A DNA stretch of 64,000 bases. Source: Enchytraeus crypticus (lineage: Eukaryota > Annelida > Clitellata > Enchytraeida > Enchytraeidae). Position numbers and translations under genes: made by a program. The notes beneath the pieces were generated by a model that saw nothing but the letters and a program-made list of their open reading frames with translations, was not told the DNA's origin and did no database searches. Positions 1 to 64,000 of this stretch are shown in pieces (within the stretch, counting starts at the first letter, position 1; every line of letters starts with the position of its first letter). The stretch is taken from contig CAJHZI010000192.1 of NCBI GenBank assembly GCA_905160935.1, positions 891,001 to 955,000 of the forward strand. Direction: 5' to 3'.

Positions 1-1239
1 ATTGATTGGGTGCAAATATACAGCTACCACTCGTAGGCTAAACGAACGAAGTGGAGTAATTCGGATCAAACTAAATTAGGTGAGAAAACTTAAAAAGTGA
101 ACATATAAAAGTAAAACTCAAAACTAAGTACTTTCTTCATATAAGTATACCACTTCTTGTTCGGAGAGCAGAATAAAAGAATAGTATTTCTTCAGAAATT
201 TGCGTTTACATAAAATAACACAAATAAGCAAGACAAATTCTTTGCTGTTGAAAAATGCTGCTCGATGCGCCAACGAAAGTGGGATTAAATAGGATTAGAG
301 TTAATCGAGTGAGATGAGAAGGGATCATCGAGTTTGATTAGTTTCGTGACTTGAACAGAGTTCTGCAATATAAGAGACAGATGCGCGTCTAATATTCTTA
401 TTTGTATAGTAAATTAATACCTGCCAAGTATTTCTCACTCCACTTTCTTCCTAGTCTCGCCGCCCCTCTGTAGATTTAATCCTTAACGTATCTCTCTCTC
501 TCTCCCTCTCAGTCTCTCTGTCTCGTTCTCTGCTTGCCTGCCTGTCTTTTCTTTCTCTCTCTCTCTCTCTCTCTCTAACTCTCTCTCAATCTCTTTATCT
601 AACTGTCAGTCTACTACAAGCTACATGTGTGTTAAACTAATTACAACTTATCCTAATGATAGGCTTTGTGGCAAGTTTAATAACTCGTACAGGGTGCAAG
701 TACGGATAACAAGACTGAGTTTGTTTAGAATTTTCCGCAAATGATAATGATATGGTTAGGCGACAAACTAGTAGTTTTGTATTTAAGATTTACTGCCCTT
801 TACCACGCACGAAGATATTGTCTACGACCACAACACAAAGCAACCAAAAGTGTACCATATATTACATTATCACAAGAGCAATAGCTAAACTTTGGCGCTA
901 CTATAATCCTCGACTACATACATGTTAGGCACTAGTGTAACATAACACAACACAAAAATACGAATCAACACAATATGGTACTTCACAGACCTGTACACAA
1001 CACAGTAAATTTCAATGCAATGCAACTAGAAACCAATGTGATGCAGTGCAATGCAATTCAACTAGGTTCCAGTATTGTCAAAACTACGATACGTCAACAT
1101 TGAACAGTATGCTTAGAACAATATGAACAATAAGCAACATTGAACAATACGCATGAACAATATGAACAATACGCAACATTGAACAATATGCTATATACCT
1201 ACATTAACCTCACAAATAATTCACAAGTTCTTCACTTAC
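1..1239. other. Non-coding: downstream intron of the gene at 1240-1810
   Basis: No exon with protein similarity was recognised. It holds a CT-rich low-complexity tract (489-597) and a degenerate short tandem array around GAACAATATG / AACATTGAAC (1085-1195). The latter creates a spurious small ORF at 1140-1355. Confidence 0.6.
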
Positions 1240-1810
1240 CGAGGGGCAACAACCTCTCCACTGCCTCTGACCAAAAGATCTTTTCGACGACCAGAGGAAC
1301 CCCAGAGCTGCTCCAAGCAGTGGCCCCATCAGCCCCCCACTCACCCAACAACTGAGGGGGTTGAATCTGAGTGGCCGGTGGTTCGATTCTTCTCTTGTTC
1401 TTCACCTGAGTACTCATGTCCTTTTCCATATAGGAATTATTTGCGGACGCTACACGAGAAAGAAAATTTGAGGATTTATTTCTGGATGATTCTAAGCTCG
1501 GCTTTTTATTGTATCTTAGGACATTGAGATTAGAGCCAGAACTTTTTCTCAGCTCTCTTTGTATATATTTCTTTGACGAATCGTTAACATGGTTGTTAGA
1601 AATATATTTAATACTAGTTTGCAGAACCTGACTATCCTTTAATTCATTTCGTTGGCCTGGTCCACCCGAGTGTGGACTGAGTTTGTATGGACTCTCCACG
1701 GGAATGGCAAATCCAACAGAAAAGAGAGTGATGGCAATAATAATCCAGGCTACATATAAGACAATACAGACCGATGATCGTAGTCTGGAGACTTGAACTG
1801 CCTTAGCCAT
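1240..1810 (-). CDS. N-terminal exon of a type II membrane protein, possibly four-jointed-like (partial)
   Basis: An open frame starts at the ATG at 1808-1810 and runs 190 codons to a consensus donor (GTAAGTG) at 1239, ending in phase 1. Seen: a short basic N-terminus (MAKAVQVSRLRSS), one hydrophobic segment at about residues 13-36, then a polar, Ser/Asn/Lys-rich stem with several NxS/T sites (NDSS, NKSS, NNSY), and near the end the motif KIFWSEAVERLLPLG. Short cytosolic tail, signal anchor and long stem are the layout of Golgi type II enzymes. The FWS-x-x-VE-x-x-LP pattern recalls the start of the conserved domain in four-jointed (FJX1) family secretory kinases; this is from memory and not an alignment. 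The downstream exons lie left of the window, so no catalytic residues can be seen. A Golgi glycosyltransferase is the alternative. Confidence 0.5.
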
Positions 1811-2738
1811 AGCCGAGGTTGTCGAGTGTTCCAGATACTCCTGTTCTTCTCTAACTGCGCATTAGAGTTTAGAGTGTAATATATACATTGCACTCACTAA
1901 GCTAAAATACATGAATAATTTTATAAATTGTCGCTGAATGTGCAAGCTAATGTCAATGCATTTTTAATTATTATGCTGAAACATTATGAAAAAGCTGAAA
2001 AGCAAAGTTAAAGGTATTTCATTGGCGGAAAAGTAGGCCTGCTGACAGCGACGGTTCGGTTGATTTTCGAACCTATTGTCTCCTGTAACCCTACTCGTCA
2101 GGTATGCCTCCTATTAATTCAGCCATTCAATCTGTAAGGTAGATATAGAAGTATAATAAAATTTTAGCACTATTTCGTAGCAGAAGCTAGAAATGGAAAA
2201 CATTACACTGTATAACAACCACACTGAACATGATATGTAATCAAGAACAATTAAAAATATTTTTAATGAAAAATATTAATATTTTAATATACTTTTAAAA
2301 AAATATATTTGTATCATAATGCTCCTATAATTATTACTAATCACGCTGTGCAATATTTCACATGCTAAACTTTCACCAAATTGACATTAGAACTAAACCA
2401 CTGATGATAATTTCTTTTTCTCACTATTCAGTGTGTAAGACTAATGAGACAGCTGTTGATCCCACGCATCGGCTGGAATACGGGTTATGTATTAGAACAT
2501 AGAGTATAATTAGCAAATAATTTCTAGATAATTAAGGACATATTATTAATACTAGAGCTGCTGTTTTAACTTTTTTTTAAATATGCCTACGGCGTGAAGT
2601 TTGTTTGATATCCGCCATCTCTCAGCTCTTTCACTTCTTTTGCGCAATGCATAGTCTTTTTCTAAATGGCATATTTAAGTCACACAATTTTGTATTCATC
2701 CAACTCTTGACTAGGCCTATTCATAATGTATAATTTTA

Positions 2739-2781
2739 TATAATTATATATATTATATATAATTATATATAATTATATATA

Positions 2782-2835
<54 letters not shown>

Positions 2836-3331
2836 GACTATATATAATTGTATATAGACTGTATACTGTATACGAATTCAAATAGCTTCAGGATGGCTAA
2901 TTATCCAATAAACTTCAAGAGCAAGTGCAAGTCTGCTTCGAGAACGTACAAGATGACTGATTTAAATGATTGAAGTACAAGACTAACGATACAGCATGTT
3001 AACAACACCTTAACAACACTTCCATTCTCTGGCCGAACTTCCAAGCGAGCGTTACCATGACCATAATGCGAAGTTGCAGTAAGGAGTGTGAACACACATC
3101 CTAATTTCTCTGCAACGGTATTCTACTTGGAGCAAAAGTGAAACAGAAGTTAAACGTTCCGCGAATGAGACTGATTTATGCATGTAAGCTAATTGTTCAA
3201 ATGAAATTTAGCTTGCCTTCTAGCTAACAGAAATCTTGTTTTAATACTTCTTTTAAAATCTGAAATTGCCTTTTATCCATTTAAATTTCATTTTTGTGTC
3301 GTCCAAAGCTTTCTCATAATCTTGATGCTAT

Positions 3332-3399
<68 letters not shown>

Positions 3400-3424
3400 A
3401 TGTGTGTGTGTGAGTGTGTGTGTG
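2739..3424. repeat. AT microsatellites
   Basis: (TA)n at 2739-2832, and (TA)n running into (TG)n at 3335-3424. Similar tracts occur at 23141-23212, 25418-25521, 25676-25722 and 45696-45800. They are all simple repeats, and frames across them are artefacts. Confidence 0.95.
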
Positions 3425-3504
3425 TACATTGTACATAAGTATAATATTTTGTACATATATTATATTATGTACATATATGTACATAATATTTTACATATAC
3501 TATA

Positions 3505-3705
3505 CAGCTGAGGGAGGCATAGGGTCCCACCTCATCATATGCAGAATCCCCCTAGAAAAATGGTATATCAAAAGGAATTTTATAATTAATTTAAATATCC
3601 ACTCGTATGTGGACATGAAGAGAAAGACGGAAGATTGAGATGAGTAGAGGCGTAATATACCATGGACCTGCCTGTAGGCAGTGCAATAAGACAAGAGAGA
3701 GAGTT
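3505..3705 (+). repeat. Dispersed repeat family D
   Basis: Landmarks AGGGTCCCACCTCATCATAT, GCAGAATCCCC, TGGACATGAAGAGAAAGACG, GAGGCGTAATATACCATGGA and CCTGCCTGTAGGCAG. Other copies at 7130-7320 and 14410-14540 (3' part only), all plus strand. Type undetermined. Confidence 0.75.
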
Positions 3706-5356
3706 ATGTATATATACGTATAGACAAACAACATCTTCATGGTAACTCTGTCTCTCCATTCAGATCTTGCACTGAGCGCGCTACAACAGCCGCCCGTGAA
3801 CACAAAACAAGCGCCGGCGAGTCGTTATCAGCCCTTTGAATCTACTCGGTCCTTTATTCAAATCATCCCGACACGGTCTCGGCTTGTATCGTTTCACCCT
3901 GGGTCGTCGTTCAACGACTGCAAACGTGTCAAAAACATGGCAGCTTATTGTGCTCCAGGCGCAGACAGGTTCTTCGGCTCTACAGGGCTAGCATGTAGGA
4001 ACGTGTGCAGGGTTTTATGATACGAACGAGCTTGTTGAAGATATTGCTTAATTTGTAGTCTAGTTAGGTTCGGATAGTTTCGAAGAAATCAGATTTTAAA
4101 ACTAGACGTATCTTAACACGTAGATCTATCTTAACAAACAGATAAAAAATGTGACGAATTTCGATTGCTTATCAGAAATGATTTAGGAAGGGTTGTTAAA
4201 TTTCAGATAAATTTAACGTCAATATCATAGGAGTGTTTAAAGAAACGGCTCAACCACAAAAGTATAGGTTTAACGTCTGAATACATGTACAACTTGAACT
4301 TACAAGTCTTTCGCGTATAAATTAAAAGGTTGCGACCAGTAAAGGGTAATAATTAATTAACGATCTCCTTAAAATAACCATAAACAGAACAATATAGGCC
4401 GCACAACGAGCGGCTATTGAAATTTAAAACAAAGCGTCAGCGTTAAATGAAACACTAGAGTGAGTAATTACAATTTAACAATGAGTTCATGTATAACGAG
4501 AAATTTTTATGACACAGATGCACAATGGTAACGCTAGTGGAATGCATTAGCACAAACAGTGAAAAGTTTGGATGTTCTATTGATATCTGGCGACAATGAT
4601 TGACGCATTTCAATGCTTCTGTATCAGGGTAGCTAAAACCAAATAGTAAATATTGTCTCCAGTTCGACAGACTAACATTATAATTTACACTTATTAGGAT
4701 ATTCACACTTTTTTATCAGTCGAGCATAAAATGTTTACTGGGATGTACCAAGAGTCGTCTTTACAGTTAGCACACTGCCATCTGACTAAATTAACCCCCA
4801 CTGGTAAAATTTCCCAACCCCCACTGCAAAAAGTACAAATCACACACTGGTGCGGGCAACTCTAGGATAACGTAAAGATTTGTGGGAAGGGGTCCCTCGT
4901 ACCTAGGCCCCCTAAGAAGTGAAGCAGCCCGCATTGGAGACAACAATGGTGTCGGTGTCTCAATGAGATTCGTTTGTGACGTTGTCGTCACAGCGTGGTC
5001 TCTTCCGATACATACAATAGCGGCCGTATCGCTCCATTGATACGTCAAACATCTCTACGCAACACCTCTATACACTTCTCTGACTACATGTCTATAACAG
5101 GTCATGAATCTTTTCTTTCTCTTCAGCGCATGTTTTTAAATCGTTCGAATGATTTGTAGTGACATGTGATGAGGGGAAGTTCCTGACATCATCCTTGCAT
5201 GAAGAAACGGACGGTAAACTTTTATAAATAAGAATGCGAAAATAATATGAATCGATTTAATGTTTGACTCGGTCACGTGAGGATTTACTGCAAATCATAA
5301 ATCTAGAATTGGATAGAACTGTGAGACTGAAGTGACTGAAACGAAGAGCTAGGCGA

Positions 5357-5530
5357 TCTAAAAAGTACAGTAAGAAACAGTAGATCTAAAGTACAATAAG
5401 AAACAGTAGGCCTAGATCTAAAGCACATTAAGAAACAGTAGATCTAAAGTACAATAAGAAACAGTTTCAAATAATAGATCAAAAGCACAATAAGAAACAG
5501 TAGATCTAAAATACAATAAGAAACAGTAGA
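5357..5530. repeat. Degenerate tandem array
   Basis: Units built on AAGTACAATAAGAAACAGTA followed by GATCTA are repeated about six times. Two more related units lie at 5735-5810, separated by the truncated 5S-SINE body, which therefore appears to have inserted into the array. Confidence 0.85.
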
Positions 5531-5571
5531 TATAATATAATATAACGGCACACTGGATCAGGAAGCACAGA

Positions 5572-5722
5572 TGCTTGTTTAAGACCCATTTCCTCCTTCC
5601 TCTCCATGGTTATTAGTAATCGTTGCCTTTTGATGGCGCATCAATTGCAGCCGGCGCGGAGTTAAGAATAACCTTCCATCACCCTGGGATTTTTCCTTCC
5701 TAAGCTTTTACCAACACTAGGT
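5572..5722 (-). mobile_element. 5'-truncated copy of the 5S-derived SINE
   Basis: Shares CCATGGTTATTAGTAATCG, GGCGCATCAATTGCAGCCGG and GAATAACCTTC with 6165-6260. It stops inside the 5S-like head (AACACTAGGTCTTA), as expected for incomplete reverse transcription. Confidence 0.82.
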
Positions 5723-6149
5723 CTTATGTAAAGTACAATAGGTTGAATGGGAAACAGTAGATGTAAAGTACAATAGGTTGAATAGGAAGCAGTAGATGTA
5801 AAGTACAATATTAAACGGAAAATTCTAATAGTACACCAAATACCAATCTTTGTGATGCCTATACTGCATACCTTCTAACAATTTTTGAGTTGGACGGACT
5901 ATATTATTATATATTTTTGAAATGAATAAAAGTTACATTTCATTTTTCAGCGAAAAATACCATCACGGAAATAACTTCAAAACGAATTAAATAGCTATTT
6001 ACTAAAAACAGAGAGTTATTATTTCTTAGTTCTTGAAATATACCTACCACGTTTAAGATCTCTACAAGTTATTAACTTTTTTTTGTTCCTTTAGTTACAC
6101 ACATGACATACCGCATGTGCTACATGGTTTCCTTTCTTGGTTTCTGTTT

Positions 6150-6400
6150 TTGTAGTTTTCAGTATTTCCTCCATTCCTTTCCATGGTTATTAGTAATCGT
6201 TGCCTTTTGTTGGCGCATCAATTGCAGCCGGCGCGGATTTAAGAATAACCTTCTAACACCCTCTGGATTTTTTTCTTTTAAAGCTGTCAACACTCGGTCT
6301 TCCAAGGTGGTCGCCCACAAAGTACTAACCGGCGCGATGGAGCTTAACTTCGTTCAACTGACGCGCAGCTTAACCGACTGCGCTAATCTCGCCCCCGCCC
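6150..6400 (-). mobile_element. 5S rRNA-derived SINE (SINE3-like)
   Basis: Read on the minus strand from about 6395, the head contains GAAGTTAAGCTCC, GCCGGTTAGTACTTTGTGGG, CGACCACCTTGGAAGACCG and AGTGTTGACAGC. These align in order with the animal 5S rRNA internal control region (GGAAGCTAAGC, GCCTGGTTAGTACTTGGATG, GAGACCGCCTGGGAATACCG, GGTGCTGTAGGC). The upstream part (GATTAGCGCAGTCGGTTAAG) also looks like a tRNA A box. A non-5S body of about 130 bp follows. A 5'-truncated copy of the same body is at 5572-5722. Confidence 0.8.
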
Positions 6401-6589
6401 AACTTACTAGTAAATATACAATTTTTCTCTTAGCAAAAGCTCTCTGCTAAATTTGGAGACGAATAAAAAATTAACAATACAAGAGAAGAGACTCTTCACT
6501 TATTACTCTGGCTAATGAAAGACAATCTATTAGTTTAAAAAAATAGACACCACTTATTTGCAAATAATCAAAGATCCATCAAGGAGAGA

Positions 6590-6665
6590 ATATGGCGTAA
6601 CCTTTGAGTGTTCGCCTGGGATGCAAGTGGCCTGGTTCAAAACCCAGGTCAGTCAAAGCGCCACA
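6590..6665 (+). mobile_element. tRNA-like pol III promoter fragment
   Basis: GTTCGCCTGGGATGCAAGTG followed by GGCCTGGTTCAAAACCCAGG (box B-like stem-loop). It resembles the T-arm end of a tRNA-derived SINE. Only one copy was noticed. Confidence 0.4.
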
Positions 6666-7344
6666 CTCTTCACTTAAGCATAAATTCAACGTACATAACT
6701 CAGGACGTGCTCAGCCGAATATTTCAAATCACAAACATGAATATTGTTGGAAGAATAGAACCTGCCAGTCGGCCGAATTTCACAAATAATTTAAAGAATC
6801 TCGACCATACTCGTTTCAACTGCAACTCGTCCCACAGTCAACAGTCAAGTGATGTCAAGAGAGTGCGCCTTACGAAAAGAAGAATGATCCATCAATCAAA
6901 ATGTACGTTTATAAAGTAGAGCTTTGGGAAGAATGCGACAGTAGCAATACACGAGCACTGAGAAGGTGTAAGATGCTAACACGTGTAGCAGGTTAGCTTC
7001 AGCAAATTTTAGTTATTTGAGTGACTGACACTGACTGGCATAAAATGCAAAAATCATTGTCATAAAGCACTGGGTAAACACGATAGTGTTCTCAGGGAAT
7101 GACGCCCCTACCCAGTAAATGTTAGTCAAAGCTGAGGATGACATAGGGGCCCACCTCGTCATAAGCAGAATCTCCCATGAATAACGGAAAAAGGACTGTT
7201 AGATGATTTAAAGATCCACTCTTATGCGGACATGAAGAAGAAAACGGATGCTAAAGATGACTGGAGGCGTTATTTACCACGGGCCTGCCAGTAGGCAGAG
7301 CCCTGAGAGTGAGAGCATCAGATCTGAGCTAGTTGCATACACAG

Positions 7345-7480
7345 CACAGTACTGGCTGGGTAGCTACCTCGATGATGAGCAGAGTTCGAATCTCATCCAG
7401 TCTTCGACAGCGTCCCTTGTCAGGATAGGCATACTCTGTCTATCCTGACCATGTTTGGTCACTGGACCGGCGTTAATTAA
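7345..7480 (+). mobile_element. tRNA-like SINE fragment
   Basis: CTGGGTAGCTACCTCGATGA followed by GCAGAGTTCGAATCTCATCC (box B-like). It sits between a family D copy and a family F module, so this stretch is a cluster of nested elements. Confidence 0.45.
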
Positions 7481-7842
7481 GGACCTTACTTCTCCTCAGT
7501 ACATTTCTTTTGCAGATTGGTCTGGGTGTATTGATCTGTAGTGAATCTAGTGACGTGTGCTGTGAAGACGTCAGTGACATTATCCTTGGATGAGGAAGCG
7601 GACACTAAATCTTTATTAATATTGCAAAGCCGTATTGCCGATGTTAACGTTAGCTTCATCTCTCGAAAGCGGAATCAAGGATTTGAACCCACGCATAATG
7701 ATCTCAGTAGAATATCTTGCCGACATCGCCACTGGCTACAGGTTTCTAAATGAAGTAGTTTCTACTAACGTAACAAAAGCAGACCTGCAAAAAATTTATT
7801 TAAGAGGTATGCATACAAATAATAGACTTTTCACAAGTTACC

Positions 7843-8077
7843 GTATTGTGTCCGGGTTGCTTAAAGAATAGACCAACCGTGTAAATATGTGCATATTGTA
7901 GAAGGCGATATAAAAACAAGATCCAAATCAACGGCAAAAAGGGCATTCGGTTGGTGAGAGCCTAGGCTCCAGAAATTGCAACAAAATTTAAACGAATGGA
8001 AAAACTTCAAAGGAAGATCTATTCGTAACACAACCCTAGTTCAACTGGGATTTAAGGGAAGATTTTGATGATGATGT
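7843..8077 (+). mobile_element. Dispersed element family C with GATGATG tail
   Basis: Landmarks AGACCAACCGTG, GGTTGGTGAGAGCCTAGGCT, CCAGAAATTGC, TTCAACTGGGATTTAAGGGA and the 3' tail GATGATGATG. Other copies: 8755-8910, 20790-20910, 33330-33595, 33768-34250, and a fragment near 62272-62335, all on the plus strand. Non-coding, length about 230-270 bp, so SINE-like. No clear pol III boxes were seen. Confidence 0.75.
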
Positions 8078-9171
8078 ATACAAATAATAATCAATTATAA
8101 AGTTTCGAAATAGTACAGAATTGCTGTCATTGATTAATTATTTACGTATTCAAACGATAAACTGAAATACTTAACATTTATCAAATTAAGACATATTGAT
8201 GACACAGAATCACATTGTTCAAGTCAAGATAAAAATTCCAGTACCAAAATGTGTGCCGTTAAAACTAATTTCTGAAAAAAATATTTTAAAACTAATATTG
8301 TTGAAAATATGAGAAGAATTAAACCAACTAATTCTTAAATGTCTTAATTTTACATAACCTCAATTACAGAGATTTACTTTGGCTGTGTGAATTAATACCT
8401 TCTTTTTTATTAAGACTTGAGCAATTAGGTTTTGTATGTAGTCCTTCAAAACAGGTATTAGATAGTTTTAATTAATTACTTATGCTGGAATTTACTAAGC
8501 TCACCTTAATCTGCAAATCACTTAAATCTCGGATTAGAGTTACACTACAGATCAGATAATGTGTTAGCATCTTAATTACCACAACAAATCATACCTAAAA
8601 ATAGAAAATTGCAACGAATTAGTCAGTGAAACGAGCTTTGATAGTAATCAATGCAGCATCTCTACAGCAAATCACACATTAAAGATCTATTCAAACATAT
8701 TGAGAAAGCACAGAAATGACTCACTTGGTAGTAATATAACAAATGTACGTAATCTAATGAGGCTCCAGAAGTTGCTACAAAACTTTAAACAAATGGAACG
8801 GTTTGGGCTGGTGTATTGTGATTGGTGTGGGACAGAGTGGATTGAAGATGGTCTATTCGTATCATGACCCTGGTTAAACTGAGATTCTAGAGAAGATGAT
8901 GATGATGTAATCTAATGAATCATTATTATTTCCTCAGTTATTATGCTAATGGTAATTTTAAAAAGAAAATCGAAGCCAAACGTAACTAATAAATGATCAA
9001 TCATCTTGATATATCCAATAAAAATTGAGTTGATCGTGATAGTTAAATTCAAAGCAATCATCAAATGCTACACCAAATTGAAAACCATACAGAAATTAGA
9101 GATCACTGTTGAAATCAGTACTATAGTTCAATCTAATGCAAAAGCAGCCTTTTCGACAGTTCCTTATTCAG

Positions 9172-12100
9172 TTAGAGGTTCATATATATAGTGACAGGAC
9201 AATGGTCACTTCCCATGACATCCTTACATATAACACTGTCACACAGTGAGTCCTTCAGTCGCTCTGACAGCACAAAGTAATCCAGTCTCCTAAAAAAACA
9301 CAATAAAAATAAATAAACAATTGACTTAAATTAATTAAGATTTAAATTATTTTAGATCCGTTTTAGAAATTCGATGATTGCAAGTTATATTAGATAACCT
9401 TAAAGCCATCAGCCGTGGTCATCAATATGGAAGTCAGATCACAAAAGTATCAATTATTGAATAATTGGTTTGATCATCATTAGAATATATTCTATAGACT
9501 GTTCGGCACTGAAATGCAGAATCAGTTGTCTAAATTGTGAAGCATTGGAAAAATAAAATAAAAAATTACTAAATAGAAAGAAAATATACAAGGACTATAT
9601 CAAGTTAACTTTTAATATCGACACTGTAGGAAATGTAATTTATTTTCTTAACTGCACGAGCAGGATGGAAAATTAATATTAATAGTAACTATAAACAAAA
9701 CAGTTTTAAAACCCATCATCTTACCATCCCACATTCTTACTCCTTGCATTTCCCATGTAAGTCCAGTAGCTGTACGCTCCAGTAGTGTCAGGATACAGCG
9801 TGCGAAATGAATCTATGAACCCTTCCGCTAACAGCTGCGTGAAGCTTTCTCTTTCTTCCTTCGTAAATCCTGCTGTCTTTGTGTTCGTCTTAGGGTTGGC
9901 TAAGTCTGAACAGACGACATTAGTATAGAATTGGAATAAGTAAAATGTAGAAAGTTATACTATTTGTAACATTAACGAGATCCAAAAAGATGTATGCAAC
10001 TATCAAATTGTTTGTAACTTTTACACTAAGCCTTTGAGCTCTCTAAACTTATCTTATTCTGAAAAGCATAAAACAATTTATAGTTCATTTCAGATGATAT
10101 ATTCAGCCGTACATCAACCAAATTAGTATTCTATACATGTAAAGAGTTGTTTCCCTATGTTTTGTCTGGGTCCTCTAGGACACTGAAGCAGAGGAAAATA
10201 ATGGGAAACCAACTCAGAAGCCATATTATTCTCAAGCTGTAAGCTACATTAACGTAACCATACAGCAAAGCCTTTTGTGGCTAGATTAACACGTTAATTG
10301 GTTGAGTGATCTTAAAGGAACGTGAAAGCTGCATGTGCTTAGGAATATGTATCTTAGACCTTCTACTTGGCAGAATTCAAGACAGACAGATAAGAAATGA
10401 GCCATCTTCAGTCACCATTACCATGATGTCTATCAAGAGTAACAAGTTCCTCCCAATGAATTCAAATGTTTCAAAAACTAAAAGTTGAACGAACCACTTT
10501 TCACTTTCTAATGTATTGATAGCATTGGTTTTATCTGGAAAAATCCTGATGTTGACAAAATGCTCAATTCCAGAAACACAGTCTGTGGATTCACAGACCT
10601 ATTTCCCTCACACTAAAGATCTGGTTAACAAATAGAATATTTTCTAGCATAAAAACAAAATTCACAAAAACTCCGGCAATACCTATCTCTAGATGTGAGA
10701 CGTTGAGATCGCCGCACATGATAACCGGTTTGTCTTTGTCCAACTTCTTGAGATAGTTTCTGAAGTCCACATCCCATTCCTTCGTTCTGTAGGGCAGACG
10801 TGGCAGGCCGCGTCCAGAGTTAGGAACGTCTGCAAACAACACAGGTTTTAAAAATTTGTTCAATTAAGAATACGTAAAAACATCTGTCAATATTAATTAA
10901 AGTGTACCATCGAGATGCAAAATAGAAAATAATTTCGTACAATCAATAAGCAGTACTGGAGGCCTATACTACTTACATTATGATTAACAATGCCTCGATA
11001 GTAACTGCGATTTACATTACGAGTATACCATGAAATCAACTGAATAGAGAGAAACAACCACAATAGGGAAAATATAATAAGTAACATTTACTGTCAATCA
11101 CAGCAAATTTAATTCAATGCACACATCATTAGAGAATTAGATAGACAAACAGATTCTTGCTTTATCTTTTATTAAATCAAACCAACTCCACTCTCGCAAT
11201 TGTAAATCAATTTGATTCAAGTTATTTATTTATTTTTACCATTTAATTAAATGTGCAGAATGAGTATCACTCATGTCAGAGTCATACTAGGAATAAAAGT
11301 TAAATCCAGAAATTAAAAGACAAACAATCTTAACAACTTACAGACTGTGACAAAGTAGAACTTGTCGTATTCGGCAGTGATCACCCTTCCCTCACTGTCG
11401 TGCTTAGCAATACCTAAACAACATAAATCGGCTAATAAATCTACTAACCCTGAACTGCGAAGCATTTATTCTGCCAAGAAATAAGTAACAACCAACAAGT
11501 CAAGTTAATAAAGTTAATCTGTAGTAAAAACATAAATCTGCTGCAACTGTAAAGTAAACACGTATTATAGTGAAACGATCAACTCTGTTGATATCTTTAA
11601 TGTCACATGTTTAAACCGTTAGCCAATTTAATCCATTTTCCGTATAACCAGTCCAGTGAATGTCCGAGATTTTACTGTAATTAGATTATGACACTTATAT
11701 CTGAAGAGTAAATCCTGTGACGATGCCAAATTTAACAGCTAAATTTAAAATTCAGCATTTAAACAAAACCAGCCGTAGCTATTTCTAGTATTCAGTACTA
11801 TAAAACCAATAAGCACCCACCTATCCCATACTTAACGCTGATAGGCTTCACTTTACTATATAAACCAGTTCCAGAATATCCATCCTTATCTCCTGCCAGA
11901 AAGTACGTCTCATAGCCATCCAACTTTACCTCTTCCGGAATGTTGGCCTCATCACACTTGGTCTCTTGCAGACAAAAAATGTCTGGATTGTCAGCCTTGA
12001 TAAATGAGTGACCATTTTTCTAAAACAATGAATGAAAAGCAAATTCATAAAATAAAATAAACTATTGACAATATTGCCTTTATATTTAAGTTTATCAATT

Positions 12101-15100
12101 AATTGAAAATATGAAGACCATAACATTCATTAGTTCACTTTAATGAAAAATCTATAATGTTAATTATTTGCAAAAATCTTTTAGTTTACGTAAGAAAATG
12201 TAGCGAAAAACAGCAAGAAACTATTTTTAAATAATCCAGAGCATAAATTATAATAATGTCAAGTCTCGGGTTATGATTGGCCTTAGAGGATGAGAAATAT
12301 TTAATGCATGTGCAGCAGATGGACCGACTGTAAAAAAACAATGCTAGAGCGGTCTAAGCTTTCGGTTTAGATTTCAATAATACGATAAATTGTCTATATC
12401 TAATAATTATGAGTGTCCATAAGAAAATAAACCATTTTAACAATAATAAACCTCAGCCCAAGCTCGAATTCCATTAACATTCCACGATGAAAACTTCATA
12501 TTCCACTTCTTTCCATCCTTGGTAGTTTTGTCGGAGGTAAAGCTCATTCCACTAACATCAGGAATGTGCTCTCTGGTACTGGCCTTCTTCTTTAACTGAA
12601 AATAGTACAAACAAAGTAGCAATTACGTAAGTAGTACGCTTCAGCAAAATTCTGCACAAGTGAACATTCTTATTACATCTCAGCTTAGTTTCATGAACAG
12701 AAGAGAAAAATAGCCTAATCAGCAAATGCTTCAGTAATATTTTTAATATTACTGAAGTATTAGCTGGCTATTAATTTAAAAATAAATTATGGGCAATTTT
12801 ACAGTACTTCGGTATAGGTTGCCAAATACTAGTCATGGAAAGAGTCTTTATTGCCGTGATAACTTAATATTAACTTTTTCTATTTTATGAACCATTTTCG
12901 ACTCATAACTTTAAGTTGAGTCGGGTAACGTTATTTCTCCAAGAACTCTAAGCCTTTGTGCTCTGCCATTGGCTAGCGCCACCTGGGCAGTTAAATCATA
13001 GCGCCAAGCGACAAGCTTATTTCGTTGACACACACCTAATTTCAAACACACCTCTCGCAATGGAGGCGACAGAGGCGTAACCAGTAGAATTTGAGAAGAT
13101 ACTTCAGCCGAAAAATCGGAGGAGTTTATCAGGTCTAAATATGTTCATAAAATACAAAAGTGACAATCCCTTCGATAAATCCGTCGATAGCTATCTATTG
13201 GGCTACCGTAAAATAGGCAATAAGATACTTTAATCAATATACGTTTGAAGGAAACAAATCTTGCATAATCATTATAGTATTAGTTCCTACTTTATAGTTT
13301 AAAGTATTACCTGCTATTCCTATATAGCTCAATATGCAATATAAATGAATAAAAAAATATTATTGCATGCATAATTTTACACTAAAACTATAGGTGCCAA
13401 AATTTTTTAAATTTCACGAACCGGTGCTTTTTGAACCTTCTTCTTGGCAACAGCGACGTCCGCAGCAGATGAATTCTAAAAAATATTTAAAAGTGTTTAG
13501 ATTTCCCTTAAATGCTCTGGGATAAACCTTTCTATGCCGCCACAGTTTTTTTTTAATCTGACTATTTTTTATTTACCCACATATTAACTACAAATGTTCA
13601 CACAATATTTTACGCTATATTAACATATTCGTACAATAATTCAAAATTTTAAAAAGTATTTTCAAGCTTTAAATATCCATTATTTATACTCATAGCACAA
13701 ATGAATAAATGATAAGATTATCTAAAAGTAACAGCGACAGAAACAATCACCAAAAAGACAATCCCAATCAAATTCTAAGCAATACGGATGGCTAGTTAAG
13801 TAAAAATGCAAAACAACTTAGTTGAAGATATGCGACACATTGTCACTTAATGTAAGTTTAAATAAATCTTTTATATTATATTATCTTAGATCAAGATCTT
13901 TGTCTGAGAGCGATTAAGCACCCATTGTTTCAATGCGAGCAATGAAATGCAACATCGAACCTCTGCTACAGCTTTCTTAGTCTTTTTAACTTCAGTCTCC
14001 TTCTTCTCTTCCTCTTTTGCAGGCTCCTGCAGAAAACAAACCTCCAGTATTCAATATAAAAATTTGTGCTTTAAATAATTTGATACCACATACTGTTACT
14101 TTGATACTGAGTGGGTTTGGTCATTTATGTCCAAACCCACTGAAATTAATTACGATTCAATTAATTATCTTAAAAAAATTAAGCTTCAAGGCAAGAATGC
14201 CTCATTACATCTCAGTTTTCTAACTCAATATCAAAGAGAATAATAATAATAATAGTAATAATAATAATAGTAATAATAATAAGAGAATATTATTCTAATA
14301 AGAGAAAAATATTTACCAAACAGTTGCAAATGGCATATGGTGGCACTGACACATAAACATGTTAAAATATTGTCTTATAAATGTCTTCTAAAATATAACA
14401 ACAAGAATAAGTATTGCTAGATGATTTAAAGTTCCATTCATATGTAGACATGAAGAGAAAAACAGAAGGCTGAGAAGAGTGGAGGCGTTATATATCAAGG
14501 ACCAGCCAGAAGGCAGCGCACTGAGAGAGAGAAATGTCTTAAGATTTCAAGAGCATAAATGCTCTCTCCGATGGTCAAGTTCCAGTGCATGAGCCTGCGT
14601 GTGCTTTGTATTTACTATTTCACTTTGCCTATATTATAATACTACATTTTTGAAATACCATTTCAATTACACTTTCCCCATCCTACAAATTCAGAGATTT
14701 TACTCTAAAGTTAATTGACCAGGGAATAAAACAAGAGTTCAGTACATTCAAGGACCTGTCGTTTAAAATTGCACGACAATAGCGCATATATCGAGCCAAA
14801 ATAGTAAAACATTCAAAAAAATTTAGATCTCTAGACATTAAAATTAGAATCTGGGAAATCCCATTTCACAGATCTAAAATAAAGGAAAGAAATTATGCAG
14901 AAATTGCACAGAGTGATGCTATTTGGGGCTGGATTTACACATTGATAGATTACGTGAATTATAATTGTTAAGCTTGAGTTAAAATCTCTGGACAGTCAAA
15001 AGTAAATACACCATTGGGTGTTGGATGGTTATTCTTAAATCTATGATTGCAGCAGTGAGCTTTCGAAAGATACTACTAGTACTCATGAAAAGGAAGAGAT

Positions 15101-15554
15101 AACGCAAACTACAAAAGCAGCAAACATATAAGATATAACGCTAACAAAATTAAATAATACAGAATAAAGGAATAAGAATAAAGCAGCAACTATACCGATC
15201 AAATCTTTAACATGTGCACTGTGTCATGTTCGATTAAAAATAAATAAGAAATATGATGACTATTATTCTAACCGTCTTGGACTTCTTAGCCGCCCTGACA
15301 TCCCCATTGGTGTTAACCTAAAATACAAGATATATAGAAGCTTAGCATGAGAAGAATTGCATAAGTAAGGAAAATTTATAAACTTACAGAACATTATAAA
15401 ATAAAGAACTAAATTTTAACAAATATTTTGTATAGTGTAATGATCTTTGACAAAATTAAACCTTTAACAAAAACTACATTTTTCAGGTAACTGCGATAAC
15501 AAGTTTTCAATAACAGTACAGTTCGTAAATAAAACTAACCTTTCGTTTAGGCAT
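9172..15554 (-). CDS. APEX1: Apurinic/apyrimidinic endonuclease 1 (exonuclease III family), 10 exons, complete
   Basis: Exons in coding order: 15540-15554, 15273-15317, 13961-14026, 13422-13475, 12452-12595, 11821-12019, 11342-11413, 10683-10829, 9725-9905, 9172-9289. They total 1041 nt, giving 346 aa (human APEX1 is 318). All junctions are GT-AG and phase-consistent. The enzyme cuts DNA 5' of abasic sites in base excision repair, in the nucleus. Family catalytic motifs are all visible: [11 protein letters not shown] (Asn68 equivalent), CLQETKCDE (Glu96), YVPNSGRG (Tyr171), CGDLNVSH (Asp210/Asn212), WRLDYFVLS (Asp283) and GSDHCPVT (Asp308/His309). The N-terminus (MPKRK...) is a long Lys/Glu-rich tail of roughly 100 residues, consistent with a nuclear-localisation extension. 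The human redox Cys65 position is Ser (KFSSWN instead of KICSWN); the Cys93 equivalent (FCLQETK) is kept. Stop TAA at 9172-9174. Confidence 0.95.
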
Positions 15555-17350
15555 GGTGTAAGTTGTCAGGATTTCACCGATCAAGCTCGAGCACTTACGG
15601 CTAGCAAACGAATGACACAACCGATGCAGTACCGCCAGACTTTAATATTTAGTATTAGTAACGTTCTGTTCGAGGATATTATTAGTGTCAATATTTGATC
15701 AGTTGTTTTATCTTACAAATAGAAATAAAACTATTTTACTGACAGAGCGAAAAAACAAAACATAACCATTCCCGCACTGAATGGAAATAACTTTTAGCTA
15801 TCGATGGCAAGTTTCAAAGTCGTGAAAAGATCACAAATTTGAAACATAACATTAGAATAGACTTAAAATAAATGTTATTAAAGGATTATCAAATTCACAA
15901 TGAGTTCGACTATCAGTGAATCTAAAGCATGAATGTTTATGCATTTAATTAAATTGAAAAAGTGCTAACCACAATTGACATAACACTACAGGCAGCACTT
16001 TATTATATAAATATTGCTTACTAATTGTAAAAAAATTTGCAATTATGAAAATGTTCGCAATGGCTTATGCTTGCTATATTTATACTATAGTTTTTATTAA
16101 AAATTTAAAAAATGTATTATTAAGATGAACCTCAGTACAGATAATAATTTAATTCCAATGCAACAAAACAATAGTTGTTTTTGACAATATTCTAGTTCTA
16201 ATGGACAAGACAATTTGTTATTTAGCCTAATATCGCTAATGAAGTTTTAATTCTTGAAATAGTAAAAATTGTTTTACCAGTAAATTCAAATAGTATGATT
16301 TCTTTTAGTTTAGTTGAGTTAGGCGATGATCGTTAAGATTGCACAGTAGAATGTTGATCGCAATTAAGTTCACTGCAGAAGCAAACCTGTCTGAATGCTG
16401 AAAAAACTTTCAGAATTAAAACTGCTATAAATCAACAAGAAATACAGAACGCTCCATGTAGCTTATCCCTAAATAGGAAAACGTTAATTGCTTCACTTAG
16501 CTGCATTTAACTGAACCATTGCTCAGTTCACTTAACTCTTCTAAAATTACGTAACTGGTACAAAATTTAAGATAGACCGAAATTAGTTTAAATCTTCCAT
16601 TTTATATAATTTTAACTTTTAATTTATTCTTTAAAACTATTGGTGGATGGTGAATTTACTGCCTTGTCCTCTGCCTGCAAAAAATTCGATAAATCTACAA
16701 CCCAATATAAAAAGAAAAATTTTGCCAATGTCTGTCCTCACTCTAGTCTTAATAATATAGCCATGTTCTCTCAAGCTAATCTACTGGTGAGGAAAATGCA
16801 AAAATTCTTAGGATCTAAATCTCAGATGTTGTAAATATATACATTTCTCTCCTCTGATTCTCTTGTTTTCCGAAAATGATAAGATGTCAATTCTATCACT
16901 TGTTGTGCTGTTCAAAACTCTTAATCTATTGCTTTTTTATTTTGCACTTCTACTGAAATATTAAAAAACTTTGAATCTGCAAATGAAACTTGATTAGGTA
17001 TACGCAATAAACACAGTGGTTATTGTACAACCTATTTTGCATGTGCATTAGTGTTATTTATATAGAAAATCGTTTAGGAATTTCATATTATTGGACTTTC
17101 ATAGCGACATGTATACAAAACCTAGGTTTCCAGTTGATTAAAAGATGAAATGGTAGCGGACTGATTGATTTGTAAATTGTAATGCTAACGTGATAATTAA
17201 CTTCATTTTTAATCCAGTAAAATTAATTTATACTAATTTTGATTGGTCACAGAGTAAATATTGATAATGCTGTTTATTAAATAGAAATGCTATTAATGGC
17301 ATTGTCTTTCACGTTTTTTTCAATATTATGGATCCGCCTTTCTGACTAAA
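15555..17350. promoter_or_regulatory. Divergent intergenic region between APEX1 (-) and the RhoGAP gene (+)
   Basis: The start codons of two opposite-strand genes lie 1.8 kb apart, so this interval should hold the APEX1 promoter and perhaps 5' sequence of the RhoGAP gene. The sequence is AT-rich with no CpG island. No TATA box or initiator could be assigned with confidence. The small ORF at 16640-16834 has no recognisable content. Confidence 0.4.
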
Positions 17351-20300
17351 ATGGCCTTAGCTTCAAGCCCAGGAGGAAGACTTGACAGACCTAGAACTGC
17401 CGGTAGTGATCGTATTCGTCTTAAAAATCCTTATGTGTGAGTATTAGTTTTGTTATTTAAAATAAAATATAATGCTGAACATATTGGCATGTGTTTGTTA
17501 GTTATTGAATACATAGCTATTACTGTTGAACACATAGTTAACTAATAGAATGTCTCAATAGCGTAGGGGTAACGTCATGAAGTGTTAAATGACAGATGCT
17601 GAGGTGAATTAAACCCTCATGGGTTCTAATCCCAGCCGCGCTAATCTGAGAGCAAAATCTCGAACATTCAGTGGACTGGTTATATGGAAAATGGACTATA
17701 TTGCCTGACGGTTTAAACATGTGGTATTAAAAAAAAGTGATGGATATAAACTTAGTTGATCATTTTACTATAATGCATGTTTAACTGTTTATATATTTCA
17801 TTTGAGTTAAAATGCTTGTTTTAAGCTATTTTTTGAAAATACATATTTTTGCAATTTATTATATGGAAATTTGTAAAGAATTTTTATGATAACTTTATAT
17901 TGAATTTAATATTGTACAATATGTGTTAATTATTATCATCCTATCATCGGAAGAAATTACTAAAATGTTAAAAATGTTTATTTGCCAGTATATTGTTTAG
18001 CTATGGCCAATGACAAAATTTTGTAACTAATTTAAAGAGATAATTGAAGGAAAATAGAGGGAAGAAGGTTATGAGAAGATCTAGACTGGGATACTGGAGG
18101 ATTTGGTAATTTATTCGTTTTGTGCTATGAAGAGGATAGAAATATGTAGATGGGTTATGTGCCAGGTACCTGCTAGTTTACAGTACCCTGAAAGAGAGCT
18201 TAATTGTAGCATTCGTTAATGTTTTTGCAGCGTGAGATTTGGAGTGCCTGTGGAACAAATTCTATATAATGGAGAGCTGCCTCGACAACTCATAGTTAGT
18301 AGTACATATTGAACTATACATGTATATGGGTTCTGATTTTAATCTAACCTAGTGTAATTTCTCTGTAGTTTCTCAAATAGATCTACTTCTCTTATATAAT
18401 TTATTTCTCTAAGTAGTTGATGCAGTGTGTTTAATCATTGGGTTATGCTCATGTTTTCATTGCCGATTATCAGATTATTAGTTAATTAATGTTTTTGCTC
18501 TTACTCAGATTTGTTCGTATATAGGTATATTTGTGTGCTGTCGTAAGACTAATTAGACTTTTTGCTAGCTGCCGTATGCATTAACTGTCAGATAAACGTT
18601 GCATGTATTGGCACTCGATTGTGAGTTTCCTAATATGCTTGTTCTGGCCAGTGTTACAAGAAATTCTATAGTCAAAGCTGATTAATATAGGACATCCATT
18701 TGCAGATGATACACATTTGACCTGTTGTTTGAAGGATTTGCTGGTATACATCGCGCGGGACGGCGTTACAACGACAGATTTATTCAGGCGTCACGGCAAT
18801 GCAAATGATGTGCGACAGATCATATTTGAGATGACGCAGGGAAGAATTATCAGTTTCTCTAAATACACATTCTACACGCTAGCTACCGTTGTAAAGGTAT
18901 CCTCAAATGTGGCTCTTTCCTTCTATTTTTATAAATTATAATTTTTCTATAAAATTCTATGTATAATTTTGTATTTATGCAATATCTCTCTGCCTGCTTG
19001 TCTAACATTTAGAGGTGAAACACATAAACAAGCGGATCAAAATTTTTCTATATTCTGTGTAAACAACCAGCATTTGCTACATATTTTAAAGGCAAGCTTA
19101 TTTCATGCATCAGGATGTTCTAATTGCAGGTCTTAGTTGCTCTTGTTGATGGATTAATATTATGTTAGATCTCGCTTTCGGATTGGTTGTAAAGTGGATA
19201 CGAATACTCAACCGTGAACTCTCTGAATTAAGTCTAAAGTCTAAAGTTCTAAGGGTTGTCTAATTTACTGCAGCTGCTTATTGTGCTTAAGATCTCTGAG
19301 GTTGATTTCTAAAGAGGTCAACAAATTTTCAATGATCAATTGATGAATTTTTTTTGTTAAATTTTCAGATATTTCTATTAAAAATACCGGAAGGTTTGTT
19401 TGGACGGAATGTAGAGGAAGAACTCTTGCAGGTAGTTGATTTGACGAGCAGAATGCAACAGTATACTGCCATACGAAGGTATCTATATTTCTATTGTGTA
19501 GATTTCTTTGACTCTGAGACAAATCTAAGCCAGGAAGCAAAAATAAGGTCCAAAACGGTGCAATTTTCAAAGTCCAAAAATCAATCCAAAAGTAAAGGAA
19601 ATTATAGAAAAGGAGGCTTGCGTGAAAAGCTAATGAACATGGTCGATTGATCGGTTATAGCTGACCTAACTCGTTGGTATTAGTCTACTGGGAATCACAA
19701 TATGGCCATGTCTATTGCCAAATAGCTTTCTATATCAAGTATAATGTTGCATTTCAATGCTCTAATTCATGAATAGAAAGCTTAAACTTAGGTATGACTT
19801 GCTGTAATTATTTCTAATTTTATGTTCCAAATATTTTGATACACATGAGATATTATACAATGTTTGCATTGCTTGACAAAATTGTTAGATTGATCGATAA
19901 TTAATATTAACTGTTTGTTTGTTTTAGTGCAATTTCAAGATTATCTCTCTGTCGTCAACGGTTGCTCACTATGCTACTCGGCATTTGGTTCAGAATCGCT
20001 AGTCATTCTGAGTACAACGCAATGTCCTCAGAAGCCGTGGCCAACAGTGTTGCCATGTGTCTATTCAGAAATGTTCCCCTTACTGCTGATGTTATTCAGC
20101 GACCTGGCAGCGCTGGATACACAGGCAGGAATATCTCCAGTACTGCCATACAAATGCTGCAGATTCTGATCGATGATTTCTGTGTAATCGAGATGCTGGG
20201 CCGAAGTAACGTAAGATATTTTGCTGACGTCACGGTGAGGCGAGCATCGGAGCAAAGAGGTTCGTGGCATATGTTTGTTATTAGTGATGTGTGCTGTCGG

Positions 20301-22272
20301 GACGTCCCTGACATCATCCCTGGATGAGGAAACGGACGTTAAACCTTTATTATTATTGTTATTGTTATTGCATGAGTAGTATGATTGTTGAGATCCTGTG
20401 TATGATGCTTATCATTGCTGAGTTATTATTTAGATTATTATTATAATTAGTTTTATGATTATTTAGATTTGTTCACTGTGTCTTGTTTAAATTAAACACA
20501 CTTTATCTGAATTAAATGAGAAAAGAAAACATGCCATTTTTTGTGAAGTTTCTTAATGCGTTGTATTATATTGTACATTGTATGGACTGTGGAATGAAAT
20601 GAAATGAATTTGTTTCTTCTAGTCAATTGAAATGGCACTACTGTGCCGTCGTAGCACTCAGCCAAAAACTGCAGATATTATTCAGGCATACTAGCACTGA
20701 TATAAGTCAGATTAAATTAATATTCCTTCCAATGTCTAAACTTATAATTATTAATAATAACATTTAGTTAACGAATGAAAGTCTCAAATAGGGGATTGAC
20801 TGATGACATGATGTAGGACAGAGAGGATTTGAGACAGTCTATTTGTATCCTGACCCTAGTTAATTTGGGATTCAAGGGAAGATGATGATGAAGATGATGA
20901 TGATGATAATAGCATATAGTTATTAATAATAACACTTATTAACGCTATAAATAATTTAATTACCTGTGTAGTTCTTGATCTCTATTGTATTGGTTCTTGA
21001 TCTTATCTCTATTTAATCTCTGTTGTATTTGATTGTTGTTACAGTTACAGTGAGTGAGACAGGGGATTCCGGGATGACTCGTCGTACGGTGGCGACGTGT
21101 AACGGCGGAGCTGGCTCGGAGGATCTGATGAGCACAAGCATTGAGATCAGGCTGACTGACAGCTCTCCCACTGGTCAGGCGCCTGACAGTCAGCTTGACA
21201 GTCAGGATCCTGACAGCCAGACCTGGGAAGTGGAGCGGCTCTGTTCTACTGCGTCTGCGCCTGAAGTCAATCATGTACGTGATGATACTGATGATATTTG
21301 AATAAGGATTTAGCGGATAGAGGATGTTTGAATAAGAATTTATATGATTGAGGATGTTTGAATAAGGATTTATCTGATAGAGGATGTTTGAGTAAAGATT
21401 TTGATGGCCTAGAATTTTATGGACTGAGAGATGAACCCTTGATGTTTCTTTCCTATGCAGAATCGTCGTATAATTCACATTAATTGATTGATTTATAGAC
21501 GTAGAATGTACTTATTCTTTTCTCCAGTGTGTTATGGCCATTCTAGTTTTAAATGGTTATAGCTCAACACACTTTTTAATTGTTGCAGTTTCTGTAATCT
21601 AACACTACATGGTTTTTTTAAGTTGACAAAAACTACAGTCAGACATTAGCTATAAATGGAAACAGATATTTCTAGTTAAACTGTTAGTAGTAGAATTATA
21701 AGTCTAAAGCCTCGTTTAACGTCCGTTTCCTGTTCCAAGGGACGTCAGTAAGTGGGTGAGCCCTGGATTGTACTACTACAACTGAGTCTACTCTGAAATA
21801 AAGAGACGCCTTTAGACAATTAGCTACCTACTACCGGTCAAATCTATTTATTTAGTCATTATATTTTGGTGTACTTATCAAAATAGTAATAAATAAATAA
21901 TATAATAATAATAAAATAAATAATAATAAATAAATATTTATCAAATAGATTGGTAGAAGCCCATGTCACTTGCCGCAGCCTTCCAGCGTCCAACCAACCA
22001 GCCTGTACAGCGTGCGACAGAGGCAGCTCATTAGAATGCACAAGAGATCCTCCTGGTTTCTTGAACCCACCACAACGCACAATACCGGCGAGGATATCAT
22101 GTCGCGCAGCTTTGAAATACGGCGCGCTAATCTTGGTGTAGACTCTCCGGCCAGAACGTCTTCCAACAGATCCTCGTTTTCGTCGGCCATGGCAGCGGTG
22201 TACACCGATCAGCTGAATCAGATTTCATCGTGTGGATTGAATTATGCTCAAGATATTAAAAGCTATAATTAG
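17351..22272 (+). CDS. RhoGAP-domain protein, ARHGAP20/TAGAP-like, 7 exons
   Basis: Exons: 17351-17436, 18231-18294, 18735-18896, 19369-19478, 19928-20205, 21045-21274, 21979-22272; 1224 nt, about 407 aa. The RhoGAP domain (about residues 30-205) stimulates GTP hydrolysis by Rho-family GTPases. Visible motifs: RFGVPVEQILYNGELPRQLI matches the FGVPL-x-x-L...LP start typical of the ARHGAP20/TAGAP branch; DLFRRHGN carries the arginine finger; then TLATVVKIFLLKIPEGLFG (usual consensus V-x-K-x-F-L-R-x-L-P), and SHSEYNAMSSEAVANSVAMC for the helix usually reading N-x-M-x-x-x-N-L-A. The C-terminal ~170 residues are polar, Ser/Thr/Asp-rich and unrecognised. ATG 17351 is the only in-frame ATG after an upstream stop at 17294, though an extra 5' exon cannot be excluded. 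The exon 5/6 junction is the weakest: the phase-compatible donor is GTAACG at 20206, while a better GTAAGA five bases later would cause early termination. Confidence 0.78.
17551..17776 (+). mobile_element. SINE family B (tRNA-derived) in RhoGAP intron 1
   Basis: Box A-like TAGCGTAGGGGTAACG and box B-like GGGTTCTAATCCCAGCC are followed by a conserved body (CTCGAACATTCAGTGGACTG, GGTTTAAACATGTGGTATTA) and end GTTGATCATTTTACTATA. Other copies: 23488-23696(-), 45804-46030(+), 53759-54003(+); partial at 11570-11680(-), 27828-27935(-) and about 35797-35840. The head resembles a tRNA but does not fold into a full tRNA by eye. Confidence 0.85.
19530..19590. repeat. CCAAAA-rich dispersed repeat
   Basis: GGTCCAAAACGGTGCAATTT, then TCCAAAAATCAATCC, recurs at 37945-38025 and, in reverse orientation, at about 46150-46260 (GGTTTTGGGACCG). 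Element type unknown. The copy here lies directly after RhoGAP exon 4 and extends its open frame artificially. Confidence 0.65.
20300..20365 (+). repeat. Family F: 3' SINE tail module
   Basis: Consensus GACGTCCCTGACATCATCCC, TGGATGAGGAAACGGACGTT, AAACCTTTATTATTATTGTT. Copies: 5175-5235(+), 7560-7630(+), 51700-51770(+), 21700-21760(-), 41600-41655(-), 59710-59795(- , two nested), 61018-61072(-). It is related to the 3' half of SINE family A. Confidence 0.8.
21302..21395. repeat. 30-bp tandem repeat next to RhoGAP exon 6
   Basis: TTTGAATAAGGATTT then a variable segment then GATAGAGGATG, about three copies with a 30-bp period, starting 28 bp after the exon 6 donor. Confidence 0.85.
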
Positions 22273-22382
22273 CACTTAATCTGCTTACTTCATCTATCTT
22301 ATCACCTTTTAATTCTTTTCTCAGGGCTTCAATGGATTTAAACTGTTTCAATATTATGAGTCGACATGTTTCGAATCATTTT

Positions 22383-22388
22383 AATAAA
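22383..22388 (+). terminator. Candidate polyadenylation signal of the RhoGAP gene
   Basis: AATAAA lies 110 nt downstream of the TAG stop. This is a plausible position for a short 3' UTR. Confidence 0.55.
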
Positions 22389-23166
22389 ACTGTGTATAAT
22401 CAATTACTGTCTCTGATTTGTTCATGAACTTAGCATGTGTAAGTTAGAATTAATATAGAGTAGTAGCTTAGAATTAGAAATAGTATAGAGTAGTTGATTA
22501 GAGTTAAAAATTTAGAACATTGTAACGATATTGAAGAGTACACCGTGTTACAGAATTAATGTGAAATATTGTTGGCGTAAATCAGTGTCTTTATAAAAGC
22601 ACATGTGCATTCGTCTTTAAAAAGACTTTACTAATCAGTTCATATCATAAAATTATCGATTTATAATTACGAGGTAGTATTATTCAGTATTTTGCTGTAT
22701 ATTTTCAATGATTTATTAATTTTCAACAATTTAACTATCATATCTATTATTTTTTGTTGTGTTGCTGAATTTAGAAATTAAATTACTTTTTATATAGGTA
22801 TATGTTCAATAATGTTTAGTGTTCAATACCACGTGATCTTAAACGTAGTCTATTTGTGCTAAAATACACGCGTATTACTCTTTGATAATATCAGCACTTT
22901 TGTTTAATATTTTTATTAACTTATTCTCTTTAGTATTTGCACTTTAATAAAATAGCTTTTTATATAACCAGGCTAACCTGTTTAAATTAATTATAATGTG
23001 TACTGTGTTCATTTTGACTCTGCTTATAATCATTGTGATTATATTAGCATTAACAGTGTTACGTATCGATACCCTTATCAATGTGATTGTGTGTGTATTA
23101 ACCATGAGTGTATTAATACATTCATGTTGATGTTTTTATATATATCTATATAAATATATATATATA

Positions 23167-23198
<32 letters not shown>

Positions 23199-23487
23199 GA
23201 TATATAAATATATCTGTGTGATTGAGACTATAGTTTAATTTTCATAAGGAATATTTTATATTATTATTATTAGTAGACATTTGTGTTAATTTTGATAAAT
23301 TTTTTGTTAATTACATTCACTTCTATTACCCTTTTCACTTTATTTTCATTTAGGATGTGAGTTTTGCAGAAACATTTTCTACGAAAATTAATTGGAATTG
23401 CTTTTAAATGGTTAATTTGTTAATTCGTGATAAAATTATTTTGATGAACTGTACATGTAAAAAAAGTAATCACGCATTAGTGAATAA

Positions 23488-23696
23488 TCAACTATGTTGA
23501 TATCTATCACTTTTTAAAACCACATGTTTAATCCGTTAGGCAATTTAGACCATTTTCCGTATAACCAGTCCAGTGAATGTCCGAGATTTTACTCTCAGAT
23601 CAGCGCGGCTGGGATTCGAACCCACGAGGTTTCAATTCACCTCAGGATTTGTCATTTAAAATTTCATGACGTTACCCCTACGCTATTTAGACATTC
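23488..23696 (-). mobile_element. SINE family B copy, reverse
   Basis: Plus strand reads TTGATATCTATCAC, CCAGTCCAGTGAATGTCCGA, GCTGGGATTCGAACCCACGA and GTTACCCCTACGCTA. It produces a spurious 62-codon frame. Confidence 0.85.
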
Positions 23697-25460
23697 ATAT
23701 ATAATAATATAATATTTTTTATATATGATTGTTAGTACTCAACTTCAATATTCTTTGCTTGTTTTATTATGCTAATGCTCTCCTATGATGTTATATGATA
23801 AATTTACCTATTATATCTACAGTAATGATTTGTGTTTATTACAATTTATCATTTGTGCTATTGTTGTAGTTCAGTTTTAAACAGTCATTGTGGCACAAAA
23901 CTTCCTTTTATGTTTTATAGCCATTGTCAATTGAGCACGAGTTTTTTAAGGTTAGTTACGTGTTTTAAGATACTAACTGCACATGGCTTTCCTATGAATA
24001 ATACTCTAATGACCCACATCATAATTGAATAATTGCACTTTACTATTGCTTGTTTTTGTTAATAAACCTAATATTATTAGTTACGATTGATAAAAGTAGA
24101 GGGAATGCAGTGGTCATATTTAAATTCAATTTCAATAACCTAAAAGAATTTAGTTACTCTTTTTGAGAATTGGCTAACTATATTGCTAACTATAACGATA
24201 TTGCTAACTATGACGATATTGAAATTTAAAAAAAACAATTACAGTTATAATATGCCTAACTTTATTTTGGGATACTTCTGAAAAAAGTGTATAAAGGGAC
24301 AAATCTATAGCTGGACAAAGCTATGACTAATGGTTACATAACTTTTTACATCTATCAGTTAATAGTGATGAAAGTTAGGAGTAAAAGTTAAACTAATTTA
24401 TTTTTTAATGTTTCTACTTTTTGATTAAAGGACTTATGAATGAGTTTTTGTTAAATTTGTATACTACTTATTACTATATTAATTAGAAGAACCTGGTTAT
24501 AGAAAGAAGCCTTAAACGTCGACACTTTATACAAATTTTGAAGTAAAAAAAGTATTAGAGTGTTGGTTAATATTTGAATATAGTAGTATTGCAAAGCTTG
24601 AGACGAGCTTTAACGTGTGTTTCCATCGTTGTTTTTAAGTATTAATTGCCTTGAAAAGAAATAAAGAAAAACATTTTAAAACCTGTTTGATGTGATTTTA
24701 TACATTCCAGCATTTCCTTTGTAAATACTTTAGTTTCTTTCACCTTGATCAATGTTGTGCATTTGTCAATGTGATTTTTCTTTTTTGTTAGTGTAAGACG
24801 ATGGTGTTTTAATATACTCTAATGAAACTGTTAAGATTCTTTTTCTCTTCTTTCAGATCAATGCTGATATACATGTAGTTAAATTGAATTAATTGCGTGA
24901 AAATGTACTTTCACGATTGTATTTGAAGCGATTGTGTTTTACTGTAAATTATATTACAATGAGTTTGAATTATATGGTAATGTTTATGGGTTATGATTTA
25001 CAAGTTACTTTGATAATATCAGATGTTATGGATTAAACCAGTATATTGTGTGATTATGTAATGCTGTTGAGCTCTGTAATCTAAAATTTAGTAAAGTTAA
25101 ATAAGTTTGTGATGATTGACCCCTGAGATCTAGTAATACATTTGCATTACGCCGTTTTGATTTGTTGCATATTTCAGTACACTCGACATATATCTTAAAT
25201 GCATCTTCAAGATCCTAACGTTCAATTAGAAAGTTATATCTGTCTAAACATTGCTCTCCCAATGTTGTATTTTCGTATTGATCTTCCAATATTGTATTTT
25301 AGTAGTACATGGTTACTGAAATATCTATTGTTAAAACTCGTAATTATTGTTGTTTTCTTCTGCACTGTGTTTAACGAATATAACTACTATTCGATTATTA
25401 GATTTTCTGTGTCAAATTATATATATATTCATATATATATAGGTATATATATGTATGTTT

Positions 25461-25524
<64 letters not shown>

Positions 25525-25675
25525 TTCTTTGACGGTCTTGTGTGTATATCATTGTACGTTTTGAGTATGTTTTGAAAATGAATTATAAGGTGATAGTTAG
25601 CTAAAACAATTTGTAACATTCTAAGTCTAATAAAACTTCAGAATTGACATCTTAAATAAAAATTTGTATATACAG

Positions 25676-25723
<48 letters not shown>

Positions 25724-27235
25724 ATATCTATTCATTGTATGATCTATACTGTAGGATTAATGTCGACCAGTATTTGTGATCATTCTAAAATAGTGTGTTA
25801 TTATATCGTTTGGAAGTAAGATGTAAGTAACACTTAAATGAAGTACAGTAAAGCAACTCTATGGGATTGCATAGTTACTTCTTGTTGACTGACTTACACG
25901 AGTATAATGTAGTGATATGGTTTCTAGTTTCTTCTGACAGTCAGTAACATTTGCTTTTCTAAGATTGAACGAACAGTAGGTTTACATATAGATGTGTGTA
26001 TATTGCATAAAATAAACTGTTTTATTCTTTTAAATAAATACAGTACATTGCGAAATGAATTTTATCCCCTTTTTAGAAAGAATCTCTCTGGGGATAAGAC
26101 ATTTTTGTAATGTAATGTTTAATATATAATTATAATTATCAACTATTCCCCTCGGTATTGGTGATTTTTATCCTTAATCCGTGAATCTTAGTTTGCTATT
26201 AACCTTATTGTTTACAATTTCAGAATGTGTATATATACAATGTGTATAAAAATAATTGTCTTAATTTAAAATTAAAATAGCATCGTTTTGATAGGAATAT
26301 TAAATCACTTAATTTTTTCTATTATGCATGTTTATTGTTACTCTCTAGTCATTTTATCATTTATTGACATGAAGTATTTCAGTTATTTCTTGAACTAGTG
26401 TGCAAGGACAGAATTATGATTGTTCTTCTTTACTACTATTTGTAGTTTAGCAGCTAGCGACTTAGCAATGTTTCTATGCATTCTTATCATGCTCGCAGTG
26501 CTCATCGATGTACCCGCTCGTGCTGTTAACCATTACTTCAGATTTTGCTCAACTTGTTCTTGTTCTTGATCACGAATTTAGATTTGTCTTTCTGCCGTCG
26601 CTAAATGTAAATAGTCTGGCAACCACCAGCGGTTCGAACTAAGAATTTTCTTTTCTTTTATGGAATAAAATTCTTTTGAATTTTTTTTTGGTATGTGATA
26701 AAAAGAGGAAGGTGAGAGGGGAAATATTGTGGTAATGACCCATGTTCTAGATTCGCTACTGAGAGCCACGGATTAACAGAAACTTTGATATTCTGCAAGT
26801 CTATCCTTTTTTCTTTATCGTAGACTGATATTTGACTAATCGATTTTTAAACTAAATCTCGCTATGCTTGTAACTTCTATACCGGAATTTGATAGCATCA
26901 CAAATTGTTCTCATTTTGTCATAGTAGCTAGCATCATTGGACAACCGCTGTGCGTTTACTCATTGTTATTGTTGTAGTCATTTTGTGATCTGGTCTACTC
27001 GTTTTAAATAATATTAATGGCGTTCCTTGTCTAATAAAATATATGAATAATGTTAATTATTAATTGTTTCATTGTTATCTTTTTAATTTTGACTCAACGC
27101 CTTAATATCTGATTTTGAATCAGTTGGTGGGATGTTCTAATCCAAGAATTACAGATTATACTAATTTTATGATCTAGAGACTCATGCTTGCGGACATTGT
27201 AGGCCTAATTTTGGAGATTTGGTTGAAATATAAAA

Positions 27236-27356
27236 AAGCTGATGTTAACGTCAGTTTCCTCACTCGAAAGTGATGTCAGTGACGGGCGAGGCCAGGATTT
27301 GAACCCCGCAGATACTGAGGTCGAATACCTTGCCGACTTTGCCATTGGCTCCAGCA
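27236..27356 (-). mobile_element. SINE family A copy, reverse
   Basis: Plus-strand landmarks AACGTCAGTTTCCTCACTCG, GGATTTGAACCCCGC and GCCATTGGCTCCAGC. Confidence 0.8.
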
Positions 27357-28208
27357 AATGTGTTTAACTTGCTGTATTCGACTCTGACCTACAACAACAA
27401 CAACTAGTGAGCTACTGTCTTTAGTTACAACATTAGACAATATGGAATCAAAAATGAGATAAAAACAAAAACTGCCCTACCTATCCCTACTGCGAACATA
27501 GAAAAAGCTGAGAGCACATCCAAAGTTGAGTATTAAAGGAAAGAAGGTTTAGGTAGCTTGTGGACGCAGATGAAAAACAAATGTAAAAATGGGCTTAAAG
27601 TGCCTATTACCGCGGTAAGAAGCAAAAATCTAAAGATAGTTTAATGGCAACCTATATATTTATGTACAATTTTAGACCAAACCAGTACTCAACTAGTAGG
27701 CCTACCTATAGGGTATCAAACTGTTAAGTACAGCTTCCTGCTGTTTTCTTATCTGGTCAATAACTTCTGCCTATTATGTAACGTATCTAACTTTAGTTGA
27801 TATCATAGAATAAGGATCTTTGATTGATATCTATCACTTTTAATATCACATGTTGAACCCATAGAATTAAAACCGTTAGACGATTTATTTCATTTCCATG
27901 TAATCAATCCTTTGAAATTGTGAATGTCCGATATTTTGAAAGTAAGAACAACGGAAATAAACTTGTATTAATTAGACATTTTTACTAAAATTTCTGGAAG
28001 TAATTTCTAATGTAAAGTAACGTTAAATAAACAACAAAAACTTCTGTTATTTCAGTGAACCAGTAACAACTCTTTGTTTTGTAAATATGACAATTGAATA
28101 ACAAATTAGTAGATAAATATATGGTTTATGATATAACCTTAGAATCTTTATTTTTAAAAGCTGGACAAAAATTCAATACCCGCAAGAATATTCTGCAGAC
28201 TATCCTCT

Positions 28209-30926
28209 ATGGCTGCAGGATTTGTGTCTTTCTTTGCTCGCGATCGCGCTAGCTTCGGGAATAGAAACAAAGTAAGGGTTAATTTATTATTATCTTTATG
28301 ATTTAAATTAACTTGTCAGTAATAATTAACTATGACTAACTAATTGTGTAAAACTTGTAATAATAAATAGTAACAACTCCAGCAGTAATTACTGTAATAG
28401 CTCAAACAATTATTTAAAAATAGTTTTCAATGTTTGTTTAGCACTATTGAATCTGGTTCTCTAACGTTCGTAATCATTTAAATTTTGACTAAACTAATTA
28501 ATTACTTAATTAAAAATTGTGTAAAGTTAAATGTAAACAAATGACCATTAGTTTAATGAAAGAGATTTACCAGAACTGCTCTCATCTTTCAATTGTCCAA
28601 TCTTTCTTCAAACTTAGGTAGCAGGAAATAAAGGGAAGAAAGCAAAGGGCTTATTTCAATCCCGACTCATACCTGATTACAACATCCAGCTTGTTTTTAA
28701 AACTATTCACCGACACCGCATTCACAACCTCCTTGCTCATAGAGTTCCACCTATCAATCACACTATGAGAAAAATAGAACTTTTCTTTAGAAGTCTGTCC
28801 TTACACTAGGCTTAAACATACTTCCAGCTATGACCTCTTAAACTGCTATTGGAGAAATTGAAAAAATCTGTTGTTCCTAAGTTGGTAAGCCCATGCATTA
28901 TTTATAAACCTCTATAAGATCACCTCTAATTCTCCTGGTTTCTAGGGTTGTCAGTTGAACTGCCCTTAGTCTCTCCTCATACCTTAATGATTTGAATCCC
29001 CTAATAGTTCTTAATGCTCTTCTGTGCACTTCTTAAATAAGTTAAATATCCTTCCTGTAGTGTGGTCTCCACACTGACATACAATACTCCAGATGATCGA
29101 TGGTTAATGTGGAAGCAGGTCTACTCTCAATTTAGATATTAGGTCAACTAACACATCTGTATACATTACTATTTTGTAGTAATAATTTTGTAATTTAAAT
29201 GTAGACATTTCGAGAGAAGAAAAAGAACATCCCTGAAGGGACCATGAGATATGATTTGCACAAGAGAGCCAATGCTTCGCTGCATTCTGGAATTGATCTC
29301 AAGCAGATTGTTCGTTTGCCACCTGATGAGGAATTGTATGACTGGATAGCTGTGCATGGTATTTCTTTTTCTCTTTAAAGCTTACTCTTTGGCTATGATA
29401 TATTTTTCAAACTTCCATCTTAATGTATTATATTTACCGTCTTATTTTTGCTTGCTCACTAGCATGGCTTTCTTTCGTTATTGATGTTTGTTTGTCATTG
29501 ATCACAGTGATATTTAATTATGTTTATTATTTAATACTGTATAATTTTTAATGTATATCATGCAATAGCATCTCTATACTTCATAACAGTTACCATTAAT
29601 CAAACATTATACAATATAAACAATAATTACTAGCATGTTGTTGTTTTTTTAACATTGCTGACAATCTTGTTCACTATCCTTGGACTTTTTACCTATCTAT
29701 AGATTCAATGACTTGTCTTAGCTTGTCTATCTGTACTATTTTGTCACCTGCAATGTAGATTATATGATTTAATAAATTCTTTCTTTTGAAATTTATAGAA
29801 TACCGTGGTTCTCTGGATCTGTCTTTTGATGATGACATGATTACTCTGCAGTATCTCCTATTTATGTTAATTGACATTTTTGTGTATTTTGCGATCACTT
29901 AAAATAAGTTATAGTTTTGATCTGGAATTGTCAAACACATATGCTTAAAAAGCCTAATAATTTGTAATGCAAGGACTTTAATATATGTCAGTAATCTATT
30001 TTAATTAGGGGGGTTTATTCCTATAACTTAGGCATAACAGCCCATGTTCACTTATAAACAGGGCAACATAAATTACTGTTAGAATATAAATATTCAATGA
30101 AGGAACATTTTGATTGTAAATTAAATTTTAAAATTGGATTTTAAAATATCCTTTTAGGTATGTTTTTATTAATTTACGTTGACATTTTTAAGATTTTGTA
30201 CTAAACTGATACTGATGCTGTTATTTCTAATTTTCAGTGGTGGATTTCTTTAATAGAATCAACGTCATATACGGTGTAATTTCTGAGTTTTGCACTGAAG
30301 AATCTTGCACAACAATGTCAGGCGGCAACAAGTAAGCATTAAATAATGTGTCAAAATAGAATTTTTATATGTATTTACAAATTTTCATTTACATTGTATT
30401 GTTTAAATATAATTTAGCAATAACAGTCATAGTTTACCTAATTGTCCAATCATCTTGGAAACCTGAATGCCATAACTGGAAAGCTATTCAAATTACAAGT
30501 CAGGGAAATATGAAAATTATTCTGTAACAGTTAGAAAACTGTTAAAAGTTTATTTTATTTAACTTTTTGCTGATCTACATTTTTAAAGTGAAATTTTCTT
30601 TCATCATCATTTACAATTATTTAAATAATGCAGTTTTCGGATTTAAAAATTTGATAAGTTAGTTATTCTTGCTTTGAAGAAACTGTCCTATGCATTTGTC
30701 ACTAGATCATTTGTCATTGGCTACCAGGTAAGATATTCGAGCGTGAATCATTATGTGTGGGGTTCAAACCCTGGGCTCGCCCGTCACTGACATCGCTTTC
30801 GAGTGAGAAAACTGACGTTAACATTTGCTTTACCAGCTTTAATAAATGTACTTACAGGTCTACTTTATCTAGAGCTACTTATAGTTCTGGCAAAGTTGAA
30901 TTATTTTCCACAGTTGATGAGAACAA

Positions 30927-30969
<43 letters not shown>

Positions 30970-33900
30970 GGTGTTATGCCAAGTAACAGACCTAGGTACG
31001 TATTCCTACTCACATGCTGCTTTGATGCTCCATAAAGGGATCTACATTTGATTAACTAATTAATCCCATCACAAAAAGAATATGCCTTATCCACACCTTA
31101 ATGTAACCTATATCTCGGAAATAATATGGTGTCTGAGGTGATTTCTCATTGCTTTCCTCAGTTCTTGCTCAGTCGCCTCTTACGGTCCCGCACAGTATAT
31201 AAAGTTATTTCATTCCATTGGTTCAGAGAACAAATATAAACACTCATTTAGTTTTAATTTATTCTTTATTTTATTGTTTTATTTTCAATGGTACATGTAT
31301 GTTTGGCTGTTCTTGCTTGATTGCTGGCTGTCAACTAGATAGGGTATATATATCTTCTTTGATGATCTTGTGCTTGTATGTATACTTGTACTTCAATAAA
31401 CATAGTTCTCTCTCTTTATAGCAAGTACCCACAGATCTGTTGTTCAATGTGTTCTATTGACAGGTATGAGTACAAGTGGTGTGATGGGGATCAGTATAAG
31501 AAACCTACAAGGTTGTCTGCACCACAGTATATTGGCTTGCTACTGGAATGGGTGGAACAACAGATAAGCAATGAAGAAATCTTTCCAGTAACTGTTGGTA
31601 TGATGTCTAACTTCTTGGTATTCAATTTGTAATTTGCTAGGAAACAGAAAAGCTAAAAAGCTGTTAAAGCTAAGGTTGACGTCAGTTTCCTCACTCAAAA
31701 GAGACGTCAGTGACGGGAGAGCCCAGGATAGGATTTGAACCCGCACATTCTGATCCGCGGTCGAGTATCTTACTGACGTCGCCACTGGCTCCAGCCAGTA
31801 AAAAGTCTCAGCAACCAAAGTGTTAGTTGATTTGTTATTTTATTTATAAATAGCATCATACTTGTGCATAAAAATACCATAACAGCTATTAAAAGAATCA
31901 AATAATACATTGATAATCATATTCAAACTTATCTTATGATTTTAATATATTAAAATACTAAAGAAACAGTTTTGAAGTTTCCTGAAGCACCGAATCCTTA
32001 AAGTCATGCAGATTGGTAGAACATTGAAAACGTTCTAAACTGTATTGAAAATGTCTATATACCATATACGCTCATTTAATAGCTGAAATAAATAGTTCTT
32101 TCTGATACATCTCTACTGTCGAATTGTGTCAAAACTCATCGTTTATCACTGATAGGACTTTATAAACAAAGTAACTTCAAAATAATAATGTGCAGTTTAA
32201 TCAATGGACACCATTATGGTCTATGTAAGTGTATAAAGTCTGATTGCAATCTGGAGGTGTTGTCGTAAGTCAAAAAATTACCGCACGTCCTTTAAAACTT
32301 GTAATAATTTTAAAGCTAATATTAACGTCAGTTTCCTTACTCGAAAGCTATGTCAGTGACGGGCAAGCCCAGGATTTGAACCCCGCGCATACTGATCTGC
32401 GGTCGAATATCTTACCGGCATCACCACTGGCTTCAGCTTGTAGATATGATAGGCATAAACTTGGCAATATAGGAATGATTTCAAAAAATTTAATGTACCG
32501 CTTTAGAAGCATACAGAATCTAGTTGCTTTGCTGATTTCTTTTTTTTCACATAATTTGTAATTTGAATCTATGATATTCAAAATTAAATAGTCATCTGGT
32601 GAATTCAATTTTTAAACTGGAATTCAATCAGTCATTTAGTAACTTTTGCACTATTTCTCTGTCTTAGGTGTATTAGGTGTAGAGTGTGAAAACCCTATAA
32701 TGTATGTACATCAGTACGTCCACCTTGACACCTATTACCGTTTAGCATTAGTTTGTATGTAAATTTTGATTTTTAGGCATTCCTTTTCCCAAGAACTACT
32801 TGTCTACAGTGAAAAAGATTCTGTCACGCATGTATCGCGTCTTTGTGCACGTCTACATCCATCACTTTGACAAAATGGTCGGACTTGGAGCGGTATGTAT
32901 TTATCATTTTACTTTGCAAATATTTCTATGTTTACTTTTTCTTTTGTTACACTATGTCATCTCTGATATAGTGAGAGTAAGTCAAGAATCAGGAAAATTT
33001 GGATGATGGCAAGTTGGGCGCTTGCAGGTAAGTAGCTAAGCTGATAACTAAATCACATGTGGTCATGGAGGTTGTGTTATTTCTCTAAGTTTAACTTTCA
33101 AATTGTATGGTTACCTTTGTAATTCAACAATGAATCAATCAATAAGAATTTAACGTCCGTTTCCTCGCTGTTAGGGTCGTTTTTGTTTTTTAATTGTGGT
33201 TTTTATTATCTTCATTGATCATTGTTATGCATAATGCATTAATCAGTGTTTTTAGATATGCTTTTAAATTTATCTATTTGGATATAAATTTCTTTATTTC
33301 CCCATATTGCATCCGGTTAGTTTGAATAATAGACCAACTGGTGTCATAGCATGTGTCAAGCATGTGTCGTAGAAGGCGACTTAAAGCCCAAAGATCCTAA
33401 CCAACGTCACAAAGGGCATTTGGTTGGTGAGAGCCTAGGCTCCAGAAATCGCTACAAAATTTTCAAAAACAAATAATAAAATATAAGAATGACTGATGTC
33501 TTGATATGGTATGAGTCAGAGAGGAGTGGGAAAGGTCTCTTCGTATTCCGGCCTTATTAAAACTGGGATTAAAGGGAAAATGATGATGATGATGACATAT
33601 AAATTTCTTTATTTAATTATTTATAGGAACCTCATGTCAACGCCTGCTACAAGCACTACTTCTATTTTGTGTCGGAATTTGATTTAATCGACAAGAAGGA
33701 ACTGGAACCTCTGGTATAAATTAGAATTTATTGATAATTGTTAAATTTTTTGATCATGCATACTGGTGTTGTGCTCGGCTTGCTGAAGGATAGACCAACC
33801 GTGGACTGCAGCTGTCGTAAAAGGAGTCGAGGTACTAAGATAGCACCAAGGTTAGGAAGGACATGTTGTTGGTGAGCGCCTATGCTTCTGAAATTGCCCT

Positions 33901-33984
33901 TTCCATAAGTTTTATGTCTAAAACGTATGTAAACGTTTAAAGGTCTATTCGTATCGTCGCTAGTTTAACTGGGATTCATGGAAA

Positions 33985-34016
<32 letters not shown>

Positions 34017-34621
34017 CGACGACGACGATGATGATGATGATGATGTTGATGATGATGGTGATGATGATGATGATGATGATGATGATGACGACGACGACGA
34101 CGACGATGATGATGATGATGATGTTGATGGTGATGATGATGATGATGATGATGATGATGACGACGACGACGATGATGATGATGATGATGATGGTGATGAT
34201 GACGATGATGATGGTGAAGGTTATGATGATGAAGATGATGATGATGATATATATTATCGTGTACTGTGTAGTATTCTTTTATTTTATTATAATCTCTGAT
34301 TCCACGATGGATCCAGGCTGGAGATGGCAGCATCTATTTTGTTTCTAAGAAGACCCTACTGAAGAGACTTGGGTGGGGTGCCCAGGGTTGTGGTGCCCAG
34401 GGGTGTGGTGCCCAGGGGTGGGGTGCCCAGGAGTGGGGTGCCCAGGAGTGGGGTGCTACCCCACCTCCGGGATGAGTTTCTTATTGTCAATGAAATTGTG
34501 TGAATTTTGCTTTTAAAATGTGTGATTTCTTAGTCTAAGTATTTCTGATCTTATTACTAACAGTGTTAGTTTAAAAAAAACTTATTTTCAGAAACAACTG
34601 ACATCAAAACTGTGTCGCTAA
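28209..34621 (+). CDS. MOB3: MOB kinase activator 3 (MOB3-type), 7 exons, complete
   Basis: Exons: 28209-28271, 29205-29358, 30238-30331, 31464-31597, 32777-32892, 33627-33713, 34592-34621; 678 nt, 225 aa, the usual MOB3 size. MOB proteins are small adaptors that bind and activate NDR/LATS or MST kinases; the MOB3 branch is reported to bind MST1 rather than LATS/NDR. Seen: [20 protein letters not shown], the [14 protein letters not shown] core helix, zinc-ligand cysteines in [47 protein letters not shown], the histidine pair in [12 protein letters not shown], and [13 protein letters not shown]. The C-terminal coding exon is only 30 nt (KQLTSKLCR) and matches the end of vertebrate MOB3 (KEMTTRMCH in the human protein, from memory). 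Reading through the exon 6 donor instead gives Val then TAA. The ATG sits in a 63-nt exon whose peptide [13 protein letters not shown] leads directly into TFRE. Confidence 0.95.
28560..29110 (-). mobile_element. CR1/L2-like LINE 3' fragment in MOB3 intron 1
   Basis: Read on the minus strand, the interval gives, with several frame breaks, peptides such as [37 protein letters not shown] and [17 protein letters not shown]. This is the hallmark C-terminal region of CR1/L2-clade reverse transcriptase ORF2 (pattern HLEY...W.P...KDI...RR...I.G...L.YEERL...L..RR.RGDLI..YK). It is decayed, with stops and frameshifts, and is antisense to the host gene. Confidence 0.75.
30706..30843 (+). mobile_element. 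SINE family A copy in MOB3 intron 3
   Basis: Contains TTGTCATTGGCTACCAGG, GGGGTTCAAACCCTGGG (box B-like), CGCCCGTCACTGACATCGC and AAAACTGACGTTAACA. It is followed by a CT microsatellite (30930-30970) and a family E repeat. Confidence 0.82.
31664..31796 (-). mobile_element. SINE family A copy in MOB3 intron 4, reverse
   Basis: Reverse complement shows the family module (TGACGTCAGTTTCCTCACTC on the plus strand), box B-like GGATTTGAACCC and the head CGCCACTGGCTCCAGC. Confidence 0.82.
32309..32438 (-). mobile_element. SINE family A copy in MOB3 intron 4, reverse
   Basis: Same module order as the copy at 31664-31796: AACGTCAGTTTCCTTACTCG, GACGGGCAAGCCCAGG, ATTTGAACCCCGCGC and CACCACTGGCTTCAGC on the plus strand. 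Confidence 0.82.
33330..33595 (+). mobile_element. Family C element in MOB3 intron 5
   Basis: Contains ATAGACCAACTGG, GGTTGGTGAGAGCCTAGGCT, AAACTGGGATTAAAGGGAAA and a short (GAT)n tail, ending 32 bp before MOB3 exon 6. Confidence 0.78.
33768..34250 (+). mobile_element. Family C element whose GAT tail has expanded to a 265-bp GAT/GAC microsatellite
   Basis: The body (GATAGACCAACCGTGG, TTGGTGAGCGCCTATGC, AACTGGGATTCATGGAAAGA) runs straight into a (GAT)n/(GAC)n tract at 33985-34250. Both strands of the tract are open for about 120 codons, giving poly-Met/Thr or poly-His/Arg frames that are artefacts. It lies in MOB3 intron 6. Confidence 0.85.
34371..34456. repeat. G-rich minisatellite in the last MOB3 intron
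   Basis: About five copies of an 18-bp unit built on GGGGTGCCCAGG-rGTG, starting about 655 nt after exon 6 and ending 135 nt before the last coding exon. It is strongly G-rich on the transcribed-sense strand, unlike the AT-rich surroundings. Confidence 0.85.
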
Positions 34622-34818
34622 GGATTTGCTCAGAGATCAGGCGAAGGAGATAAACCACAGTAACAACAACAATAGCAGCAACAACAACAGCAGATCCAAT
34701 GGCTGGACAAGCAAATGATAAAACAGGAACTTTGATTCTCTGTCGTTTGTTGTGATAAATAGAATTCTTCTAATTTTATATTGAATTATCTTCTGAACCT
34801 CTTGTGCTTATGTATTAA

Positions 34819-34824
34819 AATAAA
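34819..34824 (+). terminator. Candidate polyadenylation signal of MOB3
   Basis: AATAAA, about 200 nt after the TAA stop. It is followed by three tandem copies of a 21-bp unit (TTTATTAATACTCCAGCTGTG) at 34836-34901. Confidence 0.5.
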
Positions 34825-34835
34825 TGTTAGTAATG

Positions 34836-34901
34836 TTTATTAATACTCCAGCTGTGTTTATTAATACTCCAGCTGTGTTTATTAATACTCCAGCTGTGTT
34901 T
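34836..34901. repeat. Three-copy 21-bp tandem repeat downstream of MOB3
   Basis: TTTATTAATACTCCAGCTGTG is repeated three times almost perfectly, just after the candidate MOB3 polyadenylation signal. Confidence 0.85.
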
Positions 34902-37900
34902 CTGCATTCGTACCCTGCTTACGTTTTGTGTAACGGGTTTAGCGGTTGATATGTTTTTTTGTTTATTACTATGTCATATTTTCTAGTGAATGTTGAAGTA
35001 TTATGCTCAGTATTTTGACTATTTCTAAGCCCAAATCAGTACACTCTGTATACTGTAGCGTTTTAAGCGTTAATTAGTGTATATCTGTAAATACAGTCAG
35101 TTATACTTTTAAACACAGCCAGTTACACTTTTTTAGGTTGTTTTTTAAATATAAACTTTACTATAGATAGGTTCTGTGTAGTTCATTTGTTGTATTTTAC
35201 AATTTAAAAGTTGTTCTTTATAAGTTATCGAAAAATCATAAATTTTGTGAAATTGTATTAACTTTCAATGATATATGAACAATATGAACACTACATTAGA
35301 TATATGATATATGAACACTACAGTAACTATGTCAGATTTTCTGAATTATCTACAGATCGCATAGGTTCTAAATGCTATGTAAGTGGTTATCTTAATGTTA
35401 AAGGACAGCATCAAATTGGGTATTGAAATTTTTATGCCAATTGTGTTTGTTTGTTTAGATCATTTTGTCATCACTTTTGTTTGTCGATGGTAATGTATCA
35501 ACTTAGGTTTATTATTAAAATATTTGTGTTTGACTTGATCTTAGAATTTTGTTATGATTAGTTTTGGCAAGCAGTTTATTGTTTAATTTGTGGGCATTTT
35601 CTTAGGTTTAGGCCATTATGTATAATAATATTTAAAACTGTGAACTGTTTAAGTGACGTACTAAACAGAGAAGTACTTCATGTAATACTTTAGTACTTTT
35701 TTGAGATGGAGTACTTTATAATATACATATATGTAATTCTAATAAAACCTTTATGGCTAAAGATTAAACATTGTAATAAGATGATCATCCATAAAGATAT
35801 CTATCGCTTTCAGTATCACATGTTTAAACTCTAGACGTTATATTATTTTTTTGGACATATGTCATCGACGTGCAATTAATCAATGAAACTTTGGTCAAGA
35901 GCTTCAGTTGTTTATCGTACCAGTTGATGGATTTGACTTTTACTTGTATTTCTTTATTATTTATGTAAAAATTCTTCTTGTGTGCAAATGTGATGTTTAT
36001 CAGTAAATGTGTGATTAATTATGTGTTTGTATTTTTGCATTTATTTGTTATTTATTGTTCGTGTTGTATTTTAGCAACTATTTTAAGTGTCTTACATGTA
36101 GAATACTCTATGTGAAGTGCAATTATAGAATTTCCTCTACAGCTATGATTGGTTGCTTATAGTCTGCCGAACGTGAAGAAAATGAACATGTACGTTGATG
36201 CTTATTTAACCTTGCAATTTATTCTGTTATAAGTTCATAACTGAGATAGTACAAACTAAAACTGCTTATGATCTGTAACAGCTGACGAATCCAGATGCTG
36301 TGAAATGCATCGAGAAACCACTTTCTCTTTTTAGTCTTCTTGTAGATGGCAAATCCAAGGTATATTCACAGTCGGCCTTGCTTACACTGGAGAGTTTTTC
36401 CGCAATCCGTCACGCTCATTAGAGAGTTTTCCATCATCCATGAAGCTCTGTAGAGATTCCTGTGCTGGCCCTTCATTGACATCGTCTTCGAGTGAGGAAA
36501 TTGGCGTTAACATTGGCTTTTAAAAGAATAATTATGAGACACTTTAATTACGTTTTTAAAATGTTTAAAGATTTAAAATAAAAATTACTAAAGCCGTGCA
36601 GATTACATTACCTGCTATGATGTATTTACTTTTATTTTTCTGCCTTTAGTAGAGAATTTTCCAGATTCGAATTCGCTGAATAGGCCTATGATCGGTTAAC
36701 CGAACGATTTAACAGAATATTTACTTATTTTGTTGTTGCTAGGTTGAGTAATCGAATCAGTCAAATCAAATCCGAATTGTTGAATTCTTTATAGATTAAG
36801 TCATACTTTTAAATAATGTTATACAGCCTGTATATTCCGTGTCGTGTGATCAATGCATATCTAGTGTCATACAATAACAACTAATTTAAAATATTAAAGA
36901 GAATGAGTCTATTTTTGGACATAATTGACTGATTTATTGGTGTTATAAAAACGTAACATTCAAACATTCAGCAAAACTACATTCAGCAAACAATATACTC
37001 TATGCTAAACATCTAATAAGATAAATGCAGTATATAAAGTTTCGTCAAGTTTCGATCTACAACGATAAGTTCACGTAGTGTCTTTCTTTCACACTATCCT
37101 CTGGATTGCATAAATTCGGTGATTTCAGAATGTTGTCAAAGTAGCGATCTAGCAAAAGAGTTTGTGTATTTTCATCATTCACAAAAGTAAAATAGTTTCT
37201 TAAGAGGGCCTTTCGCTTCCAAATAAAATGTTAAACATCTTATCAAGTTTCGAGAGAGCTGAATTTTGAAACTAGCTAAAATTAAAGTAAGCCTCTTGTG
37301 CTCTTTTCAACTTAATAGGCAAAATTGGTACATTTAAATTTTGTTCTGCTTTATTACACCATGCTTTCAGCAGTAGATGATTTCGATTTACATTTCTTCG
37401 AATCGTTTGAATCTTATACTTTTCATTGTTCATATATCTGATGTGAAAACGACGTTAAACACTAATTAAGGTAACGATATTCAACAATAAATAACAATTA
37501 GCAAGTGATATCAGTAACAAACGATCTAAGTAGGGCAGTGGAAAGGGGCGCCGAATTTCGCAACGAGGAATCAATCTATAATATAATATGCCTACCGCCA
37601 GCAGCGGGCAAATGTTATGTGGAAAACATCGTCGTGATTAATGCAATAAGATGATCACATTGGTGTAGAGAATCGAAATCTATGCTACACGGTAACTTAA
37701 GAAATCTTCATCTAAGTCGCAAAACATCAAACCGTAACTAAAATATTTAGGTCTACAAAGCGTACAAAAACTAGAAAACTATTTACAATGCAGAGCACTT
37801 ACAAATTCAGTCAAAACTTCACATGCTTAGTTTTATCGCTTGTAAGTTATGAAATGTGAACTATTAGGCTGTTTTATTATATAACATAACAACAATTAGA

Positions 37901-39026
37901 GTGCTACAGTCATCAATGACAACATCGAGCACTATTGAGACAAAATCAAGCCGGCGAGCAAAAAAATAAGTTCCAAAAACGGTGCAAATTCCAAAATCCA
38001 GAAATTCAGTCCAAAGTAAAATAATTAGATACTATCAATAGTTTATTTTTTGAATTTTCGTATTCCTTCAGAAAAGCAAAAACGATTAAAACAGGAGGAA
38101 GATAAGTTATTGAAGTGAAGAGCTAAGATATTAAATATTAAATAAAAACTTAAATGACATTTCCTTATTACTGAAAGTAAAAATATCAAAAAATATGTCG
38201 ACTCTCAGAAAATTTTATTTTACTGTAAAATAAATGCGTCATAAATCGTTTCTAAATATTACTTTAGTGATTTATAAATAAGGAGTATAATTATTGTAAG
38301 TTACTCAAATTATCTTGTGTGTATTTTGCAGTCCATGTCATTTTCATTGGTCGACATAAAATTCTGTTTTGTGTGCTATTAATAAGCAGATGAAAGAACG
38401 ACAATATCTTCCAAATTAAAGTAGGCAAATGAAAAGGCGCTTGCAAAGTTTAGCATGCACAAGGTCTATTATCAATGTTTTACTAATATTTCTTCAACTT
38501 CACCTTTATACACATTTAGTTCGTGCATTTTGCTGTTGCATTAGCCTGTTTGTGTGTTGTGTGTATGTGAACTCTACAGGGTTGAATGACCCATTTTAGT
38601 GTTCATATTAAATTCAGTTGAATTAAATTTTAATTACTTAAAATTGGAATTCGCACATTTTCTTAACAAGCACATTACAATTGGCTATGCAAATTACTGA
38701 AAATGCTGATGAGATTATTTTCAAAATGTCTGGGACCAATAATTGTAAATCAATTTGTTAGAGGCTACAGATATACGAGAAAATATTCAAAATAGTATCT
38801 TATAAAAATTAAAAGAATAAGAAACTTGAATATATAAGAATATTAAGACTTTATTCACCTCAGAACTGAGAGGACCAAAATTTCAAATAGGCGTAGTATC
38901 ATTTCAATGTTGCACTTTCAATTTTTATTTATAAGTTTGGCATTATGCAATTAATCAAAATTATATACGTTTAATTCTATTCACGAAGGAAGTAAGAGAT
39001 AATAACATAAAATGCTTAAATTAAAA

Positions 39027-39233
39027 GAAACAAGATGTTTCCAGTAATCGTGAGAAACAAAATGTTCCTATACCTATAAGAAACAAGATGTTTCCAATAC
39101 TTGAAATAAATACGGTGTTCCCTAAATCTAAAAGAAACAAGGTGCTCTTATACTTGGAAGAAACAAGATGTTTCCAATGTTGTTAAGAAACAATGTGTTT
39201 CCCCAATGCTTATGAGAAACAAGGTGTTTCCAA
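39027..39233. repeat. Degenerate tandem array downstream of the Hv1-like gene
   Basis: GAAACAAGATGTTTCCAAT and variants recur about seven times with irregular spacing of 27-35 bp, within 280 bp of the Hv1-like stop codon. Confidence 0.8.
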
Positions 39234-39305
39234 TACCCAATCAACAAAACCGCATGTAGCAATGAGGTATTCTAACAAACTCTACACAGTTTCATTTAAT
39301 AACAA

Positions 39306-42300
39306 TTAGCTGCTGTCGTTAACCACGCTATTAGTGGTAACAGCGTTGACCCTACTATTGCGTGGAGAGTTCTGTACAGAACTATCGAGGTGGTTATTGC
39401 TGCTGCACACGCTCTGGGCACTCTCTTCATCATCATTCCTATGCTCCATCACACAGGCGAGGAAGCCCGAGTCTAGGTGGGTGAGGGAGGCAACGGAAGA
39501 GCGAGTGGACTTGCTTCCAGCCAGACTGGTTCGTCTAGAGCGAGAGGCGACGATTGGAAGAACTGGACCGTGACTCTTGACCAGCTGACCACTCAGAGAG
39601 AGTCCGAGAGAGAGGGAGGCAATGGATGAAAGACCCGATGAAGTGGTCAGCTTCTGTAGTATCACTGTATCGATGTTAAACAGAATTTAAAATGGAAATG
39701 ATCAGAAAGTAATTCTAGTTTCTCAAAATTAACAGAATTTGAAAAAATTACCGCTCTGTGTTGCCTCGCAGTTACAAAGAGTGGAAGACCTAGGAGTTTA
39801 ATTACTGTGTACTGTTTGAAATTATATTACAATATATACATGTAATCCTAATAAAGTTAATTTATTGTGCGTGTTAATTTTACTCATTTTAATTAATTAT
39901 AATGATCTCATAACAACTTTCGGATCAATTGGTATTTCTATTTAATCTTAATACTGCATTGATGTATTAATATGTATGTCTGTATGTGTTCATTATTTTC
40001 CCCATTTTCTTATTTTCATTGGTAACTAGGTGGTCAGCTAGATATGGTGTCATGCACCCTCTTTGGTGGCCTAGTATTTGCATGTATTGGTTTCCCTGAT
40101 CTGTAATTAATTATTATTTTTTATAATTTACTTCTATTAAGTGTGCTGAAATTTATGTAGTGCGTGTTAGAATGTGAATTAAACAGTAATTACATTCTCC
40201 TAATGCGTAGAACGAAACTACTACTGACTTAGAACCTGAGATTAAAACTGATGGTCACAATTTTAAGGCCTGTGTGACCTGTAACGTAACAAAACTCTGA
40301 TGATTGATTGAAACAATACAGCATGTTCCTTAAAATATTAACTCAAAATACAGTATATTTGTCAAGTGTGAGTGTGTATGTTAATGTAATATAGAATGTA
40401 GCAATGGGTCATCTCTATTGGGTATGTTATAGAAGCTACAGATTCAAAGACCAGATCAGTATGATATGATATGATATGATATATAAGTATAATATGATAG
40501 CATATGATGGGTAGCTTCTTGGAACTATGGAAGATTAATCATGTATTGGAGTTTGCTACCAGTTGAAGCTATCAATGGCGAAAATATGATTGATCATGAA
40601 AAGGATTAATAAAAACAGCTGCATGAACCTGTAAAGCAGCCAAAATGAGTCTTAAACAAATATATAAGTGGTTTCCCATCCAGCATTACTACTTTTATTA
40701 TGTTCAGTTCACAGCAAATTTACAACCGAGACGATTATCTTATTCCTTAATAGAATATATCGTAATGAATTATTTCGACGTTGAAGTTGCAATATCATTA
40801 ATCGTAACTACTAAATTATTCATAATGAAATGCATTCAATTGATTTAAATGAAATGGACTAGATATACTAATATAACTAGTGTTTATATGCCAGAAATTT
40901 GCGCAACACATACTTTTGCGGCGTGGTCTGCATATTGCTAATTCATCTTCAGTGGCGCCTTTGTTGAGGCAAAGGTTCTTTAAATTAAGTATCTCTCTCT
41001 GCAAATACACAAATCCATAGTCTTCACTCACACTACCAATTAGTCACTTCGCCCAAAACAAAATATTCAGATTTAAAATGCAACAATTAAAAACAAGATG
41101 TGCAAGTTACCATTTAACAGTCAAAATTTGTATTTCTCGATTTTTCCCTTTATTTCCTCTCTCCCTCTCTCTTTCTCTCTCTCTCTCTTTAGTAAAAAAT
41201 TTCTTTTTTACAAATTAGAACTAAAAACTGACTTTTTTAAATTTATAATTTCGTGAGCCTGTATCTTGCGTAAGAGTTACTCTTAATTTTAATTAAGCCT
41301 GCCTGTAAATGCTTCCGTAAGAATATGTAAAAGAGAAATTCTTCTACTAAGTAATCAGTGTGCCTTTTCCATTCGTCAGGCACGATAATTACATGTACAT
41401 TAAATAAAACAAATAATAATTATAATAATTATAGTTCAATTTAATTCATTCATCTGACGTTATCATAATATTGATTAACGGTGCTTTAACAATAGCAACA
41501 ATAACAACAACAATGGCAACCAACTAACCACGGCGTTAATGAAACACGACGATATGTCGAATTAATAAATTATAATTAATGAGTTAGTAATAACAATAGT
41601 AATTAAGGTTTAACGACCGTTTCCTCTTACAAAGATAATGTAAGGGACGTTAATAAGTAACTAATTTAATATTATTAGTTATTTTTTATTAATGAAGATT
41701 GATAATTATGCCTCTAAATGTATCCGAGAGATAAAGCCATGATTTAAATTACTCAAGAAACATTTAACAAGAACTTTTTCAGTCATTGACATTAAGTCAC
41801 TCTAAGCATTACTACAAGTCGTTCATGGTGATACTTAAGTCGTTCATTTATATTTAAATCATTGTTATTAAAGATCTGTTACCTCTCTCCATTCCACGTC
41901 ATCCGTCAGTCCATCTATTCTCTTCTCCAGTCTACGCCTCGCTCTTCTCTGCAGCTTTATTCTGAACTCCTGGCGCTGCTTTGACGTCACCATTATGCCT
42001 ATACAGTATTACATTGGAACTACATTAGCTTCGTATTCAACTAAAGAGCAACCTTTAAACATGATAACATTCACTGATTTAATCCGCTTTTACAGTGTAA
42101 ATTATCAATAAACCAAATCAGAGTTAAAATTAACTAGCTAAGCTTAACGGCTCTTTATTTCAAACATGCTGTTGGAGATACTACAGCAGGAATTTGAACC
42201 GGAGGCCTCTTGATTCACATGCAAACGGGTTGCTAACACAACCATCAGCCATACTACCTGGTTTATCGCCTGAACACTAATATCAGCGACGGGTTAGCCC

Positions 42301-44432
42301 GTGATTTGGTTCCGCAGCTCCCAGTCAGTCACTGAGCAGGCTATGTCAACTTTGCAAAAAATAGACTTTGTAATTTAAAGTCATAATCTTTAAGAATGTC
42401 TGGTTAATAATAACAGAAAAATTAACACTATAATTAATTAATATAAATGAATACAAATTTGATGGTACAGCAAATGTTATACCATTAAATAGCTACGTCA
42501 TAAAATATTGTGCTTTTTATTAACATTCAAGCATAATATTTCTGCAGAGTTTCAGAATTATTTCATTCAAACTGTAGGTTAAGATTACTGGCATTTATGA
42601 AAGTCAGTTTCAGTATTCAATGGTCACGCAAAATATCATGCTGCACGTCGATTGTCTTCATTATATCTTATAACTGGCGTCGCAAGCACCACAAACTCTT
42701 AACAACAACAACATACTCCAGCGGTTGATTTAACACGAATGGCTTAATTAGACGCATAATGATATGTAGTTCAATAATTGTGCATACAGTATAATACAAA
42801 AACTAGCTATATAAATGAGATTATCCGTTGACCTGGTTACGCTACGCAGTTTTGAATTCATCGTAACTCCCCTTCAATTCGCTGAGACCACACCCACTTC
42901 TGGCCGAATTTTATGCTCTTCATTTTTACTTTAATTATGATATTATTATATTTATGGATAAAACCTCTGATAGAAGCTGTAATAAAATAAATAATTAATA
43001 AAATATTAAAAACACAATAGCATACTTATTTAATAATTATATTATTTATATTCTTATTATTAATAATTAATACCATTAACAATGCGGAGAATCCTCCAGA
43101 GAAGGAAGATGATGATGATGATCAGCGTCTCTTCATTCTGCGTACCCGTGACTCCCTCAACAAACACCAGGTCCATTACAAACGAGGCCACGATTATGAT
43201 TGTGTCGAACACCTTCACATCACAAACGAGGCCACGATTATGATTGTGTCAAATTTTTATACATCACAAACGAGGCCACGATTATGATTGTGTCGAACAC
43301 CTAAACACTATAAACGAGGCCACGATTATGATTGTGTCGAATACCTAAACATTATAAACGAGGCCACGATTATGATTGTGTCGAATACCTAAACACTACA
43401 AACTCTAACCCTAAGAATTTCCAATTTCAGCAAATTTATCGTCTTGATTGAAACAAATGTCAAGGCCAAACAAGATTTAACGTCACTACTCTTCCTCTCT
43501 TTTCTTCAGTGCACTGCCAAGTGGCAGGTTCAAGGTACATATTCATACTCAAAGTCTGCTTTCTCGCTCCATAAGAGCACTCCTTGGATCAACAATTTAA
43601 TCCCTTCACAAAGTCTATACCTTATGTAACATATAGTTTGGGAAAAATGTGGCTTCTGAAGTGGTTTCCCGTTGCCTTAACGTCACTACAACTACGTCAA
43701 ATTATTCACTACGCAGTCCTGCTGATTAATCGCATCACAACGGTTTACGATGTCGTGTAATTTAATTACGCGACGCTTACAAATTACAGTTCAACGACAT
43801 TTACGAAGTCCTATAAAAATCATGTTTCCTGTAATCACAGTTCCTGACCTTATCACTTGAGTGATAAGTGATGGGCTTGAATGAATTTCTCAAGAGATAT
43901 TGACTCGTCCGTGATGATCATTAAACAAATCCAGGGCTCGCATCAACAACATTACTGGCTCAAAAGTTCGTATAAAAACCCTTAGAAAAATTGCTGCGGT
44001 ATTAATCACGTCTAAATCAAGACTGTTGAAGTTAAATCCATAGTAGATTAAGCGAAGATTATCCATTACGTTCTAGCTAGCTTAATGTTTCAAATTGAGT
44101 GCAGTAGAGTTTACTATAATCTCAATCGATATTCCTTTATTCTTTAAGTATCAAAACAAATCTGACGTTCTGAAAGACATGAAATCTTTATTACTAGGTT
44201 GTGAAAATGAATTAGTTCTGTTAAGGAAGCTCAATACAATTGTTCTGCGTTGATTTTGTACTTAAGCCTAATTCTCAAATATTGTTGTAGATTCAGTACA
44301 CTGTTTTTGAAATTGTAGACGTAATCAAAATAGCAATGTAAATAATAATAATAATAATAATAATAGTAATAATAATAGTAATACTAATAAAAATAAAAAT
44401 AAAAATAGTACTGCTACTACTACTACTACTAC

Positions 44433-44468
<36 letters not shown>

Positions 44469-45694
44469 TAATAATAATAATAATAATAACAATATAAATA
44501 AAATATATTGAAATGCAGCTATTCTCAGCTTTCTCTATAAAATCAGTGATAATTGTAATGACCGGTTTCATTGATACTTCTCTTCTTAGATTTAGCCTAG
44601 TTGTTAAGTTTTCAAAGTTAGTCCGTCTTTAAAGTTTAATCTTGGCATCTCAGCAACAAATGGGAGGAGTACAATTACAGCAAAGGGCGTTTGATATGTT
44701 GAAATAATTAAAGGGATGGAATTAAACTGAAGTGGGTGGAAACTTTGAAACAGTTATTCTCTATCTCACGAGGATCAGAGACTAGGTTCTGATCGACCGC
44801 AAAAGTTGATTTGAGAGTCTTACAAGCAAATGCTCTTTAAAAGACACCACAAAGTCTTAAACATCGAAGCAAAGTTTTTTCTAGATTGACTGCATCCTCT
44901 TTGTTTTCGAGCGAGCTAAAACATCGCAGTACACGAGCTTTGTCAATCTTATCGAATACGAAATCTTTGTTTTCTCAAATCCTCCAAGAGAAATCGATGA
45001 TTATAACGGTCAATATGGCGGAGTTTCCCAGATTATTCCTACATTTTATACAATGTCTTTAAAATATACAACGATGCGCCATCGAAACAAGGAACTAAGT
45101 GGGTCGTGATTATAGAAAACAAAATTTTTAGTTTTCGAATATAGCTCACCATTAGAATTGTATCGCGGGATAATGATTGTCTTGTTTTCATACAATTTAT
45201 TGAAATAGAAAGTGCATGTATTTTGTAGTGGCTCTAAAACTGTACTAACATAGCCCTTCTGTTTAAATGGATTAATAGGATAGCCAATATTCACGTGTGG
45301 CATAATTTACGTTGGTGTATCGCTGTCATATTCTCGTTATAAATTTATGGTAGCCTACTACTAGAAGGCTATATAGCAAGGCAGGCCCTCTAGGTATGCC
45401 CTTACTCGCTACTTTACGCATCACATTAAAAATAACTTCACCGATAAAAAAGTTTTCACCATCAAAAACTCTATCTTCTCAAACTTCAAAAGTATCCCTT
45501 AGTTTGATATGTAAACAGAGTCAAAGGTTGTTTATAATTTCTTTGCTTAATTCTTAATAACCGCTTACTATTGTCATACTAAACTTATGTCTGTCCATTC
45601 CATTCTGAAGCTTTGATACAACTTGAATTGCTAGCTGATTATTTTGCAACTGTTACTTTACCTATACTAACATCTCGTACTTGCTTGCATGGAC

Positions 45695-45769
<75 letters not shown>

Positions 45770-48700
45770 GTGTGTGTGTATGTGTGTGTGTGGTGTGTGA
45801 TTGTCTTAATAGCGTAGGGGTAGCGTCATGAAGTTTTAAATGACAGATCCTGGGTGAAATGAACTCTCGTGGGTTCGAATACCAGCCGCTCTAATCGGAG
45901 AGTAAAATCTCGGACATTCACTGGACTAGTTATACGGAAAATGGTCTAAATTGCCTAAAGGTTTAAACATGTGGTATTAAGAGTGATAGATATCAACACA
46001 GTTGATCATTTCACTATAGTATGTGTTTTAATGTGTATTTACGTTACTTTTGATCTGTCACGGTGTTACACAGATTTCTACAACTCTATTTCGATATTAT
46101 GATGTTTGAAGACTAGTGCGGTAGAATTAAAGGTATATGTATGCGGTTTTCTGGATTTTGGATTTTGAATGGTTTTGGGACCGTTTTGTATTTTGTTCGT
46201 CGGTTTGAATTTTTGAATTTGGTTTAGTAGTGTGATATGGTGTCATTAATGACAATAGAACGCTTATTGTTATTGTTGCTTCTACTGTTGCTGTTATATT
46301 GTTGCTGTTATTGCAAGTAGTAATGTAATTCCAGATGCTCAGAAAAATTAAAATATTTAATTAACTTAAATACTGACCTCCATCTTCTTCTTGAAAAAGT
46401 GTAAACCAACTGCCAATATTTTCACAAACACCTGAAATATAAAAGAATAAGCATTTTATGATTATATTATGTGTAAAATGTGTATATTACATTATATTGA
46501 GTTAGCTTGTTAACTTCAATTGAATATCGAATGGCGCAATTTTACGGAGCGAAACATTATAAAGCGAAATAAAATGTTTTACAAAATGATAGCTATATAA
46601 TAATTGCTCTTTAATAGTTGTGTATCAGTGTAATTTCATTTTTGATCTGCTGATTAATTTACGACGGACGCATATAAGTATTGATAAATATATTTAGTTT
46701 CCTTTAGGTAGTTTTGATTAATTTAAGCCACACCATTTGCCTAAATAGAAACAAATTTTTATCGTGCTCAAATTCAGACCTTCGAGCAATTTTCCAGGAG
46801 AGCCTGGTTTAAATATTTTATCAGTTTTTAATGGCTGTCGCCGTTCTTTCATATTATGCACATGGGTCTCATACTCTGAAAGCTTCGTGGGGAGAGACTT
46901 TGTTAAACAAAGCTGGACACAAGCTTCGAAGAATGCCTCATGTGCCCTAAAACTGTGAACCATGTCTATATGCTCTATCGTCAAATAAATGATCTTCAAA
47001 ATTATAACAACATCAATACAAAGACATCTGCACTTAAAAATTCAAAATTCAGGTTTGTATGTTTGTTCTGTATCCTATGCTTTATATGATTTTATATTTA
47101 AAAATTAAAGAATTTAAAAAATTAATAAAACGTTCTGATAATCTGGAGAATGTTTGAGCAACTATATCTGAAATTTATTATTTTCGGGAAGTTCTATACA
47201 AAGATAACAACTTCTTTCGGCATCAGCTATCAAGTGATGAAAGACGATTTTGAAACGTATTGACAGATTATCGTTTAAGATTCAAGAGGCTCTGACGCGA
47301 AGAATTACAAACAAAACATCAATGTTACTTTTCTCGTTAGAAAGTTTGCAAACAAAATCAACTTGTCAAAAACTGAAACTTGGCCAATATTTACCAGAAT
47401 GACGAACATTCCGAGTATAGTGATACTGATATAATGAAGCACATGCGCTATCTTCAGCAGCTTCTCCGCCTGAGTGTAATGTTTGTAGTACATTCCATCA
47501 TCCAGCTCCACGTGTTTGTTCCTATTCCCGGACCCTATCCCTCGTCGATTTCTGCTCAATTCCACTTCCGTCGTCCCTAATTCATTGAAATTTTCTCTAA
47601 CAACCTCTGCGTTCTTAAACTTCTGGAAAAATAGTTTAACCTTCGATATTTCGGCGGTATCCGGTAACGCCTTTGGGTGAGAAACTCTATCATTCACATG
47701 TCTGTCCAAAGAGTCAATCACGTTACTAGGTGGTGTGGAAGAATGTTCTGGAAGCGAACGAGCTTTCAATAAAGATCTGACAAGTTTTTTACCGACGCTG
47801 CCCTGATTCCTGGAACTTTCGCTGAGGAATAAATCCGGCGGCGGGTTGACGGCGCGTTGAACGTGCGCGGGATTTTCTGACGCAGCGCGACGTCTGCGTC
47901 GAATTCGCCGCTCGCTATCGGAATCATAACCGTTAACGCTTTCTTGAAAAACGTCTTTTTGCCGCGACCGATTGTTTGGTCGCAGAATGTCTAGAATATA
48001 AACGACGTTATCTCCGCTGTAGCCGTCGAGCTCAGCTTCGTATGTAACCTTCAGAAAGTCCATGGCTAGAGATAGATCTGCGGAGGTCTCTTTCGAATGA
48101 CCTGAAGAAATTATAATTAATTCACAGATTAACGTATTTGAATATTTAATTCTTAAATAGTTATTATATTTTAAGTTAAATATGCAATTATCATCATTCA
48201 ATATAAATGAATAATTTATTTTAGTCATTAAAATTGCATATTTTATGCAGGAATTAAAGAATTCTGTGCATTCTACGTAAATCAAATACATCATCATTGA
48301 AGAGTCGGTTCCAAATTCGAACCAAATACCATTGAAATCTGGGACGAAATTTTATTCAGAAAGATAACACCGCTTTAAATTGACCATAAAACTGAACAAT
48401 ATTAGATTTCATAAATGTATCAAAATCTCATAAGATTGTGATTGATGGCAGGTAATTTAAGAAACACTTCACTCTAATTTAATTGGTGCTCGATTCAATC
48501 CCACGATTCACCCGTCGCTGATGTTGCCTTTGAGCAGATTGATAGAAGTACTTAGAATTTCTTAAGAAACAACATTTGTTATTAACATTACCCTTAACAC
48601 CTCAAGTTGTAAATTATTATACTACTGTTTATAGTATTATATAGTATAATACTATACACTATTTAATACTATGAAGAACATTACTGTTGTATATTATTAA

Positions 48701-51133
48701 TATCCTTGTAAAAAGCAACTTCAGGTAGTTTAGGAATCACTATTGTTATTGTTATTATTTTATAACACTATAAACAAGTTGTACAAAGAAAGCTTCGGGG
48801 AACCATTATAATTGCTGTCAAAACATTTATAGAGTAACCTTGATCCACACACACACTGCAATCAGTTGTTAACGGACTCCTGTTTGAGATTTATCTGGAA
48901 TTAGTCCTCTAATAGAGTTCCCATTATTCTCTAGAACACTCCGTCGCTGTATAATTCTTGAGAAATTACATAGAAACCGGAAACCGCGAGACAACAGAAA
49001 ATTGATGCCATAACATTGGTTAGAATGCTAAGTACGGTGCCATAATAGCAGCTTATTCTGTCTATTATGATACAAAGAGTGGCATTGAAAAAGAAAAAAA
49101 TATCAAGACAAAAAATCTACAAAATTAACGGTTTATATTTCGTTGATATACGAGAGAAGCTCTATTTTGTTTTTCATAATTTATGACTCATTTACTAACA
49201 GTTACTTGACGGCTAGGGTGACATTTCGAATGACACACGAGGCGTCTTTAATGTCACCTTCAGACGAATAAACGGAGTAAAAAATCTTACAGACGCATAA
49301 CAATAAAGAGTAGCTAGTCTTAAAACCATAATCCACGAGCCTGTTAAAAAAGTTCATTTTATTTACAGGTCTTAAGGTTTCTTAAAAGATACGATGCTTG
49401 TATTTTCAGCATTAATATTTACGATAGCTTATAGACGTATTATATACTTTAAGAATCGTAGGATAAACAGGCAGAAGCTAAATTTACCATTTTTATCTGC
49501 GAGGTTCATGGACATATCATGTCTACATGTAATCTCTATTTAAATGCATATATTTTTGTTCATTTATTTCATCCTATGCAAACACATACAGTTTACGCAG
49601 TTTTTTACTTTCGCTATCATGCCTAATATGCCTACTAATTTATTGTATCTCGTCAATCGTATTATCTAATATTAAAATCCTCTTTGTATGTAACCAGCGA
49701 AGCAACGGTTCAGAGTCCGACAGAGAATCAGTAAATTTCCACAGCACATGTCATTGCAAACAAACTGCATTCAGTCTTCTCCTAGGTAATTCACCGACCA
49801 ACATAGAAATTTTATATAAATGAAATCGATTTTCTGGCTAGGCCTTCTACTACGTTACAACGATGAAATTCAAGGAAAGTTTCCATTTTAATAAAATTTG
49901 CCATCTTCTTATCTTGCAAAATAAAGTTGAATCTTATTCGATACCATCTGATATTCTAAACTTTAGTCAATTAGCGCAATCGATATACTACATATTAAAA
50001 TAAATTATAATCATTTCATAATATTAACATCAATCGATTAACATCATTATTATTTTAAACATCAATAAATTACCTCTCAAATGTTCTTCTTAGGTCCGAG
50101 GTATATATTCAACTCAGAGTTTGCTTTCACTCTCCATAAAGAACACTCCATTGATCAACAAATTAATTCCTTTACAAAAGACAATGCCTTATCTATATTT
50201 TATATAGTCAATAGCTTGGGAAAAATATGGATTTTAAGGTGGCTTCCCGTTGTTTTCTTCAGTTCATGCTTAGTCACATCTTACAACACGTGCAGTTAAC
50301 GGTTGATCTATTATTAAGTGTTCCGGATACAACACGGGATCAATAAATTATAATTACCCATTAATCTAGACTTAAATCAATTAGTATGACCCCAATATAT
50401 TCTTTAATCAATTAATTACGTCACCTAATCCAAATTAAACAGATTGGATTCAACAACGGTTCACTCAATTAACACCATAACCTAATAATCATTTAATATC
50501 GACCTCGATAGGAACTCACTTTTCATGGCTTGCAGATCCAGCAGTATCTCCCCGACGACAATAGCGGCGTCAAATACGACGAGGATGCAGAGCGCTATCT
50601 GCAGAGGATTGCTGTCGATACACTTCTGCAGCTTCGCTCTCCATCTACAGAAACACAAGCACATTCCTAAAACAATTAGCATGAGCGAGTACCAGAGCAA
50701 ACACATAGTAGCAGATCGTTGAGCCACACTGCGCAGTATCGAATGTTTGTTGAGATGATTGAGAGATTTGCTTCTGTTTGATTGGCGGCGTCGTTCAAAC
50801 AGTGATTATACTGCGATTTGAGAGGAATCTCTCGGATAGTTTGCCACTAAAAAACTGATGATGACGATGTTGAAGATCGGGGAATAGAAATAGTTCAGAA
50901 ATATCGAGACATTTACGTAGCTATAAAAGCTATGAATGGTTAACCAATTTGAGTTCCCTTAGCTGTTAACTTTTCGCCATATTGGCTAGTGTAGAGCTAG
51001 AGTTGTGTCATGTAAAACTGTTTTAGTATCGTAAATTGAATTGTTGATACTATGTAAATTTCAATTTTTGTTGATGTTCTGCTAGCAAATGTTAATATTT
51101 TGTTCGATCTTACAGCATAAATAAGAAGAAGAG

Positions 51134-51216
<83 letters not shown>

Positions 51217-54200
51217 GTACTAATAGTACTAATAGATTATAATTTAGTGAGATAACTTGTAACTACAAATCAATAGATTAAAAGAAGCCACCAGTGTGTC
51301 AATGAATTGATAATCCTCGTTTTGCTAAATCAGGGATTATATGAAGTTTAATAATAGCCGCGATTTCCAAGATTTTCAAGATTTCCAAAAATATCACATA
51401 ATTATTCTCAGTTAAGACGTACGATTATTACGCATTCATGACGAGTGGGAATCTCGCCGTCGGATTCAAGACAGTAGACACAGAGTTCAGTTGTGAATCA
51501 GCTGTCTTGCTCACTTCTGAGCTCTACAAGTGGAGAGAATGAGGGTCCAAGAAAGCTTATATTTCACTGCGCTCATTTGTAAACGTTGCTACTCAGTTGT
51601 CTGAATATACATGTACATGTAAACTTAAAGAACAATATGATAGTCTCAAAATCTGAGACTCTACCGCAGTATAGTCTAGTAGCCTTGTATTAGTTCATTG
51701 ACGTCCCTGACACCATACCTGGATGAGGAAACGGACGCTAAACCTTTATTATTATTGTTACCTACATGTTTGTTTTACTAAGTAATGTAATATGATAGGT
51801 TCTGGATCAGCTTGGGAAATTGCTTGAAAAGAAATAAACTAACAGAAAATTAGTAAACACATTTTGTAGTACCAGCTAGCAATAAAACCTGCACCACCTA
51901 TGCCACAGCAACTGCAGAGTTACCATAATATCGTCCTTTATAGAAAACATCGAAGATAAGCGAGATAAACAACATGGTTATCAGTGCAGTGAAGAGAACC
52001 ATGTCCATTGCGATATACTACAACGAGGTTATTATAGATTCAGTGATGTTTGGAAAATTTTAAAAAGTAAATCAAAATGAGAAGCCGGAATATGCTGGCC
52101 TATTAGTTCAGCAAAACTAGAGACAGCAACCAGATAAGAAGTGAGCAGTTTACGAACAAGACTGATAAACAGAGGGTTAAGTCTAGAAATATGTCAAGAA
52201 ATAGGGAAATGAAAATGATACTTAGAGTCACAAAGTCGAGCTGCTTTCAAGCTTTCGTTGTAAATTTCCAATTGTTCAGCAACTCAAGGAAAGAAGCAAA
52301 CCCGTTAAGCCGTGACGACGCCTTTGAGGCGTTAAATCCATTGATTAGAATTCCAAAATCGATCTCATCGCTTTTGTTTACGCCATCTAATAGTCTAGAC
52401 AAAAGAGGACTAGCTTGAGGATTTTTACCTCAAAAACTACGACAACATTTTTCATTGAGCCTAAAAAGTGTCCTACATTCTCGTCAGATCAGAAAGTAAT
52501 TTGCTAAGTGCTTTGTTTTCTTAGGATCTCTGGAACTTCTAGAAAACCAGGAGTTAACAATTAATAAACCAGCTTAAAAAACGCAATAAAGCCCTATATG
52601 ATAAACCTGCAAAATGATAATGACCAAAAATCTGATTAGACTGAGTAGTACAATCTGATAACTGTTGTAAAGTTATAATTGATATACCCGTTATGTAATT
52701 ATATTAATTTCAAAAACTTCAGAAGAAAAAAAATGATTTTTTCCGCAGATATAGCAATAATTCCATAGTTCATTGCCTGTCACTGACTTCGCTTTCAAGT
52801 GAGGAAACTGACGTTAACATTAGCTTTACCAGCCTACAGTTGTATTTCTCACTGTCAGGTTTAACACCTCCATGAACCATATGCAGTGCACGTCTGATCT
52901 ATTTTAAAGTTTTCTACTCGCAGGAGTGAAATTCGTTGGTAATATATATTTAGAATTGCCAATCAATTATACATGTACATTACTCAATAGTATTAAGCCA
53001 AGTTCAAAGCACTATCTGTTACTACGGTTAAAGAAGATTTGCATTAAAATAAAGTATACACTTAGAAAACCCTGACAAATAAATATAATCTGTATTCAAC
53101 TAGTAGAACTTCATGTATAATTTCAGTGGGACGTTGAACTTTTCTAAATTTAATTTCGGTCATATCTTTAAAGTATAATTAATCGATCATTAGTTTTTGG
53201 CTATGTACAGATTTCCCGTCAAAAAGATGAAGTTGAAATGCTACAAAACAGTACAAACTGTATATTATATATTATTGTATATATGATGGTGCTTGCGCAA
53301 TTCTTCTTTAAACTCTGAATCAGCTGGATTTAAGACTTCTTACAAAACTGCTTGCACGAGCTCCACATGCGACTTCCGGATAATAAGTCAATAAATCCAC
53401 TTCACAGGGTATTAGCGGAAGCCGTAATTCAGTCTGAATGTAATCTTTTGAGGATATACTTATCCATACCAGTGCCACAACGTTATGAGGTCACGGACTT
53501 AAACTGCTAATCTTCCACGTCAAGGATTGCGAGTACGACTCAAGGTCCAGTCATATAGAGTCATCTCCAGTACAATTGTTTACCGAGTCTTTTTCTGTAC
53601 TTTGGTCCGCTTTATCGACCCTGGACGTATCCTTCAGTCGCCTGGCTTCAGACGTTGCGTTGATCATATATCACCAAGGCAACGTCAACCTCTAAAATCG
53701 CCTTTCTCAAGCGAGGATTTTACAAGTCTGGAGCGCTTCAATCAAAAAGCAAAAAGAATATCTTAATAGCGTAGGGGTTACATAATGGAGTTTTAAATGA
53801 CAGATCCTGAGGTGAATTGAACCCTCTTGGTTTCGAATCCCAGCCACGCTGATCTGAGTGTAAAATCTCGGACATTCACTGTACTGGTTTAGGCAACCTT
53901 AGGCAATTTAGACTGAAAACGGTCTAAATTGCTTAAGGTTTTAAACTTGTGATATTAAAAGTGATAGATATCAATACAGCTGATCATTTCATTGCATTGC
54001 GTGTTTACTTTAATACATCTGCAAATAAAAAATTATGAGGATTAAAAGTGTATTAAAGGAGAGATTCTGAAGAATATTGACAAAGAAGGTTAAAATTCAT
54101 AATTGGCACATTGGTTGTATATTTATAAAAAAAAATATCTAAATTTCTTCAGAAAAGTAATTTTAATAACTTTAGCAAATATCAGTGTAAAATGATTGGT

Positions 54201-54559
54201 ATGTGCTAGTATATTAATTCAATTTTCTCAATTGCTTTCCCATACACAAATCTGAGGAAATATGATGACATTTAAATATCGATTTTATAGTTACTGGTAC
54301 ACAACTCTATCGATTTTGACCAATCTATATCGGTTTACGAATTGTTACTGATTTTTACTAGGTTCAGATTTCGATGCCTAGACTGTTGGATTCTTAGGCT
54401 GTAAGATATTTAGCCTGTAAGGCTCCCAATTACCTGTATTCCTAATACAGTACCATATTAAACACAGAAATTTTATTATGACCTAGTTTTTAAATTATAT
54501 AACTTTAATAATAAAAATTGTAATAATAATAATATTATAATAATAAAGTAATAATAATA

Positions 54560-54606
<47 letters not shown>

Positions 54607-57600
54607 TCACTCCAGCGTTTTAATGCATTCGTGGCACATTGGCGAATGCGGCCTCCCAGAGCGTAGAGGAACTATTTTAAATATTTTTTCATCTTTCTTT
54701 TAATTAAATAACGTCTTTTTTATCTTATATTTTAGCCCAGGGCCTTATACAGCCCAGGGCAATTAAAAAAAATAAAAAATAAAAAATAATAATAATTGTA
54801 ATAATAATAACAACAATAATGGTACCAATAATCATTCTAATAATTAATTTAAGAAAAACACAGATAATTGACGTAGGTGCCCCTGAGGTAAATATAATAT
54901 CCTATTTTTTCACGACGCAATTTCGTTGACCTCACGCAATCATTTCAACGCAGCTTCTCGTTTGATGTGAGCAAGGGATGACGAGAAGGTATTAGCCAAC
55001 GATTTCATTAAGACCTGTCCACTGGCATTCAACTCATCATAAGTTAATGAGATTTTCTGGGTTTCTCAAAAAACGTTACATTTGAAAAACAAATTCTTAT
55101 TCCTATTTATGAAAGCGTTTATTTTAGATTCATCAAATTTGCAAGAAAATGTATTGTCGGTTCATTATCTTAAGTGTTGTGCTATTTCGCAAAATGCAGT
55201 CGGTCTTATGGCTCAGTAAAATGCGATCTTGTCGAATTTATTTTGAAATTCAGTATTCAATTTAGAAATAAATTGTTAAATTGCAAAGCTGCTAAATTCG
55301 ATATGGTTAAAATTCCAATGTAACAATGATATAAAAAGCCGTAAGGCTAATTATTATTTTACTTGAATGATTATTTTAATTTAATTGCTAATGGTGTTAA
55401 AAATTTCAGTTTAAGTTAAAGAACTGTATAACTTACAGTTTTCAACAATATTATTGAACCTTTTATATAACATTGCGTAAATGAACCCTCATTCTATCAT
55501 ATTACCTCCATAAACATGGCTTACATCATAATATCAGTACTAGACCGAAAAATCTCGTTATCTATCTCTACTTCACGAATAATAACTTCCAGTCGAAAGG
55601 ATTTAATAGCGCTCCACATCCAACGGAGAATCTATTGCGAATAATTATCCATCAAATCCCTGGCCGGGTCTCCTTCAAGTTTTCAACTTTAATAAAGGAA
55701 CTATAGGCGGTCAAGATGTCATCATAACTGATATGATATGATATAAAGAATAGAAATAGGAGATTTCGCCGGATCCTTATGTTCCGTTCACATTTGTAGA
55801 AAGCGATGAATCGTCTCATATCTTTGTTATTAATATCGGTAAACTGCTCGTTTACTGTCGCCAAGAAATTGGATACCTGGGTTCAATTTTCAAATTCGGT
55901 ATCTCAAAGCTGATGATTCATAATTCCCTTCGCCGACATCAAGTTGCGTAACTGTTCTCCGAAATTTTGACCGTCCGTAAGTGTTATGTGGGTGAGAAAT
56001 TTCAAAGAAATTTTATTCAATTGACGCGAAGATATGGAAGAGTTCTATTAATCAGGTTTAACTTCTCCAGTTCTTTAAGTCGCACGAACATAAAACCATC
56101 TGCGAGTAGTCTCAGGGCGTTGATTAATGAGTGATACATCAGAAGACATTACTCGCCTGGGAATGATACATCAGATACTTCGATAGCATTCGAGATGACA
56201 TCCGCTATCCCACATATCTGGGTCATAGTTGCACTTTGTGATTCGAGCTCATTTTCTCATCTGCTTTAGACTGAAGTCAGATTGAAAAAGTTATGTCGCT
56301 TATGAAATAAAATTCAATTATTGAAAAATATGAGAAAGTATTTTAGAAATGCTAAAATCAGCAAACTTTTGTAGCTAGCCGCATTCAGGAATACATACCT
56401 TTTGATAAGTTTCCAAATCATTGATGCAAACTGGAAAAATCCTCCTTCAAAGGGCTACAATCTTCGATAGTGCTTTCATAGAAAGTGTACGGAATCAAGA
56501 CGTAGCAGAGCTAAATCAACTGCTTTTCACTAGTTTTCAGAATGTAGCATAGCACAATAGCTGCTTTGCATCTGTAGATAATTTAATTGATTTTGATAGT
56601 AAATGTAAACGAAGCCTTTTGTAGAGAATTAACGTAAATCAATATTCCCAGGTTTGCACTTCAAGTGGATTTCAATAGGATTCCATAGTAACAACTACCA
56701 ATAACATTCAGCTAGAAATATCGACAAAGCCTAAACTCTATAAAATAAGGCAACTTTAACTGCTCTAATTAGCTTAATCATGTTGATCACAAAGCAGATT
56801 TACTAACATCTAACATTACGTAAGAGGCACAATTACGCAAGAGCTGCAGAAGGCAATGAAAAACTCCACCTCAAAGACATAATTTCTCATACTAAATTTT
56901 AATCTACTTAAAGATTTGATATAATTGTATCTTTGTATGAATTAAATAGCACTGATCGATGAAATGCGCCTTATCGAGCCTAAAATGTACCGTGACGAGA
57001 ATATCCTCACAGTAACTGCCGTTTAGCAGAAAACTGGACAGAACGGAATAATATTCCATTCCTTTGAGCCAGTTCAAATATCATTTTATTCTACATATAA
57101 AATCTGCTTTACTTCCAATAATTAAAAATTTCGATATTTTAGCTGATAGACATGCTGAATTAAATTGTGCTTCAAATTCACATTTGCTAAATTCACATGA
57201 AACTTATTCAGAACTACTGATAAATCCAGTTAAAATAAACTTTAAGTATTAAAACGGATACTTCAACCTGGCTCATTTTCATTATGAAAGAAAGGAGTAC
57301 AACGTATAGGACCTACTTATGTTACAGCTCCCTGCTTTACTATTCTACTATAATGAATTGTTCCTATGTTCCTATTTGTAAAGTATTACAAAGAACACTT
57401 TAAAATTAAATAAAGGATTGCCTATTTCAATACGATACATGGTGAAAGTTTTATTTGGCCGAATGAGAGAAGAAATTTGCCAGAACGTGAAATCAATGTA
57501 AATTATCAAACAGGTTTCGTCGAGCCAATCCCACTTGCGTCGTTAACGTCGTCAGCGTAAATTTGAGAAATTTTATTCATAGTTAAACAATTTCTGGTTT

Positions 57601-59681
57601 TAACCTTTTTGCACAATGCACGCTGCATGCTGCATGTTGAATGCGTCTTATATTTTATTTAAAGCAATGAGTGACTCATAAGTCTTCTTTAGTAATAACG
57701 TATGTCTAAAAATAGATATGCTTGATGTGCAGGAAGCATGACGGCTTTTGAAACATAAGGCCACGGGTTCACTGTTAAATGTTTTCACGAGCTTCAAGTT
57801 TTGCCAAATTAGCTCTCTCAGTAGAACTAATTGCTTCGGTAAGCTAGTGCATATTTACAACATTAATTTCGTAGTAAATTATGTTTAAATGCAATTAAAG
57901 TAAATTCATTTAAAATTATGTTTCTTCCTGCAACATAAGTTTTTGATGTTGGCAAAGAAATTGGGTATTTCGGCCACCTGCAGAGAATTGTTCATTTTAA
58001 TTTAGTCTTCTTTAAAAAATATCATTGTACTCCTGAGGCAGTTAATGCTTTTTGGAGACACACTGTTTTATGAGCCTTTGATGTCTGATATTGTCGGCAC
58101 TGTACGTACGTGGTTTGCTCGTGAGCCTGGAGGGACCTGAGTTCATCGTCCAGGAGGTCCGTGTCCACGCTGTCTCGTTCCAGGTCCCTGAGGAACCGAT
58201 CATCATCCAGCCACTCGCAGCGCCCGTCGTAGCGCCTTAGTCTACAAATATCATAAAAATCAAACAAATTAAAGCCAATTCTAGAAATATAATAAAAATA
58301 ACAATAATAATATTTTTTATGATAAAAAGAATAATAATATTAATTAATGGATAAGTACGGTGATCTGTCTCTATGGTATGAAGTTGTTCCCGTGGCCATT
58401 GAAACCATGGGTCCCTTGAATCCCGATGTAGTTGAATTCATTAATGGCATGCATAGGCAGACTTATTGCAGAGCAAACCAGCAATAAGCGAGAGACCGCT
58501 TTTCTTTAGCAAAGGCTTGCCATAACTTTGCAAAAATTTAATGCAGTATGCATTAGCAATTCTTTTAAAGAACTAGATGACCTCGAGTAGACGTCGGCGA
58601 TTAATAATAATAATAATGATAATAATAATAATAATAATAATAATCGTCTTGTTTCCCATATCGCGCCTTCAGCCTTCTTGGCATCAGCGATGGGAACGAG
58701 GCAGTTGCAAGACGCCATCCTTCATAAGTGCTCCCTTTCTGCCGATAGTTCCATTGACGTTGCGTTGTCAGTTTGGTCCAAAAGCCTCACCTCCAGTGCT
58801 CCACCTTCTACCTCAGTCAGTAGCCAGAAATCATGGGACCGTCCTATAGTGGATCGGATTTATAACAGTCTGTTAGAATCCCAGTCCAATGCAGTAGACA
58901 GAGCACGACTCCTAGCTGTATCAACCAAAAGAAGCAGCGACTGGCTTCACGCTCTCCCTGTTGCTTCTTGTGGGCTATTTTTTAGACAATGAGGCGATTC
59001 GAGTAGCTGTTAGTTTCCGTTTTGGGGGCGAAAACTTGCGAGCCTCACATGTGCCCCTGCGGTCATGAAGTCGACGCTTTAGGTCTCCACGGCTCCTGCA
59101 AACGAAGCTCAGGTAGAATGTCTCGCCATCACAATTTAAATGACATAATATGGCGAGCACTTTCGAGAGCAGGCATCCCTTCCTCTAAGGAACCAAGTGG
59201 GTTGTCCAGATCAGACGGCAAGCGTCCGGGCGGCATGACTTTAGTGCTCTAGTGCAACGGTAAATGTGCCGTATGGGACGTCACGGTCATTGAGACTATG
59301 GCAAACTCCTACCTGAATACGATTTCAGTCACAGCCGGTGAAGCTGCTGTTCATGCCGCCTCTAGGAAGTTGGATAAATACCGTGATCTGTCCTTAGGAT
59401 ATGAAGTTGTTCCGGTGGCCATTGAAACCATGGGCCCGATGAATCCCGAAGGAGCTGACTTTATTAATGGCATAGGCAGACTTATTGCAGAGCAAACCGG
59501 CGATAAGCGAGAGACATCTTTTCTTTGGCAAAGGCTTTCGATGACTTTGCAAAGATTTAATGCAGTCTGCTTCAACAATTCTTTTAAGCCGATTGATGAC
59601 CTCGAGTAGCCGGGCGGCGATTCAGCACGTATGGCTTGAATCGTTTTTATCAGACCCCAGGTTCTTTACACCGGGGTAAAA

Positions 59682-59713
<32 letters not shown>

Positions 59714-62700
59714 AGGTTTAACGTCCGTTCCCTCAACCAAGAATGATGTAAAGGTTTAACGTCCGTTTCTTCAATCAAGAATGGTGTAAGGGGCTTAATT
59801 CGCAATTATCATAAGAACAAAACAAAACCCTATTCTATAAGTATAATAAATAAGAACTTAATCTGCAAATATCACAAGAACTTCAATACTAAAATTTTTA
59901 TAAATTTATCTTAAAAATAATAAAAGAAATTAAAACCAAAGGAATTTCATCCATCATGACATATGTCTCTCTTCCATCCTTTGCAATTTCAAAGAAAATC
60001 CGTTAATCCTAATGCTAATCCGCTGTCGAATACCTAACCGATCAGGCTACAGGCTCAGCTCATTGGTTTAGTTAGCTATCTATTTATAGGCCCTGTATAA
60101 TCTTCTGATTTAACTCTCTTATCATAGATTTCTTTCTCTTTCTATCTTTCTCTCTCTCTCTCCCTCTTTTTCTATAATGCTGTGTCAAATGGCAAGTCCA
60201 AGGTATATATTCCTACATGAAATCCTATTTCATTAAAAGTAAAGGCATCATGAAGCCATCTAGTCTATGCAAGTACAAAGGCTGAGCTATTACCAATCCA
60301 TAATGCAGCCCTTTTGTAGCTTAAAAAATTCGACTTCCTCCTAATTAATCATTACTAATTAACGAGGTGTGGTTTCTATTGCCTTTTCAGTTTCCGCTTA
60401 ATCGTTAATAAGCTGCAGTGTATAAAATACATAGGTCATTCATTCCATTTCAATCAGAAACCTGAGAAAAATAGCTCTAAATAGCTTAAAATAGCTCATA
60501 CATCCATAAATATGCCACTGTTTCATTTGTGAAGTAGGAAGTTTTATATACTCATTACGATATTCAAGTTTCTATTTTTTTTGAACACAGACTATAAGAG
60601 CCTTCAATGGCTAATTTAAATTTTCCCATTATTAGTTTCTCTTAAAGGTAAACGGTAGCCCGCGTATGCTTCATATACAATCAATTCTGTGCTTATCTGT
60701 ATTGAATTTAAAATTTTCAACTTGAGAAGAGAGCATGTACAAAAGGCGAGTTACTTCGTGAACCAATTTAATTCCATAGTGGTTATCAGTATGTGTTGGT
60801 TCAAAACTTCAAATCATGGGCTCATTCCGCCACTGATACCGCTTCTTTCGGCTTTATTGGTTGAAAAAGCACGATGGCACTCTATTAAAAGTATACATGT
60901 ATACCATTGCTTTGAGTAATGAATGAATTCATAAATACTAGTCAACGTGATAGGTGTCGCAGCTTTTATAGTAGAAAATCACAGTCATAATCTTAAAGAG
61001 GCAAGTGGATAAGAATAATAATAAAGGTTTAACGTCCGTTTCCTCAGCCAAGGATAGTGTCAGGGACGTTCCCACAGCGCACGCCACCATATGATAATAT
61101 TGAATGCAGTGCTCGTCAAAACAAACTAATATGCAGAAAAACAATCAATAATAAAATCGCAAAGATAAAAAAGTTATATAGATCATAGAAGACTATCGAA
61201 TAGAGTTAATCTAAGACTACGATGAAATGCTATAACTACGTAATACTATTATTCAAATACTGCAGCATATTTGCATTTTATTTCTATATACTGCACATGT
61301 ATAACAAGTTTTAGATTTCAATAAGAATCCTGTGCTAAAGGAAGAAATATGTCAAGTAAGACAAAGCTGTAACATTTGCAGAAATAATTAGGATGAAAGC
61401 AATCGCAGTTATAAAAATTGTAGATGGGTATATGTTTATTTGTCCATAGCACAACAATTTCGACACCAGATGAAATAAAGAGAAATTAATTCGGATTCAG
61501 GCACACGATACTAGCTAATCAACCCATTATTACTTATAAAAAGATGCATATTTCTTACCTTAGTTCCTATTTAAAATTAAACATTATTAATTACATTATA
61601 TTACGATGAGATTAACAACTAGTATTGATGCATTGAAAATTGACACTAAAATTGAACAAGAGGCTAGGAGTCATTCTTATTGTATATATATGTACATGTA
61701 TATGTAAATCCCAAATCAACTAAAAATAGAACCTTTAGCATTTCTCTGATTTGGATTAGACTAATTTTTCATAGAAGAATATCAGATAAGCTCAATACGA
61801 CTTGCATAATATTAAAGCTAACGCCAAGTTTTCTGCTCGAATGTCAGTGACGAGGAGAGCACTGAATTTGCCTACTGATTTGCCATCTGCCTACTGATTC
61901 GCTGCCGAACATCTTGCCAACAAGCCACCGGCTCAGCCAAAATTGAAGTCAGCACACTAAATTCTCCCGCAAATAGAAAAAGTGTTGCAACTATTAAGTG
62001 TTCATTGTACAATTTCAATTTAATTAGTTGATTTGCGAGCATTAAAATAGCGACGCACTTGCCCGGTATTCCATTATATGATATTCATCATACTTAAGTG
62101 GTAGTTATTATACTGAACTACCACACGCTACATGTGTGGTAGTTAAATATAACAACATATTATCAAGCTTTCATTGAGACGGGCAATTTGTGATCCTATT
62201 GCATACTAGATCTTTAATAAGTCAGTTCTTTCAACATCCGATGACAAGAACATTTTTTAGAATGTTACTCGATGCTTGCTCGAGGGGTTGTAAATGCCCA
62301 AAGGTTATCAAACTAAAAGAGTCGTAAAGGGCACTAAAATAATATATTATTTAATTAATTGTTACAAATAAATCTTTCTTAATTAAGCTATTTAAACCGC
62401 CACAATTGAACAAGATGTGCTAAGCCAACGTGACAGGGACTGAGTCGTCAAACGAGTCCAGTAGGATTCTGGATGGAATGAATCACAAGACTGTGCAATG
62501 AATCGAGTATCGGCATCGTCTGGGTAATAATTTTCAATTAGAATTAGGACGGATTTGTTCTCTAAGATAAAATGACGCATTGTTGTTCCTGCCGATAAAA
62601 CTAGATGGCAGTAGCGACAGCGTTGCCAGCTATCAACAAAAATCTACGCGTTGCCAGCTATCAACGAAAATCTGCGCAGTTATAGCAAACAAGTAGGTAA

Positions 62701-63873
62701 ACTGCTTTATTGAAGACCAAATTAAAATAAGTAACTATTTCTTTAAACGACTCTACTCTACTGCAAGAATTAATCTAAATGCAAGAGTTAATCTATGCAA
62801 TGTTTCGTTGAATCAATTCAATTTCCTGAAAACTACGCATAAGATAGCAATCTGCTTAAAATATCTGCCGACATTTGTAAGCAAACCGGTATTTATATTT
62901 ATATACTTTACAAAACGTTAATGGGCAGTAGTACAATGAGGTAAAAGTTATTCAAACCAGTTAATGTAGCACGTAGCTAAACTCATACGTGTTTCACGAA
63001 GATTTACAGATGAAATTGTGATAAAGATTTTAAGGACGAAATAATCTTGTAAAATGGTTTGGATAAGACAGCTTAGCATCTCTGGTTATTAATTCTATAA
63101 ACACTGAGCTGTGGTGAAATTTGTCGAAACACTGGATCTGTTGTTAACTTCAATAAAGATGCTTTAGGTATCACTTAAGATTAAAAAGTCTTTTTGGCAA
63201 AATTACATTTATTTTTAATTTACAAATAACTTTGCTAGTGAATAAAGCGATCATTTTTATAAAATTCATCACATCGTACTATTAGATTAAGAGGCTAATT
63301 TACATGAAAATCATTTAAAAAACAAATAGCCTATAGATATGGCTTCTTTCATAATAATTCGCTTCCTAATTAAATTCACATTCATATCAATTGGAAGCCT
63401 AATTCGCTTCATTAGATATGGTTAATGGAGTGAATTAGGAATCTTTGCCACAATGTTTCCTTGCATACGTTGCTTTAAATAAATGAATATTATTAACTTG
63501 AATTTCTAATATCAAAGGCCTGATATTACTATATAACTTTACTAGAATATGCACTCCACGCAATGTTGTAGTTTTCATATGAAGGTGTGTCACGAATGTT
63601 CTAGTAAGTTGTTTGGCTGGAGCTAGTGGCGAAGTCGGTAAGATATTCGACCGCGGATTAGTATGTGCGAGGTTCAAATCCTGGGCTCGCCCGTCACTGA
63701 CATCGCTTCGAATGAGGAAACTGACGTTAACCTTAGCTTTACAGCTTTAATTTTTACTAATTTATTAATCGAGTTTACAATTAAAATTGAAACATAACAT
63801 AAAAACATACTTACACACTACGATAGGAGGGCCCCGAGGCGTCGTCCCAACTCTTCGCCACTAGTCCACCCAT
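39306..63873 (-). CDS. HVCN1-like: Voltage-gated proton channel homologue (Hv1/HVCN1-like), 9 coding exons, complete, with large S1-S2 insertion
   Basis: Exons in coding order: 63815-63873, 58110-58241, 50520-50644, 47395-48101, 46378-46431, 43074-43212, 41883-41998, 40914-40998, 39306-39664; 1776 nt, 591 aa, every junction GT-AG and in phase. Hv1 proteins are four-helix voltage-sensor domains that themselves conduct protons across membranes. S1: [20 protein letters not shown] (human Asp112 and Glu119 equivalents kept). S2: [14 protein letters not shown] followed by [20 protein letters not shown] (His140, Phe150 and Lys157 kept; Glu153 position is Leu). S3: [19 protein letters not shown] (Asp174 and Asp185 kept). 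S4: [14 protein letters not shown] (WR-x-x-R-I-x-N-G kept, first arginine absent). A basic, heptad-like C-terminal helix follows ([20 protein letters not shown], later [14 protein letters not shown]), then a Ser-rich tail. The S1-S2 loop is about 210 residues. The N-terminus is acidic ([15 protein letters not shown]). TMEM266 is a related alternative, but NG after S4 favours Hv1. Confidence 0.9.
42180..42275 (-). mobile_element. tRNA-like SINE head, separate type
   Basis: Minus strand reads GGTAGTATGGCTGATGGTTG (box A-like), then a long arm-like spacer, then CCGGTTCAAATTCC (box B-like). The spacing suggests a tRNA with a long variable arm, such as Leu or Ser type. No clean acceptor stem was found, so it is called SINE rather than tRNA. 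Confidence 0.5.
43074..43212 (-). other. Hv1-like exon 6: S3 and S4 voltage-sensor helices
   Basis: 139 nt, entering in phase 0 and leaving in phase 1. It encodes [20 protein letters not shown], a short loop (VTGTQNEET) and S4 ([17 protein letters not shown]). The donor is at 43072-43073; reading through it gives NGINY then TAA. The acceptor (TGAAG) at 43213-43214 lies inside the first unit of a 44-bp tandem array. Confidence 0.9.
43180..43399 (-). repeat. Five tandem 44-bp copies of the S3-exon acceptor region
   Basis: The motif AAACGAGGCCACGATTATGA starts at 43180, 43224, 43268, 43312 and 43356, exactly 44 bp apart. Copy 1 includes the first 33 coding bases of Hv1-like exon 6 ([11 protein letters not shown]) and its splice acceptor. 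Copies 2-5 lie in the intron upstream in the sense of transcription. Copies 3, 4 and 5 keep an acceptor TTTAG|GTrTTCGAC at 43300, 43344 and 43388; copy 2 has lost it. Confidence 0.93.
43505..43690 (+). repeat. Dispersed repeat family E
   Basis: Landmarks GTACATATTCATACTC, TTCTCGCTCCATAAGAG, TTTAATCCCTTCACAAAG, GCTTCTGAAGTGGTTTCCCG and TTGCCTT. Other copies: 30975-31225, 50085-50300, 60175-60450. Two copies end near GTATATAAAGTTATTTCATT or similar. Its ORFs are spurious. Confidence 0.72.
44340..44490. repeat. TAA/ACT trinucleotide microsatellite
   Basis: (TAA)n, then (AAAAT)n, then (ACT)n, then (AAT)n. Other TAA tracts: 14240-14281, 51138-51228, 54507-54606, 58602-58645, 59684-59714. Several directly follow retroelement 3' ends. 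Confidence 0.93.
45804..46030 (+). mobile_element. SINE family B copy in Hv1-like intron 5
   Basis: TAGCGTAGGGGTAGCGTC, GTGGGTTCGAATACCAGCC, CTCGGACATTCACTGGACTA and AACACAGTTGATCATTTCAC. It is inserted directly after a 73-bp AT microsatellite and TG tract (45696-45800). Confidence 0.85.
47395..48101 (-). other. Hv1-like exon 4: giant S1-S2 loop plus S2
   Basis: This single 707-nt exon joins the S1 exon in phase (AAA A|GT CAT) and encodes 235 codons. Only the last ~20 residues ([17 protein letters not shown]) are S2; the rest is an insertion. It starts with [20 protein letters not shown], continues through a basic cluster ([13 protein letters not shown]), a Pro/Ser-rich middle ([12 protein letters not shown]) and a charged region ([18 protein letters not shown]), and ends [18 protein letters not shown] before S2. 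No known domain was recognised. By Hv1 topology the loop faces the extracellular or luminal side. Confidence 0.85.
53759..54003 (+). mobile_element. SINE family B copy in Hv1-like intron 2
   Basis: TAGCGTAGGGGTTAC, TTTCGAATCCCAGCC and CTCGGACATTCACTG, with a small internal duplication around 53889-53940 (TTAGGCAA repeated), ending CAGCTGATCATTTCATTG. Confidence 0.83.
58346..58645 (+). mobile_element. LINE 3' end, truncated copy, with TAA tail
   Basis: 58346-58600 is a diverged duplicate of 59365-59620 (shared GGTATGAAGTTGTTCC, GCCATTGAAACCATGGG, GACCTCGAGTAG) and is followed by a (TAA)n tail at 58602-58645. It lies in Hv1-like intron 1, antisense to that gene, about 100 bp from exon 2. The reading frame is broken by small indels and stops. 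Confidence 0.8.
58646..59714 (+). mobile_element. LINE ORF 3' end with CCHC motif and restriction-like endonuclease remnant, TAA tail
   Basis: Peptide pieces in three frames follow one another: [37 protein letters not shown] (stop at 58992); [52 protein letters not shown] (stop at 59252); then VWDVTVI (about 59271), [11 protein letters not shown] and [20 protein letters not shown], ending at 59609. The Cys/His motif followed by RP-x-G-M-T and WDVTV resembles the CCHC plus PD-(D/E)XK endonuclease end of RLE-class non-LTR retrotransposons; the Asp of RPD is Gly here. It is dead through frameshifts. A (TAA)n tail at 59684-59714 closes it. Confidence 0.8.
61811..61938 (-). mobile_element. SINE family A copy, reverse, diverged, in Hv1-like intron 1
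   Basis: Landmarks TTAAAGCTAACGCCAAG, GTCAGTGACGAGGAGAGC and AAGCCACCGGCTCAGCC on the plus strand. The box B region is decayed. Confidence 0.7.
62618..62676. repeat. Two-copy 29-bp direct repeat
   Basis: GCGTTGCCAGCTATCAAC followed by (a/g)AAAATCT(a/g)C occurs twice in a row in Hv1-like intron 1. Confidence 0.85.
63614..63755 (+). mobile_element. SINE family A, best full-length copy (tRNA-derived)
   Basis: Box A-like TAGTGGCGAAGTCGG and box B-like GAGGTTCAAATCCTG are about 50 bp apart, followed by the family 3' module CGCCCGTCACTGACATCGC ... GAGGAAACTGACGTTAAC and a TTAGCTTTA end. Other copies: 7632-7748(-), 27236-27356(-), 30706-30843(+), 31664-31796(-), 32309-32438(-), 61811-61938(-); 3' fragments at 36466-36521(+) and 52777-52835(+); decayed pieces near 42285-42350(-), 48495-48545(+) and 60796-60870(+). 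Confidence 0.85.
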
Positions 63874-64000
63874 GGTGAAATAATCAGTAAGTTGTTAGTT
63901 AAGTCCTTATTGGAGTATCACTGCACTCTCTTATAATTGTATATCCTTGATATCTTGAACGGCGCTAAATTAAATCATATTAATTAGGCCTACTAAATTC
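63874..64000. promoter_or_regulatory. 5' UTR / promoter side of the Hv1-like gene
   Basis: 127 bp upstream of the proposed ATG. No core promoter motif was assigned. Any non-coding first exon would lie beyond the window. Confidence 0.35.

Follow-up and report, generated by a model that had tools for sequence, protein, structure and literature searches.

An important question raised by this locus is how a gene keeps its reading frame when the edge of one of its exons, splice acceptor included, has been repeated in tandem in the intron that precedes it. The locus lies on the minus strand of a 64,000-nucleotide stretch of Enchytraeus crypticus DNA (the window), in which TRF reports a tandem repeat at 43174-43403 with a period of 44 and 5.2 copies. 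Its score of 355 (88% matches, 0% indels) is the highest in the window, which has 27 loci with a period of at least 10. The five tandem copies described in a first-pass annotation are therefore real. The array is 230 bp long with copy starts at 43174, 43218, 43262, 43306, and 43350, and each unit spans an intron-exon boundary, with 5 nt of intron and 39 nt of exon. With a 44-bp unit it is a minisatellite and not the microsatellite-like expansion it had been called; the start of the S3-S4 coding exon has indeed been copied, as 13 codons (39 nt) and not 11.

Copy 1 (43174..43217, minus strand, as are all features below) comprises the last 5 nt of the intron (TGAAG) and 39 nt from the start of the S3-S4 exon, whose first base is 43212, and its acceptor is presumably the one in use. 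The remaining copies are intronic, as had been proposed from the sequence. Copies 3 (43262..43305), 4 (43306..43349), and 5 (43350..43393) are decoys that all read TTTAG, with junctions at 43300, 43344, and 43388, while copy 2 (43218..43261) reads TATAA, has lost the acceptor AG, and holds the motif TTTGAC. The splice signal is thus kept in three of the four intronic copies, and the claim that the acceptor was copied five times stands for the unit but not for the AG, which is present in only four of the five. On the intron side the array ends in a partial copy of 10 bp (GTTTGTAGTG, 43394..43403) that resembles the exonic end of the unit (GTTTGTAATG in copy 1).

The five copies differ pairwise at 1 to 8 of their 44 bases. 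Copies 4 and 5 differ at a single base, which is compatible with recent turnover, and copy 2 is the most divergent; its substitutions cluster at the acceptor (43218-43229) and possibly represent one templated event. Only 10 columns are variable, and 27 others form an uninterrupted invariant run, with a shuffle p of 0.00012 (linear) or 0.00026 (circular) that presupposes evenly spread changes. Such a run could result either from constraint or from homogenisation by the coding copy. A 351-bp query containing the array matched only its own locus in the assembly (524 Mb, 802 contigs), in a search that ignores very common words. Folding of the array strand was not unusually stable (z -1.28, with 10 of 100 shuffles equally good), and neither Rfam nor tRNA scanning of the window gave a match.

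Five minus-strand exons can be linked through GT-AG introns so that one frame stays open throughout, and the intron phases match only when the copy-1 acceptor is used. This chain consists of the exons that could be joined, the 5' end of the gene lying outside the model: an S1 exon (50520..50805, with a GTGAGT donor, its own 5' end beyond the model), an S2 exon with a long S1-S2 insertion (47395..48101), a 54-nt S2-S3 linker exon (46378..46431, flanked by TTTCAG and GTCAGT), the S3-S4 exon (43074..43212, 139 nt, starting in phase 0 and ending in phase 1), fourth of the five where the first-pass annotation had counted it as exon 6, and a C-terminal exon after S4 (41883..41998). Copies 2 to 5 are housed in the 3165-nt intron between the linker and S3-S4 exons.

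Within the open frame 43248-43063, no AG other than that of copy 1 precedes the conserved FDTI. Of 30 homologous proteins, the FD motif gave an anchor in 29, and 26 of these have a residue at position -1, 25 times Q and once E. Upstream of this residue similarity vanishes, a pattern to be expected when prokaryotic gene prediction runs past ...CAG| into an intron. In the single E case (P0026), linker-like sequence runs on into S3, and that gene probably is without this intron, having either lost it or never gained it. All 10 paralogues in the genome have an intron at the identical base, ending in CAG in eight and TAG in two, with the AAG of the window as the sole departure. The position of the junction in homologues and paralogues alike identifies copy 1 as the true start of the S3-S4 exon, in agreement with the initial proposal.

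An exon started at 43300, 43344, or 43388 runs into a stop after 20 codons in every case, which bears out the earlier statement that the upstream acceptors are out of frame. The further statement that these acceptors are nearer to the 3' splice-site consensus than that of copy 1 is correct to a slight degree, with scores of 0.56, -0.08, and 1.19, respectively, against -0.66 for copy 1, on a weight matrix for which a gap of one or two bits carries little weight. Elsewhere in the gene, acceptor scores are 3.25, 4.83, and -0.91, the last being that of the C-terminal exon and lower than copy 1. Pyrimidines occupy 7 of the 13 positions before copy 1, inside the range of the ten paralogues (6 to 11). 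Both of these comparisons speak against any special weakness of copy 1.

The closest known counterparts are the lancelet "mirages", minisatellite-like tandem repeats of an intron-exon boundary in which the AG/GT signals are kept, described in Adh3, the globins BflGb6 and BflGb9, troponin C, and PGBD5 (PMC3087553, PMC3902484). The former paper's account gives regular splicing by RT-PCR and haplotypes with 6 and 3 units and cites somatic instability at Adh3 (PMC3087553), and the latter makes the same remark on splicing for Adh, troponin C, and PGBD5 (PMC3902484). The window array shares with these a boundary-spanning unit, intronic copies with splice signals, and recurrence at other boundaries, and its 44-bp unit falls within the 10-72 bp given for the Adh3 mirage; it differs in being known from the sequence of one assembly, whereas copy-number polymorphism and RT-PCR are available for lancelets. 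A literature search on "mirage" arrays returned only these two lancelet papers as relevant by title, and we do not claim that such arrays are absent outside lancelets. Minisatellites at exon-intron boundaries also occur in human segmental duplications, with a mean unit of 30 bp and about 4 copies as summarised in PMC2812944, but these lie in recently duplicated paralogues and in some of them transcripts back new introns, whereas the window array is known from DNA. In the potato RdRp gene, a tandem duplication that likewise crossed an intron-exon boundary is described as the source of an intron (PMC4974935), with the difference that the new intron there is in use.

Our preferred reading, to which we would give a probability of about 0.75, is that the array is a minisatellite of the mirage type that is most likely near-neutral, with the acceptor of copy 1 in main or exclusive use. 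The 44-bp segment across this boundary, with 5 nt of intron and 39 nt of S3-S4 exon, would have been duplicated in tandem, the first time probably by slippage between near-identical 10-mers (GTTTGTARTG), the intron-side one being the partial copy and the other the exonic end of the unit; these may represent microhomology. Expansion to five copies would then have followed, with growth toward the intron side. Because the array would have grown on that side, the frame would be preserved as long as the last acceptor, that of copy 1, is chosen, and copies 2 to 5 would be removed with the intron, with low-level mis-splicing into nonproductive RNA as an optional addition. Since copy 5, which adjoins the old intron, reads TTTAG, we infer that this was probably the older acceptor and that TGAAG and TATAA are derived. 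Three considerations weigh against a near-neutral mirage. The slightly better-scoring decoys would be favoured if the acceptor were found by scanning from a branch point upstream, the substitutions are distributed more unevenly (the 27-column run) than plain neutral drift accounts for, and the lancelet precedent for undisturbed splicing may not transfer to this animal.

A genome search with the S3-S4 exon gave 13 matches, of which 11 at E 3.2e-7 or better were kept and two weak ones were omitted (one at E 0.125 with a stop, one at E 1.42). Copies of the exon's own edge were found in the adjacent intron for 3 of these 11 paralogous exons, those of the window and of C213 and C166, each exon being compared with its surroundings in a stretch of 1.5 kb for L015-L017 and 3.1 kb for the other paralogues, so that copies farther out would escape. 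The C213 exon (L012 in G000:C213, ~283348-283740), near which S1, S2, and linker exons are recognisable, has acceptor-edge copies at -251, -177, and -75 in a TTGA-rich intron, spaced 74, 102, and 75 bp apart. All three share the acceptor tgattgatag|, and they reach stops after 16, 16, and 23 codons. On C166 (L016 in G000:C166) there is one donor-edge copy, the exon end followed by GGTACGTCAA, which lies 387 bp downstream in the intron (at about +504, counted from the first base of the exon). In front of the L010 exon, a match of 14 nt was too weak (E 0.033) to be counted as a copied edge.

The decoys of the window and of C213 arose independently, since they resemble their own exon and not that of the other locus. 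Identity of decoy to own exon is 0.87-0.97 in the window and 0.90 and 0.92 in C213 (the third, at 0.38 ungapped, is shifted by one inserted base), as against 0.62-0.69 and 0.56-0.59, respectively, to the exon of the other locus, the two S3-S4 exons themselves being 63% identical over 139 nt. None of four paralogous linker exons has a copied edge, nor do the further exons of the window gene that were checked. In five 10-kb samples of the genome, arrays with a period of at least 10 make up 2.7, 7.0, 7.3, 7.7, and 12.9% of bases, and four of the five contain an array scoring 341-921. These samples are rich in minisatellites, and a high background of them is therefore the likely cause of the copied edges. 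The G+C content of the five samples is 0.335-0.367, below that of Branchiostoma at about 0.41. The window array is one among several exon edges copied in this genome, and this recurrence among paralogous S3-S4 exons is new here. The arrangement had been called unusual, which is too strong given that several lancelet genes have it and apparently splice normally, and that two paralogues have copied edges too.

Copied exon edges of this kind are natural experiments in 3' splice-site choice, in which near-identical AGs are offered serially and only one of them keeps the frame. By itself, the window array adds modestly to the lancelet findings; a genome in which 3 of 11 related exons carry such edges could reveal how an AG is chosen, whether these arrays lead to nonproductive splicing, and whether new introns are seeded by them.

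The stops reached from the decoys could also be the purpose of the array. Choice of copy 3, 4, or 5, as the first-pass annotation had suggested, would give a premature stop and hence NMD or a truncated protein, and the array would in this way tune the amount of functional protein. All three intact window decoys and all three C213 edges do end in stops, and the window decoys score slightly above copy 1. However, stops are likely in any AT-rich intron that is read through, and such dead ends are expected without selection. The copies are also poor in branch points: four yUnAy motifs occur in or close to the array, and only the TTTGAC of copy 2 sits 18-40 nt before a first AG, and that AG is the one of copy 1. 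In addition, the lancelet mirages are described in their reports as leaving splicing undisturbed. We consider such a switch unlikely. An extended form of the idea holds that copied edges are repeatedly made genome-wide and that two of the 11 family members independently gained out-of-frame decoys at the homologous junction, where these act as copy-number-dependent brakes on productive splicing; this is a speculation with a slender chance of being right.

The TTTGAC motif of copy 2 contains a candidate branch point (TTGAC, 43248..43252, with the A at 43249), created by changes private to that copy and located 36 nt before the copy-1 acceptor, where it may function. Copy 2 is alone in lacking the AG and alone in having TTTGAC, which could mean that the splice architecture is evolving: the old branch point would have been moved ~176 nt upstream by the array, and selection would have reshaped copy 2 so that the first AG to follow a usable branch point was still that of copy 1. 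When a unit like copy 3 receives six random substitutions, both changes arise together in 3.3% of trials (the AG is lost in 25.7% and the motif gained in 14.2%), but this simulation was designed after the changes in copy 2 had been seen, and the clustering of those changes may mean that they are a single event. The C213 paralogue moreover breaks the rule: the stretch that separates its true acceptor from the last decoy contains several AGs. Selection of this kind seems rather improbable to us.

The array is known from a single assembly, and one lancelet mirage was, according to its authors, aberrantly assembled in the draft (PMC3087553), which raises the matter of a false expansion. The copies nevertheless differ from one another at as many as 8 positions, the array measures just 230 bp within a contig of 2.19 Mb, and structures of the same type occur in two paralogues, so that an assembly artefact is very improbable. 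Least probable of all is an early stage of intron or exon gain, with a copy serving as a new exon or the array as a new intron: copies 3 to 5 do read TTTAG|GTATTC or TTTAG|GTGTTC, and models for such gains exist (PMC3087553, PMC4974935), but by the donor consensus GTATTC and GTGTTC are poor donors, and 44 is not divisible by 3. A ratchet based on donor-like use of AG|GT was set aside on the same consensus.

Regarding the protein, a joined S1-S4 peptide from which the long S1-S2 insertion was excluded matches the Hv1 chains 5oqk_A (E 1.8e-18) and 3wkv_A (E 1.7e-16) and Pfam Ion_trans (PF00520, 34.4 bits with a cut-off of 25). A Pfam search of nine window ORFs, among them the S1 and S3-S4 exons singly, found only a retroelement-type endonuclease. 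The selectivity-filter Asp of S1 is retained (VVFDA aligned to VVLDA). The insertion in the S1-S2 region (47395-48101) amounts to ~200 residues and includes a basic, low-complexity stretch; the loops of Hv1 are usually short. The S4 segment reads LLWRILR (LxWRxxR), in which Leu replaces the first arginine, and the RxWRxxR signature of Hv1 (PMC8804609) is not matched. Among proteins consisting of a voltage sensor, TMEM266 (HVRP1) also has three arginines in S4 (PMC6392501). The window gene resembles these proteins in its S1-S4 homology to Hv1 and its S1 Asp, and differs from them in the LxWRxxR of its S4. It appears to be intact and to encode an Hv1-like voltage sensor, as first proposed; the functional channel that had been assumed is uncertain, as is proton-channel identity, because S4 lacks the first Hv1 arginine. 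The same Leu is found in all 11 paralogues in the genome, an Hv1-like voltage-sensor family, and all 30 homologous ORFs taken from metagenome collections have LLWRILR.
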